Below are positions 1 to 42,288 of a DNA stretch of 42,288 nucleotides, piece after piece. Position 1 is the first letter of the stretch, and the number at the start of each line of letters is the position of its first letter. The translations under genes and the position numbers were made by a program. Under the pieces are notes generated by a model. The model saw only the letters and a program-made list of their open reading frames with translations, did no database searches and was not told the origin of the DNA. Source of the DNA: Candidatus Brocadiaceae bacterium (GTDB taxonomy: Bacteria > Planctomycetota > Brocadiia > SM23-32); the NCBI GenBank assembly GCA_003551305.1, contig PUMJ01000061.1, positions 1 through 42,288 on the forward strand. Reading direction: 5' to 3'.

Positions 1-307
1 CATGGTGCGCGGCATTGACCTGCTGCTGGAGAGCGAGGAGCACGAGCCGGTCAACATCGGCAACCCGGACGAGATAACCATCCTGCAACTGGCCGAGGAG
101 ATAATCGAGGTCACCGGTTCCGCCAGCGAGATCAGTTTCGAGCCGCTGCCCACCGACGACCCGAAGGTCCGCCAGCCGGACATCGGCAAGGCCCGGCGCC
201 TGCTGGGCTGGGAACCGCAGGTGGACCGCCATGACGGGCTCCGGCGGACGGTGGACTACTTCCGGGAACGGGTCGCCGCCGAGGACGCGGAGGCCGAGCA
301 GGGCTGA
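1..307 (+). CDS. NAD-dependent epimerase/dehydratase, C-terminal end (UDP-glucuronate decarboxylase-like)
   Basis: This is the last ~101 residues of a protein whose start lies left of the window; the ATG at base 2 is probably internal. The motifs [35 protein letters not shown] and LGWEP are typical of the C-terminal substrate-binding part of extended SDR sugar-nucleotide enzymes, and most like UDP-glucuronate decarboxylase (UDP-xylose synthase), which makes UDP-xylose in the cytoplasm from UDP-glucuronate. The Rossmann and YxxxK parts are not visible, so a dTDP-glucose 4,6-dehydratase or another epimerase cannot be excluded. The open frame ends at the TGA at 305-307, about 100 bases before the next gene. 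Confidence 0.8.
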
Positions 308-410
308 CCGCAAGGAAGACACGCTGAGACGGACAAACACGGACTGATGCGGACGGCGCCGCCACAGGCGACGCCGGGTGAGATCCCTTCCGGCAGGAAT
401 GAGAAGTGCC

Positions 411-3400
411 ATGACCGACCTGAGAGACGTGTTCGTGGAGCCCGGGGCTCAATACCGCGGCAAGCCCTTCTGGGCCTGGAACGGCAAACTCGAAGCCGAG
501 GAATTGCAGCGCCAGGTGCGCGTGATGCACCGGATGGGGCTGGGCGGCTTTTTCATGCACTCCCGCGTCGGGCTGGCCACCCCCTACCTGAGCGAGGAGT
601 GGTTCGAACTGGTGGGCGCCTGCGTTGAGCAGGCCCGCGAGCTGGGCATGGAGGCATGGCTCTACGACGAGGACCGCTGGCCCTCCGGGGCCGGCGGCGG
701 GCTGGTCACCGGCGACCCGAAGTACCGCCACCGCAACCTCTACGTGGCCGTCTGCGCTCCCGAGGAGGGCGAGTTCAAGGAGGAGCCCCTCGCCGTCTTC
801 AGCGCCCGCCTGGACGGCAATGCTGCGCACGAGGTCCGGCGCCTGCAAGACCCCTCGGCGGCCGACCTGCCCGAAGGGCACGCGCTGCTGGTCTTCTTCG
901 TGAGGGCGGACGAGCCGAGTTCCTGGTTCAACGACGCCACCTACCTGGACACCATGAGCCACGAGGCGGTGCAGCGCTTCATCGAGGTGACCCATGAGGC
1001 TTACCGTCGGGAGGTGGGGCAGGACTTCGGCGACGTCATCCCCGGCATCTTCACCGACGAGCCTCACCACGGCGGCGTGTTCACATCGTCCGGCCACGCC
1101 AAATTGCTCGGCCAGGTGGAGGGGCGCGACGTGCTGGGCGTGCCCTGGACCGAGAAGCTGCCCGAGCACTTCCGGCGCCGCTACGGCTACGACATCCTGG
1201 ATCACCTGCCGGAGCTGTTCTTCAAGGTGGACGGCCGGGAGGTCTCCCAGCCCCGCTACCACTACCATGACTGCAAGACCTACCTGTTCGTGGACGCCTT
1301 CGCCCGGCAGATAGGCGAATGGTGCGAGCAGAACGGCCTGAAGTCCACCGGGCACGTGCTGGCCGAGTCCACCCTGCGCTCCCAGGCGAGCGTCGGCGGT
1401 TCGGCCATGCGCTTCTACGAGTTCATGCAGGCGCCGGGCATAGACCAGCTCACCGAGCACCGGGACGAGTATACCACCGCCAAGCAATGCGCCAGCGTCC
1501 AGCACCAGATAGGCTCCCGCTGGATGCTGTCCGAACTCTACGGCTGCACCGGCTGGGACTGGCCCTTCGAGGGCCACAAGGCTGTCGGCGATTGGCAGGC
1601 CGTCCTCGGCGTCAACCTCCGCTGCCAGCACCTCTCCTGGTACACCATGGCCGGCCAGGCCAAGCGCGACTACCCGGCCTCCATATCCTTCCAGTCCCCC
1701 TGGTGGGAGCGCTACAGCGCCGTGGAGGACTACTACGCCCGCCTGAACGCCGTCATGACACGCGGCGAGCCCGTCCGCAGGCTCCTGGTGGTCCACCCGG
1801 TCGAGAGCGTCTGGGCACGGGCCGCCCTGGGTTGGGACGAGTGCGAACGGATAGACGAACTGGAGGCGGACTTCGACAATCTGATCAACTGGCTGCTGGA
1901 CCGCCACCTTGACTTCGATTACGGGGACGAGGACCTCATGAGCCGCCTCGGCTCGGTCGAGGACGGCGACGAGCCCGCGCTGAAAGTCGGGCAGGCGCAA
2001 TACGCCGTCGCCCTTGTTCCGCCCCTGGAGACCATCCGGTCCGACACGCTCAAACTCCTCGCCGCCTTCCAGGAGGCCGGCGGCACCGTCGTCTTCTGCG
2101 AACCCCTGCCGTCCTACGTGGACGCCCTGGAGAGCGAGGAGGCCGCCGAACTGGCCTGTCGGTGCCGACGCGTATCCTTCGAGCCGGACGCGATCGCCGA
2201 AGCCGTGGCCGAGGCGCGAGCCGTGAGCGTCCGCGGGGCGGACGGCAGAGAAAAGCCGCGCGTCTTCTACCAGCTCCGACAGGAGGACGGGGAGCGCTAC
2301 CTCTTTATCTGCAACCGCGACCGGAAGAGCGGCACCGGGCCGCTCTCGGTCAGCGTCGAGGGCGCCGGGCAACTCCAGCTATGGGACCCGGAGACCGCCG
2401 AGCGCTACGCCGTCGAGGCGGAAGCCCGTGAGGGTAGCCTGCACTTCGCCACCGAGATGCCCCCCACCGGCAGCCGCCTCTTCGTCATAACCGACGCCGA
2501 CGAGGACCTGCCGGCGCCCCCCGAGTTGACCGAAGTGGACACCGTCGAACTGCCCCCCGACGCCTGGGCGACGGAGCTGACCGAGCCGAACGTCGTTGTG
2601 CTGGACATGCCGGAGTTCCGCGTCGGCGACGGGGGGTGGCAGGGGCCGATGGAGATACTGCGCGCCGACAGCGCCATCCGCGAGCAGATAGGCCTGCCCC
2701 TGCGCGGCGGCGCCATGGTGCAGCCCTGGGCGCGAAGCCGCACCGAGCAGGGGCCGGCCGCACCCGTGGGACTGCGCTACCGCATACAGGTGGCGGAACC
2801 GCCGCGCGGCCCCCTGATGCTGGCCATCGAGAACCCCGGCTACTTCGACATCACGCTCAACGGCCACTGCATCACCACGGACGCCGAGTGCGGCTGGTGG
2901 GTCGACCCCTGCCTGAGGCTGCTCCCGCTGGACGAGGCGGCCCTGGTGAGCGGGGAGAACGTGCTCGAACTGCACGGCACCCTCGACGACGACTGCAGCC
3001 TGGAGGCGTGCTTTCTGCTCGGCGACTTCAGCGTGACGGTGGACGGGGCAGACGTGCTGGTCGAGCCGGCCTGCCCCGCGCCCGTCATAGGCGACTGGAC
3101 GGAGCAGGGATTGCCGTTCTATAGTGGGTCCGTTGTGTTCCGGGCGGACGTTCAGACCGCCGTCGGGGCCGAGCGCCTGTTCGTGGAGGTGCCCGAATTC
3201 GGCGGCGCCTGCGTGCGCGTGCTGGTGGACGGCCAGGAAGCCGGCGTCATCGGCTGGCAGCCCCACGAGGTGGAGATCACCGACCTGGTGCGGGGCAAGG
3301 AGGGGTTCCAGCTTGCCGTCGAGGTGGTGGCGCACCGGCGCAATGCCTTCGGCCCGCTGCACCATGCCGAGGCGCACCCCGAATGGGTCGGGCCCGGGCA

Positions 3401-3494
3401 GTTCGCCACCGACGGCGAACTCTGGCAGGTTGAATACAGCCTGGTGCCGGCCGGCCTGCTGGCGCCGCCACGCCTGAGCGTGCGCAGGGGTTGA
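411..3494 (+). CDS. Large glycoside hydrolase-like protein (GH106/rhamnosidase-related)
   Basis: A protein of 1,027 residues, read from ATG 411 because the match-like N-terminus begins there; an in-frame GTG at 378 adds 11 residues. The start (GKPFWAWNGKLEAEELQRQV, then GGFFMHSRVGLATPYL and LYDEDRWPSGAGGG) resembles the TIM-barrel N-terminus of a large GH106-like family common in Planctomycetota and Lentisphaerota. Acidic residues in FTDEPHHGG (about 215) and GHVLAES are candidate catalytic residues. The C-terminal third looks like beta-sandwich binding modules (LNGHCITTD, FGGACVRVLVDG). No signal peptide is seen, so it may be cytoplasmic and act on imported oligosaccharides. Alpha-L-rhamnosidase activity is an inference; the substrate is unknown. 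Confidence 0.65.
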   Translation: MTDLRDVFVEPGAQYRGKPFWAWNGKLEAEELQRQVRVMHRMGLGGFFMHSRVGLATPYLSEEWFELVGACVEQARELGMEAWLYDEDRWPSGAGGGLVTGDPKYRHRNLYVAVCAPEEGEFKEEPLAVFSARLDGNAAHEVRRLQDPSAADLPEGHALLVFFVRADEPSSWFNDATYLDTMSHEAVQRFIEVTHEAYRREVGQDFGDVIPGIFTDEPHHGGVFTSSGHAKLLGQVEGRDVLGVPWTEKLPEHFRRRYGYDILDHLPELFFKVDGREVSQPRYHYHDCKTYLFVDAFARQIGEWCEQNGLKSTGHVLAESTLRSQASVGGSAMRFYEFMQAPGIDQLTEHRDEYTTAKQCASVQHQIGSRWMLSELYGCTGWDWPFEGHKAVGDWQAVLGVNLRCQHLSWYTMAGQAKRDYPASISFQSPWWERYSAVEDYYARLNAVMTRGEPVRRLLVVHPVESVWARAALGWDECERIDELEADFDNLINWLLDRHLDFDYGDEDLMSRLGSVEDGDEPALKVGQAQYAVALVPPLETIRSDTLKLLAAFQEAGGTVVFCEPLPSYVDALESEEAAELACRCRRVSFEPDAIAEAVAEARAVSVRGADGREKPRVFYQLRQEDGERYLFICNRDRKSGTGPLSVSVEGAGQLQLWDPETAERYAVEAEAREGSLHFATEMPPTGSRLFVITDADEDLPAPPELTEVDTVELPPDAWATELTEPNVVVLDMPEFRVGDGGWQGPMEILRADSAIREQIGLPLRGGAMVQPWARSRTEQGPAAPVGLRYRIQVAEPPRGPLMLAIENPGYFDITLNGHCITTDAECGWWVDPCLRLLPLDEAALVSGENVLELHGTLDDDCSLEACFLLGDFSVTVDGADVLVEPACPAPVIGDWTEQGLPFYSGSVVFRADVQTAVGAERLFVEVPEFGGACVRVLVDGQEAGVIGWQPHEVEITDLVRGKEGFQLAVEVVAHRRNAFGPLHHAEAHPEWVGPGQFATDGELWQVEYSLVPAGLLAPPRLSVRRG

Positions 3495-3529
3495 GAGCCG
3501 CGAGCCAAGAAGGGCGGAGCCGAGGAACG

Positions 3530-4915
3530 ATGAGGTACGTCTCCACAAGGGGCGGGGTTGAGCCCCTGTCTTTCGGGGATGCTGTGATGATGGGGCTGGC
3601 CGAGGACGGCGGCCTTCTCATCCCCGAGTCCGTGCCCGACGTGCGGGAGGAGATGCCCTCCTGGCGGGAGCTGGACTACCCGGACCTCGCCCTGCGGGTG
3701 ATGCGCCGGTTCGCAACGGACGTGCCGCAGGACGAGCTGGAAGCGCTCATCGGGCGGACTTACGGCGAACGTTTCGGCGGGCCGGTGGCCCCGACGGTCG
3801 AGGTCGGGCCGCTGCACCTCGTCGAACTCTGGCACGGCCCGACGCTGGCCTTCAAGGACGTGGCGCTCCAGTTGCTGGGCAACCTGTTCGAGCACCTGCT
3901 GGCACTCAGGGGCGAGGAACTCAACGTGCTGGGCGCCACCAGCGGCGACACCGGCAGCGCCGCCATAGCCGGCTGCCGCAACCGCGCCGGAATCCGCATC
4001 TTCATCCTCCACCCCCACGGCGGCGTCTCGCCCGTGCAGCGGCTCCAGATGACCACGGTGCTGGACGAAAACGTCCACAACATCGCCATCGAGGGGAGCT
4101 TCGACGACTGCCAGAGCATCGTCAAAGAACTCGCCTCCGACCTGCAGTTCAAGAAACTCTACTCGCTCGGGGCGGTCAACTCCATCAACTGGGCGCGCGT
4201 GATGGCGCAGATCGTCTACTACTTCAAGGCCGTCTTCGATGTGCAGGCGCACACCGGCGCACAGGCCGTCGAAGTGGCGGTGCCGACCGGCAATTTCGGC
4301 AACGTCCTGGCCGGCTGGTACGCCATGCGGATGGGCCTGCCCATCGAACGGCTGCTGCTGGCCACGAACGAGAACGACATCCTGGCGCGCTTCTTCACCA
4401 GCGGCCGCTACGAGCGCGGCAGCGTGACCCGCACCCTCGCCCCCGCCATGGACATCCAGGCGCCCAGCAACTTCGAGCGCTACCTCTACTACCGGGTCGG
4501 GTGCGACCCGGAGAGAGTCCGGCGCCTCATGCGCACGCTGGAGACCGAAGGTGCCTTCGCGCTGGAGAACGCGGAGGGTGGTCCGGTGGACCCCGACATC
4601 GCCGCCGGGGCGGGCGCCACCGAGGACTGCCTGGCCGCGATCCGGCGGTACCACCGGGAGCACGACTACCTGCTGGACCCGCACACGGCGGTGGGCGTGG
4701 CCGTGGCCGAGCGCCTCCGCAGCGGGCACCGGCCCACCATCTGCCTCGCCACGGCGCACCCGGCCAAGTTCCCCGAGGCGGTGGCGCAGGCTGTCGGGCG
4801 TGACATCGCCCGGCACCCCGCCATCGAGGCGCTCAAAGGCAAACCCACCCGCTGCGAAGTCCTGCCCAATGACAAAGAGGCCGTCCGGCGCTTCATCGTC
4901 CGGGCCGTGGGGTAG
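3530..4915 (+). CDS. thrC: Threonine synthase
   Basis: 461 residues. Converts O-phosphohomoserine to threonine with pyridoxal phosphate, the last step of threonine synthesis. The start MRYVSTRGGVEPLSFGDAV and the LAEDGGLLIPE segment match the E. coli-type enzyme. HGPTLAFKDVALQLLG carries the PLP-binding lysine and TSGDTGSAA the phosphate-binding loop; VPTGNFGN is a second family motif. ATG 3530 is preferred over the upstream TTG at 3491 because the conserved N-terminus starts here and a GAGG lies just upstream. It follows the hydrolase by 35 bases, but the two have no functional link. It converges on tatC. Confidence 0.95.
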   Translation: MRYVSTRGGVEPLSFGDAVMMGLAEDGGLLIPESVPDVREEMPSWRELDYPDLALRVMRRFATDVPQDELEALIGRTYGERFGGPVAPTVEVGPLHLVELWHGPTLAFKDVALQLLGNLFEHLLALRGEELNVLGATSGDTGSAAIAGCRNRAGIRIFILHPHGGVSPVQRLQMTTVLDENVHNIAIEGSFDDCQSIVKELASDLQFKKLYSLGAVNSINWARVMAQIVYYFKAVFDVQAHTGAQAVEVAVPTGNFGNVLAGWYAMRMGLPIERLLLATNENDILARFFTSGRYERGSVTRTLAPAMDIQAPSNFERYLYYRVGCDPERVRRLMRTLETEGAFALENAEGGPVDPDIAAGAGATEDCLAAIRRYHREHDYLLDPHTAVGVAVAERLRSGHRPTICLATAHPAKFPEAVAQAVGRDIARHPAIEALKGKPTRCEVLPNDKEAVRRFIVRAVG

Positions 4916-5019
4916 CCCGGCCGCATCGTGACGGAGACGGGCCGACACGGACCTGCGCCCGCGCTGCGCGCCGCCCCCGGCGGTGGCGATGGTGGCGCAA
5001 GCCCCGCCGGGGCCGGCTT

Positions 5020-6357
5020 TCAGTCCTCGGGCGGTTCGCCTCCCATCACCTCCTGCCACCTGCGGACGGTTTCCTCCACGTCCACGGGGCTGCCGCCGGC
5101 CCGCAGCGTCACGGTGCGGCCGGCGTGGATGGTGCGCGCCGTTCCCTCAGAACGCGCCGTCGCGGTGCCGCTCAGCACAGTGATGCTGACGGTGTCCGGC
5201 TCGGGGACGAGGAGTTCGGCCTGCGCCCTCTCCGCCGAGACGGTGGCGGGGCCGGCGTGGCTTTCCAGGATGCCGCGCCTGTGGGTGTTGTCCAGCAGCG
5301 CCGTCCCCTCGTAAAGACTGAACGTGCCGGGCCCGTGCACGCGCAGGCGGCTCTCCGGGGCCAGGTGGACGGTGCCCCCGCCCCGCCCTTCGAGGCTCAG
5401 GCGGGCCAGCCCGTCGGAGCCTGTGCTGACGACGGTTCCCCGCCGGAGACCGGCGGCCTTGCCCTGCGCCACGGGGTCAGGCCCGGCGCTGACACCCCCG
5501 CGCACCGTCTCTACGCTGCCCACGGGCCAGAAGGCGAGATAGGCCCCCACGCCCGCCAGGATGAGCAGGATGCTGCCGGTGAAACGGAGGAAGCCGGTGA
5601 CGGTCTCGCGGTTGGGCACGGCCAGCAGCACGCCCAGGTCATAGAGCATCACCAGGGTGACGGCCATCATGATCTGGGTGACCGGGTCCGGCGGCGTCAG
5701 GAAGGCCCCCACCACGAAAGCGCCCAGCAGCACCCCTTTGCGCGCCCTGCGTAACTGTCGCGAGGGCAAGATGTTCCATCGGATCAGGTAGAAGATGACC
5801 ACCGGTGTCTGAAACGCCACGCCCATCGCAAACGTCAGGAAGAAGAACGTCGTCAGGTAGCCGCCTATCATCAGCACCGGTTCGGTGGCCGGACCCGCAA
5901 GCGTGAGCAGGTAGCGCAGCGCGATGGGCACGAACAAGAAGTAGCCGAAGCAGATGCCGGTGAAGAAGCAGAACACGCAGGCCAGCCCCAGACGGATGGC
6001 CTTGCGCCGCTCGTGGCGGAACAGCCCCGGCGCCACGAAGGCCCAGACCTGGTAGATGACCACCGGCGCGGCGACCACCAGCCCCGCTATAACAGCGGCC
6101 TTCAGGTGCGCCACCACACCCTCCATGTAGGTGCTGATCTTGAGGGTGGGGTCCAGCTCGAATGCCGCCATCGCCCGCACGTGAGGCCACACGAGCACGG
6201 CCATGAGCTGATCGCGGAAAAACCACGCCACCAGCGCCACCGCCCCGATGCTGATGAGGCAGATCATCAGGCGACGGCGCAACTCCTCCAGGTGGTCACC
6301 CAGGGCCATCACGGCCCTGTCAGACCCGGCGATGATGTCAGCGCTGTCTTCACCCAT
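5020..6357 (-). CDS. tatC: Sec-independent protein translocase TatC with an added membrane segment and FecR-like C-terminal domain
   Basis: 445 residues against about 250 for normal TatC. Residues 1-250 are TatC, which with TatA and TatB moves folded twin-arginine proteins across the inner membrane: DHLEELRRRL near residue 21 with the conserved Glu, six hydrophobic segments, and the FLTPPDPVTQ motif at 219-228. A further hydrophobic segment at about 256-277 is followed by a beta-rich region of some 160 residues (GTVVSTGSDGLARLSL, TVHLAPESRLRV, ISVLSG-like TVSITVLSG) that reads as a FecR-type domain. TatC has both ends in the cytoplasm, so a seventh segment would place this domain in the periplasm. 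No tatA or tatB is in the window. ATG 6357 puts the HLEEL motif at the normal place; a perfect TATAAT lies about 47 bases upstream. Confidence 0.9.
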   Translation of the reverse strand: MGEDSADIIAGSDRAVMALGDHLEELRRRLMICLISIGAVALVAWFFRDQLMAVLVWPHVRAMAAFELDPTLKISTYMEGVVAHLKAAVIAGLVVAAPVVIYQVWAFVAPGLFRHERRKAIRLGLACVFCFFTGICFGYFLFVPIALRYLLTLAGPATEPVLMIGGYLTTFFFLTFAMGVAFQTPVVIFYLIRWNILPSRQLRRARKGVLLGAFVVGAFLTPPDPVTQIMMAVTLVMLYDLGVLLAVPNRETVTGFLRFTGSILLILAGVGAYLAFWPVGSVETVRGGVSAGPDPVAQGKAAGLRRGTVVSTGSDGLARLSLEGRGGGTVHLAPESRLRVHGPGTFSLYEGTALLDNTHRRGILESHAGPATVSAERAQAELLVPEPDTVSITVLSGTATARSEGTARTIHAGRTVTLRAGGSPVDVEETVRRWQEVMGGEPPED

Positions 6358-6403
6358 GCTGTGTCCGCTATGCTCCTGGAGTCTTCCCGTCCGCCGCAAC
6401 TTC

Positions 6404-6432
6404 ATTATACAGAGCACCGGTGGACCGGTAAA
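6404..6432 (-). promoter_or_regulatory. Candidate sigma-70 promoter for tatC
   Basis: On the minus strand, TTTACC (6427-6432), a 17-base spacer, and a perfect TATAAT (6404-6409). Transcription would begin near 6397, giving a leader of about 40 bases before ATG 6357. The -35 element matches consensus at only four of six places. Confidence 0.5.
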
Positions 6433-6470
6433 CTACGGCGAGAGCGGAGGGTCCACAAAGGAGCGTGAGG

Positions 6471-6935
6471 ATGGCATCTGTCGAGGAGAAACTGGCGGAC
6501 ATGGGGCTGAGCCTGCCGCCCGCGCCGCAGCCGCTGGCGCAGTACGTGCCGGCCAAACGCGTGGGGGACGTGGTTTACGTCTCGGGCCATGTGCCCGTGC
6601 AGGACGGCGAGTTCCTGCACCTGGGCGCCCTGGGCCGCGAATTGACCGTGGAACAGGGCCGGGAATGTGCCAGGGTCTGTGCGCTGAACGCCCTGGCCGC
6701 CGTCAGGGCCGTCGTGGGGCACCTCGACGCGGTTGTGGAGGTGGTGCAGGTGCGGGGTTTTGTCAACAGCGCCCCCGGCTTCGGCCGGCAGCCGGAGGTG
6801 GTTAACGCCGCATCCGAGTTGCTGGTGGAACTCTATGGTGAGCGGGGGCGCCACGCGCGGGCGGCCGTGGGCACCTGTGCCCTGCCGCGCAACGTGCCCG
6901 TGGAGGTGGAGATGATCGTGCGGGTCGAGACCTGA
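6471..6935 (+). CDS. RidA/YjgF/UK114 family protein
   Basis: 154 residues. Family members hydrolyse reactive enamine/imine intermediates from PLP enzymes such as threonine dehydratase, in the cytoplasm. Visible family features are GDVVYVSGHVPVQDG near residue 33, the CALNALAAVRAVVG helix, VVQVRGFVNSAPGF, and the C-terminal ARAAVGTCALPRNVPVEVE, which holds the Arg that binds carboxylates. The length and the extended N-terminus fit the longer RidA subfamily that carries a VNSAPGF-like motif. ATG 6471 has AAAGGAG seven bases upstream. It is divergent from tatC. Proximity to thrC suggests amino-acid metabolism, but the genes are not in one operon. Confidence 0.88.
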   Translation: MASVEEKLADMGLSLPPAPQPLAQYVPAKRVGDVVYVSGHVPVQDGEFLHLGALGRELTVEQGRECARVCALNALAAVRAVVGHLDAVVEVVQVRGFVNSAPGFGRQPEVVNAASELLVELYGERGRHARAAVGTCALPRNVPVEVEMIVRVET

Positions 6936-6950
6936 TCCAGGCCGGGCGAA

Positions 6951-6981
6951 GAGGGGAGGCGCCCTGAGACGTCCTCCCCTC
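6951..6981. terminator. Hairpin between convergent ridA and the Arg-rich gene
   Basis: A perfect 9-base stem (GAGGGGAGG at 6951-6959, CCTCCCCTC at 6973-6981) with a 13-base loop sits in the 67-base gap between two convergent stop codons. There is no T-run on either side, so it may act as a shared 3' stabilising structure rather than a classic intrinsic terminator. Confidence 0.45.
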
Positions 6982-7002
6982 CGCGCAATCTTGTGGTCTC
7001 CT

Positions 7003-7986
7003 TCAGCGCCGCCGTCGCCGGGCGCGGTCCCGGTCACGGCGCTCCCGCGGCTCGGGGTCCCACCAGGGCTCGTCGACGTCCCACCGACGGAAAGGCTCCC
7101 GCCGGCGCAAGAACTCGTCGCCGTGGAACCAGCGGCCGCGGCGGGACGGCACCAGTGGGCGCCGCCGCGGGTAGGGCCGCAGCGCGGGATGCCGCGGCTG
7201 TATCCGGCGGGGTCGCACGCGCCACTCCAGGTGACGCCGGGGCAGGACGCGAGGGTGCGGCGCACGCCAGGCCCCCCGCCGGGCGTTTCGCTCCGGCCAG
7301 AGCCGCCTTACGGGCCGGCGTCGGGCGAGGGGCTCCCGGTCGCGTTCACGGGCCTCGAGCTGGCGCCTCCTTGTGACCTCGCGGCGCGGGTCCAGCACGT
7401 CGCGTCGCTCGGGGCGTGCTTCCTCCGGTCGCTGACGGCGCAGCGCCGGGACGTCTTCTCGCTCGCGCAGCAGGCGTCGCCTCTCCGGCGCTTCGCGGCG
7501 TGGCCGCTCCACGCCCAGCATGGCCGGCAGGCGCTCGCGCAGCGCCTCGCGGTGGACGGGATCTTCGGCCATGAAGCTCACGACCAGGCCGTCCTCCCTA
7601 CTGCGCGTCGTCACCTCAACCTCCCCGCTCATCATCATGCGCATCAGGAGCGGCTCGGCGGGGCGGCGCCCCTCCTGCCGCATGCGACGGGCCACCTGCG
7701 GGATGCGCTCCACACGCGGCGCCGTGCGGGTGTGCAGACCCTCGACTACCTCGGGGTCCTCGGAAGTGAGGAACACGTTCACTCCCTCCTCCGTGGGCCG
7801 TACCCGGACCTCGGCTTCCGTGCGTGCGAGCAGCTGCCCGAGTCCGAACCGCTGCTCCGTCGCCCGGGCGCGGGCGGGCCGGTCCGCAGCTCGCCTCGGC
7901 CGCTCCTGCGCGGCAAGGGGCGGGCCGACGCTCAGCGCCGCCAGAGCCGCCAGCAAAACCAGCACCTTCACCTTCCCTCTTTTCAT
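7003..7986 (-). CDS. Secreted arginine-rich protein with a duplicated N-terminal module; function unknown
   Basis: 327 residues. ATG 7986 follows an AAAGGAGG ribosome site and begins a signal peptide (MKRGKVKVLVLLAALAAL, cleaved after a PLAAQ-like site). Residues ~45-165 hold two similar units: EAEVRVRPTEEGVNVFLTSE and EVEVTTRSREDGLVVSFMAE, each followed by DP and a helical stretch. From about residue 165 the protein becomes extremely Arg/Pro/Glu-rich with many RR and RRR runs and a C-terminus of Arg. It is the last gene of the minus-strand series with the anti-sigma and Spy-like genes (65-base gap), which suggests a role in the envelope response. The basic tail could bind acidic polymers such as nucleic acid or polysaccharide; that is a guess. 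No known family recognised. Confidence 0.75.
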   Translation of the reverse strand: MKRGKVKVLVLLAALAALSVGPPLAAQERPRRAADRPARARATEQRFGLGQLLARTEAEVRVRPTEEGVNVFLTSEDPEVVEGLHTRTAPRVERIPQVARRMRQEGRRPAEPLLMRMMMSGEVEVTTRSREDGLVVSFMAEDPVHREALRERLPAMLGVERPRREAPERRRLLREREDVPALRRQRPEEARPERRDVLDPRREVTRRRQLEARERDREPLARRRPVRRLWPERNARRGAWRAPHPRVLPRRHLEWRVRPRRIQPRHPALRPYPRRRPLVPSRRGRWFHGDEFLRRREPFRRWDVDEPWWDPEPRERRDRDRARRRRR

Positions 7987-8051
7987 GGTCCATCCTCCTT
8001 TCGCTGCGGGGATTCCGACTGTTCCGTCTCGTGCCCAGCGTGTATCAGCGC

Positions 8052-8609
8052 TCATTCTCGTACTCCTTCCGTACTATCGGGGAACACCGGCTGCTGTTCG
8101 AACGGGTCTTCAGGTCGTTCGGGATGTCGTCGGTCCGGCTCGCGGCGCGGCGGCACCGGCGCGCCCCTTCGGCCTCGGACGGCCCGGGAGCGCATCATCT
8201 GGAACAGCCGGCGCCGCTGCTCGGGGGTCAGATGCTCCTCGGTCTGTTCAAGGTGGCTGAGCACGTTTGCCCTGATGCGCTCCTGGATGGCCTCCATGCG
8301 GCGATGGGCCGCGCGGATGGCCTCCCGGTCGGGCTCCTGTTCGGCCATCAACTCAAACAGCCGGTCGCGCTCGGCGGCCAGGCGTCGCTCCAGCGGGGCC
8401 AGCTCCCGCCGCAGGTCGCGCCAGGACTGCTCCATACGCCGCTGCTGCTCCCGGTCGAGCCCGACCTGCTCCCAGGTCCGCCGCGGTTCCGCGCCCGGCC
8501 GGTCCGGCTGCAGCCGGCTATAGAACCATATGCCGACAAACGCGATGTTGAACGCCAGCGAGAAAACCAGTATGAGCGACAGGACGCTATTGTGCGTTGT
8601 GGGTCTCAT
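8052..8609 (-). CDS. Spy/CpxP-like (LTXXQ, heavy-metal-resistance type) membrane-anchored protein
   Basis: 185 residues. One N-terminal membrane segment at about 9-30 (LSLILVFSLAFNIAFVGIWF), then an all-helical, highly charged periplasmic part. It contains LDREQQRRMEQSW and LTPEQRRRLFQMM, the paired motifs of the LTXXQ family (Spy, CpxP, CnrX-like sensors), whose members act as periplasmic chaperones or sense envelope stress or metals. The C-terminal ~45 residues are Arg/Pro-rich and disordered-looking. The start overlaps the anti-sigma gene by 23 bases with a GGGAG site inside that gene, so the two are translationally coupled. Likely partner of the anti-sigma protein; metal binding is not shown. 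Confidence 0.75.
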   Translation of the reverse strand: MRPTTHNSVLSLILVFSLAFNIAFVGIWFYSRLQPDRPGAEPRRTWEQVGLDREQQRRMEQSWRDLRRELAPLERRLAAERDRLFELMAEQEPDREAIRAAHRRMEAIQERIRANVLSHLEQTEEHLTPEQRRRLFQMMRSRAVRGRRGAPVPPRREPDRRHPERPEDPFEQQPVFPDSTEGVRE

Positions 8610-9054
8610 CCCATTCTCCCTCGCTCATAAAGGACAGATAGACCTCCTCCAGGCTTCCCGGCGGTGCCGAGGCAAGCAGGGCGGCCGGCAGATGCCGGGT
8701 CTCCTCCGTGACGGCGCTCGCCACGTCCCGGCCGGCGGCGATGCCCAACCCGATGCCGGTCACGAACAGCAGCAGGGCGGCGGCCCTGCGAAGCGGCCAG
8801 GTGCGCCGGACCTGCTCGACGTGGACGGCCCGGCCGCGGCGCTCGGCGCGTTGTCGCAGGCGCGCGGCGAAGTCCGCCTCGCCCTCGCGGGCACCGAGCG
8901 CGCCCAGCAGCGTCCGCAGCCGTTCGAGTTCGTCCCGTTCGGCGGCGCAGCGCCGGCAGTCCCCCACGTGCGCCCGCACGAGAGCCGCCTCGGCCGAGTC
9001 AAGCTCGCCGTCCTTCAGGGCTCCAAGCCTTCTTGTCGCATCTTCGCAGTTCAT
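8587..9054 (-). CDS. Zinc-finger anti-sigma factor (ZAS, zf-HC2) with one membrane segment
   Basis: 155 residues. The N-terminus has the zinc-binding pattern of ZAS anti-sigma factors: Cys3, then His29-x3-Cys33-x2-Cys36 in HVGDCRRCAAERDELERL. Such domains bind ECF sigma factors in the cytoplasm until a signal releases them. A membrane segment lies at about 92-110 (AAALLLFVTGIGLGIAAG), followed by a periplasmic tail of ~45 residues. ATG 9054 has a strong AAGGGAGG site. Its sigma partner is probably the ECF gene at 10536-11213, although a 640-base gap and two other genes separate them, which is unusual because the pair is normally adjacent. Confidence 0.8.
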   Translation of the reverse strand: MNCEDATRRLGALKDGELDSAEAALVRAHVGDCRRCAAERDELERLRTLLGALGAREGEADFAARLRQRAERRGRAVHVEQVRRTWPLRRAAALLLFVTGIGLGIAAGRDVASAVTEETRHLPAALLASAPPGSLEEVYLSFMSEGEWDETHNAQ

Positions 9055-9126
9055 CGTCCTCCTCCCTTAATAATAAACGGACGAAGGCGCGGAATCCTGC
9101 GGTCTTTCTTTCTGTCCGCCGCCGCA

Positions 9127-9212
9127 GAGGGGGGATGAAGCCCTGGGTGCCCGGCAGGCACCCCGGGAAACCGGCAGCCGACAACAAGACCGCGCCCTGA
9201 AAGGGCGCCATA
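9127..9212. repeat. GC-rich interspersed repeat, copy 1
   Basis: Contains GAAGCCCTGGGTGCCCGG, a short palindromic ACCCCGGGAAACC part, and CGCGCCCTGAAAGGGCGCC. The same elements in the same order occur near 37988-38039 (AGCCCTGGGT, CCGAAACC, CGCGCCCTGAAGGGGCGC). Similar palindromic units are widely scattered in PVC and other bacterial genomes and may be REP-like; that link is from memory and not tested. Confidence 0.5.
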
Positions 9213-9335
9213 ACGGGGGGGAGAACAGAACACGGACGGCCCCCTCAACAGCCCGCCGTACGGCGGACTCGGCATGGGATATGGGCGCCCGCGGCGGGCG
9301 ATATGCCGCTTTCCGCTGTCCCGCGGAGTAAACGC

Positions 9336-9364
9336 TTGACATAAACCCTATGAACGTATAGTAT
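9336..9364 (+). promoter_or_regulatory. Near-consensus sigma-70 promoter with no gene directly downstream
   Basis: TTGACA at 9336-9341, a 17-base spacer, TAGTAT at 9359-9364. It is the best housekeeping promoter seen in the window. Transcription would start near 9371 on the plus strand and run through a gene-free region, then antisense into the Spy-like gene at 9695-10273. It could drive a small RNA or an antisense RNA. Confidence 0.65.
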
Positions 9365-9370
9365 CTTCTG

Positions 9371-9560
9371 CAGGCCCTTGACCAGGACCTCCACAGCTCC
9401 AGGCAGGAGCCGGCTTCGGATGGCTGCATGGGAATTGCTCAGTCCCCCGGCGGGGAGTCGAAACCGCCGGGCCTTCACGCTCGGCAGGCCTCATCCGAGT
9501 CGGTGATGCGGTGCTTTCTGCGAAACGAACCCATTTGCTCTTTGGCACTCTGATGGTGAC
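9371..9560 (+). ncRNA. Possible small RNA downstream of the orphan promoter (3' end not known)
   Basis: The region begins at the expected start of the 9336-9364 promoter. It contains a hairpin with an 8-base stem (CCCGGCGG / CCGCCGGG) and a 10-base loop, plus several shorter complementary stretches. I could not match it to tmRNA, SRP RNA, RNase P, 6S or a riboswitch class, and I see no clear terminator, so the end is arbitrary. No ribosome site with a believable frame follows. Confidence 0.25.
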
Positions 9561-9694
9561 GTGTCGTGTGCTGCCATTCGCCGCCGGGCGAACGGCCGGG
9601 CGGCGTGGCTACCTGATTCTTCCGTCTGTGATCCCCGCTCACGCCGGCGAGGGGCCGGCCCGCTGCTCGTCGCGAGGGTCACCTGGCGGGGCTG

Positions 9695-10273
9695 TTATTC
9701 GGAGGGAGGGGGCGGTTCGCGGGGGGCCTCATCGGGTTCGGTGCGCTCCTGCCGGAGGTCCCGGCGGCGACCGGGTCCGAAGGGGCGGTCGGGGTCGCGC
9801 AACCCCCGCTGGTCGGGCTCTACGCCGCGACCTCGCCCGGCCCGGGTGGCGCGGCGGCGCTCGCGCAGGGTGGGGAAGTGCTCGTCCAGTCGCTGCACCT
9901 GCTGCTGCCAGATGCGGTCCTGCTCTTCGTCCAGCACCGAGGCGATGTCATGGTCCAGCAGAGCCAGCTGCTGGACGATCCTCGGCCGCAACTCCGAGCG
10001 CGCATGCTGCAGGGCCCTGTAATGCTCCTGCAGGACGGGTTCAAGCCGGCGGCGCTGCTCGGGCCTCAGGTTCAGATCCCGGTCGAGGCGGCGGAGCATG
10101 CGTTCGGCAAAGACCTCCGGCGCCTGCTCGGCAGGGGCGGCCCGTTGCCGGGACATCCCGAGGAAGGTCGCGCTGGCGCCTATGGCGATGCCCGCCGCCA
10201 GGATGAGGAGTCCCAGCAGGACGGACTTCAGCAGCCCGTGCGCGGCCGGAGGCGTCTGGAGGGTTTCGGTCAT
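9695..10273 (-). CDS. Second Spy/CpxP-like membrane-anchored protein
   Basis: 192 residues. A membrane segment at about 13-36 (LLKSVLLGLLILAAGIAIGA) is followed by a helical charged domain with FAERMLRRLDRDLNLRPEQR and a second helix pair, then a disordered Arg/Pro/Glu tail. The helix pattern and the LxLxPEQ-type motif resemble the LTXXQ/metal-resistance fold seen again at 8052-8609, so the two are probably distant paralogues. ATG overlaps the stop of the preceding small membrane gene (ATGA at 10270-10273), giving a sigma, membrane protein, Spy-like operon. Probably a periplasmic sensor for the ECF pathway; the stimulus is unknown. Confidence 0.7.
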   Translation of the reverse strand: MTETLQTPPAAHGLLKSVLLGLLILAAGIAIGASATFLGMSRQRAAPAEQAPEVFAERMLRRLDRDLNLRPEQRRRLEPVLQEHYRALQHARSELRPRIVQQLALLDHDIASVLDEEQDRIWQQQVQRLDEHFPTLRERRRATRAGRGRGVEPDQRGLRDPDRPFGPGRRRDLRQERTEPDEAPREPPPPSE

Positions 10274-10539
10274 TGTGCAGCCCAGGTCACGACTTCGAGG
10301 ATACCGTTCACGGCGTCAAAGCGCTGCTGCCAGGTCAGCACCGCCGCGACAACGAAGGCCGCGGCCGCCGCCGACGAAGCCAGCGACATCCACAACAGCG
10401 GGCGCTGGCGCGGCGCCTGATGCAGATGGCCGTGCTCGCGGAGCGTGGCCAGCACCGAATCGGCGACCTCGACGCTCGGGGCCCGCTCCCGCCGCGCGTT
10501 CTCTATCAGCTTCTCCAGCGGTAAGCGCTTCATGGTCAT
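10270..10539 (-). CDS. Small single-pass membrane protein, possible ECF anti-sigma
   Basis: 89 residues. A charged N-terminal ~40 residues (MKRLPLEKLIENARRERAPS, then helical) precedes one membrane segment at about 47-67 (LWMSLASSAAAAAFVVAAVL) and a short outer tail. It overlaps the sigma gene by four bases and the next gene by four bases, the arrangement expected of a sigma regulator. It lacks the His/Cys zinc motif of the anti-sigma at 8587-9054. Short proteins of this type are common after ECF sigma genes in Planctomycetota. A second ATG at 10533 has better spacing from the GGAG in the sigma gene. Confidence 0.65.
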   Translation of the reverse strand: MTMKRLPLEKLIENARRERAPSVEVADSVLATLREHGHLHQAPRQRPLLWMSLASSAAAAAFVVAAVLTWQQRFDAVNGILEVVTWAAQ

Positions 10540-11213
10540 AGCTCCAGTTCGATCTCGGCTTCGGCGGCCACCTGCCGCAGTTTTTTCAGGGCCCGGTGCG
10601 TCTGCACCCGCACGTGCACTCGGGACCAGCCGATGCGGCGGGCCGTCTCTTTCACGTCACACTGCTCCAGGTAGCGCAGCGTCAGGACCAGTCGGTCGCG
10701 CGCCGGCAACCGCTCCAGCAGGTGATGGACCAGGTCGGCGGCCTCCCGCTGGTCCCGGCCGTCATCCGTGCCCAGGCGGTTGAGCAGGGCGTCCGAGAGG
10801 GCGACCGGTCGGCGCTCCTTTTCCTGTTCCTTCCAGTAACGGTAACCGACCCGGGTGGCAATGCGGGCCAGCCAGTGCTCGAAGGGCGCCCGGGCGCTGT
10901 AAGTGGCCAGGCTCAGGTACGCTTCTACGAACACCCTGTGGGTCAGTTCCTCGTGCTCGCCCCTGTCACGGGTGAAACGCCACATGATTTTGGCCACGGC
11001 CGCCTGGTGGCGCTCGACCAGGCGCCGGTAGGCGTCAGAATCGCCGTTGAGGCTGCGGCGGATGTCCGCGGCGTCGGCGCTTTGATGCTCCTCTGCCCCG
11101 GCCTGGTGCGGGCGCTCAGCGGCGCCCAGCCATGCGACCAGAGCCAGAAGCGAAGAGCGCGAAGACCGCGCCCCACCGCCGCCCATGCCGGCGCTGATTG
11201 CAGCTTCTGCCAC
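10536..11213 (-). CDS. ECF-type RNA polymerase sigma factor
   Basis: 225 residues. Region 2 reads DAYRRLVERHQAAVAKIMWR through AYLSLATYSARAPFEHWLARI; region 4 is LLERLPARDRLVLTLRYLE followed by the helix-turn-helix DVKETARRIGWSRVHVRVQT. Regions 1 and 3 are absent, as in ECF factors that direct polymerase to stress-response promoters. GTG 11213 is chosen because GAGGAG lies six bases before it; a TTG at 11219 touches that site and is less likely. About 55 N-terminal residues before region 2 are low-complexity. First gene of a three-gene overlapping set. Confidence 0.88.
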   Translation of the reverse strand: MAEAAISAGMGGGGARSSRSSLLALVAWLGAAERPHQAGAEEHQSADAADIRRSLNGDSDAYRRLVERHQAAVAKIMWRFTRDRGEHEELTHRVFVEAYLSLATYSARAPFEHWLARIATRVGYRYWKEQEKERRPVALSDALLNRLGTDDGRDQREAADLVHHLLERLPARDRLVLTLRYLEQCDVKETARRIGWSRVHVRVQTHRALKKLRQVAAEAEIELEL

Positions 11214-11340
11214 CGTCAACTCCTCGTCTCAGGACGTCAGGACGGCCGCCTGTGCCGGTTCGCTCCGGCGGCCGGTGCAGGCCCCGCCTGCCAAGCGCGC
11301 CGACGGGGCCCGCGGGCCTCACCTACCTCCATTATCAGGG

Positions 11341-11784
11341 TTACTGGCAGTTGGGGCCAGTCCCGTCGCGGGGGCCTTGTCGCCGGCCGCCGCCGCGGGC
11401 CTCGCCACGCCCCGGACCGCTGCCGTCACGCGCCCCGCGGGCCAGGCCGCGGCGCTCGCCGCTGCCGTCGCGTCGCATTTCGGCGCTGCCTGCGCCGTCG
11501 CGGGGGCCTTGCCGTCGGCCGCCGCCGTGGGCCTCACCGCGCCCCGGACCGCTGCCGTCGCGCGCCCCGCGGGCCAGGCCCCGGCGCTCACCGGTGCCGT
11601 CGCGGGGGGCGTTCAGGCCGCGAGTGCCGTCGCGCGGGCCACGCTGCAACCCTTGGGGCTCCGGCTCTTCACACTGAGTCTGCACCGCCGCGTCCCCGGC
11701 TTCGGAGCCGAAGGCCGTCCCGACCGCAGGGGCCAGGCCCAGCACCAGCAGCAGACCGATTCCCGTCATCAACATCGCCTTCAT
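11341..11784 (-). CDS. Small secreted protein with RDG(T/S)G repeats
   Basis: 147 residues. Signal peptide MKAMLMTGIGLLLVLGLAPA from ATG 11784 with a GGGAG ribosome site. The mature part is Gly/Arg-rich and has seven RDG(T/S/A)-type motifs (PRDGTG, ARDGSG, RRDGSG). A unit of 44 residues beginning ERRGLARGARDGSGPGRGEA is present twice in tandem; the DNA period is 132 bases. There is one Cys before the repeats and one near the C-terminus. Function unknown. It lies directly upstream of the ECF sigma gene on the same strand (127-base gap), so it may be a target of or part of that system. Low-complexity composition makes homology search uninformative. Confidence 0.7.
   Translation of the reverse strand: MKAMLMTGIGLLLVLGLAPAVGTAFGSEAGDAAVQTQCEEPEPQGLQRGPRDGTRGLNAPRDGTGERRGLARGARDGSGPGRGEAHGGGRRQGPRDGAGSAEMRRDGSGERRGLARGARDGSGPGRGEARGGGRRQGPRDGTGPNCQ
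11363..11627. repeat. Two tandem 132-base coding repeats
   Basis: Two copies of a 132-base unit inside the RDG-repeat gene, starting at about 11363 and 11495 (each begins CCGTCGCGGGGGCCTT). The period is a multiple of three, so the reading frame is kept and the protein gains a 44-residue block per copy. Confidence 0.75.
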
Positions 11785-11820
11785 CGTTTGCGCTCCCTTC
11801 TGTTGAGAGTAGCTCTGTCT

Positions 11821-11879
11821 GATGGGCCCATCTACCCCTATAGTGGGCGAGAACGGGGGAAACGTTACAGCAATTGCTG
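11821..11879. promoter_or_regulatory. Two perfect 12-base palindromes upstream of the RDG-repeat gene
   Basis: GATGGGCCCATC at 11821-11832 and CAGCAATTGCTG at 11868-11879 flank the likely promoter zone of the minus-strand gene starting at 11784 and lie upstream of the plus-strand recombinase gene. Between them the minus strand reads TATAGG (11837-11842). TGTAAC on the minus strand at 11864-11869 resembles some ECF -35 elements. Operator function is a guess. Confidence 0.3.
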
Positions 11880-11982
11880 AAGTCCTCTGTTGCGCCGGAC
11901 GGGCGAGCCGGCCCCGGCAGGGGCCCGAGGAACTCAACGCGCTTGCCACGGCCTTGCCCGCGCCGCTACCATCGCAGGGGAT

Positions 11983-12870
11983 ATGAGCGGACTGATTGAC
12001 GATTTTCTCCACAGGCTGGCCGTGGAGAAGGGTTATTCGGAGAACACGGTGCGCGCCTACGCGCGGGACCTGGTGGAACTGGCCGACTTCATGGAGGGCC
12101 GCCGGCGCCCGCTGACGGCGGCCACCGTGCAGGACGTGCGCGCCTTTCTGGCCGCGCAGCAGGGGCGCGGGCTGGCCCGCTCCACCATCGCCCGGCGCTC
12201 GGCTTCCGTCCGCTCCTTCTACAGGTTCCTGGCGCGCGAGGGCGTCCTGGAGTCCAACCCCATGTCGGCCCTCCGGGCGCCGCGCCGCGAGCAGAAGCTG
12301 CCCGTCTTCATGACGGTCGAGGAGGTGGAGAAGCTGCTGGACCAACCCGACACCTCGACCTGGATCGGCTGCCGCGACGTCGCCGTCCTGGAGACCCTCT
12401 ACGGCGGCGGCCTGCGGGTGGGGGAACTGGTGGGGCTCGACTACGACGACGTGGACCTCGGCAGCGGCCTCGTCCGAGTGGAGGGCAAGGGCAAGAAGGA
12501 ACGCGTCGTGCCGGTGGGCCGGTGCGCGGCCCGGGCCGTAGGCCGCTACCTGGCCTGCACCGGGGAGGGCGTCCCGGAACGGCGCGACCCCCGCGCCCTT
12601 TTTGTGAACGCCACCGAGGGCACGCGCCTGAGCGCCCGGAGCGTCCGCCGCATCGTGGACAGGCATGTCGCCGCGGCGGGCCTCAACCCCCGCGTCAGCC
12701 CCCACGCCTTGCGTCACAGCTTCGCCACGCACATGGTGACCAACGGCGCCGACCTGCGGGCCGTGCAGGAACTGCTCGGCCACGAGAACCTGAGCACCAC
12801 GCAGGTCTACACACACCTGACCCACGAACACCTGAAACGCGTCTACGAGACGGCCCACCCCCGGGCCTGA
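11983..12870 (+). CDS. Tyrosine recombinase, XerC/XerD type
   Basis: 295 residues, the standard Xer length. The N-terminal SAM-like DNA-binding domain ([20 protein letters not shown]) is followed by the catalytic domain. Visible active-site parts are Arg in [13 protein letters not shown], Lys in [24 protein letters not shown] with His and Arg, His in [11 protein letters not shown] and the nucleophile Tyr in [15 protein letters not shown]. Family members resolve chromosome dimers at dif with FtsK. No phage or integron context is present, so a housekeeping role is likely; XerC versus XerD cannot be told here. ATG 11983 is preferred since the family start is here. The following gene starts 19 bases downstream. 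Confidence 0.9.
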
Positions 12871-12889
12871 AGGGAGGCTGCGGGCCGCC

Positions 12890-13423
12890 ATGGAACCCGA
12901 TGAGCGAACCGGACGGGTGCTCATTTTGACCGGAGAAGGCAAGGGCAAAACGACCTCCGCCCTGGGCACGGCCCTCCGCGCGGTGGGGCACGGCATGCGT
13001 GTGCTGGTGGTGCAGTTCATCAAAGAGCGGGAGACCGGCGAGCACCTGGCCGCCCGGCGGCTGGCTCCGGACCTGGAGGTGCGCCGGGCCGGGACGGGGT
13101 TCCTGGACGGCGGCGTCGTGCCGCACCGGCGGGCCGCCGGAGCCGCCCGGGACGCGCTCGAACGCGCTGCCGCCGACATGGCCTCCGGCCGCTACGGCCT
13201 GGTGGTGTTGGATGAGGTACTGTTCGCCGCCGCGCAGGGGTTGGTGGACCGCGCGGAGGTGGCTGCGGCCGTGAAGGGCCGGGCGCCCGATGTGCACGTG
13301 ATGCTGACCGGCCGGGGCGAGCCGGCGGAACTTGAGGAACTGGCCGATACGGTGACGCGCATGGAGTGCGTGCGCCACGCTTTCGGTCTGGGCAGGGGGG
13401 CGACGAAAGGCATCGAGTACTGA
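12890..13423 (+). CDS. cobO: Cob(I)yrinic acid a,c-diamide adenosyltransferase (CobO/BtuR type)
   Basis: 177 residues. Transfers the adenosyl group from ATP to corrinoids in the making or salvage of coenzyme B12. The P-loop is [20 protein letters not shown], followed by [24 protein letters not shown] (the Walker-B-like strand) and VMLTGRGEP, all typical of the BtuR/CobO/CobA family. No other cobalamin gene is in the window, so salvage or a dispersed pathway cannot be separated. It follows the recombinase closely and may share its transcript. An AAGGGAGG lies about 12 bases before the ATG. Confidence 0.92.
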
Positions 13424-13755
13424 CCTCCACTGTCGCGGGCCCGGTGCGCCGCTCGCCCCCCGAAGCCGGGATTATGAGCGGGAAAACCAGGATGCCTGCG
13501 ACGGCAAAGCGACGACGAGGACGATTGCTCGGGCGCGTCTGCGCCTGCGCTCAGAACCGGACCTGCAGCGCCCCGGTTCGCCGGGTGGGCGGGACGGCAC
13601 CATAATTGCGGTAACCTGGTGTTGTCCCAGGCTGCGAGTCCGTCCGTGGCGCGGCCCCTCAGTTCGGAAAAGGGCTGGTTTTGAGGGTGCGGGGTTCTCT
13701 ATAATGCGCTCCTGCGTCTCAGAAACCTTCGCCATGGCTCTGTGAGGCGGTGCAG
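13424..13755. other. 330-base intergenic region upstream of the phosphatase gene
   Basis: No believable gene on either strand; short open frames here have signalless, Arg/Pro-rich products typical of high-GC noise. The only clear element is the TATAAT at 13700-13705. Confidence 0.5.
13700..13705 (+). promoter_or_regulatory. TATAAT -10 element for the phosphatase-kinase pair
   Basis: A perfect TATAAT 45 to 51 bases before the start codon. The sequence 17-18 bases upstream (TGGTTT) is a poor -35, so an activator or a different contact may be needed. Confidence 0.45.
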
Positions 13756-15348
13756 ATGCCGGGGTTCATGCTGGATACAGGTCGCTTCTACCGGCGGGAG
13801 CCGGTCAAGATCGAGTCTGAATATCACGGCGCCCTTGTTCGCAGGATAGCCGAGGGCATCGGGATGCCTTTGGAGCTGGCGCCGGAAGAGAACGCCGGCG
13901 ACACCCGCTCACGGGCTCCGGTCCGCTGCGGGGGCAGCCGAACCGGCTGGGTCGTCGTTGCGCCAGATGACGGCGTGCACGGCCGACGCGCGGCCGAGAT
14001 GGCCGCCGAGCTTGTCGGCCGGCTCATCACCGCCGAGCAGGACATCGCCAGCCTGTCCATGGAGGTGGCCGACCGCTACGAGGAACTCAACTTCCTCTAC
14101 GAGATGGGCGACCGCGTGGGCGCCCTGCTGGACGAGGACGAGATATGCAGCTTCGTGGCGGAGGAGGCGGCCTGGCTGCTGGACTGCGAGCGTGCCTCGG
14201 TGATGGTTGTGGACCCGCAGAGCGGCGACCTGCGCATCCGGGCCGCCGTGGGACTGCCCGATGAGATCAGCGACGAAGTCACTGTCCGGCCGGGCGAACG
14301 CATCAGCGGCAAAGTCTTCGAAAGCGGCCACGCCATGGTCGTCAATGAGGGCGACCCCATGCCGGCCGAGTCGCTGAGGGTGGACGAGCTGAGGGAGTCG
14401 AACTCCTTCCTCTGCGTACCCCTGAAGTTCTCCACCGAGAGCGGGGGCGAGGAGGAGATCGTCGGCGTCATCAACCTGACGCGCAAGCGTGGCGGGGACA
14501 TGTTCACCGCCAGCGACCTGAAGCTGGTCAGCGCCGTGGCGGCCACCACGGCGACGCAGATCCACAACTGCCGCCTGATCAACGCCGAACGCGAGCGCCA
14601 GCGACTCGAGCAGGAACTGGAACTGGCCGCCAGGATCCAGCTCAGCCTTCTGCCGGAGGAGCCCCTCAACCGGGGCGCCGTCCGCGCCGCCGGCTCCTGC
14701 CGGCCGGCCCGCCACGTCGGGGGCGATTTCTTCGACTACTGGGTGCAGGACGACCGCGTCTGCATAGTCGTGGCGGACGTCTCCGGCCATGACATCGGCG
14801 CGGCGCTGATGGCCACCGCCATGCGCAGCGTCATGCGCAGCCAGGCCGCACACCGAAGCTCGGTGGCCGGCCTGCTGGCGCAGGTCAATCGGGCGCTGTT
14901 CGAAGACCTGGTGCGCTCCGAACTGTTCGTGACGGCTTTCTACGCCGAGATCAGCCTGGACGGCGGTGAGATCACCTTCTGCCGTGCCGGCCACCCCAAG
15001 CCCCTCCTGGTGCAGGACGGAGATGCGCACTGGCTCGACACCGACGGCATGCTGCTGGGCCTGCAGCCGGACGGCGACTACGAGGAGCGTAGCGTCACCC
15101 TGTCCGAGGGCGCCGTTCTGACGCTCTACACCGACGGGCTGATGGAGACGGTGAACGCACGGGGGGAGAGCTTCGGCATCGAGGGCGTGCGCAGGGCGAC
15201 GATGGCGGCCCTGGACGCACCGGCCGAAGAGGGAGCGGCCGGCATCCTGGAGGCCGCCCGGGAACATGGCCGCGCCTCCGCACAGGCCGATGACCTGACG
15301 GCGCTGGTGGTGCGTTACGACGGGGGCGAAGCGGGAGCGGACGGATGA
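13756..15348 (+). CDS. GAF domain-PP2C (SpoIIE/RsbU-type) serine phosphatase
   Basis: 530 residues. After ~95 unassigned residues a helical linker leads to a GAF sensor domain (about 100-280; FLYEMGDRVGALLDEDEICS, then ERASVMVVDPQSGDL and VGVINLTRK). The C-terminal PP2C domain (about 305-525) has LAARIQLSLLPEEP, ARHVGGDFFDYW, VADVSGHDIGAALMAT, RAGHPKPLLV, LYTDGLMETVN and QADDLTALVVRY, including the Asp residues that bind metal. Such proteins dephosphorylate anti-anti-sigma proteins or other regulators in the cytoplasm. No anti-sigma antagonist or RsbW-like kinase is nearby. ATG 13756 has GAGG upstream; GTG 13750 is also possible. Its stop overlaps the kinase start. Confidence 0.88.
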   Translation: MPGFMLDTGRFYRREPVKIESEYHGALVRRIAEGIGMPLELAPEENAGDTRSRAPVRCGGSRTGWVVVAPDDGVHGRRAAEMAAELVGRLITAEQDIASLSMEVADRYEELNFLYEMGDRVGALLDEDEICSFVAEEAAWLLDCERASVMVVDPQSGDLRIRAAVGLPDEISDEVTVRPGERISGKVFESGHAMVVNEGDPMPAESLRVDELRESNSFLCVPLKFSTESGGEEEIVGVINLTRKRGGDMFTASDLKLVSAVAATTATQIHNCRLINAERERQRLEQELELAARIQLSLLPEEPLNRGAVRAAGSCRPARHVGGDFFDYWVQDDRVCIVVADVSGHDIGAALMATAMRSVMRSQAAHRSSVAGLLAQVNRALFEDLVRSELFVTAFYAEISLDGGEITFCRAGHPKPLLVQDGDAHWLDTDGMLLGLQPDGDYEERSVTLSEGAVLTLYTDGLMETVNARGESFGIEGVRRATMAALDAPAEEGAAGILEAAREHGRASAQADDLTALVVRYDGGEAGADG

Positions 15349-16949
15349 ACTCCACGGCGGAGCACGGCTTCCAGAGCCGGTTTTTCTACGTCGGCATCAT
15401 CTTCGCCGTCAGCTTCGGCATCGTCGGGCTGATGTGGCACTTCCGGGGGGTCAACTGGATACTCGTCGTCTTCAGCCTGGCCTGGGTGCTGCTGGTGACG
15501 GGCTTCGCCTGGGAGATCATCACGCGCGCCGAACGGCTCGACCGCATCGTGCGCTCCCGCACCGACGCCCTGGCGGACGCCAACCTGCACCTGACCAGCG
15601 TGCTGGACCAACTGCGGGCATTCCACCGCATCAGCTTCGAGATGAACCAGAAGCTATCACTCACCGAGATAACCGCCGCCTCCACCCGAAAACTGTGCAG
15701 GATGCTGCCCCAGGTGGACAGCGCCTGGCTGTGGCTGGACCGGGCCATGTTGCGCGTGGACCGCGACACCCTGCCGAAAGGGCGGGAGAAGGCGCGACCG
15801 CTCGATCTGGCCTCCCGGGCAGGGGCCACCCTCGGGACGCCGGCCGCCCTGAAAGTCCTGGCGCCGGACAACCCCTTGCTGGCCGAGTGCTTCGAGGGCC
15901 GCCGCGTCATCGTGCGGACCAACCTGCCGGCCAGGGCGCGCGCCTGCGGCTGGGACTGGCTCGAACGCTCCGGGATGCAGTCCTTCGCCGGGCTGCGCCT
16001 CCAACTGGGCGGCAGCATGCTCGGCGTGATGGGAGTGTTCAGCCGCCGGCGGCTCTCGCCCGAGTTCGTCCGACAGCTTCACCTCAGCGTCAACCAGCTC
16101 ACCGTGGTGCTGGAGAAGGCCCGGTTGCTGAAGCAGATGCGCCGCCGCGCCGCCGAACTGGCCGCCGCTAACGAGGAACTGCGCGAGTTGGACGCCATGA
16201 AGGATTGGTTCGTATCGGCCGTCTCCCATGAACTGCGGACCCCCCTGACCAACATCCGCTCCTTCGGCGAGATACTGGAGAACTACCAGGACCTGAAGCC
16301 GACGGAGCGGACGGAGTTCGCCGCCATCATCCGGCAGGAGAGCGAGCGGCTCTCGCGGATGATTGACGACCTGCTGGACCTGGCCAAGATCGCCAACGGA
16401 GAGGTCGAGCTGAGACCGGAGCCGCTGGACCTGGGCGCCGTCGTGGGCCGCTGCTGCAGGCTCTTCAGTCAGGAGGTCGGGGAGCGCGATGTGGCCCTGC
16501 ACGCCGATGTGCCCGAAGATACGCCCCCCGTGCTGGTGGACGAGAACGCGCTGGCGCGGGTGCTGAACAACCTGCTGGGCAACGCCCTGAAGTTCACCCC
16601 GGAGGGCGGACGGGTGGAGGTCACGGTCGAGCCCGGCGGCCCCGTGCCCGCGGGGGCGCGGTTCGTGACGGTGCTGGTCAGTGACACCGGCTGCGGCATC
16701 GGGCTGGAGGACCAGGCTCGTATCTTCGAGAAGTTCACCCAGGCGGGCAGCGGGCTGAGCAACAAGCCCAGCGGCTCCGGCATCGGGCTGGCCATCTGCC
16801 GGGAGATAGTCGCCAGGTCCGACGGCGACATATGGGTCCAGAGCACGCCGGGGGAGGGCAGCACCTTCGGGTTTACCCTGCCCGTGGCGGAGACGGAAGT
16901 CGAAGCCGAGAAGCAGGCGCTGCACAGGCAGCCCTCGGCCGTGAGCTGA
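15345..16949 (+). CDS. Membrane sensor histidine kinase with GAF-like domain
   Basis: 534 residues. Two membrane segments at about 13-34 and 38-59 with almost no outer loop, a coiled linker, a GAF-like region (about 95-255), then a HisKA domain with the phosphorylated His295 in SAVSHELRTPLTNI. The HATPase domain has the N box (RVLNNLLGNALKFTPEGG), DTGCGIG, EKFTQAGSG and GSGIGLAICREIV. It starts in the ATGA that ends the phosphatase gene, so the two are co-translated. No response regulator is adjacent. The tiny outer loop suggests it senses membrane or cytoplasmic signals. Confidence 0.92.
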   Translation: MNSTAEHGFQSRFFYVGIIFAVSFGIVGLMWHFRGVNWILVVFSLAWVLLVTGFAWEIITRAERLDRIVRSRTDALADANLHLTSVLDQLRAFHRISFEMNQKLSLTEITAASTRKLCRMLPQVDSAWLWLDRAMLRVDRDTLPKGREKARPLDLASRAGATLGTPAALKVLAPDNPLLAECFEGRRVIVRTNLPARARACGWDWLERSGMQSFAGLRLQLGGSMLGVMGVFSRRRLSPEFVRQLHLSVNQLTVVLEKARLLKQMRRRAAELAAANEELRELDAMKDWFVSAVSHELRTPLTNIRSFGEILENYQDLKPTERTEFAAIIRQESERLSRMIDDLLDLAKIANGEVELRPEPLDLGAVVGRCCRLFSQEVGERDVALHADVPEDTPPVLVDENALARVLNNLLGNALKFTPEGGRVEVTVEPGGPVPAGARFVTVLVSDTGCGIGLEDQARIFEKFTQAGSGLSNKPSGSGIGLAICREIVARSDGDIWVQSTPGEGSTFGFTLPVAETEVEAEKQALHRQPSAVS

Positions 16950-16977
16950 GGCCGGCGCGTCGTCCCCGCCCCGCCGC

Positions 16978-18822
16978 TCAGCGGAATATTCGGCGCAGGG
17001 CTCGCCGGGGTTCCAGGTAGGGCTGGTATTCGTCCTCAACCTCGAGCAGTTGCTCCCGCAGCGGGTGGCCTATCATGCCCATCGCCGCGGGATGCCCGGC
17101 GGCACGGGCGCGGGCGTACTCGGTGAACTCCCGCATTATCCGCACGTAGAGGCCCATCAGGCGCCAGGAGGTCTCCCGACAGAGATCGTCGCCCTCAGCC
17201 GCCTCGTTCCGCTCCAGCACCGGCCCAAACTCCTCCACCAGCCCTTCCAGTTCCTCTACCGCGCCGGCCGCATCCTCTTCGGCGTCCAGGAGCCGGTTGA
17301 TCTCGCCGGTAAGTTGTTCCGTCTCGGACAGGAACTTGCGGCATGCCGCCCCGTCCGGCCCGTAGGCGGCGGCGAAGTAGTCGGCCGCGATATCCTCGAA
17401 CTCCAGCTCGGTGTCCCACAGGGTCCGGCCCATCGTGACCATGCCGAGCCCCGTGGGGAACCAGACGCGCAGCGCCTGGCAGTTGACCAGCCCGTTCAGG
17501 CCGAAACGGCGGTAGTTCCGCACGTCCTGCCACACGACCCGCGCCCGCTCCACCGTCTCGGCCCCGCCGTAGTATTCGAAAATGAAGCTGTCGTCCTCCC
17601 ACCGCTCCATCCAGTCCTGCAATCGCGCCGCCACCTGCTCGACGGACTTCAGCCCCCGGCGCGGCATGCGGTTCAGCTCGAACGAGAGCGGCTCGACCTC
17701 CTCGCCCACGGGCTCCAGGGCCTGCCCGTAATCGTTGCGCCCGTTGGCGTACATGAACGTGAACCGCCCCTCGTCTTCGAACCACTCCTGCAGCGGCGGC
17801 ATCAGCAGGTCGGCGTAGGCGAGGAACACGACCCGCGTGTCCAGTTCCCGGCGGGTCAACTCCTCGTCCAGGGTGTTCAGTATCTGCACGTAGAAGTCGA
17901 ACGTGCGCTTCGTTCGGCAGCGCTCGCACTCGCACTTGTTGTTGTAGCTGTCGTCGAGCCAGACGTGCAGGTAGTCCACGTCGCGGTGCACCTCGGCGTA
18001 ATCGGCGATGCAGCGGGCCATCCGCTCCTGGACCTCGGGGTCCGAGTAGCAGAGCGCGGTCAGCATCGGCTTGCCCCACAGGACCGTGCGGCGGCCGGCC
18101 ACCAGCGCGATCTTCTCTTTGAACTCCGCCGACACGTCTTCCATCTCCATCCACCCTGTGCCGGGCACGCCGAACGCCTCGGCATGCCAGCCATGCCCGA
18201 CGGCGTGGTAAAGGAGGCCGCGGCGGGCGATCTCGCCCTCGATGACGCGGGTGAACTCCCGCGCCATCCCCCTCTCGATGGGTTCCTTGCGCTCGCGGTG
18301 CGGATGGCCCTGGTGGGAGTACCAGCGGTCGAAGAACGTGTAGCCGTCCTGGAACTGCATGTAGAAGCCGTTGAAGCCGACCTTCGGCAGCCAGTCCACC
18401 ACGTCCAGCACGTTCGATAGGCTGACGGCGCCCTCGATGCAGACGACGCGGTGCCGGTAGGAGGCGGTCTCGTCGAGCGAGATGGCGACGTCCTTGAGAC
18501 TTCGTCGCGGGATGAGTTCGCCCGTCGGCCCCGGCCGCACCCAGCGGCAGCCCAGCTCCCGCAGCAGGCGGTAAACGCCCAGCAGCACGCTGCGGGGATT
18601 GGTGCCGGCGACCCGGCCCTCCCCTCGCTCGAACCGCACGTGGATCGCATCGTCCAGGGCGGGGTCCGCCACGGACGGCGCCTCGAGGCCGCAGTCAGCG
18701 TAGAGCCCCAGCATCACCGTCGCTTCGCCGGTCTCGCCGCCGGTCATTGCCCTCAGGCATCGGCCCAGTTCCGCGGCCGCGTGGGCCACCACGGGGTCAT
18801 CCGTCTTCACGCAGATACCCAT
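16978..18822 (-). CDS. DUF4838-type protein, glycoside hydrolase-like (GH67-related N-terminus)
   Basis: 614 residues from ATG 18822, which has AAGGGAGA in front; longer frames upstream are arginine-rich noise. The N-terminal ~140 residues (AAAELGRCLRAMTGG, GVYRLLRELGCRWVRPGPTG) have the alpha-glucuronidase-like N-terminal fold. The middle (about 150-480) is TIM-barrel-like with VDYLHVWLDDSYNNKCECER, where a CxCxxC cluster follows the barrel strand, and FTFMYANGRNDYG. This matches proteins with domain DUF4838, common in Planctomycetota and Lentisphaerota and thought to act on glycans. No signal peptide is seen. Substrate unknown. It converges on the kinase gene with 28 bases between stops. 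Confidence 0.7.
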   Translation of the reverse strand: MGICVKTDDPVVAHAAAELGRCLRAMTGGETGEATVMLGLYADCGLEAPSVADPALDDAIHVRFERGEGRVAGTNPRSVLLGVYRLLRELGCRWVRPGPTGELIPRRSLKDVAISLDETASYRHRVVCIEGAVSLSNVLDVVDWLPKVGFNGFYMQFQDGYTFFDRWYSHQGHPHRERKEPIERGMAREFTRVIEGEIARRGLLYHAVGHGWHAEAFGVPGTGWMEMEDVSAEFKEKIALVAGRRTVLWGKPMLTALCYSDPEVQERMARCIADYAEVHRDVDYLHVWLDDSYNNKCECERCRTKRTFDFYVQILNTLDEELTRRELDTRVVFLAYADLLMPPLQEWFEDEGRFTFMYANGRNDYGQALEPVGEEVEPLSFELNRMPRRGLKSVEQVAARLQDWMERWEDDSFIFEYYGGAETVERARVVWQDVRNYRRFGLNGLVNCQALRVWFPTGLGMVTMGRTLWDTELEFEDIAADYFAAAYGPDGAACRKFLSETEQLTGEINRLLDAEEDAAGAVEELEGLVEEFGPVLERNEAAEGDDLCRETSWRLMGLYVRIMREFTEYARARAAGHPAAMGMIGHPLREQLLEVEDEYQPYLEPRRALRRIFR

Positions 18823-19214
18823 CACGTCTCCCTTGCTGTACTTTGACCAGTGGGAAGGCCATTGCACAGGAAATGAGCCCGCTTCGCAATCGCCGATCCG
18901 TGGTCGCCTGCGAGGTGTGCCCGCCGGGCTTGTGGAGGGTCTGCCCGCCTCCGGCGGGACCGGCAAGCACGATGAGTTGAGAGTTGCTTGTTGAGAGTTA
19001 CGCCTATGTGCGGCGTCACCCCGGCCGTGGGCGGCTCGGCCGTAGCCGGGGGGAGGACCGGCGGGAGCCCCGGGGGAACAGGGCCGATGCCGATCAGTTT
19101 CAACTCTCATCCCGCAACTGTCGACCGTCCCGGGCTCTTGACGGCCCGTGTCCGGTGAAGTAGGCTGTCGGTTTGGACAGGGGGGACCGGTCAACTTGTG
19201 GGGGGCACAGGACT
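18823..19214. other. Intergenic region with short repeats between divergent genes
   Basis: 390 bases without a gene. It holds two direct copies of GTTGAGAGTT (18976-18985 and 18990-18999) and an inverted CAACTCTCA (19101-19109), plus a GC-rich inverted repeat (CCCCGGC...GCCGGGG) between them. The promoters for both flanking genes should lie here but no clear -35/-10 pair was found. Confidence 0.45.
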
Positions 19215-20129
19215 GTGGCCGATACGCATGAGGGTTTCGTCCGTTCGGTCGAGCGGCTTGTCAGGGAGCGCATCAACGAGGCGGTGACTCCGGTGGCCGG
19301 GGCGGAGGTGGCCGAGGCGCTGGGGCCCGGCAAGATGCTGCGCACCCGGCTGGCCGCGCGTCTTGTCACTTGCGGGGCGGCCCCCGCTGACGTCGAGAGG
19401 TGCCGTTTGCTCTGCGCCGCTACCGAGATCGCCCACACGGCCACCCTCTGCCACGACGACATCATAGACAACGCCTTCCTGCGCCGGCGCCGTCCCGCCC
19501 TGTGGCGCAGCATCGGCGCCAACGCGGCCGTCCTTGCCGGCGACCTGCTGCTGTGCGCCTCCTACGCACTGGTCGCGCAGACGGGGGATCCGGCGTGCGT
19601 GGCCGGGTTCGCGCGAAAGCTGTCCGAAGTCTGCTCGGCGGAGGCCGAGGAGGAGTTAGGCGTGCCGGTGGACGTCCGCGACGCGGAGACGTGCCTGCGA
19701 CTGGCGCGCGGCACCACCGGGCCCCTGTTCGCCGTCGTGGCCCGGGCGGCTGCGGAACCGGAGGGCACCCTCCCGGATGCGCTCGAAGAAGCCGGCTACC
19801 TGATAGGCACCGCCTACCAGCTTGCCGACGACCTGCTGGACGTGGTGGGGGACCCCGACCAGGCCGGCAAGACGTTGCGCCGCGACGCCCTGCGGGGCAA
19901 AGCCACACTGCCGGGGGTGAGCGAGCACGGCCGGCGTGAGACCCGGGCCCGCGTCCGCGCCCTCTGCCTCCAGGCGCTGCAGACGCTGAACTCCTGGCCC
20001 TCGGCCCGCAGGGCCGTGCGGACGTTCCTCTCCGAAGACCTCCAGCCGGTGCTGGACCGTCACATCCGCAACATGAGCCTGCTGAGTGTGCAGACCGGCC
20101 AGCGCACCCGGCCTGGGACCGACCCATGA
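19215..20129 (+). CDS. Polyprenyl diphosphate synthase (trans-isoprenyl)
   Basis: 304 residues from GTG 19215. Condenses isopentenyl diphosphate onto allylic diphosphates in the cytoplasm. Visible parts are the GPGKMLRTRL segment that stands for the GGKR(I/L)RP motif, the first Asp-rich motif in LCHDDIIDNAFLRR, and the second in QLADDLLDVVGD with the downstream Lys in GKTLRRDALRGKATLP. The product probably forms the side chain of a quinone, as the next gene is MenA-like and overlaps by four bases (ATGA). Chain length cannot be read from the sequence. The start is uncertain; an upstream TTG at 19173 would add 14 residues and no strong ribosome site is seen. Confidence 0.87.
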   Translation: MADTHEGFVRSVERLVRERINEAVTPVAGAEVAEALGPGKMLRTRLAARLVTCGAAPADVERCRLLCAATEIAHTATLCHDDIIDNAFLRRRRPALWRSIGANAAVLAGDLLLCASYALVAQTGDPACVAGFARKLSEVCSAEAEEELGVPVDVRDAETCLRLARGTTGPLFAVVARAAAEPEGTLPDALEEAGYLIGTAYQLADDLLDVVGDPDQAGKTLRRDALRGKATLPGVSEHGRRETRARVRALCLQALQTLNSWPSARRAVRTFLSEDLQPVLDRHIRNMSLLSVQTGQRTRPGTDP

Positions 20130-21025
20130 GCAAACCCGCCGCCACGGCAAGCGCCTTGCGTTACGTCCGGGCGCTGAGGGCCTTCTCCTTTCCCCTGTCA
20201 GTGCTGCCCGTGCTGGTGGGCACGGCGGGCGTCCTGCCCCCGGCGCAGTGGCGTTGGGGCGTGCTGGCCGCCGCCATGCTGCTGGTGCTGGCCCTGCACT
20301 CGGCCGGCAACCTGTTGAACGACTACTTCGACTATCTCTCCGGCGTGGACTCCCGGGAGCAGGACGACGAGGGCCGGCCCGGCCGCGTGCTCGTGCGCGG
20401 GGACATGAGCCCCGGGCAGGTGCTCGCCGAGGCGCTGGTCTGCCTGGGCATCGGGGCAGCAGCCGCCGCGTTCCTGGTCTGGCGCAGCGGGCCGGGGCTG
20501 CTGGGGTTCATCCTGCCCGGCGCTGCGGCGCTCTACGCCCACACCGGACCGCCCCTCAAGTTCAAGTCCCGCGGCCTGGGCGAGCTGCTCATGCTCGTCG
20601 TGTTCGGTCCCCTGCTGGTGGGTGGCGGTGCGTGGGCGCAGGTCGGGGCCTTCCCGCTGCGCCTGATCCTGCTGTCCATTCCTGTCGGCATGGTCACCAC
20701 CTCCGTGCTGGCCGGCAACAACCTGCGGGACTACGAGGAGGACGGGGCGGCCGGCGTGCGGACCCTTGCGCGGATCATCGGCCGGCGCTGCTACCGCTGG
20801 CTCTACCTCGCCCTGGTGGTCGGGCAGTCCATGGGCGTGGCCCTCTACGGGCTGGCGGGGCCCGCCTCGCCGGTGCTGGCGGCGGCTCCGGCGCTGATGC
20901 TGTTGGTTCTTCCCACGCTCAGGCGGGTCTGGCGCGGCGAACGCCTGCCCGACGTGGACGTCCGCACCACGCAGTACGGGACCGCGCTGATGGTGTTCCT
21001 ATTCGTCGTCCTGCTGCTGGACTGA
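20126..21025 (+). CDS. menA: UbiA-family prenyltransferase, MenA-like
   Basis: 299 residues, about eight membrane segments. 1,4-dihydroxy-2-naphthoate polyprenyltransferase joins the polyprenyl chain to the naphthoquinone head group in the membrane. The first Asp-rich motif is NLLNDYFDYLSGVDS followed by QDDEGRPGRVLVRGDMS; the second is NNLRDYEEDGAAGVRTLA, as in MenA rather than UbiA, which prefers NxxxDxxxD with a different spacing. Together with the preceding synthase it makes demethylmenaquinone. Its stop lies inside the 3' end of the convergent DoxX gene by 27 bases. UbiA-type acceptors other than DHNA are possible. Confidence 0.82.
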   Translation: MSKPAATASALRYVRALRAFSFPLSVLPVLVGTAGVLPPAQWRWGVLAAAMLLVLALHSAGNLLNDYFDYLSGVDSREQDDEGRPGRVLVRGDMSPGQVLAEALVCLGIGAAAAAFLVWRSGPGLLGFILPGAAALYAHTGPPLKFKSRGLGELLMLVVFGPLLVGGGAWAQVGAFPLRLILLSIPVGMVTTSVLAGNNLRDYEEDGAAGVRTLARIIGRRCYRWLYLALVVGQSMGVALYGLAGPASPVLAAAPALMLLVLPTLRRVWRGERLPDVDVRTTQYGTALMVFLFVVLLLD

Positions 21026-21490
21026 CGGCGCGGGCGGGCGGCTCCATTGGAGCGCAGGCAGTCCCGCGCCCGTTATCAGCAATGTGATGCTGCCGGTCAG
21101 AAGCAGCCAGTGCATCCGGATCTCCGCGAATGGGTCGCCGAGGTGGGCCGTCAGCAGGGCCACCACCATGACGATGACCAGCACCAGCGCCCCGAGCCGC
21201 GGCGCCAGGCCCACCAGCAGCAGAATGCCACCTATCAGCTCGGCCAGTATCAGCATCACCGCGAACGCCTCCGCCGCCGGGAAGCCCAGGCCCGCCAGCA
21301 TCTCCACCGTCCGTTCGAAACCGCGACCCTCGAACCAGCCGAATGCCTTCTGCGCACCAGCCCTGGCAAAGATCAGGCCGACCATCACCCGGACTGGCAG
21401 CAGACCCCAGCGCAGGGAAGCGTCCCCGGCCCTGTTGCCCAGCAGCCAGCCGGCCCAACCAGAACTCCGTCCCGTCTGCTCAGCACTCAT
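20999..21490 (-). CDS. DoxX family membrane protein
   Basis: 163 residues, four predicted membrane helices. ATG 21490 has AAGGGGGA before it. The family signature is seen in LLPVRVMVGLIFARAGAQKA, ILAELIGGILLLVGLAPRLG and a final hydrophobic pair. DoxX proteins are small membrane partners of oxidoreductases, first described as a subunit of a thiosulfate:quinone oxidoreductase. Here it overlaps the ndh gene by four bases (ATG of doxX in ATGA of ndh's stop), so it follows ndh in one transcript. A role as a quinone-site partner of the dehydrogenase is inference. Confidence 0.82.
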   Translation of the reverse strand: MSAEQTGRSSGWAGWLLGNRAGDASLRWGLLPVRVMVGLIFARAGAQKAFGWFEGRGFERTVEMLAGLGFPAAEAFAVMLILAELIGGILLLVGLAPRLGALVLVIVMVVALLTAHLGDPFAEIRMHWLLLTGSITLLITGAGLPALQWSRPPAPSVQQQDDE

Positions 21491-22674
21491 AGTCTTCCCC
21501 CCTTGAACATCAGGTCCCGGCTCATACCCAGACGATTGCTCCAACTCCACGTGCGGGCCACGCACATCAGGTAATGCAGCAGGCTGGGCAGGCGCCCCAC
21601 CATCTCGACGCCCAGCACCACGCCCGCGCCCTGCCCGGGGGCGAGGGGCACGATGTAGCCGGGGTCAAACGGTCGAAACGGTTCCAACGGCCGCCCGGCC
21701 ATGCTGCGCAGGACGTTGCGCGCGGCATGCCGACCCCCTGCCAGGGAGAACGGCACGTTCAGCCGCAAGGGCTCCTCCGTGCCCGGTACCCGCGGCCCCG
21801 CCGCGTCGCCGGCCGCGAAAGCCGCCGGTGCCTCCGGCAAGCGCAGGAACTCGTCCACCGCCAGCCGCCCGCCGGCTACCTTCGGCGTGTCGAGCGCGGC
21901 CACGGCCGGCCCGGGGGTGACTCCGGCCGTCCACGCCGCAAGCGTCCGCCCCAGGCGCGTGCCGTCGGTCAGCCGGACCTGCCCGGGCCCTATCTCGGCG
22001 GCGCTCACGCCCGTGCGCACCTCCACCCCGAACCGCTCCAGCAGCCGCACGGCCCAGTGGCGCACCGCCGGGGAGCAGTTGCGAAGCACCTCGTCCGCCT
22101 GCTCCACCACCAGCACGCGGCAGACCTCGGGCAGGCGCGCGTAGGGCAGCCCCGTCAGCCTGTGCAGCAGCAGGGCCACGTGGCCGGCCACCTCGAACCC
22201 CGTGTAGCCCCCGCCCACCACCACGACGTGCGGCCGGGGCCGGCGGCCGCCCCGCACAAGGTCCGTCACCCCCTGCCGCATGGCGGCGCCCTCGGCCCGT
22301 GACTTCAGACCGATGGCGTGCTCGCGGGCCTGTGAGTTGCCGTGATAGTTGTTCTCGCAACCCAGGCAGATCAGCAGGTAGTCAGCGCTGAAATCCCCGG
22401 CGTCCGTCTCCACGCGGCCTTCGGCGGGGTGGATGCGCCGGACGGCGCCGTGGATGAACTCGACGTCCAGCCGGCGGCAGAACGGCTCGAGCGGCTCGAC
22501 CATGTGGCGGGGGCGGATGCGGCCGGAGATCACGTCCGGCAGCACGGGTGTGAACACGTTCTCGCGCCCGCGGTCCACCAGGGCCACGGACACATCGGGC
22601 GGCGCGCCCCGCGCAAGTTTCCTCGCGGCGGCCAGCCCCGCGTATCCCCCGCCCAGTATCAGCACCCGCCGCAT
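21487..22674 (-). CDS. ndh: Type II NADH dehydrogenase-like FAD protein (NDH-2)
   Basis: 395 residues. A membrane-associated flavoprotein that oxidises NADH and reduces quinone without pumping protons. The FAD site is LILGGGYAGLAAARKLARG at the N-terminus, the NADH site is VVVVGGGYTGFEVAGHVALL near residue 160, and AAFAAGDAAG near 300 is the second FAD contact. The C-terminal ~40 residues are amphipathic and probably bind the membrane. ATG 22674 has GGAGGG at good spacing; an upstream GTG at 22707 is less likely. A sulfide:quinone reductase is excluded by the lack of the paired catalytic Cys. Fits the quinone genes on the opposite strand. Confidence 0.82.
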   Translation of the reverse strand: MRRVLILGGGYAGLAAARKLARGAPPDVSVALVDRGRENVFTPVLPDVISGRIRPRHMVEPLEPFCRRLDVEFIHGAVRRIHPAEGRVETDAGDFSADYLLICLGCENNYHGNSQAREHAIGLKSRAEGAAMRQGVTDLVRGGRRPRPHVVVVGGGYTGFEVAGHVALLLHRLTGLPYARLPEVCRVLVVEQADEVLRNCSPAVRHWAVRLLERFGVEVRTGVSAAEIGPGQVRLTDGTRLGRTLAAWTAGVTPGPAVAALDTPKVAGGRLAVDEFLRLPEAPAAFAAGDAAGPRVPGTEEPLRLNVPFSLAGGRHAARNVLRSMAGRPLEPFRPFDPGYIVPLAPGQGAGVVLGVEMVGRLPSLLHYLMCVARTWSWSNRLGMSRDLMFKGGRL

Positions 22675-22913
22675 CGTGACGCCCTCCGCGCGCAGCCGCA
22701 CGTCCATATCACACCTGGCAGTGATTCTCGCACGTTAACGGCCGAACGCAAGCGGAAGCCTGGCCCGGGGGCCGCGGAATCTGCGGGAGCCAACCACAAA
22801 CGACCCCATGGAGATGACCAAAGGGGTCGAACGGAGGCGCAGAGCTCAGCCGCCCCGCGGCGGGCGCGGTTCCCCTGAACCCTGGCGATTATTGAGCCCG
22901 GTAGAGCTGATGA

Positions 22914-23024
22914 TGTCCTTCTGAGTTCGCCGAATGGCGCAAAGAAGAATCTCGCCGTTCCGGGGCGCAATGGACTCCGGCGTAGAGATTCTTCGTCAGG
23001 GCGGCGCACCTCCTCAGAATGACA
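22914..23024. repeat. Inverted-repeat element with GAAGAATCTC arms
   Basis: The left half runs from TGTCCTTCTGAG (22914-22925) to GAAGAATCTC (22944-22953). The right half is its inverted copy, from GAGATTCTTC (22985-22994) to CCTCAGAATGACA (ending 23024). The inner arms are a perfect 10-base inverted repeat and the outer arms match at 11 of 12. The TGTCATTCTGAG...GAAGAATCTC unit is a form often met between genes in many bacterial genomes. Confidence 0.7.
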
Positions 23025-23115
23025 GCGTTCTTTCCGGCTGAGCATTGCTTGTTCAGGTCTCCATGGCACCACCCGGCAGGCGGGTGCTGTACCCCGGCAA
23101 AGCAACCACGCCGTT

Positions 23116-23144
23116 TTGCATTGCTGCGCGCGCGTCGTTACTAT
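23116..23144 (+). promoter_or_regulatory. smpB promoter, probably leaderless
   Basis: TTGCAT (23116-23121), 17-base spacer, TACTAT (23139-23144). The start would be near 23151, only about four bases before ATG 23155, and there is no ribosome site, so the mRNA would be leaderless or almost so. Confidence 0.55.
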
Positions 23145-23154
23145 GGATTGGGCC

Positions 23155-23628
23155 ATGGCTAAGAAGACCGACAACGTGAAGATCGTCGCACGCAACCGCA
23201 AGGCGCGGCACGAATACGACATCGAAGACACCTACGAGGCGGGCATCGTGCTGCAGGGCACCGAGGTGAAGAGCCTGCGCCAGGGCAACTGCAGCCTCAA
23301 CGAGGCATGGGCCCGCCCGCGCGGCGGCGAGGTATTCCTCATCGACATGCACATACCCCCCTACGACCAGGCGAGCATCGCCAACCACGAGCCGAAACGC
23401 CCCCGCAAGCTGCTGCTGCACAAGCGCGAGATTGACCGCATCATCAGCCAGTGCACCCAGCGCGGCTACACCCTCGTGCCGCTCTCCGTTTACTTCAAGG
23501 GCGGTTACGCGAAGGTGGAACTCGCCCTGGCCCGCCACCGCAAGCAGTGGGACAAGCGCCGCCAGAAGGAGAAACGCCAGCAGCGCGAGGAGGCATCCCG
23601 CGCCATGCGTCGCCGCCGCAAGCGCTGA
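23155..23628 (+). CDS. smpB: SsrA-binding protein SmpB
   Basis: 157 residues. Binds tmRNA and delivers it to stalled ribosomes for trans-translation. The start MAKKTDNVKIVARNRKARHE, then YEAGIVLQGTEVKSLRQGNC, the LNEAWARPRGGEVFLIDMHI strand and PKRPRKLLLHKREIDRI are textbook SmpB; the C-terminal tail is basic (RRRRKR), as expected for ribosome contact. ATG 23155 is the only start that gives the family N-terminus. No tmRNA gene was found nearby. It converges on the transporter gene. Confidence 0.96.
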   Translation: MAKKTDNVKIVARNRKARHEYDIEDTYEAGIVLQGTEVKSLRQGNCSLNEAWARPRGGEVFLIDMHIPPYDQASIANHEPKRPRKLLLHKREIDRIISQCTQRGYTLVPLSVYFKGGYAKVELALARHRKQWDKRRQKEKRQQREEASRAMRRRRKR

Positions 23629-23731
23629 CCGCCTGCGGCGCGGCAGGCGCGGCAACGCCCCCGGCTGGGGCCGTCTCCGGAAAATGCTATGCCCACGGGG
23701 AAAGCGGGGACGGGCGGTGCGCCCGGGCGGC

Positions 23732-25687
23732 TCAGATGGCGAAGACCTTGTTGCCCACGGACCCGGTCAGCAGGTCTATGATGGCCCAGGTGCCGCCGGC
23801 GGCAAACCCTCCGAGCACCGCTCCGATGAAAAGTTGCCGGGCCCTGCGGTAGGCGCGGTGGCCGCCCAGGCGCACGAGGGCCACCTTCAGCATCCAGGCG
23901 AAGAAGATGGACAGCCAGAAGTTGATGACCATGTGCGTGTTGGCTATCAGGAAAGCCACGGGGTGAAGGGGCCACCAGAAGAAGGCGCGCTGGGCCGCGA
24001 TGAGCCCGCCCATGGCCACGGCGCCGAAACCCGACCAGCCCAGCCCCACGAGGTTGATCCCCTGGTTGCGGGAGACCACGCTGGTCATCCACCACCAGGG
24101 GGCGCGGGTCGAGTTGAGGATGAACCAGGGGCTCAGGCTGCTGGCGCCCGTGCGGTAGCTGACCGAGACGACAGTCAGCGAGGCGGTCACGTAGGCGATC
24201 AGTATGCTCAGCAGCATGGCGGCGAACAAGCCGTAGCGGCGGTCAACCAGGCGCATGCCGTGGCTGGTGGAGACGGCGGGGGTGTTGCGCAGGTCTGCGT
24301 TCCAGAACTGGTGGGCCAGAGCGCCCACCTGCGGAGCGCCGAGGTTGGCCGCGCCGAAAAGGCTTCCCACGTAAGCGGCCGGCACAAGCGGGCCGCTGGC
24401 CGACGGCAGACCCACCTGGGCGATGATGCGGGCCATGGCGTAGTAGACGATGAGGAAGAAAAACAGGAAGGCGATCGCATACGGCAGCCGCAGGCCCGAG
24501 TGGCGCAGCCAGACCAGTATCACGCCCAGCGCCACAACCATGGTGATCAGCGCGACGCGGTAGGAGGTCGGCTCATTGCGGTCGTAGCCCTTATCGCCCA
24601 GGCCGAGCGCGCACTTGAAGGCCCGCCCCAGGTGGCGTCGCGCGTAAAACAGGCCGCTGAAGGTGAAGACCACCAGCGCGCCCATCACCATGTGCTGGGT
24701 GTCCGGCGGGCCCCCGAACGGCATGCTGTCCTGCATACCGAGCCCGCGCGCGGAGATGACACTGCGGGCGAGCCACGAGACCAGCGCCAGAGTCCAGACG
24801 CTCAAGGCGATGCGGTTCGGGATCATGAACACCAGCCCGATGACCACCAGGTCCAGCCGGAGGCGCAGGCTGAACCCGGGGGCCAGCGTCACGTCATGGG
24901 CGATGCGAAACTGGCCCTGGTGGCCGAAGGTGTAGTAGGCGATACCCCAGAGGCTGTAAAGGACGAAGCTGCCGCCCAGGCCGATCCAGAACATCTTGCT
25001 CCCGAAGATGGAAGGCCCGTTGCTCGGTCGGCCGGCCGCGTGGCAGAGTTCTTCCGGTATCTGCGCGATCGGGAAGCTGAGGTGTTCGTACTCGACCCAT
25101 TGTTTGCGTAAGAACGCCATGATGGCCGTCAGCAGCGACCAGATGGCCATCAGGTAAACGCCCCAGAGCACCAGCGGCCGAACCCACGGCCCCCAGGGTA
25201 TCGGCTCACCGGGCGCGATACCCTCCCAGAAGCTGGTAAGGGCTACCTGTTCCCCGGCCGGGTCCAGCGGAGCGAGCCAGGACTGCAGGTGCGGCACCAG
25301 TTCGGTATGCCACTGGTTGGCCGGGTTCGCATGGTAGTAGGCCGCCGAAATCAGGGGCATCAGGTGGGTCACGCCGCCCGATGTGACCACCGAGCCGCCC
25401 GCGAACATCATGGCCGCGATGAAGAGCAACTCGTGCTTGCTCAGCGCGAAACCCTTCCAGAGCGTCACCAGGGCGATGTTGAACAGCAGGAACAGCACCC
25501 CGATGAAGAACGCCGCGCCGCCCTGGTGGTAGTCGGTGAACAGGTACGAGGAGTTCAGGTATATCGTCAGGTAGGGCTCGGCCACGCCGATGATGACCAC
25601 CAGCAGACAGCCGATAACGAGCGCACGCAGGCTGAAGAACCGGCGGGGAGTCTGCTCTGTGGGAGGGTGCAGGCCGGCGGGGTTCAA
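23732..25687 (-). CDS. Large polytopic membrane protein, DUF6785-like (OPT-related carrier)
   Basis: 651 residues with at least 12 membrane segments. It begins RALVIGCLLVVIIGVAEPYL and has motifs such as MMFAGGSVVTSGGVTHLMPL, WVEYEHLSFPIAQIPEEL, FVLYSLWGIAYYT and GLPSASGPLVPAAYVGSLF. Proteins of this type, described as DUF6784/DUF6785 and distantly related to oligopeptide (OPT) carriers, are frequent beside sulfatases and hydrolases in Planctomycetota and related phyla. Here the sulfatase follows upstream on the same strand, so uptake of a breakdown product is likely; the cargo is unknown. The start is TTG 25687 with AAAGGA nine bases upstream and its own promoter, so it need not depend on the sulfatase transcript. 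Confidence 0.65.
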   Translation of the reverse strand: MNPAGLHPPTEQTPRRFFSLRALVIGCLLVVIIGVAEPYLTIYLNSSYLFTDYHQGGAAFFIGVLFLLFNIALVTLWKGFALSKHELLFIAAMMFAGGSVVTSGGVTHLMPLISAAYYHANPANQWHTELVPHLQSWLAPLDPAGEQVALTSFWEGIAPGEPIPWGPWVRPLVLWGVYLMAIWSLLTAIMAFLRKQWVEYEHLSFPIAQIPEELCHAAGRPSNGPSIFGSKMFWIGLGGSFVLYSLWGIAYYTFGHQGQFRIAHDVTLAPGFSLRLRLDLVVIGLVFMIPNRIALSVWTLALVSWLARSVISARGLGMQDSMPFGGPPDTQHMVMGALVVFTFSGLFYARRHLGRAFKCALGLGDKGYDRNEPTSYRVALITMVVALGVILVWLRHSGLRLPYAIAFLFFFLIVYYAMARIIAQVGLPSASGPLVPAAYVGSLFGAANLGAPQVGALAHQFWNADLRNTPAVSTSHGMRLVDRRYGLFAAMLLSILIAYVTASLTVVSVSYRTGASSLSPWFILNSTRAPWWWMTSVVSRNQGINLVGLGWSGFGAVAMGGLIAAQRAFFWWPLHPVAFLIANTHMVINFWLSIFFAWMLKVALVRLGGHRAYRRARQLFIGAVLGGFAAGGTWAIIDLLTGSVGNKVFAI

Positions 25688-25743
25688 ATCACTTGTCCTT
25701 TGGGGGCGGCTGACTGTCCGGCAGTGCTCAACTTTGAAACATC

Positions 25744-25772
25744 CTTATACACGCAAGGTCCGCCCCGTGCAA
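25744..25772 (-). promoter_or_regulatory. Candidate promoter for the OPT-like carrier
   Basis: On the minus strand, TTGCAC (25767-25772), a 17-base spacer and TATAAG (25744-25749). Transcription would start near 25737, giving a ~50-base leader before TTG 25687. Confidence 0.6.
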
Positions 25773-25828
25773 CGGTCCGGGCGGCCGGTGGCGCCGGTGC
25801 GCTTACTGCCCAACCTCGGGGGGCGTCT

Positions 25829-27316
25829 TCAGGCCGGTTCGTCGCCGGCGAGCCATGCCTCGATGCGGGCTTCGTCCTGGTCGGTCCAGGGGTCGGCGTC
25901 TTGGGGGTCCAGGCCGTCCCATCCGCTGAAGATGCGGGCCATGGTGCGCCGGTAGGTGCCGGCGTCGCGCTGGCCCTGGCGCCAGTGGCGGAAGCTCTGC
26001 CGGTCGTATTCTTTGACCCGCGCGTCCACCGCCTCGTAGTCCACGATGTCCCTCAGGGCCGCGTCCATGTTCGCGGTCACCGCCGGCCGCTTTTCGGCCA
26101 GGTTGCGCACCTCCCAGGGGTCCTCTTCCAGGTGGAAGAGCTGCGGCTTGAAGCCGGGGTAGGCCACGTACTTCCAGGGGCCCAGCCGCAGCATGAAGGC
26201 GCCGGTGCGGCTGGTGCAGCCGTGGAACTCCGCGAAGGCGCGGTCCGGTCGGGCCGGCGCCTCGCCCCGCAGTTCGGGCAGCAGCGAGTGGCCGTCCAGG
26301 CTTTCATCGCGTTCCAGGCCCGCCGCGTCGGTCAGCGTCGGGTGGACGTGCACCAGCGAGGTGAGGGTGTCCACGGCCCGTCCGCCCTCGACGCCCGGAC
26401 CGGCTATGATGAGCGGCACGCGCGCCGACGGCTCGTAGTGGCACATCTTGTAGTACTGGTCGTGCTCCATGTTCATCTCGCCGTGGTCGCTGGTGAACAC
26501 GACGTAGCTGCTCTCGCCCAGGCCGGCTTGCCGGACCTCCCCGAGCACCGCACCCAGCATGGCGTCCACCTCCGCGATCATCGCGTAGTAGATGCGGCGC
26601 ACCCGGTGGACGGTCTCCTCGTCAAGCCCGTGGTTCCAGTTTTTCTTCACGCGCATCAGGTCTATCACTGGGTGCGCGGACTCATCGGGCGGGGGCAGCT
26701 GGACGGCGGCCGGGTCTATGCGGTCCAGGTAGCGGCGGGATGTGCTGAAGCGGGGGTGCGGCTGGTTCAGCCCCAGGTAGAGCAGGAAGGGCGCCTCGTC
26801 GCCGGAGCGCTGCCCGAGCCACTCGACGGCGCGGTCCACGTTCGCCCAGTCGCGCTCATGGACGCGCTCCCGGTCGTCCTCGAAGACCTGCGGGCTCGGG
26901 AAGAGGTATTCCGGCCGTGCGAGGCCGGCGGCGCGTGTCCACGGGGTCACGCGGGCGCGCACACTGTGGTGCCCGGAGACGTAATCGGTCTTTCCGAAGG
27001 TCCGCACCCGGTATCCGGCGCCCTCCAGCCGGCTCAGGAAGGTGGAGTCGCCCGGCTCCAGGCCCTTGTAGTTGTTCCAGCCCTCGCAGTGGTGTGAGTA
27101 GCGGCCGCTGAACATGCTGGCGCGCGAGGGGCAGCAGACGGGGTTGTTGCTGTAAGTGTTGCGGAACAGCACCCCCTGCTCGGCCAGCGCGTCCATCTGC
27201 GGCGTCACGCCCGCCATGGCGGTATGGCCCATGCAGCCCATCGGGCGTCCGTCCTGGCTGTCGGTCTGCACGAGGATGATGTTCGGCCTGCGGTCGGTCA
27301 ATGTCGTCTCCCGCAT
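25829..27316 (-). CDS. Sulfatase (arylsulfatase A/heparan-type, formylglycine-dependent)
   Basis: 495 residues. Hydrolyses a sulfate ester. The N-terminus RRPNIILVQTDSQDGRPMGC gives the metal-binding start, the Cys61-Cys-Pro-Ser-Arg sequence (CCPSRASMFSGRYSH) is the CxPxR motif in which Cys61 becomes formylglycine, and VVFTSDHGEMNMEHDQYYK holds the Asp-His metal ligands. FHLEEDPWEVRNLAEK is a usual C-terminal subdomain motif. No formylglycine-generating enzyme is in the window. No signal peptide is seen from ATG 27316, so it may be cytoplasmic; ORF extension upstream to 27568 is low-complexity and has no clear ribosome site. Lies upstream of the carrier gene (141-base gap) and downstream of the secreted hydrolase. 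Confidence 0.88.
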   Translation of the reverse strand: MRETTLTDRRPNIILVQTDSQDGRPMGCMGHTAMAGVTPQMDALAEQGVLFRNTYSNNPVCCPSRASMFSGRYSHHCEGWNNYKGLEPGDSTFLSRLEGAGYRVRTFGKTDYVSGHHSVRARVTPWTRAAGLARPEYLFPSPQVFEDDRERVHERDWANVDRAVEWLGQRSGDEAPFLLYLGLNQPHPRFSTSRRYLDRIDPAAVQLPPPDESAHPVIDLMRVKKNWNHGLDEETVHRVRRIYYAMIAEVDAMLGAVLGEVRQAGLGESSYVVFTSDHGEMNMEHDQYYKMCHYEPSARVPLIIAGPGVEGGRAVDTLTSLVHVHPTLTDAAGLERDESLDGHSLLPELRGEAPARPDRAFAEFHGCTSRTGAFMLRLGPWKYVAYPGFKPQLFHLEEDPWEVRNLAEKRPAVTANMDAALRDIVDYEAVDARVKEYDRQSFRHWRQGQRDAGTYRRTMARIFSGWDGLDPQDADPWTDQDEARIEAWLAGDEPA

Positions 27317-27405
27317 TGAGCGGTTGCGGTTGCGCCCCGCAGCGCCGGGGGTGTCACCCTCCAGCCCCGGGACCCTTGCGCGGCCTTCCGTGCGCATGAG
27401 CCGCT

Positions 27406-27464
27406 TGCGATTCAGTCTGCGAGCATGGGCCCCATGCGATTCAGTCTGCGAGCATGGGCCCCAT
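27406..27464. repeat. 29-base tandem duplication over the end of the hydrolase gene
   Basis: A 30-base string (ending GCGAGCATGGGCCCCAT) occurs at 27406-27435 and again at 27435-27464, a period of 29. It includes the last seven codons and the stop of the hydrolase gene on the minus strand, so the gene ends in the first copy read and a second, out-of-use end follows. Confidence 0.8.
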
Positions 27465-29639
27465 AAGCAGGTTGCCCCAGGGGCTGGGTTCGGGGCCGCG
27501 GCGGCCGGCCTGCCACCAGGGGTCCAGCCGGTTGTTCCATCGCAGCCGCGCAAACTCGCCCTCCCCATGCAGTTCGGGGTCGTGGTCGTTGTAGCCGAGT
27601 GAGAGGCCCAGGCGGCGGCCGGTGGGGGGCTCCTCCATCGGCCCGCCGGTGCCGACCCAGCGCCAGGGTATGAACAGTTCGGCCGCGCGCCGCCGGGGGG
27701 CCTGCTCGACCACGCGGGCCACGATGCCGTATGTCTCCGGGGCTTCCCGGGGGCTCATCTCGCGGCGGGTGACGTCCCAGGGGTCCGGCCAGTTGCGGCA
27801 CAGCAGCCGCTCGCCGTCACCCATGTGAAGCTGATACTGGCAGGCGGACAGGACGAACGCCCATGACTCCGGCTTGACGAAAACCTCGGCCGGGTCGGCC
27901 GCCCAGATATCCTCGGCGGAGTGCCGCGCCAGGTGGAAGTCCAGCGTGTCGAGCAGGTCGTCCGCCGGCGCCCATTGCTCGTCCTCGACTTCGAACAGCA
28001 GGTAGAGGCCGGCCCGGCTGCGCGCGGCGCGCACCCGCAGGCGGGTGGTCTCCGAGGCCTGGACCTCCCCGCGGTCGGCCAGGTGCTCTTCGACGGTCAA
28101 CTCGGCCACGTCGTGCTGGTCGGTAAAGTCGGCCCAGAAGGGGCTCAGGCGGTCACCCGCGCCGAACTGCCGTTCCTGCTCGGGGCTGAGGCCGTAGGCC
28201 GTAAGCATCCGGAACTCGCTCTCCCGCGCGGCGGGGTCCGGTTCCTGCTCGTCGGCCGCTGAGCCGTAGGGCGGCCGCGGCCCGGGCGGGCTCACGCGCG
28301 TGTGCTCGGCGTGGCGGCGCTCGATGGCGGCGCTCAACTCCGGGTCGCGCACGATGAAGTAAGCGGGTTTCGAGGCGCGCACCCTCCCGTCCTCGTCGTA
28401 GCCCAGCGCCGTGAGCGAGCAGACCACCTGCTCCGGCCTGACCAGGAACTCGATCACGGGCTCCTCGCCCCGCCGCACGGTGCCCAGGAGCCTGGCGCCG
28501 TCGTAGAACTCGATGCGCTGCCAGTCGGGGAAGGCGGAGGCATCGCACTCGACGACGACCCGGCTGCCGGGCTCCAGCACGCGCCCACCGACCGAGCGCA
28601 GCATGACGCCGCTCTCGTGGGGGTTCTCGATGGGCCCCATGTCGCGGATGCTCAGGGCGAGGGGGGTCTCGTAGGTGGCCAGCGAACGGTAGAGGTAGGC
28701 GGTGTCGGCGTCGGGCAGCCAGACGGCGGCGGCCCTGTCCCCCTCGTATTCGTCCCACGGGGCGATATGGGTCAGGCCGGAGTCCCAGGATGTCGGGTCG
28801 GCCAGCCAGCCGTCCTCCTCGGGTATGGTCCTGAGGGTGACGGGGCCTTCGGCGGCGTCGGCTCCCGCGGGCAGACGCATTCTGATGGCGCTCTCGTAGT
28901 ACTTCATGTCCACCGGGTCGATGTGGCCTATCTCATGGCCCTTGTCCTTCTCGGCATCCCACGCCCAGCGGGCGCCCTCCGGGCGGACGGCGGCAAACAA
29001 CTCCCTGGTCTGCTCGACGCCGTCGGGGAAGAACCGGTCGGTGGGGCCGATGTGCATCAGCGCCGGCACAAGCAGCGCCTCCTCCGGTGGACGGCCGGGG
29101 TTGTAGCGGGGGCCGACGTTGGGGGTGAAGCAGATCATCCGCTCCGGCACGTAGCAGGCCAGGCTGTAGGCGGTGATGCCGGCGTTCGAACTGCCGCGGG
29201 CGATGAAGGGCAGGTGCGCGATCTCCGGGTGGTGGCCCAGCGCGGCCCAGTCCTCCATGGCCCTGACGATGACCCCGGCCAGTCGGGGATAGACCTGGCC
29301 ACCGGGGAAGCTGGTGACGCCGATGATGGCGAAGTTGTGCCGCACGGCGTAGTCCTGCAGGCGCCTGTCGCGGGGGATGTCGCGCGTGTCGCCGTAGCCG
29401 CCGGGGTTGCCGTGGAAGAGGACGCCCCGGAGGGTCTCATCCGTGGGCGGCACCCACATCTTGATCTGCTGGATGCCGTTGGCGGCACGGAAGTCGTAGA
29501 AGGTGCCGTCATAGCGCACCTCGCCCCCGTCGTGGGCCTCGGCCCGTACATCCAGCCGCCCCGCCGCCGCGGGAGCGAGGGCGAAGACCAGTCCGGCGAC
29601 AGCAGCCAGCACGACGAACCGCAGAATGTACGGGTCCAT
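27441..29639 (-). CDS. Secreted alpha/beta hydrolase with C-terminal binding domain
   Basis: 732 residues from ATG 29639, which has AAGGAGG. Signal peptide DPYILRFVVLAAVAGLVFAL. The N-terminal ~270 residues form an alpha/beta hydrolase: GVLFHGNPGGYG (oxyanion part), nucleophile in RGSSNAG, acid in HIGPTDRF and His in KGHEIGHID. A middle Ig-like part (about 330-440) precedes a C-terminal ~220-residue segment that looks like a CBM9/DOMON-type beta domain (VRAARSRAGLYLLFEVEDEQ, AAELFIPWRW). It probably cleaves an ester in a plant or algal glycan outside the cell; the substrate is not known. It is upstream of the sulfatase and the carrier on the same strand, so the three may be one degradation unit. 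Confidence 0.65.
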   Translation of the reverse strand: MDPYILRFVVLAAVAGLVFALAPAAAGRLDVRAEAHDGGEVRYDGTFYDFRAANGIQQIKMWVPPTDETLRGVLFHGNPGGYGDTRDIPRDRRLQDYAVRHNFAIIGVTSFPGGQVYPRLAGVIVRAMEDWAALGHHPEIAHLPFIARGSSNAGITAYSLACYVPERMICFTPNVGPRYNPGRPPEEALLVPALMHIGPTDRFFPDGVEQTRELFAAVRPEGARWAWDAEKDKGHEIGHIDPVDMKYYESAIRMRLPAGADAAEGPVTLRTIPEEDGWLADPTSWDSGLTHIAPWDEYEGDRAAAVWLPDADTAYLYRSLATYETPLALSIRDMGPIENPHESGVMLRSVGGRVLEPGSRVVVECDASAFPDWQRIEFYDGARLLGTVRRGEEPVIEFLVRPEQVVCSLTALGYDEDGRVRASKPAYFIVRDPELSAAIERRHAEHTRVSPPGPRPPYGSAADEQEPDPAARESEFRMLTAYGLSPEQERQFGAGDRLSPFWADFTDQHDVAELTVEEHLADRGEVQASETTRLRVRAARSRAGLYLLFEVEDEQWAPADDLLDTLDFHLARHSAEDIWAADPAEVFVKPESWAFVLSACQYQLHMGDGERLLCRNWPDPWDVTRREMSPREAPETYGIVARVVEQAPRRRAAELFIPWRWVGTGGPMEEPPTGRRLGLSLGYNDHDPELHGEGEFARLRWNNRLDPWWQAGRRGPEPSPWGNLLMGPMLAD

Positions 29640-29817
29640 GTTTGCCTCCTTGTCTCTGAGTTCGGGGTCGCAGCGAAGGGGCATTTTACCGGGTTTGCCC
29701 GGAAGAGTCAGGGTCACAACAGGCCGGAGCCACCTCGGGATGCCGTTGGAACGAGCGATGCAAATGGCCGAGCAAGGCGCCCCGCCCGCTTCTGACCGGA
29801 TGCCGGGATGCCGTCGG

Positions 29818-30876
29818 TCATGGCGCCGGCGGAGGTGTGTCTTCCCCGCGGCGCTGTTCGAGCCGTTTGATGCGTTTTTCCAGTTTGCGCAGTTTATCGA
29901 AAAGCCGCGGCAGCCGGCCCGTCAGGGCGTAAATGCGCCGCTGCTCGCCGATGGGGCGGGCGGGCCGGCCCAGCAGCACCGCCCCTGCCTCGACGTCGCT
30001 ATGCACGCCGGTGCCCGCGCCCAGCACGGCGCCGTCCCCGACGGTCACGTGGTCGCTGATGCCGACGTCCACCGCCACGATGACGCCCCGGCCCAGGCGG
30101 ACGCTGCCGGCCAGCTTCGAGCCGCCCGCCATGATGCAGTCCGGACCCACGTGGCAGTTGTGCGCGATGTGGCAGTGGTTGTCGATCTTCGTGCCGCTCT
30201 CCACGACCGTGTCCTCGACGGTCCCGCGGTCTATCGTGCTGAGGGCGCCCAGTTCGACGCCGTCCCCGAGGCGGACGCTCCCCACCTGGGGCACCTTCAC
30301 GTTGGCGCCATCCCGCTGCAAGAAGCCGAACCCCTCCGCGCCCACCACGGCGTTGTAGTGGATGATGCAGTCGGCGCCGATGGTGACGCCGTCGTGGATG
30401 GAGGCGTTGGCGCAGACGACCGTGCGGGGGCCGATGCGGCAGCGGCGCCCCACGCAGGCGCCGGGGTGGATGACGACGCCGTCTTCCAGCACGGCGCCCT
30501 CCCCGACGAAGGCGCCCGGACCGACGGCAACGGTCCCGGCGAGTTCCGCGTCCGGGCTGACGGCGGCCCGGGGGCTGACGCCTGTGGGCGGGGGGAACCG
30601 TGCCGCGGCGAACTCCTCCAGCACGCGCGCGGCGGCTGATTCCGGGTCCTCACAGAGGAGCACCGCGCCCTGGAACCCCTCCGGTTCGGCCGGGGCCAGC
30701 AGGATGCCTGCGCGGCAGCCGGCGGCCGTTTCGAGATGCTCCCTATCGCGGACGAAAGCCAGGTCCCGCGGGCCCGCCTGTCTCGGCTCGCGCACGTCCG
30801 TGATGACCACGTCAGGGGGCCCCACCAGGCGCGCCCCCACCAGCTCGGCCAGTTCTTTCGCGGTGAACTCGGGCAT
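29818..30876 (-). CDS. lpxD: UDP-3-O-acylglucosamine N-acyltransferase
   Basis: 352 residues. Third step of lipid A synthesis: adds the N-linked acyl chain from acyl-ACP. The N-terminal uridine-binding part (FTAKELAELVGARLVGPPDV) precedes a left-handed beta helix of hexapeptide repeats (VIHPGACVGRRCRIGPRTVV) with the catalytic His in GTKIDNHCHIAHNCHVG and the family segment NAVVGAEGFGFLQRDGA. The C-terminal helix (RLFDKLRKLEKRIKRLEQR) is a coiled coil that helps trimerisation. ATG 30876 has GAGG upstream. It shows the cell has an outer membrane with lipid A. The other lpx genes are not in the window. Confidence 0.94.
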   Translation of the reverse strand: MPEFTAKELAELVGARLVGPPDVVITDVREPRQAGPRDLAFVRDREHLETAAGCRAGILLAPAEPEGFQGAVLLCEDPESAAARVLEEFAAARFPPPTGVSPRAAVSPDAELAGTVAVGPGAFVGEGAVLEDGVVIHPGACVGRRCRIGPRTVVCANASIHDGVTIGADCIIHYNAVVGAEGFGFLQRDGANVKVPQVGSVRLGDGVELGALSTIDRGTVEDTVVESGTKIDNHCHIAHNCHVGPDCIMAGGSKLAGSVRLGRGVIVAVDVGISDHVTVGDGAVLGAGTGVHSDVEAGAVLLGRPARPIGEQRRIYALTGRLPRLFDKLRKLEKRIKRLEQRRGEDTPPPAP

Positions 30877-30918
30877 TCGGTGCCTCGTTTGGGTGTTCAG
30901 TTTCAGCCGCCCGCGCCT

Positions 30919-30947
30919 TTGCACGGACATGGTACAGATGGCACAAT
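30919..30947 (+). promoter_or_regulatory. Candidate promoter for tadA
   Basis: TTGCAC (30919-30924), a 17-base spacer and CACAAT (30942-30947). It lies between the divergent lpxD and tadA genes and would start transcription near 30954, a ~63-base leader before ATG 31017. Confidence 0.5.
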
Positions 30948-31016
30948 GCCGGGGCAAGAGTGTGCCGCGGTTTTTTCTGCCGGGGATCCTGCCCGACTGA
31001 GCATGAGGAACCGACC

Positions 31017-31478
31017 ATGCCGGAAGCCGACGATGAGCGATACATGCGGATGGCCCTCCTGGAGGCCGAGGCCGCTTTCCCGCAGGGGGAGGTGCCCGTC
31101 GGGTGCGTGGTGGTGCGGGATGGGCAGGTGCTGGCTCGCGCCCACAACCTGCGGGAAACCCTGAAGGACCCCACGGCGCACGCGGAGATACTGGCCCTGC
31201 GGCAGGCCGCCGAACGCTACGGCGCCTGGCACCTGGACGGCACCACCGTATACGTGACCGTCGAGCCGTGTTGCATGTGCGCCGGGTCGCTGGTGAACGC
31301 CCGCGTCGAGCGGCTGGTTTACGGCGTGGCGGACCCGAAAAGCGGCGCGTGCGAGTCGCTGTTCGCCATCCCCGAGGACGAACGCCTGAACCACCGCCTG
31401 GGGGTGCGCGGCGGCGTGCTGGCCCCGGAGGCCCTGGCGCTGCTGAGGCGCTTCTTCCGGGAGCGACGCGGCCGCTGA
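31017..31478 (+). CDS. tadA: tRNA-specific adenosine deaminase
   Basis: 153 residues, a normal TadA length. Deaminates A34 to inosine in tRNA-Arg(ACG). The start EADDERYMRMALLEAEAAF, the zinc/catalytic HAEILALRQAAERYGAWHL and VEPCCMCAGSLVNARVERL with the two zinc cysteines are typical. The GVADPKSGACESLF loop matches TadA and not the cytidine or guanine deaminases. ATG 31017 with GAGGAA upstream. It is followed by comEC 55 bases on. Confidence 0.95.
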   Translation: MPEADDERYMRMALLEAEAAFPQGEVPVGCVVVRDGQVLARAHNLRETLKDPTAHAEILALRQAAERYGAWHLDGTTVYVTVEPCCMCAGSLVNARVERLVYGVADPKSGACESLFAIPEDERLNHRLGVRGGVLAPEALALLRRFFRERRGR

Positions 31479-31532
31479 CGGCGCCGGCCCTGCCGCGCCG
31501 CCGGCCGGAACCTCATAGCAGGGACAAGGCCC

Positions 31533-34097
31533 ATGCGTGACATGCCCCTCGATGCGCGAACGGAAGAGGACCGGCCGGCCCCCCGCCGCAGGCCGCTGGC
31601 GCCGGTGCTGGCGGGGGCGGTGCTGGGCATTGCGGTGGACGGCGCGGCCACCCCGCCGACCTGGTTCTGGTGGGCGGTTGGCGCGGCCGCCGTCGCGGGC
31701 GCGCTCTGGGCACTCCGGGGGCGGAGGGCGCGGTGGGCCTACTCGGTCCTGGTCGTGCTGATGCTCGCGCCTGTGGGGGGCGCCTACCACGCGCTTCGGT
31801 TCCGGGCGCGGCCCGCCCGGCACGTGGAGAACCTGCGCATCGGCGAGGGCGGCCTCTACCGCGTGCGGGGTCGCGTCAGGCACGAGCCGCGGTATCGTCA
31901 CCGGCGCAACCCCTTCCATCCGGAAGCGCCCATGCCGGGGCACTGGCTGCTGAGGGTCGCAATGCAGGAGTTGCGCGGGGAGGGTGAGTGGCAGAGCGCG
32001 GCCGGGGGGCTGACGGTGCTGGTGGACGCTGAGCCACCGCACGTCGGCACGGGGGACGTGGTGGAGTTCGTCTGCCGGCTCTCGACCGGGAGCCCGCCGA
32101 CCAACCCGGGCCAGCGCGACGCCGTGCTGAGCGCGCGCCGCCGGGGCGACGATGCGCTGGCCGTGGTGCGGGACGGCCGGACCTTCCGGCTGCTGCGGCC
32201 GGCCCCCCGCTACAGCCCGACGGCGGCGGTTGGGCGGCTGCGTACCCTCCTGCGGCGGCGCATGGGGGAGCCCCTGCCCGACGATGGGAGGGAGAACGAG
32301 GGGCTGCTGGCCTCGCTGCTGTTCGGTGACCGCGGCGCGCTGAGGCCGCTGGAGCGGGACCTGCTGGCGGAGTCGGGCACGCTCCACTTCCTGGCCATAA
32401 GCGGCCTGCACGTCGGCATCTTCTGCCTGATCGTGGTCGAGGTGCTGCGCTGGACCGGCCTGGCCGTCTGGTGGCGGCATATGGCGGCTATTGCGCTCGT
32501 CTGGGCCTACGTGCTCTTCACCGGCTCACTGACGCCGGCGGTGCGGGCCGGCGGCATGCTCACGTTTCTGCTGGCGGCCCCCCTGTTGCACCGGGGGCAC
32601 GATGCGCTCTCGGCCCTGATGGGCGCGGCGTTGATGACACTCCTGCTGGCGCCGCAGCAGTTGTTCTCGGCGGGCTTTCAGTTGACGTTCGTTGCGGTCT
32701 GGGGGCTGCTGGTTGTCTACCCCCGGCTCCGGGAGGTCGTCTGGCCGTGGCAGGGTTTCCTGGAGCGTGTGCGGGAACCGTCCGAGGTCGGACTGTTGCG
32801 GGACCTCGGGGGCCGCACGCGCAATTATGTCCTGCTGTCCTTCACGGTGTGGCTCGTGACGGCGCCGTTGCTGGCGTGGCATTTCAACCGCGTCAGCTTT
32901 CTCGTTCCGCTGCTGAACCTGGTGCTCTGGCCCCTGGTGGCGCTGCTGCTCGTGCTGGGGTTCATCATTCTGGCGCTGCTGCTTGTGCCGGTGGGGCTCA
33001 TCGTGACGCCGCTGCTGGCCCTTGCGCTCTGGATTGGGGGATACATCCGGGTGTTCCTGCTGGCGGCCCGCCGGCTGCCGGGCTATGGCGTGTACCTGCC
33101 CGCCCCGCCCATGTGGTGGGTCGGCTTGTTCTTCGCCGCGGTCGGAGTGTGGGTCATGCGGCGCCGCGTCTGGCGCGGCCAGCCCGTCTTCATCCTCGTG
33201 GTGCTGGTGCTGGGACTGAGCTACGTCTGGCAGGATGCGGCCGTGCGCATGCGGCGGGAGTTCCGGATGGTGGTGGCGGACGTCGGGCACGGCCAGAGCC
33301 TCGTGCTGGGGCTGCCCGGGGGCGAGACGCTGCTTTTCGACGCCGGCTCCAGCAACCCCCGCGCGGCGGAGCGGGTCGCTTCCATCCTGTGGCAGGACCG
33401 CGTGGAGCGCATCAGCGCCGTGCTGATATCTCACTACCACAGCGACCATTGCGTGTTCCTGCCGCACCTGGCGGAGCGGTTCCGCATCGCGCGCGCCGTC
33501 CTGCCCGGCGTCCCGTCGCCGCCCCCCCTGGGGGAGTCGGTGCATGACCTGCTGAGCGAGCGCCGGGTGCGCGAGCACAAGGTGGCCGAGGGCGCCGTCT
33601 TCGCCGGGGGCGGGCTGGCCTGCCGGGTGCTGCATCCCGACAGGCAGTTTGCGTTCAGCGAGGGCGTGTCCGAGAACGACAGATCCCTGGTCGTGCGGGG
33701 CAGTTACCAAGGGTTCACTTTTCTGCTGCCCGGCGACATCGAGGAGCGGGCGATGGCGCGGCTGGTGCGGGACTACGGCGATGCGCTCCGTTCCGACCTG
33801 CTCATCCTGCCGCACCATGGACAGTACCACGAGGGGCTCGGGGCGTTTCTTGACGCCGTCAGCCCCCGGGCCGCGGTGGCCAGCGACTGTGGAGAGTGCT
33901 TCGGGCCCCGCACGGAGCGGGCGCTCTACGAGCGCGGCATCCCCGTCTGGGTCACCGCCCGCGACGGAGCCGTCATCGTGACGCTGCCGGCGGAGGGGAT
34001 GCGCATCGAGGGCTACGCTTCCGGACGCGCTGAGACCTTTGAGCCGGGCAGTCCGGAAGAGGCGCCCGAATGGACCTACGTGCTATCGGCCGAGTGA
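31533..34097 (+). CDS. comEC: ComEC/Rec2 DNA uptake channel
   Basis: 854 residues. Inner-membrane channel for single-stranded DNA in natural transformation. Order: N-terminal membrane segments, an OB-like outer domain (about 95-215), the competence domain with LAISGLHVGIFCLIVVEVL and many helices, then a C-terminal metallo-beta-lactamase-like domain (about 580-850) with ADVGHGQSLVLGLPGGETLL, FDAGSS and SHYHSDHC, the HxHxDH zinc motif, so the nuclease-like domain is probably active. Full length. The gene follows tadA at 55 bases. The presence suggests competence, but no comEA or pilus gene is in the window. Confidence 0.93.
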   Translation: MRDMPLDARTEEDRPAPRRRPLAPVLAGAVLGIAVDGAATPPTWFWWAVGAAAVAGALWALRGRRARWAYSVLVVLMLAPVGGAYHALRFRARPARHVENLRIGEGGLYRVRGRVRHEPRYRHRRNPFHPEAPMPGHWLLRVAMQELRGEGEWQSAAGGLTVLVDAEPPHVGTGDVVEFVCRLSTGSPPTNPGQRDAVLSARRRGDDALAVVRDGRTFRLLRPAPRYSPTAAVGRLRTLLRRRMGEPLPDDGRENEGLLASLLFGDRGALRPLERDLLAESGTLHFLAISGLHVGIFCLIVVEVLRWTGLAVWWRHMAAIALVWAYVLFTGSLTPAVRAGGMLTFLLAAPLLHRGHDALSALMGAALMTLLLAPQQLFSAGFQLTFVAVWGLLVVYPRLREVVWPWQGFLERVREPSEVGLLRDLGGRTRNYVLLSFTVWLVTAPLLAWHFNRVSFLVPLLNLVLWPLVALLLVLGFIILALLLVPVGLIVTPLLALALWIGGYIRVFLLAARRLPGYGVYLPAPPMWWVGLFFAAVGVWVMRRRVWRGQPVFILVVLVLGLSYVWQDAAVRMRREFRMVVADVGHGQSLVLGLPGGETLLFDAGSSNPRAAERVASILWQDRVERISAVLISHYHSDHCVFLPHLAERFRIARAVLPGVPSPPPLGESVHDLLSERRVREHKVAEGAVFAGGGLACRVLHPDRQFAFSEGVSENDRSLVVRGSYQGFTFLLPGDIEERAMARLVRDYGDALRSDLLILPHHGQYHEGLGAFLDAVSPRAAVASDCGECFGPRTERALYERGIPVWVTARDGAVIVTLPAEGMRIEGYASGRAETFEPGSPEEAPEWTYVLSAE

Positions 34098-34138
34098 GTG
34101 AGGACCGGCGCTTTCCGCTCGCCCCCACGCCGGGGACG

Positions 34139-35644
34139 CTACGCGGAGGACGGCTCAGTTACGCCCGGCGGGTGGGCCTGCAGCCAGCGCTCGCGGACCT
34201 CGCCCGCCGTGAAGAACGAGCCCGTCACGCAGATGACGTCCTCGGGCTTTGCCACCGCCAGGGTCGACTCGAGGGCCTGGCGGGAATCGGCCACCACCTG
34301 CAGCCCTTCGGGCGGCTCCACCCCGATGGCGCGGGCCGCCCGCTCCACCTGGGCGACCTCCATGGCGCGGGGGCTCTGCGCTTGCGTCAGGGTGATGGAG
34401 AGGCAACGACGGCGCAGCCGGTGCAGCATCCCGCGCACCTTCTTGTCCGCCGAACAGCCGAACACCGCCCTCAGGGGGCGCCCCGGGAAGTGAGTCTCGA
34501 TGGCCCGCAGCAGGGCCTCCATGGACTCGACCGTGTGGGCCACGTCGAGGATGACGGCCGGCGAGCGCTGCAGCACCTCCATGCGGGCTTGCACCTGGTA
34601 GCCGGCGATGGCAGGGGCCACGCGCTCCGGCTTCAACGGCTGCCCCACGCGCTGTGCGGCGAGTTCTACGGCGGCCACGGCCGCCGCCAGATTGTCCAGT
34701 TGGTGCCGCCCGAGCAGGGGGGTGAAAACGTCCTCGTAGGTGTTGTCCGGCGTCTTGAGGCTGAAGCGCCAACCTACCGGGGCGTCCGGCCGCCGCGAGG
34801 GGCTGGCCAGGGGGCGCGCGTCATGCACCGTCACGTCCCGGCCGACCAGGCGGTAAGGGCAGCGGCGGGCCTCGGCGGCATCCTGCAGCGCCCTCAGTGC
34901 ATCCGCGTACTGCTGCACACTGATGACGACCGGCACCCCGTCCTTGAAGATGCCGGCCTTCTCCATCGCTATCTCCTCGGCTGTGTCCCCCAGTTTATCG
35001 GTGTGTTCGAAGCCGATGTTCGTCACCACGCAGCAGTCGGGCATAACGACGTTGGTCGAGTCCAGCCGTCCCCCCAGGCCCACCTCGACGACGGCCCACT
35101 CGGCGCCGCAGTCGGCGAAGTGGTGCAGGCCGAGGCCCGTCAGGAGTTCGAAGTAAGTGGGCGCGCGGACCGTCGTCGCGGCCTCCTCCTCGCGCTTACG
35201 CTGCACGTGCGGCGCCATGGCGCGGACGCCTTCCAGGAACTGCTGCGGGTTGATCATCCGCCCGTCCACGCGGATTCGCTCCCGGTGGGTGACCAGGTGG
35301 GGAGAGGTGAGCAGGCCCGTCCGCCGGCCCATGGCCGTCAGTATGTGGGCGGCCGCCCCGGCCGTGGTGCCCTTGCCCTTCGAGCCGGCCACGTGGATGA
35401 TGCTGTAGCGCCTGTCCGGCTGCTGCAGGGCGGCCAGCAGTTCGCGGGTGCGCGCCAGGTTCAGGTTGCGGCGGTTGTAGTTCCACTGCCGCAGCTTCTC
35501 GTAGTCCAGGGCCAGCTCGAGGAAGCCAACGGCGTCCTCGTAGGTCGTCAGTTCGGGCGCGGGGTGGGACACAGGCGTCTCCGGGATTTGACACGAGGCA
35601 GGGGGGTTCATACACTGGGCGGCCGGCTCTTCAGCCCGGTTCAT
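34139..35644 (-). CDS. folC: Folylpolyglutamate synthase / dihydrofolate synthase
   Basis: 501 residues from ATG 35644. Adds glutamate to folates, and in the bifunctional form joins glutamate to dihydropteroate. The P-loop is HVAGSKGKGTTAGAAAHIL, followed by GLLTSPHLVTHRERIRVDG, APTYFELLTGLGLHHFAD, VGLGGRLDSTNVV, the FEHTDKLGDTAEEIAMEKAG motif and, near the C-terminus, AVILDVAHTVESMEALL where DVAH replaces the usual DGAHN. Starts at 35665 (with GGAGGG behind it) and 35611 are also possible; the first ~30 residues are not conserved. Divergent from the aldolase-like gene with only 57 bases between. Dual activity cannot be told from sequence. Confidence 0.9.
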   Translation of the reverse strand: MNRAEEPAAQCMNPPASCQIPETPVSHPAPELTTYEDAVGFLELALDYEKLRQWNYNRRNLNLARTRELLAALQQPDRRYSIIHVAGSKGKGTTAGAAAHILTAMGRRTGLLTSPHLVTHRERIRVDGRMINPQQFLEGVRAMAPHVQRKREEEAATTVRAPTYFELLTGLGLHHFADCGAEWAVVEVGLGGRLDSTNVVMPDCCVVTNIGFEHTDKLGDTAEEIAMEKAGIFKDGVPVVISVQQYADALRALQDAAEARRCPYRLVGRDVTVHDARPLASPSRRPDAPVGWRFSLKTPDNTYEDVFTPLLGRHQLDNLAAAVAAVELAAQRVGQPLKPERVAPAIAGYQVQARMEVLQRSPAVILDVAHTVESMEALLRAIETHFPGRPLRAVFGCSADKKVRGMLHRLRRRCLSITLTQAQSPRAMEVAQVERAARAIGVEPPEGLQVVADSRQALESTLAVAKPEDVICVTGSFFTAGEVRERWLQAHPPGVTEPSSA

Positions 35645-35701
35645 GGTTAGTTTCGCACCCTCCATTCGCCAAGTCAAACGTCCGCCGGCAGGGGGAGCAT
35701 C

Positions 35702-36757
35702 ATGCCTTTGGTCACCGACGTCCGCGCCAGCCGAGAACTGCTCGACACCCTCCGCACCAGCCAGGTGGCGATGCCCTGTTTCTGCACGGAGAACGCCTGG
35801 ACCACCGAGGCGATACTGGAGGCCACGGTCGCGGCCGGGCGACGGTTCGGCATCCCCGACCCCCCGGTCTCGGTCTCGTTCTGCGGCAGCTACCACGCCC
35901 GCCGCCATCTTTCCAACTACCTCTGCTGCGGCGACCCCGGGCTCGGCTTCGCCCGCCTGATGGGCGACCTGAGGGCGCTGCTCGACCCAGACGGCCCCTA
36001 CGCCGGCTGCCGCGTCTTCCCCATGCTCGACCACGGCCAGCCGGAGGGCGACCGGTGGCTGCTTGAAGGCAGGCTGGACGAGGTCGCCATGGTCATGTTT
36101 GACGCCAGCCACTGGCCCCTGGAGGAGAACATCCGGCGCACCGCCCGCTACGTCGAGCGTTACGCCGACAGGGTGGTCGTCGAGGGCGCCGTCGCCGAAC
36201 TGAAAGAAGCCCGCGAGGCGGGCGAGGCGTTTGCCATGACCACCCCCGAGCAGGCCGAACGCTTCCTGAGCGAGACGGGCTGCGACCTGATAGTGCCCAA
36301 CGTCGGCACCGAGCACCGCGCCGCAGAGGCCGGCCAGGCCCGCTACAGCGCCGAGCAGGCCCGCCGCATCACCGAGGCCGTCGGCCCCAACCTCGTCCTG
36401 CACGGCACCAGTTGCATGGGCGAGGCGGACCTGAGCGGCGTCCCCCGCGACGGCTTCGTCAAGGTCAATGTCTGGACCATCATCGAGACCACCGGCGCCT
36501 GCAAGACCGTCGAGTTCGTGCTCAACAACGCGGGCAATCTCATCGAGCGCCACGAGATGGAGGCGCTGGTCGAGCAGGGGCTGCTGGGGGCGAAGATGCT
36601 GGAGCCGGAGCACGTCCGGCAGGCGTTCGACGGCCACGTCGGCCCGGACCTGGACCGCTTCCCCCTGACGAATCTGCACCACGCCTGGGTGGAGGGAGTC
36701 GCCGGGGTGCTGGAGCGCTACTTCATCATGTTCGGCTACGAGCGCCTGGGCGGGTGA
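35702..36757 (+). CDS. Class II aldolase-like protein (fructose/tagatose bisphosphate aldolase family)
   Basis: 351 residues, ATG 35702 with GGGGGAG upstream. The zinc-binding pattern of class II aldolases is visible: the Asp-His pair in VFPMLDHG, His in LIVPNVGTEHR and His in LVLHGTSCMG, followed by VKVNVWT. MFDASHWPLEENIRRT equals the usual IDGSHxPxxENI part. The N-terminus (PCFCTENAWTTEAILEATVA) fits the aldolase start but carries extra residues and many Cys before the Asp-His pair, so the substrate may be unusual. The KbaY/GatY-type would cleave tagatose or fructose bisphosphate in the cytoplasm. Whether it is glycolytic is not clear; the gene is divergent from folC. Confidence 0.75.
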   Translation: MPLVTDVRASRELLDTLRTSQVAMPCFCTENAWTTEAILEATVAAGRRFGIPDPPVSVSFCGSYHARRHLSNYLCCGDPGLGFARLMGDLRALLDPDGPYAGCRVFPMLDHGQPEGDRWLLEGRLDEVAMVMFDASHWPLEENIRRTARYVERYADRVVVEGAVAELKEAREAGEAFAMTTPEQAERFLSETGCDLIVPNVGTEHRAAEAGQARYSAEQARRITEAVGPNLVLHGTSCMGEADLSGVPRDGFVKVNVWTIIETTGACKTVEFVLNNAGNLIERHEMEALVEQGLLGAKMLEPEHVRQAFDGHVGPDLDRFPLTNLHHAWVEGVAGVLERYFIMFGYERLGG

Positions 36758-36830
36758 GAAAGCGCGGCCAGAGGAGCCATGCCGCCGCGGCCGGCACCGC
36801 GCAGCCTCCGGCGGATCGCCGGAAGCGCCG

Positions 36831-37661
36831 TCAGGCGGCCTGCTTGCGCTCGCCGGCCGCCGTCAGGGTGGCCGTCTTCTTGCCGCCGCCGCTGCCCGAG
36901 CCCCGGTTGACCACCAGCTCGTAGAGCCGCGTGGCGATGCCCACCGCGATGGCCGCCAGCATCCCGTAAACCATCATGACGAAGGCGGCGGCCGAGACGC
37001 TGACCACGAACTCGATGGTGTTGCCGAACCAGGCGGCCACCACGCTCTCGCCGCCGGGGCCGCGCTGCACGGCGACGGTCGAGACCAGGGCCAGCACCAC
37101 GGCCAGCAGGCCCGCTCCCAGGACGGCCTCCTTGATGCGCTCCAGCGGGACGCACCCGCCCAGCGCCATGCTGAAAAGCAGCGCCAGCAGGATGTAGAGA
37201 CGCGAGGAGGTCCAGTCCACCTGGCTGCCCTGCCGCACGACGCGGGTCAGCAGGGCGCCGGTCCCCTGCAGGAACCCCTGCAGGCCGCCGCTGTCCAGGG
37301 CCGCCAGCGAAGGCGGAGTGTAGTCGAACTCAAGCGGCGCCCCGAAAGCGGTGTTGAGGGCCATGACGGCCAGCGCCCCGCCGAACAACGGCGCCAGAGG
37401 CACCAGCACCCGGGCCACCCCGGCCGTGCCGTCCGCCTTGAAGTCAACGTCCCGCCACGTCAGCTCGTAGATGCGCACCCGCGTCACCGTGCCGCCGCAC
37501 AGCAGGGCCACCAGCGTCATGGTGAACTTGCGCATAACCATGCCGGGCGCGGCCAGCAACTGGACGGGCCGGTGCGTCAAAGGACCCCTCATCACGTAGT
37601 GCATCACCCCGCCCAGCAGCAGGCACAGGCACAGCCACATGAACAGCGCCACGTAATCCAT
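36831..37661 (-). CDS. Polytopic membrane protein of unknown function
   Basis: 276 residues from ATG 37661 with GGGAGGG before it; the longer frame to 37970 is noise. About six hydrophobic segments: DYVALFMWLCLCLLLGGVMH, a short charged loop, MTLVALLCGGTVTRV, VLVPLAPLFGGALAVMALNT, LYILLALLFSMALGGCVPLE, LGAGLLAVVLALVSTVAV and FVVSVSAAAFVMMVYGMLAA. A charged, Gly/Lys-rich tail ends it. No family motif (such as HExxH) was recognised. It is convergent with the aldolase-like gene and has no obvious operon partners. Confidence 0.6.
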   Translation of the reverse strand: MDYVALFMWLCLCLLLGGVMHYVMRGPLTHRPVQLLAAPGMVMRKFTMTLVALLCGGTVTRVRIYELTWRDVDFKADGTAGVARVLVPLAPLFGGALAVMALNTAFGAPLEFDYTPPSLAALDSGGLQGFLQGTGALLTRVVRQGSQVDWTSSRLYILLALLFSMALGGCVPLERIKEAVLGAGLLAVVLALVSTVAVQRGPGGESVVAAWFGNTIEFVVSVSAAAFVMMVYGMLAAIAVGIATRLYELVVNRGSGSGGGKKTATLTAAGERKQAA

Positions 37662-37923
37662 GGTGTCCCTCCCGGTCGGGCCACACGCGGGCCCACTTTC
37701 CCTTGGCCTTGATTCTGCCGGAAAAGCAGGGGCAAAAGCAATCATTGCGCCGCCAGGCACCCTCAGGCGCGCCGAGAGGCCCCCTCGACGGCATCCGGAG
37801 CGCGGAAAACGACGAAGGCAGTTGCTCGTTGCTGGTTGCGTGTTGCCCGTAAAGGGCGACGGCGGACGCCGCCCCGGCGGGAAGGCCAATAGCGGGTAGT
37901 GCGGCAAAGGCGGCCGAGCATCA

Positions 37924-38046
37924 TAAAGCGCCCCGTGCAGAGACAGAGGCGCCCCAACGGGGCGCTCCATGACAGCCCGGGGCGCAGCCCTGGGTCTCCG
38001 GGCGCCCCCCGAAACCCGCGCCCTGAAGGGGCGCTACAGGGAACGC
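37924..38046. repeat. GC-rich interspersed repeat, copy 2
   Basis: Reads GCGCCCCAACGGGGCGC, CAGCCCGGGGCGCAGCCCTG, CCGGGCGCCCCCCGAAACCC and CGCGCCCTGAAGGGGCGC: a chain of short palindromes. The last three parts also occur in the same order in the 9127-9212 copy. It is not coding. Confidence 0.6.
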
Positions 38047-38177
38047 GATGCCGCTCTTGCAAGGGGGCCGTTCGTGCATGTCGGACAACTCAACACCGTC
38101 CGGGCCGCGTCCCCTGAAGTGCGGTAGATGGCGCGCTCGCGGAGCGCGGCACCGCTCCTGCGTCCTGCCCGCTTGCG

Positions 38178-38219
38178 CCTGCCTGTGCGTTGCCTGTCTG
38201 CGTGCTCCGCACAGGCAGG
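38178..38219. terminator. Perfect 12-base-arm hairpin downstream of the repeat region
   Basis: CCTGCCTGTGCG (38178-38189) pairs with CGCACAGGCAGG (38208-38219) across an 18-base loop. It could end minus-strand transcripts from the LRR gene, whose stop is about 150 bases away. No T-run follows, so its action is uncertain. Confidence 0.35.
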
Positions 38220-38313
38220 GACCCAGACAGGGCAGGCGGCGGGGCTTGCCCTGCGTTGCTTCTCGGACCCGTATGTGTCTGCGATCCACCACTCGCCGGT
38301 CACGGCTCCTCCC

Positions 38314-38428
38314 CTCAGAGTGGATCGGCTCGTGTCCGTCACCCTCGGGCCGCCTCTTCCTGCACTCAGCGCCAGATGCTTAGCTCGGGCAGGGCTTCTT
38401 TCAACGCCTCCACCCCCGCGTCGGTGAC
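38314..38428. repeat. 115-base direct repeat, copy A
   Basis: Aligned without gaps to 39630-39744 (offset 1316) with about nine mismatches; the final 50 bases are identical. It covers the 3' flank and last 60-odd bases of the LRR gene. Confidence 0.85.
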
Positions 38429-39613
38429 AGAGCGCGGGAGGCCAAGCCCCCGCAGGTTGTGCAGCCCGCGCAGATGCTGAAGGCCCGCGTCGGTGACCTG
38501 GGTGCGGAGAAGAGAAAGCTCCCGCAGGTTGTGCAGCTCCGACAGGTGCTCAAGGCCCGCGTCGGTGACCTGGGTGCCGTGAAGATAAAGCCGCTGCAGG
38601 TTGTCCAGCCCGCGCAGGTGCTCAAGCCCCGCGTCGGTGACTTGAGTGCGCGAAAGCCAAAGCTCCCGCAGGTTGTGCAGCCCCGACAGGTGCTGAAGGC
38701 CCGCGTCGGTGACCTGGGTGCCGTGAAGATAAAGCCACTCCAGGTTGTCCAGCCCGCGCAGGTGCTCAAGCCCCGCGTCGGTGACCTGGGTGCCGCGGAG
38801 ATGAAGCCACCGCAGGTTGTGCAGCCCGCTCAGGTGCTCAAGCCCCGCGTCGGTGACCTCAGTGTTACTGAGATAGAGCACCCGCAGGTTGTGCCGCCCC
38901 GAAAGGTGCTCCATGCCCGCGTCGGTGACTTGAGTGTCAATGAGGCCAAGCATCCGCAGGTTGTGCAGCCCCGACAGGTGCTCAAGGCCCGCGTCGGTGA
39001 CCCGGGTGACGTCGAGATCAAGCTCCCGCAGGTTGTGCAGCCCCGACAGGTGCTCAAGGCCCGCGTCGGTGACTTGAGTGCGCCAAAGCCCAAGCTCCCG
39101 CAGGTTGTGCAGCCCCGACAGGTGCTCAAGGCCCGCGTCGGTGACCTGGGTGCGATCGAGAACAAGCATTCGCAGGTTGTGCAGCCCGCGCAGGTGCCGA
39201 AGGTCCTCATCAGTGGCACCGTCCATTATGAGACCCGGGATGTCCTGGCGGCGCACCTCCTCCGCCACGGCCTCCCAGCTCGGCTCTCCGTCGGACTCGA
39301 CGCACCAGTAGCTGCACTCGGGAATCCGGAGCGGCTCATCGGCCGGCGTGCTGCCGATGTCGAACATCTCCCAATGCATTGTCTCCCAGTCAACGCTCAC
39401 GGCCCGCACTGTGAGGGGCAGTTCGGAGTTGAACGTCAGCGGCCCGACCAGTTCTTCCTCTTCCGCGGGCTTCTCGGCTGCCTTCTCCCGTGCAGGCGCC
39501 TGCTGCCGAACGGGTTGCCGGTCGGCATCACAACCCGCCACGCCGACGAGCAGAAGCAGTGTTGTAGCCAGGGCCAGGCCCGCCACAACCGTCATACTCG
39601 GTTTGCCCATCAT
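38366..39613 (-). CDS. Leucine-rich-repeat lipoprotein
   Basis: 415 residues from ATG 39613 (or the next ATG, 39610) after AAAGGAGAAGG. The signal peptide ends in LLLLVGVAGC, a lipobox, so the protein is probably lipid-anchored. A linker rich in Glu/Ala and a ~90-residue domain (FNSELPLTVRAVSVDWETMH, CSYWCVESDGEPSWEAVAEE) precede the LRR array: ten near-identical 24-residue units of the form VTDAGLEHLSGLHNLRELGL plus caps. Such repeats are common in Planctomycetota and make curved binding surfaces; the ligand is unknown. The DNA repeats are 72 bases with high identity, so the array can change length. The last 26 residues recur in the next gene. Confidence 0.85.
   Translation of the reverse strand: MMGKPSMTVVAGLALATTLLLLVGVAGCDADRQPVRQQAPAREKAAEKPAEEEELVGPLTFNSELPLTVRAVSVDWETMHWEMFDIGSTPADEPLRIPECSYWCVESDGEPSWEAVAEEVRRQDIPGLIMDGATDEDLRHLRGLHNLRMLVLDRTQVTDAGLEHLSGLHNLRELGLWRTQVTDAGLEHLSGLHNLRELDLDVTRVTDAGLEHLSGLHNLRMLGLIDTQVTDAGMEHLSGRHNLRVLYLSNTEVTDAGLEHLSGLHNLRWLHLRGTQVTDAGLEHLRGLDNLEWLYLHGTQVTDAGLQHLSGLHNLRELWLSRTQVTDAGLEHLRGLDNLQRLYLHGTQVTDAGLEHLSELHNLRELSLLRTQVTDAGLQHLRGLHNLRGLGLPRSVTDAGVEALKEALPELSIWR
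38419..39210. repeat. Array of 72-base coding repeats (LRR units)
   Basis: The string GCGTCGGTGAC occurs at regular 72-base steps from about 38488 to 39136, with one step of 69 bases at the low end (38419). There are eleven positions; the units differ at few bases, mainly in the last six residues of each repeat. Confidence 0.85.
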
Positions 39614-39629
39614 AGGTCCTTCTCCTTTC

Positions 39630-39744
39630 CTCAGAGTGCATAGGCTCATGTCCGTCATCCTCAGGCCGCCTCTTCCTCCACTCAGTGCCTGAGGCTTAGC
39701 TCGGGCAGGGCTTCTTTCAACGCCTCCACCCCCGCGTCGGTGAC
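39630..39744. repeat. 115-base direct repeat, copy B
   Basis: Second copy of the 38314-38428 segment, covering the 3' end and 3' flank of the next gene and sitting in the 68-base gap to the LRR gene's start. Confidence 0.85.
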
Positions 39745-40164
39745 CTGGGTGTCAATGAGGCCAAACGCCCGCCGGGACGCCCGCATGAAAAACAGAGCCG
39801 AGTTTTCCTCCGGCTCGATGCCCTGCGCGCGGTCCCAGATCACTGCCCGCTCGACGAGCAGTCCCTTCTCTCGCAACTCCTCCAGCCGCGTCTCGTACCT
39901 GCGCTCCCAATGCTCGAGGTCCCAACCCAACGCCCTGAGGAGAGCCCTCAGGGCGCCGATCATCTCTCGCTCGTCCAGGTCCCCGGGGTTGCGTGCATTG
40001 CCGGAGTCCAGACGCTCTGCGGGATTCGAGGCCGGCTCCTGCGGCCCGTTACCCTCCACACTGCGCACTGCCTGGCCTCCAGCAGCCCCTGCCAGCAGAC
40101 CCGCGAGGGCTATGACCACGACGCAGGTCTTCACAGTGGCGTTGCACCGCCGCACCCTATCCAT
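39682..40164 (-). CDS. Secreted protein ending in a borrowed LRR tail
   Basis: 160 residues from ATG 40164 with GGGAGGAT upstream. Signal peptide VKTCVVVIALAGLLAGAAGG. The middle is helical with a coiled stretch (EHWERRYETRLEELREKGLL) and no recognised domain. The last 26 residues (FGLIDTQVTDAGVEALKEAL...) match the last LRR unit and cap of the next gene, with the join inside an LRR; the DNA copy is near-identical there. It appears to be an older gene fused to an LRR tail, or a collapsed LRR paralogue. Function unknown. Confidence 0.65.
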   Translation of the reverse strand: MDRVRRCNATVKTCVVVIALAGLLAGAAGGQAVRSVEGNGPQEPASNPAERLDSGNARNPGDLDEREMIGALRALLRALGWDLEHWERRYETRLEELREKGLLVERAVIWDRAQGIEPEENSALFFMRASRRAFGLIDTQVTDAGVEALKEALPELSLRH

Positions 40165-40251
40165 TGCATCCTCCCGGCTTCGTCGCAGTCGTAGTATACC
40201 GCACCCTCGCCCTGCACGGGCGGGCGTGTTCTGCGCAAGCGGGCCTTGTCG

Positions 40252-41186
40252 TTACGTCGCCAGCGCTGATACCGCCCACAAGAGCGCCACCCCGGCGATC
40301 CAGATAAACAGGAATATGCCCGCGAGGATGAGCAGAGTGATGATGAGGGGGTTACGCCGCCACTGTCGCCAGGTCGAAACCGCCTCCTCGTGGAGTTCGC
40401 GGCCGGCCTCATCCACCTCCGCAAGGACGCCCCTTTTGCCCTGTTGCGCGGCTCTTTCGAGCATGCCATGTATCGAGGGTCGTCGCAGAACTGCTTTACG
40501 TACGGCGCATCCTCCAGGAAACGAACGTCTGTGAAGCCGGCTTCAACCGCCCGTTGAGCGTATTCCCCCGCGGCCTCGGCGTTACCCTCAGCATATGTCA
40601 CCGCGGCTTTGCCCATCAGAGCATCCGCCCGGCTCGCGGGATCGGCCAGTGCCCTGTCAAAACAGTCCTGCGCCTCGCTCAGGCGTCCCATCTGCAAGCT
40701 CATGAACCCCAGGGCGGGCAGGCCGGATGGCAGGACGTCCGCCCAGGTGACGCACACGCGCCGGGCCCGTTCCGGTTCACCGGAGAACCAGTGACTCGTG
40801 GCCTGCAGCCAGTAGGCGTATGCCCACGGAGGCGTTCCCGTCTTCCGTCCTATCCGTGAGCTAAGCCGGGCCAGCCACGCGGAAGCATGGTGAAGGCGAA
40901 CGATGAAGAAGAAACGGGCCAATCCCAGGACACACAGACGAACCAGCATGACGTACCCACGCAGCACGGCGACCAGCGCCCGCCACGCAAGCCGTGCCCA
41001 CTGCAGCGCGACGGATTTGATGGGGCCCCAGGCCAGCATCACAATCACCACCGCCACGCTGCCCCATCCCACGGCCTCTCCGAGCCGCCCCCGTTCGAGG
41101 GCGTTCAGCACCACGCACGAAGAGATACCGACAAGGACAAGGCCGGATGCCGCCAGCGCTTTCATAACTCCTCGGATGTTGGACAT
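40252..41186 (-). pseudogene. TPR-like membrane protein gene with a frameshift
   Basis: Starts at ATG 41186 with AGAGGAA upstream. Two hydrophobic segments near residues 15-60 are followed by TPR-like helices (AYWLQATSHWFSGEPERARR, LGFMSLQMGRLSEAQDCFDR, VTYAEGNAEAAGEYAQRAVE) and AGFTDVRFLEDAPYVKQF, then CDDPRYMA. At about 40465 the frame shifts: the continuing frame reads MLERAAQQGKRGVLAEVDEA and ends with a hydrophobic tail (NPLIITLLILAGIFLFIWIA), stop at 40252. DPRYxAMLER is the usual TPR continuation, so a lost or extra base is likely. A sequencing error or a second short gene starting at ATG 40464 could explain it as well. Confidence 0.65.
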
Positions 41187-41292
41187 GAGAGTTCCTCTTC
41201 TCGTCATCAACTCTCAGGCGGGGACAGGCAGCGGGCCCGGCCCTGTCGCCCCGTCCAGCACCTCGCTCATCCTCCCGGCAACCACCGAGACT

Positions 41293-41646
41293 TCACCGCC
41301 CCGGGATCAGTCGAGTCTGCCCATCGGGATAGATGGCCACTGAAAAATGGCCTCCCAGCCCTGGCGACGAGTAAGGCCACCAACTGTCTTTGACGTGGAA
41401 CCTAACGTGCCACACACCGTTACTGAAGAGAAAGGCCTCAACCCTATCGTAAATGTCAAGGTCAACCCCTTCCTCCAATGCCACCTGGCGTGCGGTTTCT
41501 ATGGCTTGCTGCTCAGCCTCGGGATCTGGAGACTCCACCACCTGCCACTCACTGGGTCGTCTGCACGCGCCCAGGAGACCCCCGAGGGCCGCCAGCCCCA
41601 GGACCGCCACAACGGCTACCATCACCAGACATAGCCATCTTCTCAT
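41293..41646 (-). CDS. Small lipoprotein of unknown function
   Basis: 117 residues from ATG 41646 with AAAGGAG nine bases before it. Signal peptide RRWLCLVMVAVVAVLGLAAL with a GGLLGAC lipobox, so the mature protein starts at Cys and is probably lipid-anchored. The mature part (about 90 residues) has AEQQAIETARQVALEEGVDL and a beta-rich C-terminus (GVWHVRFHVKDSWWPYSSPG, FSVAIYPDGQTRLIPGR), like a small peptidase-propeptide (PepSY)-like fold. This is a shape impression only. No gene family assigned. Confidence 0.65.
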   Translation of the reverse strand: MRRWLCLVMVAVVAVLGLAALGGLLGACRRPSEWQVVESPDPEAEQQAIETARQVALEEGVDLDIYDRVEAFLFSNGVWHVRFHVKDSWWPYSSPGLGGHFSVAIYPDGQTRLIPGR

Positions 41647-41759
41647 ACCCCGCACTCCTTTCGGCACGAAAGGCGGCCCGCCTGTCGGCCTCATCCTACC
41701 CGTAGCATATCACCCTGCCATCCTCCCGCTGCACCGCGGTGATGTTGTCTTCCAAAGCA

Positions 41760-42288
41760 TCAGCTCGTGGCAACGAGATAGCCGCTAGACCACCGGAACG
41801 CCTGACGGCCGGGGTTCAGTGCGCGGTTGATAACCTCCTCGAGCGGCTCCAGTCCGTATTCCCTGTCCCACGCTTCGTGGCGGGAGCCGGGGTACCGGCG
41901 GCGCAGCTCCTCAAGGCGCTGCACATGCTCGGGACCAAGGTGTTCGCCGAAATCCGCCAGACGCTCAAGCGCATACCGCATGACCTCGTAGCGGGCATCG
42001 CGCGTCGCCTCCATCAGCGTCTCCACCACGATGTCCTCGTTGCCCTCCGCCAGGGACGTCAGCGCACAGAGGGCGTCCATCCGGACGCTCACCTCATCAT
42101 CCTCAGCCGCCACGGTCACGACCTTCAGCGCCGCCCGCGTGCTGTCAGGACGGCCGGCCAGGGCGCGGACGTAGTCCAGGGCGGCCTGGCGCGTCTCCAG
42201 ATCCTCCTCGCGCGCAAGCGTCTGCGCCGCCAGGGGCAGGAATCCCCGCGGCGGGTTCTGCACCTCCGCCAGGAACTCGTAGGCGGCA
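41760..42288 (-). CDS. HEAT-repeat-like protein, start outside the window
   Basis: The open frame runs to the right edge of the window (codons before GTG 42263 stay open), so the start is missing. At least 175 residues remain. The sequence reads as alpha-helical pairs of about 35-40 residues: DLETRQAALDYVRALAGRPD, DEVSVRMDALCALTSLAEGN and DARYEVMRYALERLADFGEH, typical of HEAT/ARM-like scaffolds. The end is Arg-rich. No signal peptide can be judged. It is the first of the minus-strand run of repeat proteins here. Confidence 0.65.
   Translation of the reverse strand, partial: AAYEFLAEVQNPPRGFLPLAAQTLAREEDLETRQAALDYVRALAGRPDSTRAALKVVTVAAEDDEVSVRMDALCALTSLAEGNEDIVVETLMEATRDARYEVMRYALERLADFGEHLGPEHVQRLEELRRRYPGSRHEAWDREYGLEPLEEVINRALNPGRQAFRWSSGYLVATS

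Follow-up and report, generated by a model that had tools for sequence, protein, structure and literature searches.

A conserved FecR-type extension of TatC in the planctomycete class of the anammox bacteria

One gene of the window (the whole stretch of 42,288 nucleotides analysed here) encodes a TatC protein extended by a seventh transmembrane helix and by a tail that almost certainly belongs, from profile comparisons, to the FecR family. This fusion is not a new architecture but a real, conserved and partly known one: the earlier note had treated it as unfamiliar and without an established role, while a C-terminal FecR domain had been described in 2010 on the TatC of Kuenenia stuttgartiensis (kustc0286) by Medema et al. 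(PMC2881027). The fusion is an old feature of most of the class, including a family without a detectable anammox enzyme. With respect to the literature searched, what is new is its occurrence in this family, where hydrazine synthase was not detected, its grouping in a single TatC clade and its setting in the phylum. Comparison of sequences was sufficient to establish the fusion, the family of the tail, its conservation, the purifying selection on it and the single clade. The likeliest role of the tail, with a probability of about 0.4, would be, by analogy, that of a structural appendage on the periplasmic side of the TatAC core complex.

The fusion protein and the identity of its tail

The position given in the earlier note was correct, and the strand, which it had not indicated, is the minus strand. 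The parts of the gene and of its product are the following:

5020..6357, minus strand: tatC-fecR fusion gene, 445 aa, start ATG at 6357, stop at 5020-5022
5659..6297, minus strand: TatC core, residues 21-233 (PF00902, E=7.7e-58)
5530..5610, minus strand: seventh transmembrane helix (TM7), residues 250-276, predicted from hydropathy, flank charges and the model helix
5068..5514, minus strand: FecR-type domain, about residues 282-430, predicted non-cytoplasmic (PF04773 matches of orthologues, tail-profile matches, cross-family profile comparison)
5044..5103, minus strand: conserved C-terminal element, residues 419-438, with a GG-x-P-V-D motif and Trp434 on a short helix (15-tail alignment, model helix)

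The TatC core had been proposed to be complete, and indeed PF00902 matches it over model positions 1-207 of 208 (196 bits, cut-off 25.1), TIGR00945 is also above its cut-off (186.5 against 132.7), and Glu25 of the HLEEL motif, Glu116 and the TPPDP motif are fully or almost fully conserved in the alignments. The protein thus matches the TatC family by sequence, and twin-arginine substrate transport is its putative function. A DUF7534 match overlapping the end of the core was below the cut-off in the window protein and was ignored. In the genome no TatC was found besides the fusion protein, and there is only one TatA/B-type gene (79 aa), located on a separate contig; the translocase looks TatB-less, that is, made of TatA and TatC.

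At residue 183 (5809-5811) the window TatC has a Gln, as do 26 of 26 FecR-bearing TatCs, in place of the usual membrane-buried Glu, presumably the equivalent of Glu170 of E. coli. Gln is also found at this position in most other planctomycete TatCs sampled, and Glu in 19 of 22 TatCs of other phyla.

The seventh hydrophobic segment, previously placed at residues 256-277, was recovered both as a hydropathy maximum (263-281) and as a helix in the AlphaFold2 model (250-276), where it is followed by beta strands and by a C-terminal helix (427-438). The input alignment for this model consisted of the window protein and related TatCs, without an alignment for the tail. Structure prediction of the full protein, which had been suggested as a check, therefore gave a divided answer: the core was modelled well (pLDDT mostly >80), while the beta-rich tail, having no alignment, remained at low confidence and gave no usable fold match. 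When the tail was modelled alone the result was again beta-rich, with a pLDDT of 44 and no usable fold match at such low confidence.

In most of the fusion proteins the stretch preceding TM7 contains more Lys and Arg than the one following it, a flank-charge count consistent with a predicted N-in/C-out orientation of the helix. The FecR domain of the window protein is thus predicted to lie outside the cytoplasm. The extracytoplasmic placement put forward in the earlier note is supported, as a prediction, by hydropathy, flank charges and the model, and three programs agree on it for the Kuenenia protein (PMC2881027).

The assignment of the tail to FecR becomes visible at the level of the family. 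The window protein alone does not match PF04773 at E<=1, although 20 of its 24 orthologues do (best E 3.6e-9), so that the search proposed earlier fails for the single sequence and succeeds for the family; no other Pfam family was matched by the tails of the 24 members. Unlike that of Kuenenia, the FecR domain of the window protein has diverged so far that Pfam does not recognise it in the single sequence. The tails of the window's family (f1) and those of the other families are related with 99.1% probability in a profile comparison (139 columns, E 1.1e-18). A profile built from 15 tails, in all of which Trp434 is invariant, matched 6ovk (E=6.6e-7) and 4m0h (E=1.5e-4) in the PDB, which we take to be PupR and a Bacteroides-type anti-sigma protein, respectively.

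Conservation and distribution in the class and beyond

We searched 58 genomes around the window's assembly and found a TatC match in 53 of them. The same fusion, which the earlier note had proposed to look for in relatives, is encoded at least partly in 51 of these 53, a count that includes matches reaching the tail and tails lying beside a TatC broken by a frameshift (G028) or by a contig end (G036). G049 and G056, which belong to the 51, have a TatC cut by a contig end that nevertheless includes FecR sequence. A plain TatC of ~280 aa was found, among the 53, only in both genomes of family f3. An assembly artefact or a chance join is ruled out by the recurrence of the fusion in many independent genomes, including full-length copies in single-contig genomes (G015, G024 and G027); the apparent split in G028 is a frameshift, and the orthologue is intact in other genomes of the same genus.

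Purifying selection acts on the tail: its dN/dS, for pairs of moderate distance, is 0.06-0.21, compared with 0.05-0.08 for the core, and its dN is 1.1 to 3.7 times that of the core. In a tree of TatC cores the FecR-bearing TatCs form one clade, with an SH-aLRT of 94, just below the usual 95; f3 falls outside, and no loss of the tail was seen within the clade.

Across 294 genomes sampled from the phylum, full-length matches are confined to the class. In the phylum of Pelagicoccus (145 genomes) and in that of a Bryobacterales genome (99 genomes) no TatC-FecR fusion occurs among the matches listed: none of the listed TatC matches extends beyond about position 272, apart from one that reaches 317 and has an internal stop, and the listed FecR matches are separate genes.

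The class, which we take to be Brocadiia of the GTDB, is that of the anammox bacteria. The hydrazine synthase alpha subunit of G015 is identical across 782 residues to PDB 5c2v_A, whose source is presumably Kuenenia stuttgartiensis; this genome is therefore K. stuttgartiensis or a very near relative. Its TatC is a full-length orthologue of the window protein, with 31% identity, and kustc0286 shares with the window protein the combination of a single tatC and a FecR domain at the C-terminus, predicted to lie outside the cytoplasm. However, Kuenenia is an anammox bacterium, whereas neither the window organism nor its family shows hydrazine synthase. HZS_alpha (PF18582) was found in 35 of the 58 genomes, and the fusion is present in Kuenenia and in other genomes with hydrazine synthase; in f1 the fusion occurs in seven of nine genomes, and none of the nine has a match to HZS_alpha or HzsB. 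HzsA was also unmatched in a small number of f5 genomes that are nearly complete (e.g. G013 and G026), perhaps owing to poor assembly of duplicated hzs genes, and for this reason the argument from missing hydrazine synthase rests on the nine of nine in f1. The fusion is also found in f2 and f4, where the best HzsB matches are 38-39% identical and lie inside larger frames, and where many HZS_alpha-like domains occur in other proteins.

Two genomes, G009 and G011, have 16 and 11 PF18582 matches, located in open frames 774-1730 aa long, together with HzsB-like segments (38-39% identical), a pattern that represents an expansion of hydrazine-synthase-like proteins.

The literature searched contained one report of a TatC with FecR in planctomycetes (PMC2881027), and a TatC survey of 2013 does not mention FecR (PMC3827258). 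According to Medema et al., no other TatC known at that date had the domain; three programs placed it outside the cytoplasm, and the authors suggested that it takes part in anammoxosome sorting, the Tat system being predicted as anammoxosomal (PMC2881027).

Additions to TatC in the phylum and in published structures

We surveyed the phylum using TatCs of 83 families with a measurable insert, which fall into three groups: plain TatCs, TatCs with an insertion in loop 1 (TM1-TM2, periplasmic) and TatCs with TM7. Loop-1 insertions, of 20-211 residues, were found in 37 families and TM7 in 12, of which seven have FecR, three (f16, f45 and f79) a second domain, f14 another tail and f66 a short tail. 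None of the 12 TM7 families has a loop-1 insertion, against 37 of the 71 others (Fisher p=4e-4, a value that ignores relatedness). On the tree, TM7 requires at least four changes and the loop-1 insertions about nineteen, and a tree-based test of exclusivity had too few independent pairs. These counts give a suggestion that TM7 and the loop-1 insertion are mutually exclusive.

The TatCs of f16, f45 and f79 (L081, L082, L084, L102 and L115) resemble that of the window in having a six-helix core, TM7 and a predicted trans-side tail. Their tail, of roughly 150-180 residues, differs: its relation to FecR has a 0.2% probability in the profile comparison, it matches no Pfam family, and these proteins form a separate clade. 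This second architecture, TM7 with a domain unrelated to FecR, is also seen in L083 and L103, and the literature searched yielded no description of it. Several planctomycete TatCs (L119-L129, L175, L180 and others) carry TM1-TM2 insertions of about 70-211 residues, and some acidobacterial TatCs have a seventh hydrophobic segment and a short tail. In one f67 genome (L241:836-2929:-) the TatC frame runs on into a YchF/Obg-like GTPase, for a total of 698 aa, which may be due to a frameshift or an assembly join.

Extra mass on the periplasmic side is also known from recent structures, where core complexes are (TatBC)3: in Myxococcus xanthus the periplasmic insert of TatC assembles as a homotrimer above (TatBC)3 with extra TatC-TatC contacts, while that of Nitratifractor salsuginis is disordered and unrelated to it (PMC13323110). 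Periplasmic mass is what these TatCs (PDB 9E03, 9E0S and 9E02) share with that of the window; they differ in that it consists of loop inserts in TatB-containing complexes, with no seventh helix and no FecR. From the alignment, the loop that bears the Nitratifractor insert is the same TM1-TM2 loop that is extended in planctomycetes.

Extending TatC on the trans side looks like a broader tendency in the phylum. A broader proposal, which we regard as improbable, is that the Tat systems of planctomycetes, which seem to have no dedicated TatB, need an extra trans-side TatC element, supplied by alternative and exclusive means (TM7-FecR, TM7 with another domain, or a loop-1 insertion); the FecR tail would then be one version of a part that is not in the standard TatABC model.

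Origin and possible role of the tail

FecR-family anti-sigma regulators (6ovk, 4m0h and L238) are related in sequence to the tail and have the same arrangement of a transmembrane segment followed by an extracytoplasmic FecR domain; they carry, however, a cytoplasmic anti-sigma part, whose place is occupied by TatC in the window protein. In the phylum, stand-alone FecR proteins have the order cytoplasmic N-terminal part, one transmembrane segment, FecR. One of them, L238 (758 aa, in the window genome), matches the tail profile from within the transmembrane segment onward (positions 4-173, i-E 1.9e-16), and its N-terminus contains, as read by eye, a Cys/His-containing anti-sigma-like segment. 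Joining the cytoplasmic C-terminus of TatC to the TM-FecR half of an L238-like protein would keep both topologies. We infer that the C-terminus of the single TatC was extended once, in the common ancestor of most of the class, by such a module, similar to the membrane half of an anti-sigma protein of the FecR type. Through TM7 the chain would return across the membrane, placing FecR on the trans side beside the TatC core, in the periplasm or, in anammox cells, possibly in the anammoxosome lumen. There it may touch the FecR domains of adjacent TatC subunits, or the periplasmic face of TatC, and such contacts could stabilise or regulate the TatC oligomer.

This reading of the tail as a structural appendage is favoured by analogy with the M. 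xanthus insert (PMC13323110). Also counted in its favour are the fusion in 51 of 53 genomes, the clade, the selection on the tail, the single TatA/B gene and the trans-side mass of other lineages; against it count the low-confidence tail structure, the faster divergence of the tail and the fact that signalling is what the FecR family is mainly known for. Moreover, trans-side additions need not be structural: the insert of M. xanthus sits in a loop and has no relation to the tail, and that of Nitratifractor is disordered.

The neighbourhood of tatC bears on signalling. Upstream of it, 0.7-5 kb away, lies a cluster (7003-11219, minus strand) that looks like an envelope-stress locus:

10536-11219, minus strand: ECF sigma factor
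9695-10273 and 8052-8609, minus strand: two Spy/CpxP-like metal-resistance proteins
8587-9054, minus strand: zinc-finger anti-sigma protein
7003-8055, minus strand: long basic protein

Together with the FecR-type domain, this locus would agree with a tail that reports the state of the envelope or of export to a sigma factor. However, the ECF cluster is not among the tatC neighbours shared with relatives, nor are any recurring FecI or FecA-type (TonB-dependent receptor) genes, and several anammox families have housekeeping genes beside tatC (the ribH, nusB, ftsY region). Pfam finds no anti-sigma domain in the fusion protein, whose cytoplasmic side is TatC, and for most f5 (Brocadiaceae-type) genomes, among them that of G015, the sole FecR match is the TatC tail itself, so that these genomes have no FecR signalling family. 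For the envelope sensing raised in the earlier note, a mechanism of the FecR/FecI type is thus disfavoured, and we consider a signal-transducing tail very unlikely. Slightly less likely still is that the tail is a passenger, tolerated but functionless. Its divergence, faster than that of the core, and the fact that other families manage with plain TatCs would fit such a reading, but its near-invariant residues, its dN/dS and its retention throughout the FecR clade speak for constraint.

A better candidate, although we hold it to be possible rather than likely, is a trans-side receptor or tether, in line with the substrate docking or peptidoglycan binding proposed in the earlier note; it would hold emerging Tat substrates or bind peptidoglycan or another envelope component, placing the translocon or handing on its cargo. 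The predicted position at the exit side, the selection on the tail and the C-terminal motif with its invariant Trp, a possible binding site, agree with it; FecR as the only Pfam match offers no known ligand-binding motif, however, nor does any partner gene recur next to tatC in different families. Sorting of Tat substrates or of the translocon to the anammoxosome membrane, as suggested for Kuenenia, would suit the genomes with hydrazine synthase and a Tat system predicted as anammoxosomal (PMC2881027), but not the fusion in f1, where neither HzsA nor HzsB was matched, nor that in f2 and f4, two families with weak HzsB-like matches. Because the fusion occurs in f1, an anammoxosome-specific role is unlikely, and we give the sorting idea a low probability, only a little above that of signalling; the tail may have been co-opted for sorting later, in anammox lineages.

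Sorting in anammox cells is the sole published idea that we found for this fusion, and the distribution described here undercuts it. The presence of the fusion in relatives without detectable hydrazine synthase shifts the question to the Tat machine itself and to the benefit that a domain attached at the exit side brings to a TatAC translocase.

Follow-up and report, generated by a model that had tools for sequence, protein, structure and literature searches.

CnrYXH of Cupriavidus metallidurans consists of the ECF sigma factor CnrH, the class II anti-sigma factor CnrY and the membrane-anchored sensor CnrX, which carries His metal ligands. Chaperones of the Spy/CpxP/ZraP type are encoded with a two-component system. 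In zf-HC2 (class I, ASDI)/Metal_resist cassettes, the usual order is a zinc anti-sigma gene followed by a Metal_resist gene. Anti-sigma factors of class II (CnrY type) embrace their sigma factor with two helices and block polymerase. CnrY is described as binding CnrH with two helices wrapped round the sigma factor (PMC7406223). The locus described here lies in a window of 42,288 nucleotides (the whole stretch of DNA that was analysed) from a Candidatus Brocadiaceae bacterium. Half 1 of the locus (9695-11784) resembles CnrYXH in encoding an ECF sigma factor, a small one-helix protein and a membrane-anchored candidate sensor, probably of the Metal_resist/Spy superfamily, and half 2 resembles the zf-HC2 cassettes in its order of a zinc anti-sigma gene and then a Metal_resist gene.

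An ORF check of the window recovered all seven genes called in an earlier sequence-only reading, on the minus strand and in the order given there, and the intergenic gap that separates half 1 from half 2 measures exactly 640 bases (9055..9694), as had been claimed. The same reading described the halves as mirror images of each other; this likeness is superficial only, and the halves belong to different families. We consider it fairly probable that the locus consists of two adjacent, independent sigma modules for envelope stress and that half 2 most likely governs a sigma factor encoded on another contig (C172). The draft genome comprises 3.89 Mb on 298 contigs, with a completeness of 90.5% and a contamination of 4.95%, so that a further sigma gene may be missing from it, which weighs against this explanation. 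Rfam gave no match anywhere in the window. Outside the locus, a TatC protein (5020-6417, minus strand) is extended at its C terminus by about 200 residues that resemble FecR by eye, with no FecR match in Pfam at E<=1.

The sigma factor of half 1 (10536..11219, minus strand) matches TIGR02937 at 5e-23 (81.5 bits against a cut-off of 42.9) and Pfam Sigma70_r2 and Sigma70_r4 above cut-off; having regions 2 and 4 and no region 3, it is by its domains an ECF sigma factor. Its start codon is either TTG 11219 or GTG 11213, and the sigma domains begin at about residue 62. Orthologs are 44-57% identical to it, with values of 44-45% in two genomes of the same class. The search returned 27 sigma loci, from which eight weak Bacteroidota matches were left out; the remaining 19 named ortholog loci include the two same-class genomes and come from Planctomycetota, Hydrogenedentota, Armatimonadetes and a few less specifically named organisms. 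When the stretch around each locus was scanned with HMMs built in this analysis, for which some of the 19 loci served as seeds and with several loci stopping soon after the operon, a gene for a membrane-anchored Spy-like protein was found downstream of sigma in 19/19, a small-protein gene between these two in 18/19 (the exception is L104), and a zf-HC2 gene in 0/19. The joint gene order of both halves, which had been set beforehand as the check on a single system, is thus not conserved in the scanned stretches of these loci. In six of the 19 loci (L089, L094, L096, L103, L105 and L106), the sigma gene is preceded by a same-strand Spy/LTXXQ gene, a place that is occupied in the window by a gene for an RDG-repeat protein. 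In L089 the product of the first operon gene (2309-3241) combines an LTXXQ domain with EF hands. Judged from its gene content and order, half 1 is a complete, self-contained ECF switch that is conserved in several phyla. Counting against this, a close homologue of its sigma factor is absent from the eight other genomes of the window's family (best E 3.8e-15), and half 1 therefore looks like a gain in this genome or a loss in the others.

The sigma gene, the small-protein gene (10270..10539, minus strand) and the first Spy-like gene (9695..10273, minus strand) are joined by four-base overlaps (ATGA) at both junctions and are, from this arrangement, translationally coupled. The small protein of 89 aa is a candidate class II anti-sigma factor that is CnrY-like in build and predicted to bind the sigma factor. 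Hydropathy places one TM segment in each of 14 aligned small proteins, with 41-55 residues on its N-terminal side and 18-27 on its C-terminal side, and each protein contains 0-2 Cys; all 14 thus have the CnrY-type build of a short N-terminal segment and a single TM helix with no zinc motif. P21, V25 and V29 are invariant in the alignment. The window protein has a weak NCBIfam antisigma match (8e-4, below cut-off), and the small-protein profile matches 33 of 392 genomes of the phylum, including its own. Half 1 differs from CnrYXH in that the small protein has no profile match to CnrY: the profile of the 14 proteins found no CnrY chain in PDB at E<=5.

A second difference concerns the candidate periplasmic sensor. 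The first Spy-like protein, which is membrane-anchored, has a Pfam Metal_resist/Spy-type match of only 0.0043, below cut-off, and the profile of its orthologs matches Spy in PDB at 6.5e-6; a PDB fold search with the predicted model gave no match at E<=0.001. In a 14-row alignment of these proteins no His is invariant, unlike the metal ligands of CnrX. These Spy-like proteins bear LTxxQ-type motifs, as do the periplasmic Spy/CpxP/ZraP chaperones, from which they differ by their membrane anchor and by being encoded alongside a sigma/anti-sigma pair. Since these motifs are present and an invariant His is lacking, the signal of half 1 is probably misfolded or exposed protein, a form of protein-folding stress, rather than metal. 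Two further differences from CnrYXH are that efflux genes are not adjacent in the window and that the operon opens with a first gene for a secreted Spy or RDG protein.

In the window this first gene (11341..11784, minus strand) encodes a protein of 147 aa with a signal peptide and seven RDG motifs, and it contains a 117-nt internal duplication that is 90% identical. The protein belongs to no Pfam family at E<=0.1 and has a homologue in 0/57 other genomes searched. A comparison of the pre-operon regions of three genomes suggested the ECF-type motif TGTAAC-N18-CACTA, and the motif derived from all loci is TGTWACC-N16/17-CACTA. The window site (11841..11869, minus strand), which lies 85 bases upstream of the start codon of the RDG gene, scores 11/12 (one mismatch), which 0/200 shuffles reach. 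Among the ortholog loci, 14/19 have the motif at 11/12 or better, with 0/200 shuffles attaining the score in each case; the misses are L095, L096 (only 60 bases available), L104, L106 and L107. Across the 3.9-Mb draft genome, the relaxed motif TGTWAC-N17/18-CACTA has a single exact occurrence, upstream of the RDG gene, and its reversed control has none. Because this single occurrence lies where it does, the RDG gene is probably the target of the half-1 switch, and the TGTAAC/CACTA site is the putative promoter of the half-1 operon. A one-mismatch scan for a wider regulon in the same genome is at chance level (11 matches against 13 for the reversed control). Of 16 further genomes, 13 have a motif match, with control counts similar in several, so that the genome-wide lists are not clean.

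Several loci show other sites of this kind. L090, L091, L097 and L098 have a second, opposite-facing half-1 site (at about 4650-4880), placed back-to-back with the first in the stretch that separates the sigma operon from divergent genes; in L097 and L098 the gene that it faces encodes a secreted protein and is followed by one for a secretion ATPase. The same kind of gene pair follows a zf-HC2 cassette elsewhere in the window's own genome (C206, L042). In L105, a second exact half-1 promoter (6363, plus strand) stands before a gene for a secreted 236-aa protein just downstream of the operon.

Half 2 begins with the zf-HC2 anti-sigma gene (8587..9054, minus strand), whose product matches the zf-HC2 profile at 1.1e-7 (32.3 bits against a cut-off of 22.2), has the HxxxCxxC motif as HVGDCRRC and contains one hydrophobic segment. 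The gene overlaps by 23 bases that of the second Spy-like protein (8052..8609, minus strand), a membrane-anchored Metal_resist (CnrX/Spy-like) protein with a profile match of 1.1e-13. The product of the last gene (7003..7986, minus strand) is secreted and Arg-rich and contains two hairpin-helix repeats of the form 'DGV..TS.DPE'; the ATG listed at 8055 lies upstream of the likely start, and a signal peptide begins from 7986. The predicted model of this protein is poor overall (pLDDT 57), with the two repeats at about 88, and finds no match in a PDB fold search at E<=0.001. Half 2 differs from the usual zf-HC2 cassettes in ending with such a protein, a feature common to two genomes of the family: the full order of sigma, zf-HC2, Metal_resist and related secreted protein occurs in G005:C358 and G004:C9, whose fourth genes match the Arg-rich protein at 2e-6 and 2e-9, respectively (two-sequence E-values). 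Among 58 genomes, a profile of the three proteins has clear matches to these three only, and two more weak matches (3.9e-5 and 6.7e-5) have no such cassette around them.

The other departure from the usual cassettes is that no sigma gene is adjacent. An HMM scan found a sigma gene directly upstream in 9/9 other zf-HC2/Metal_resist loci, and none upstream in the window. An HMM of seven related sigma factors scores -1.3 bits in the gap, a value that 56 of the 285 shuffles scored also attain, so that a sigma remnant was not found; the best tblastn match of the gap to sigma has an E-value of 0.029, without shuffle control. The gap contains a sigma70-like promoter sequence TTGACA-N17-TAGTAT (9336-9364, plus strand) facing away from the zf-HC2 gene. 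Half 2 seems to have become separated from the sigma gene that belonged to it, the sigma gene probably having left the cassette and not the reverse.

Used as query in a first scan of genome contigs, the zf-HC2 protein returned no relative. When the sigma factor of G005 was used, its best match in the window's genome was C172:32881-33408 (52%, 4e-52), followed by C2 (51%, 7e-49). The C172 sigma factor shares 61% identity with the sigma factor of G006 and 57% with that of G004. Its gene and the stop codon of a 262-aa gene overlap, a tRNA-Leu gene follows it, and the surrounding 14 kb contain no zf-HC2 or small-TM match. Since cassettes of its kind have their own sigma gene in 9/9 other loci and the nearest relative of that sigma factor in this genome is the isolated gene at C172, the anti-sigma at 8587-9054, which had been assigned to the half-1 sigma factor, most likely has another partner, namely the lone C172 sigma, acting in trans.

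These results bear on the sequence-only reading as a whole. Its recognition of ECF envelope-stress regulation with an anti-sigma factor and a Spy-like sensor is supported; its union of both halves into a single system, with the half-1 sigma factor held by the small protein and by zf-HC2 and read by two Spy-like sensors, is not, and we regard it as very unlikely. Such a system would agree with the closeness of the halves, 640 bases apart on one strand, and with the lack of a matching sigma gene next to zf-HC2. It is rejected because zf-HC2 is missing from the scanned stretches of all 19 half-1 ortholog loci, the gap has no half-1 promoter (best 8/12, with 172/200 shuffles as good) and C172 offers the better partner; moreover, the half-1 sigma is only about 25-31% identical to the sigma factors of zf-HC2 cassettes.

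A different partner could be the C2 sigma factor, whose zf-HC2 locus is one of the nine scanned above and precedes TolC, MFP and RND efflux genes as read by eye; the window cassette would then supply an extra anti-sigma to an efflux module located elsewhere in the genome. In identity, the window anti-sigma is about as close to that of C2 (36.7%) as to that of G004 (35.6%), with the same top score, and its placement with C2 and G007 in the anti-sigma tree is not rejected (p-AU 0.118), the alternative grouping having support of 78/88. In the sigma tree, C172 joins G004, G005, G006 and G002 at 64/78 only, and placement with C2 and G007 is likewise not rejected (p-AU 0.22). The trees agree with the C172 pairing and do not settle it. 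We judge the C2 partnership decidedly unlikely: C2 has adjacent zf-HC2 and Metal_resist genes of its own, the Metal_resist scores favour G004 and G005 over C2, and the related secreted fourth gene connects the window cassette with G004:C9 and G005:C358 rather than with C2.

Half 2 could also be a decaying remnant whose sigma gene was lost from the genome, the C172 sigma being an unrelated lone factor. The missing neighbour and the lack of a remnant in the gap would fit such a loss, and C172 is not the only ECF of the genome without a recognised anti-sigma, as C158 and C64 also lack one and C61 has only a weak small-TM match (2e-3). Decay is nevertheless unlikely, given that the three half-2 genes are intact open frames, that HxxxCxxC is retained and that a closely related sigma factor (52%) is present in the genome.

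Under the preferred reading of two independent modules, the 89-aa one-helix protein would, like CnrY, keep the half-1 sigma factor bound at the inner membrane, and the membrane-anchored Spy-like protein would read the periplasm and set the anti-sigma factor. Once freed, the sigma factor would transcribe its own operon from TGTWACC-N16/17-CACTA, yielding more switch components along with the secreted product of gene 1, which is a Spy protein in some relatives and the RDG-repeat protein here; its target would be narrow and autoregulated. The second module (zf-HC2, Metal_resist and secreted-repeat protein) would govern the lone sigma factor at C172:32881-33408. A bolder proposal, which we put forward as speculative, is that module 1 represents an undescribed ECF class spanning at least three phyla. 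In this class, a membrane-anchored Spy-like chaperone would itself serve as the stress sensor, misfolded protein would titrate the chaperone off the CnrY-like anti-sigma, and the sigma factor would drive essentially one operon, with an exchangeable gene 1 (Spy, Spy with EF hands or RDG repeats) as the effector; a second switch beside it would work in trans with a sigma factor on another contig. Literature text searches, which covered titles and the beginnings of abstracts, found no paper describing module 1; an existing ECF group number is possible.

For uncultured planctomycetes and their relatives, the locus provides a testable set of sigma factor, anti-sigma factor, sensor and promoter. It is also a concrete case in which the partner of an anti-sigma factor is to be sought through the relatives of its cassette and not through adjacency. 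Should the Spy-like protein prove to be the sensor, the sigma factor of module 1 would be an ECF factor with direct input from chaperone titration.
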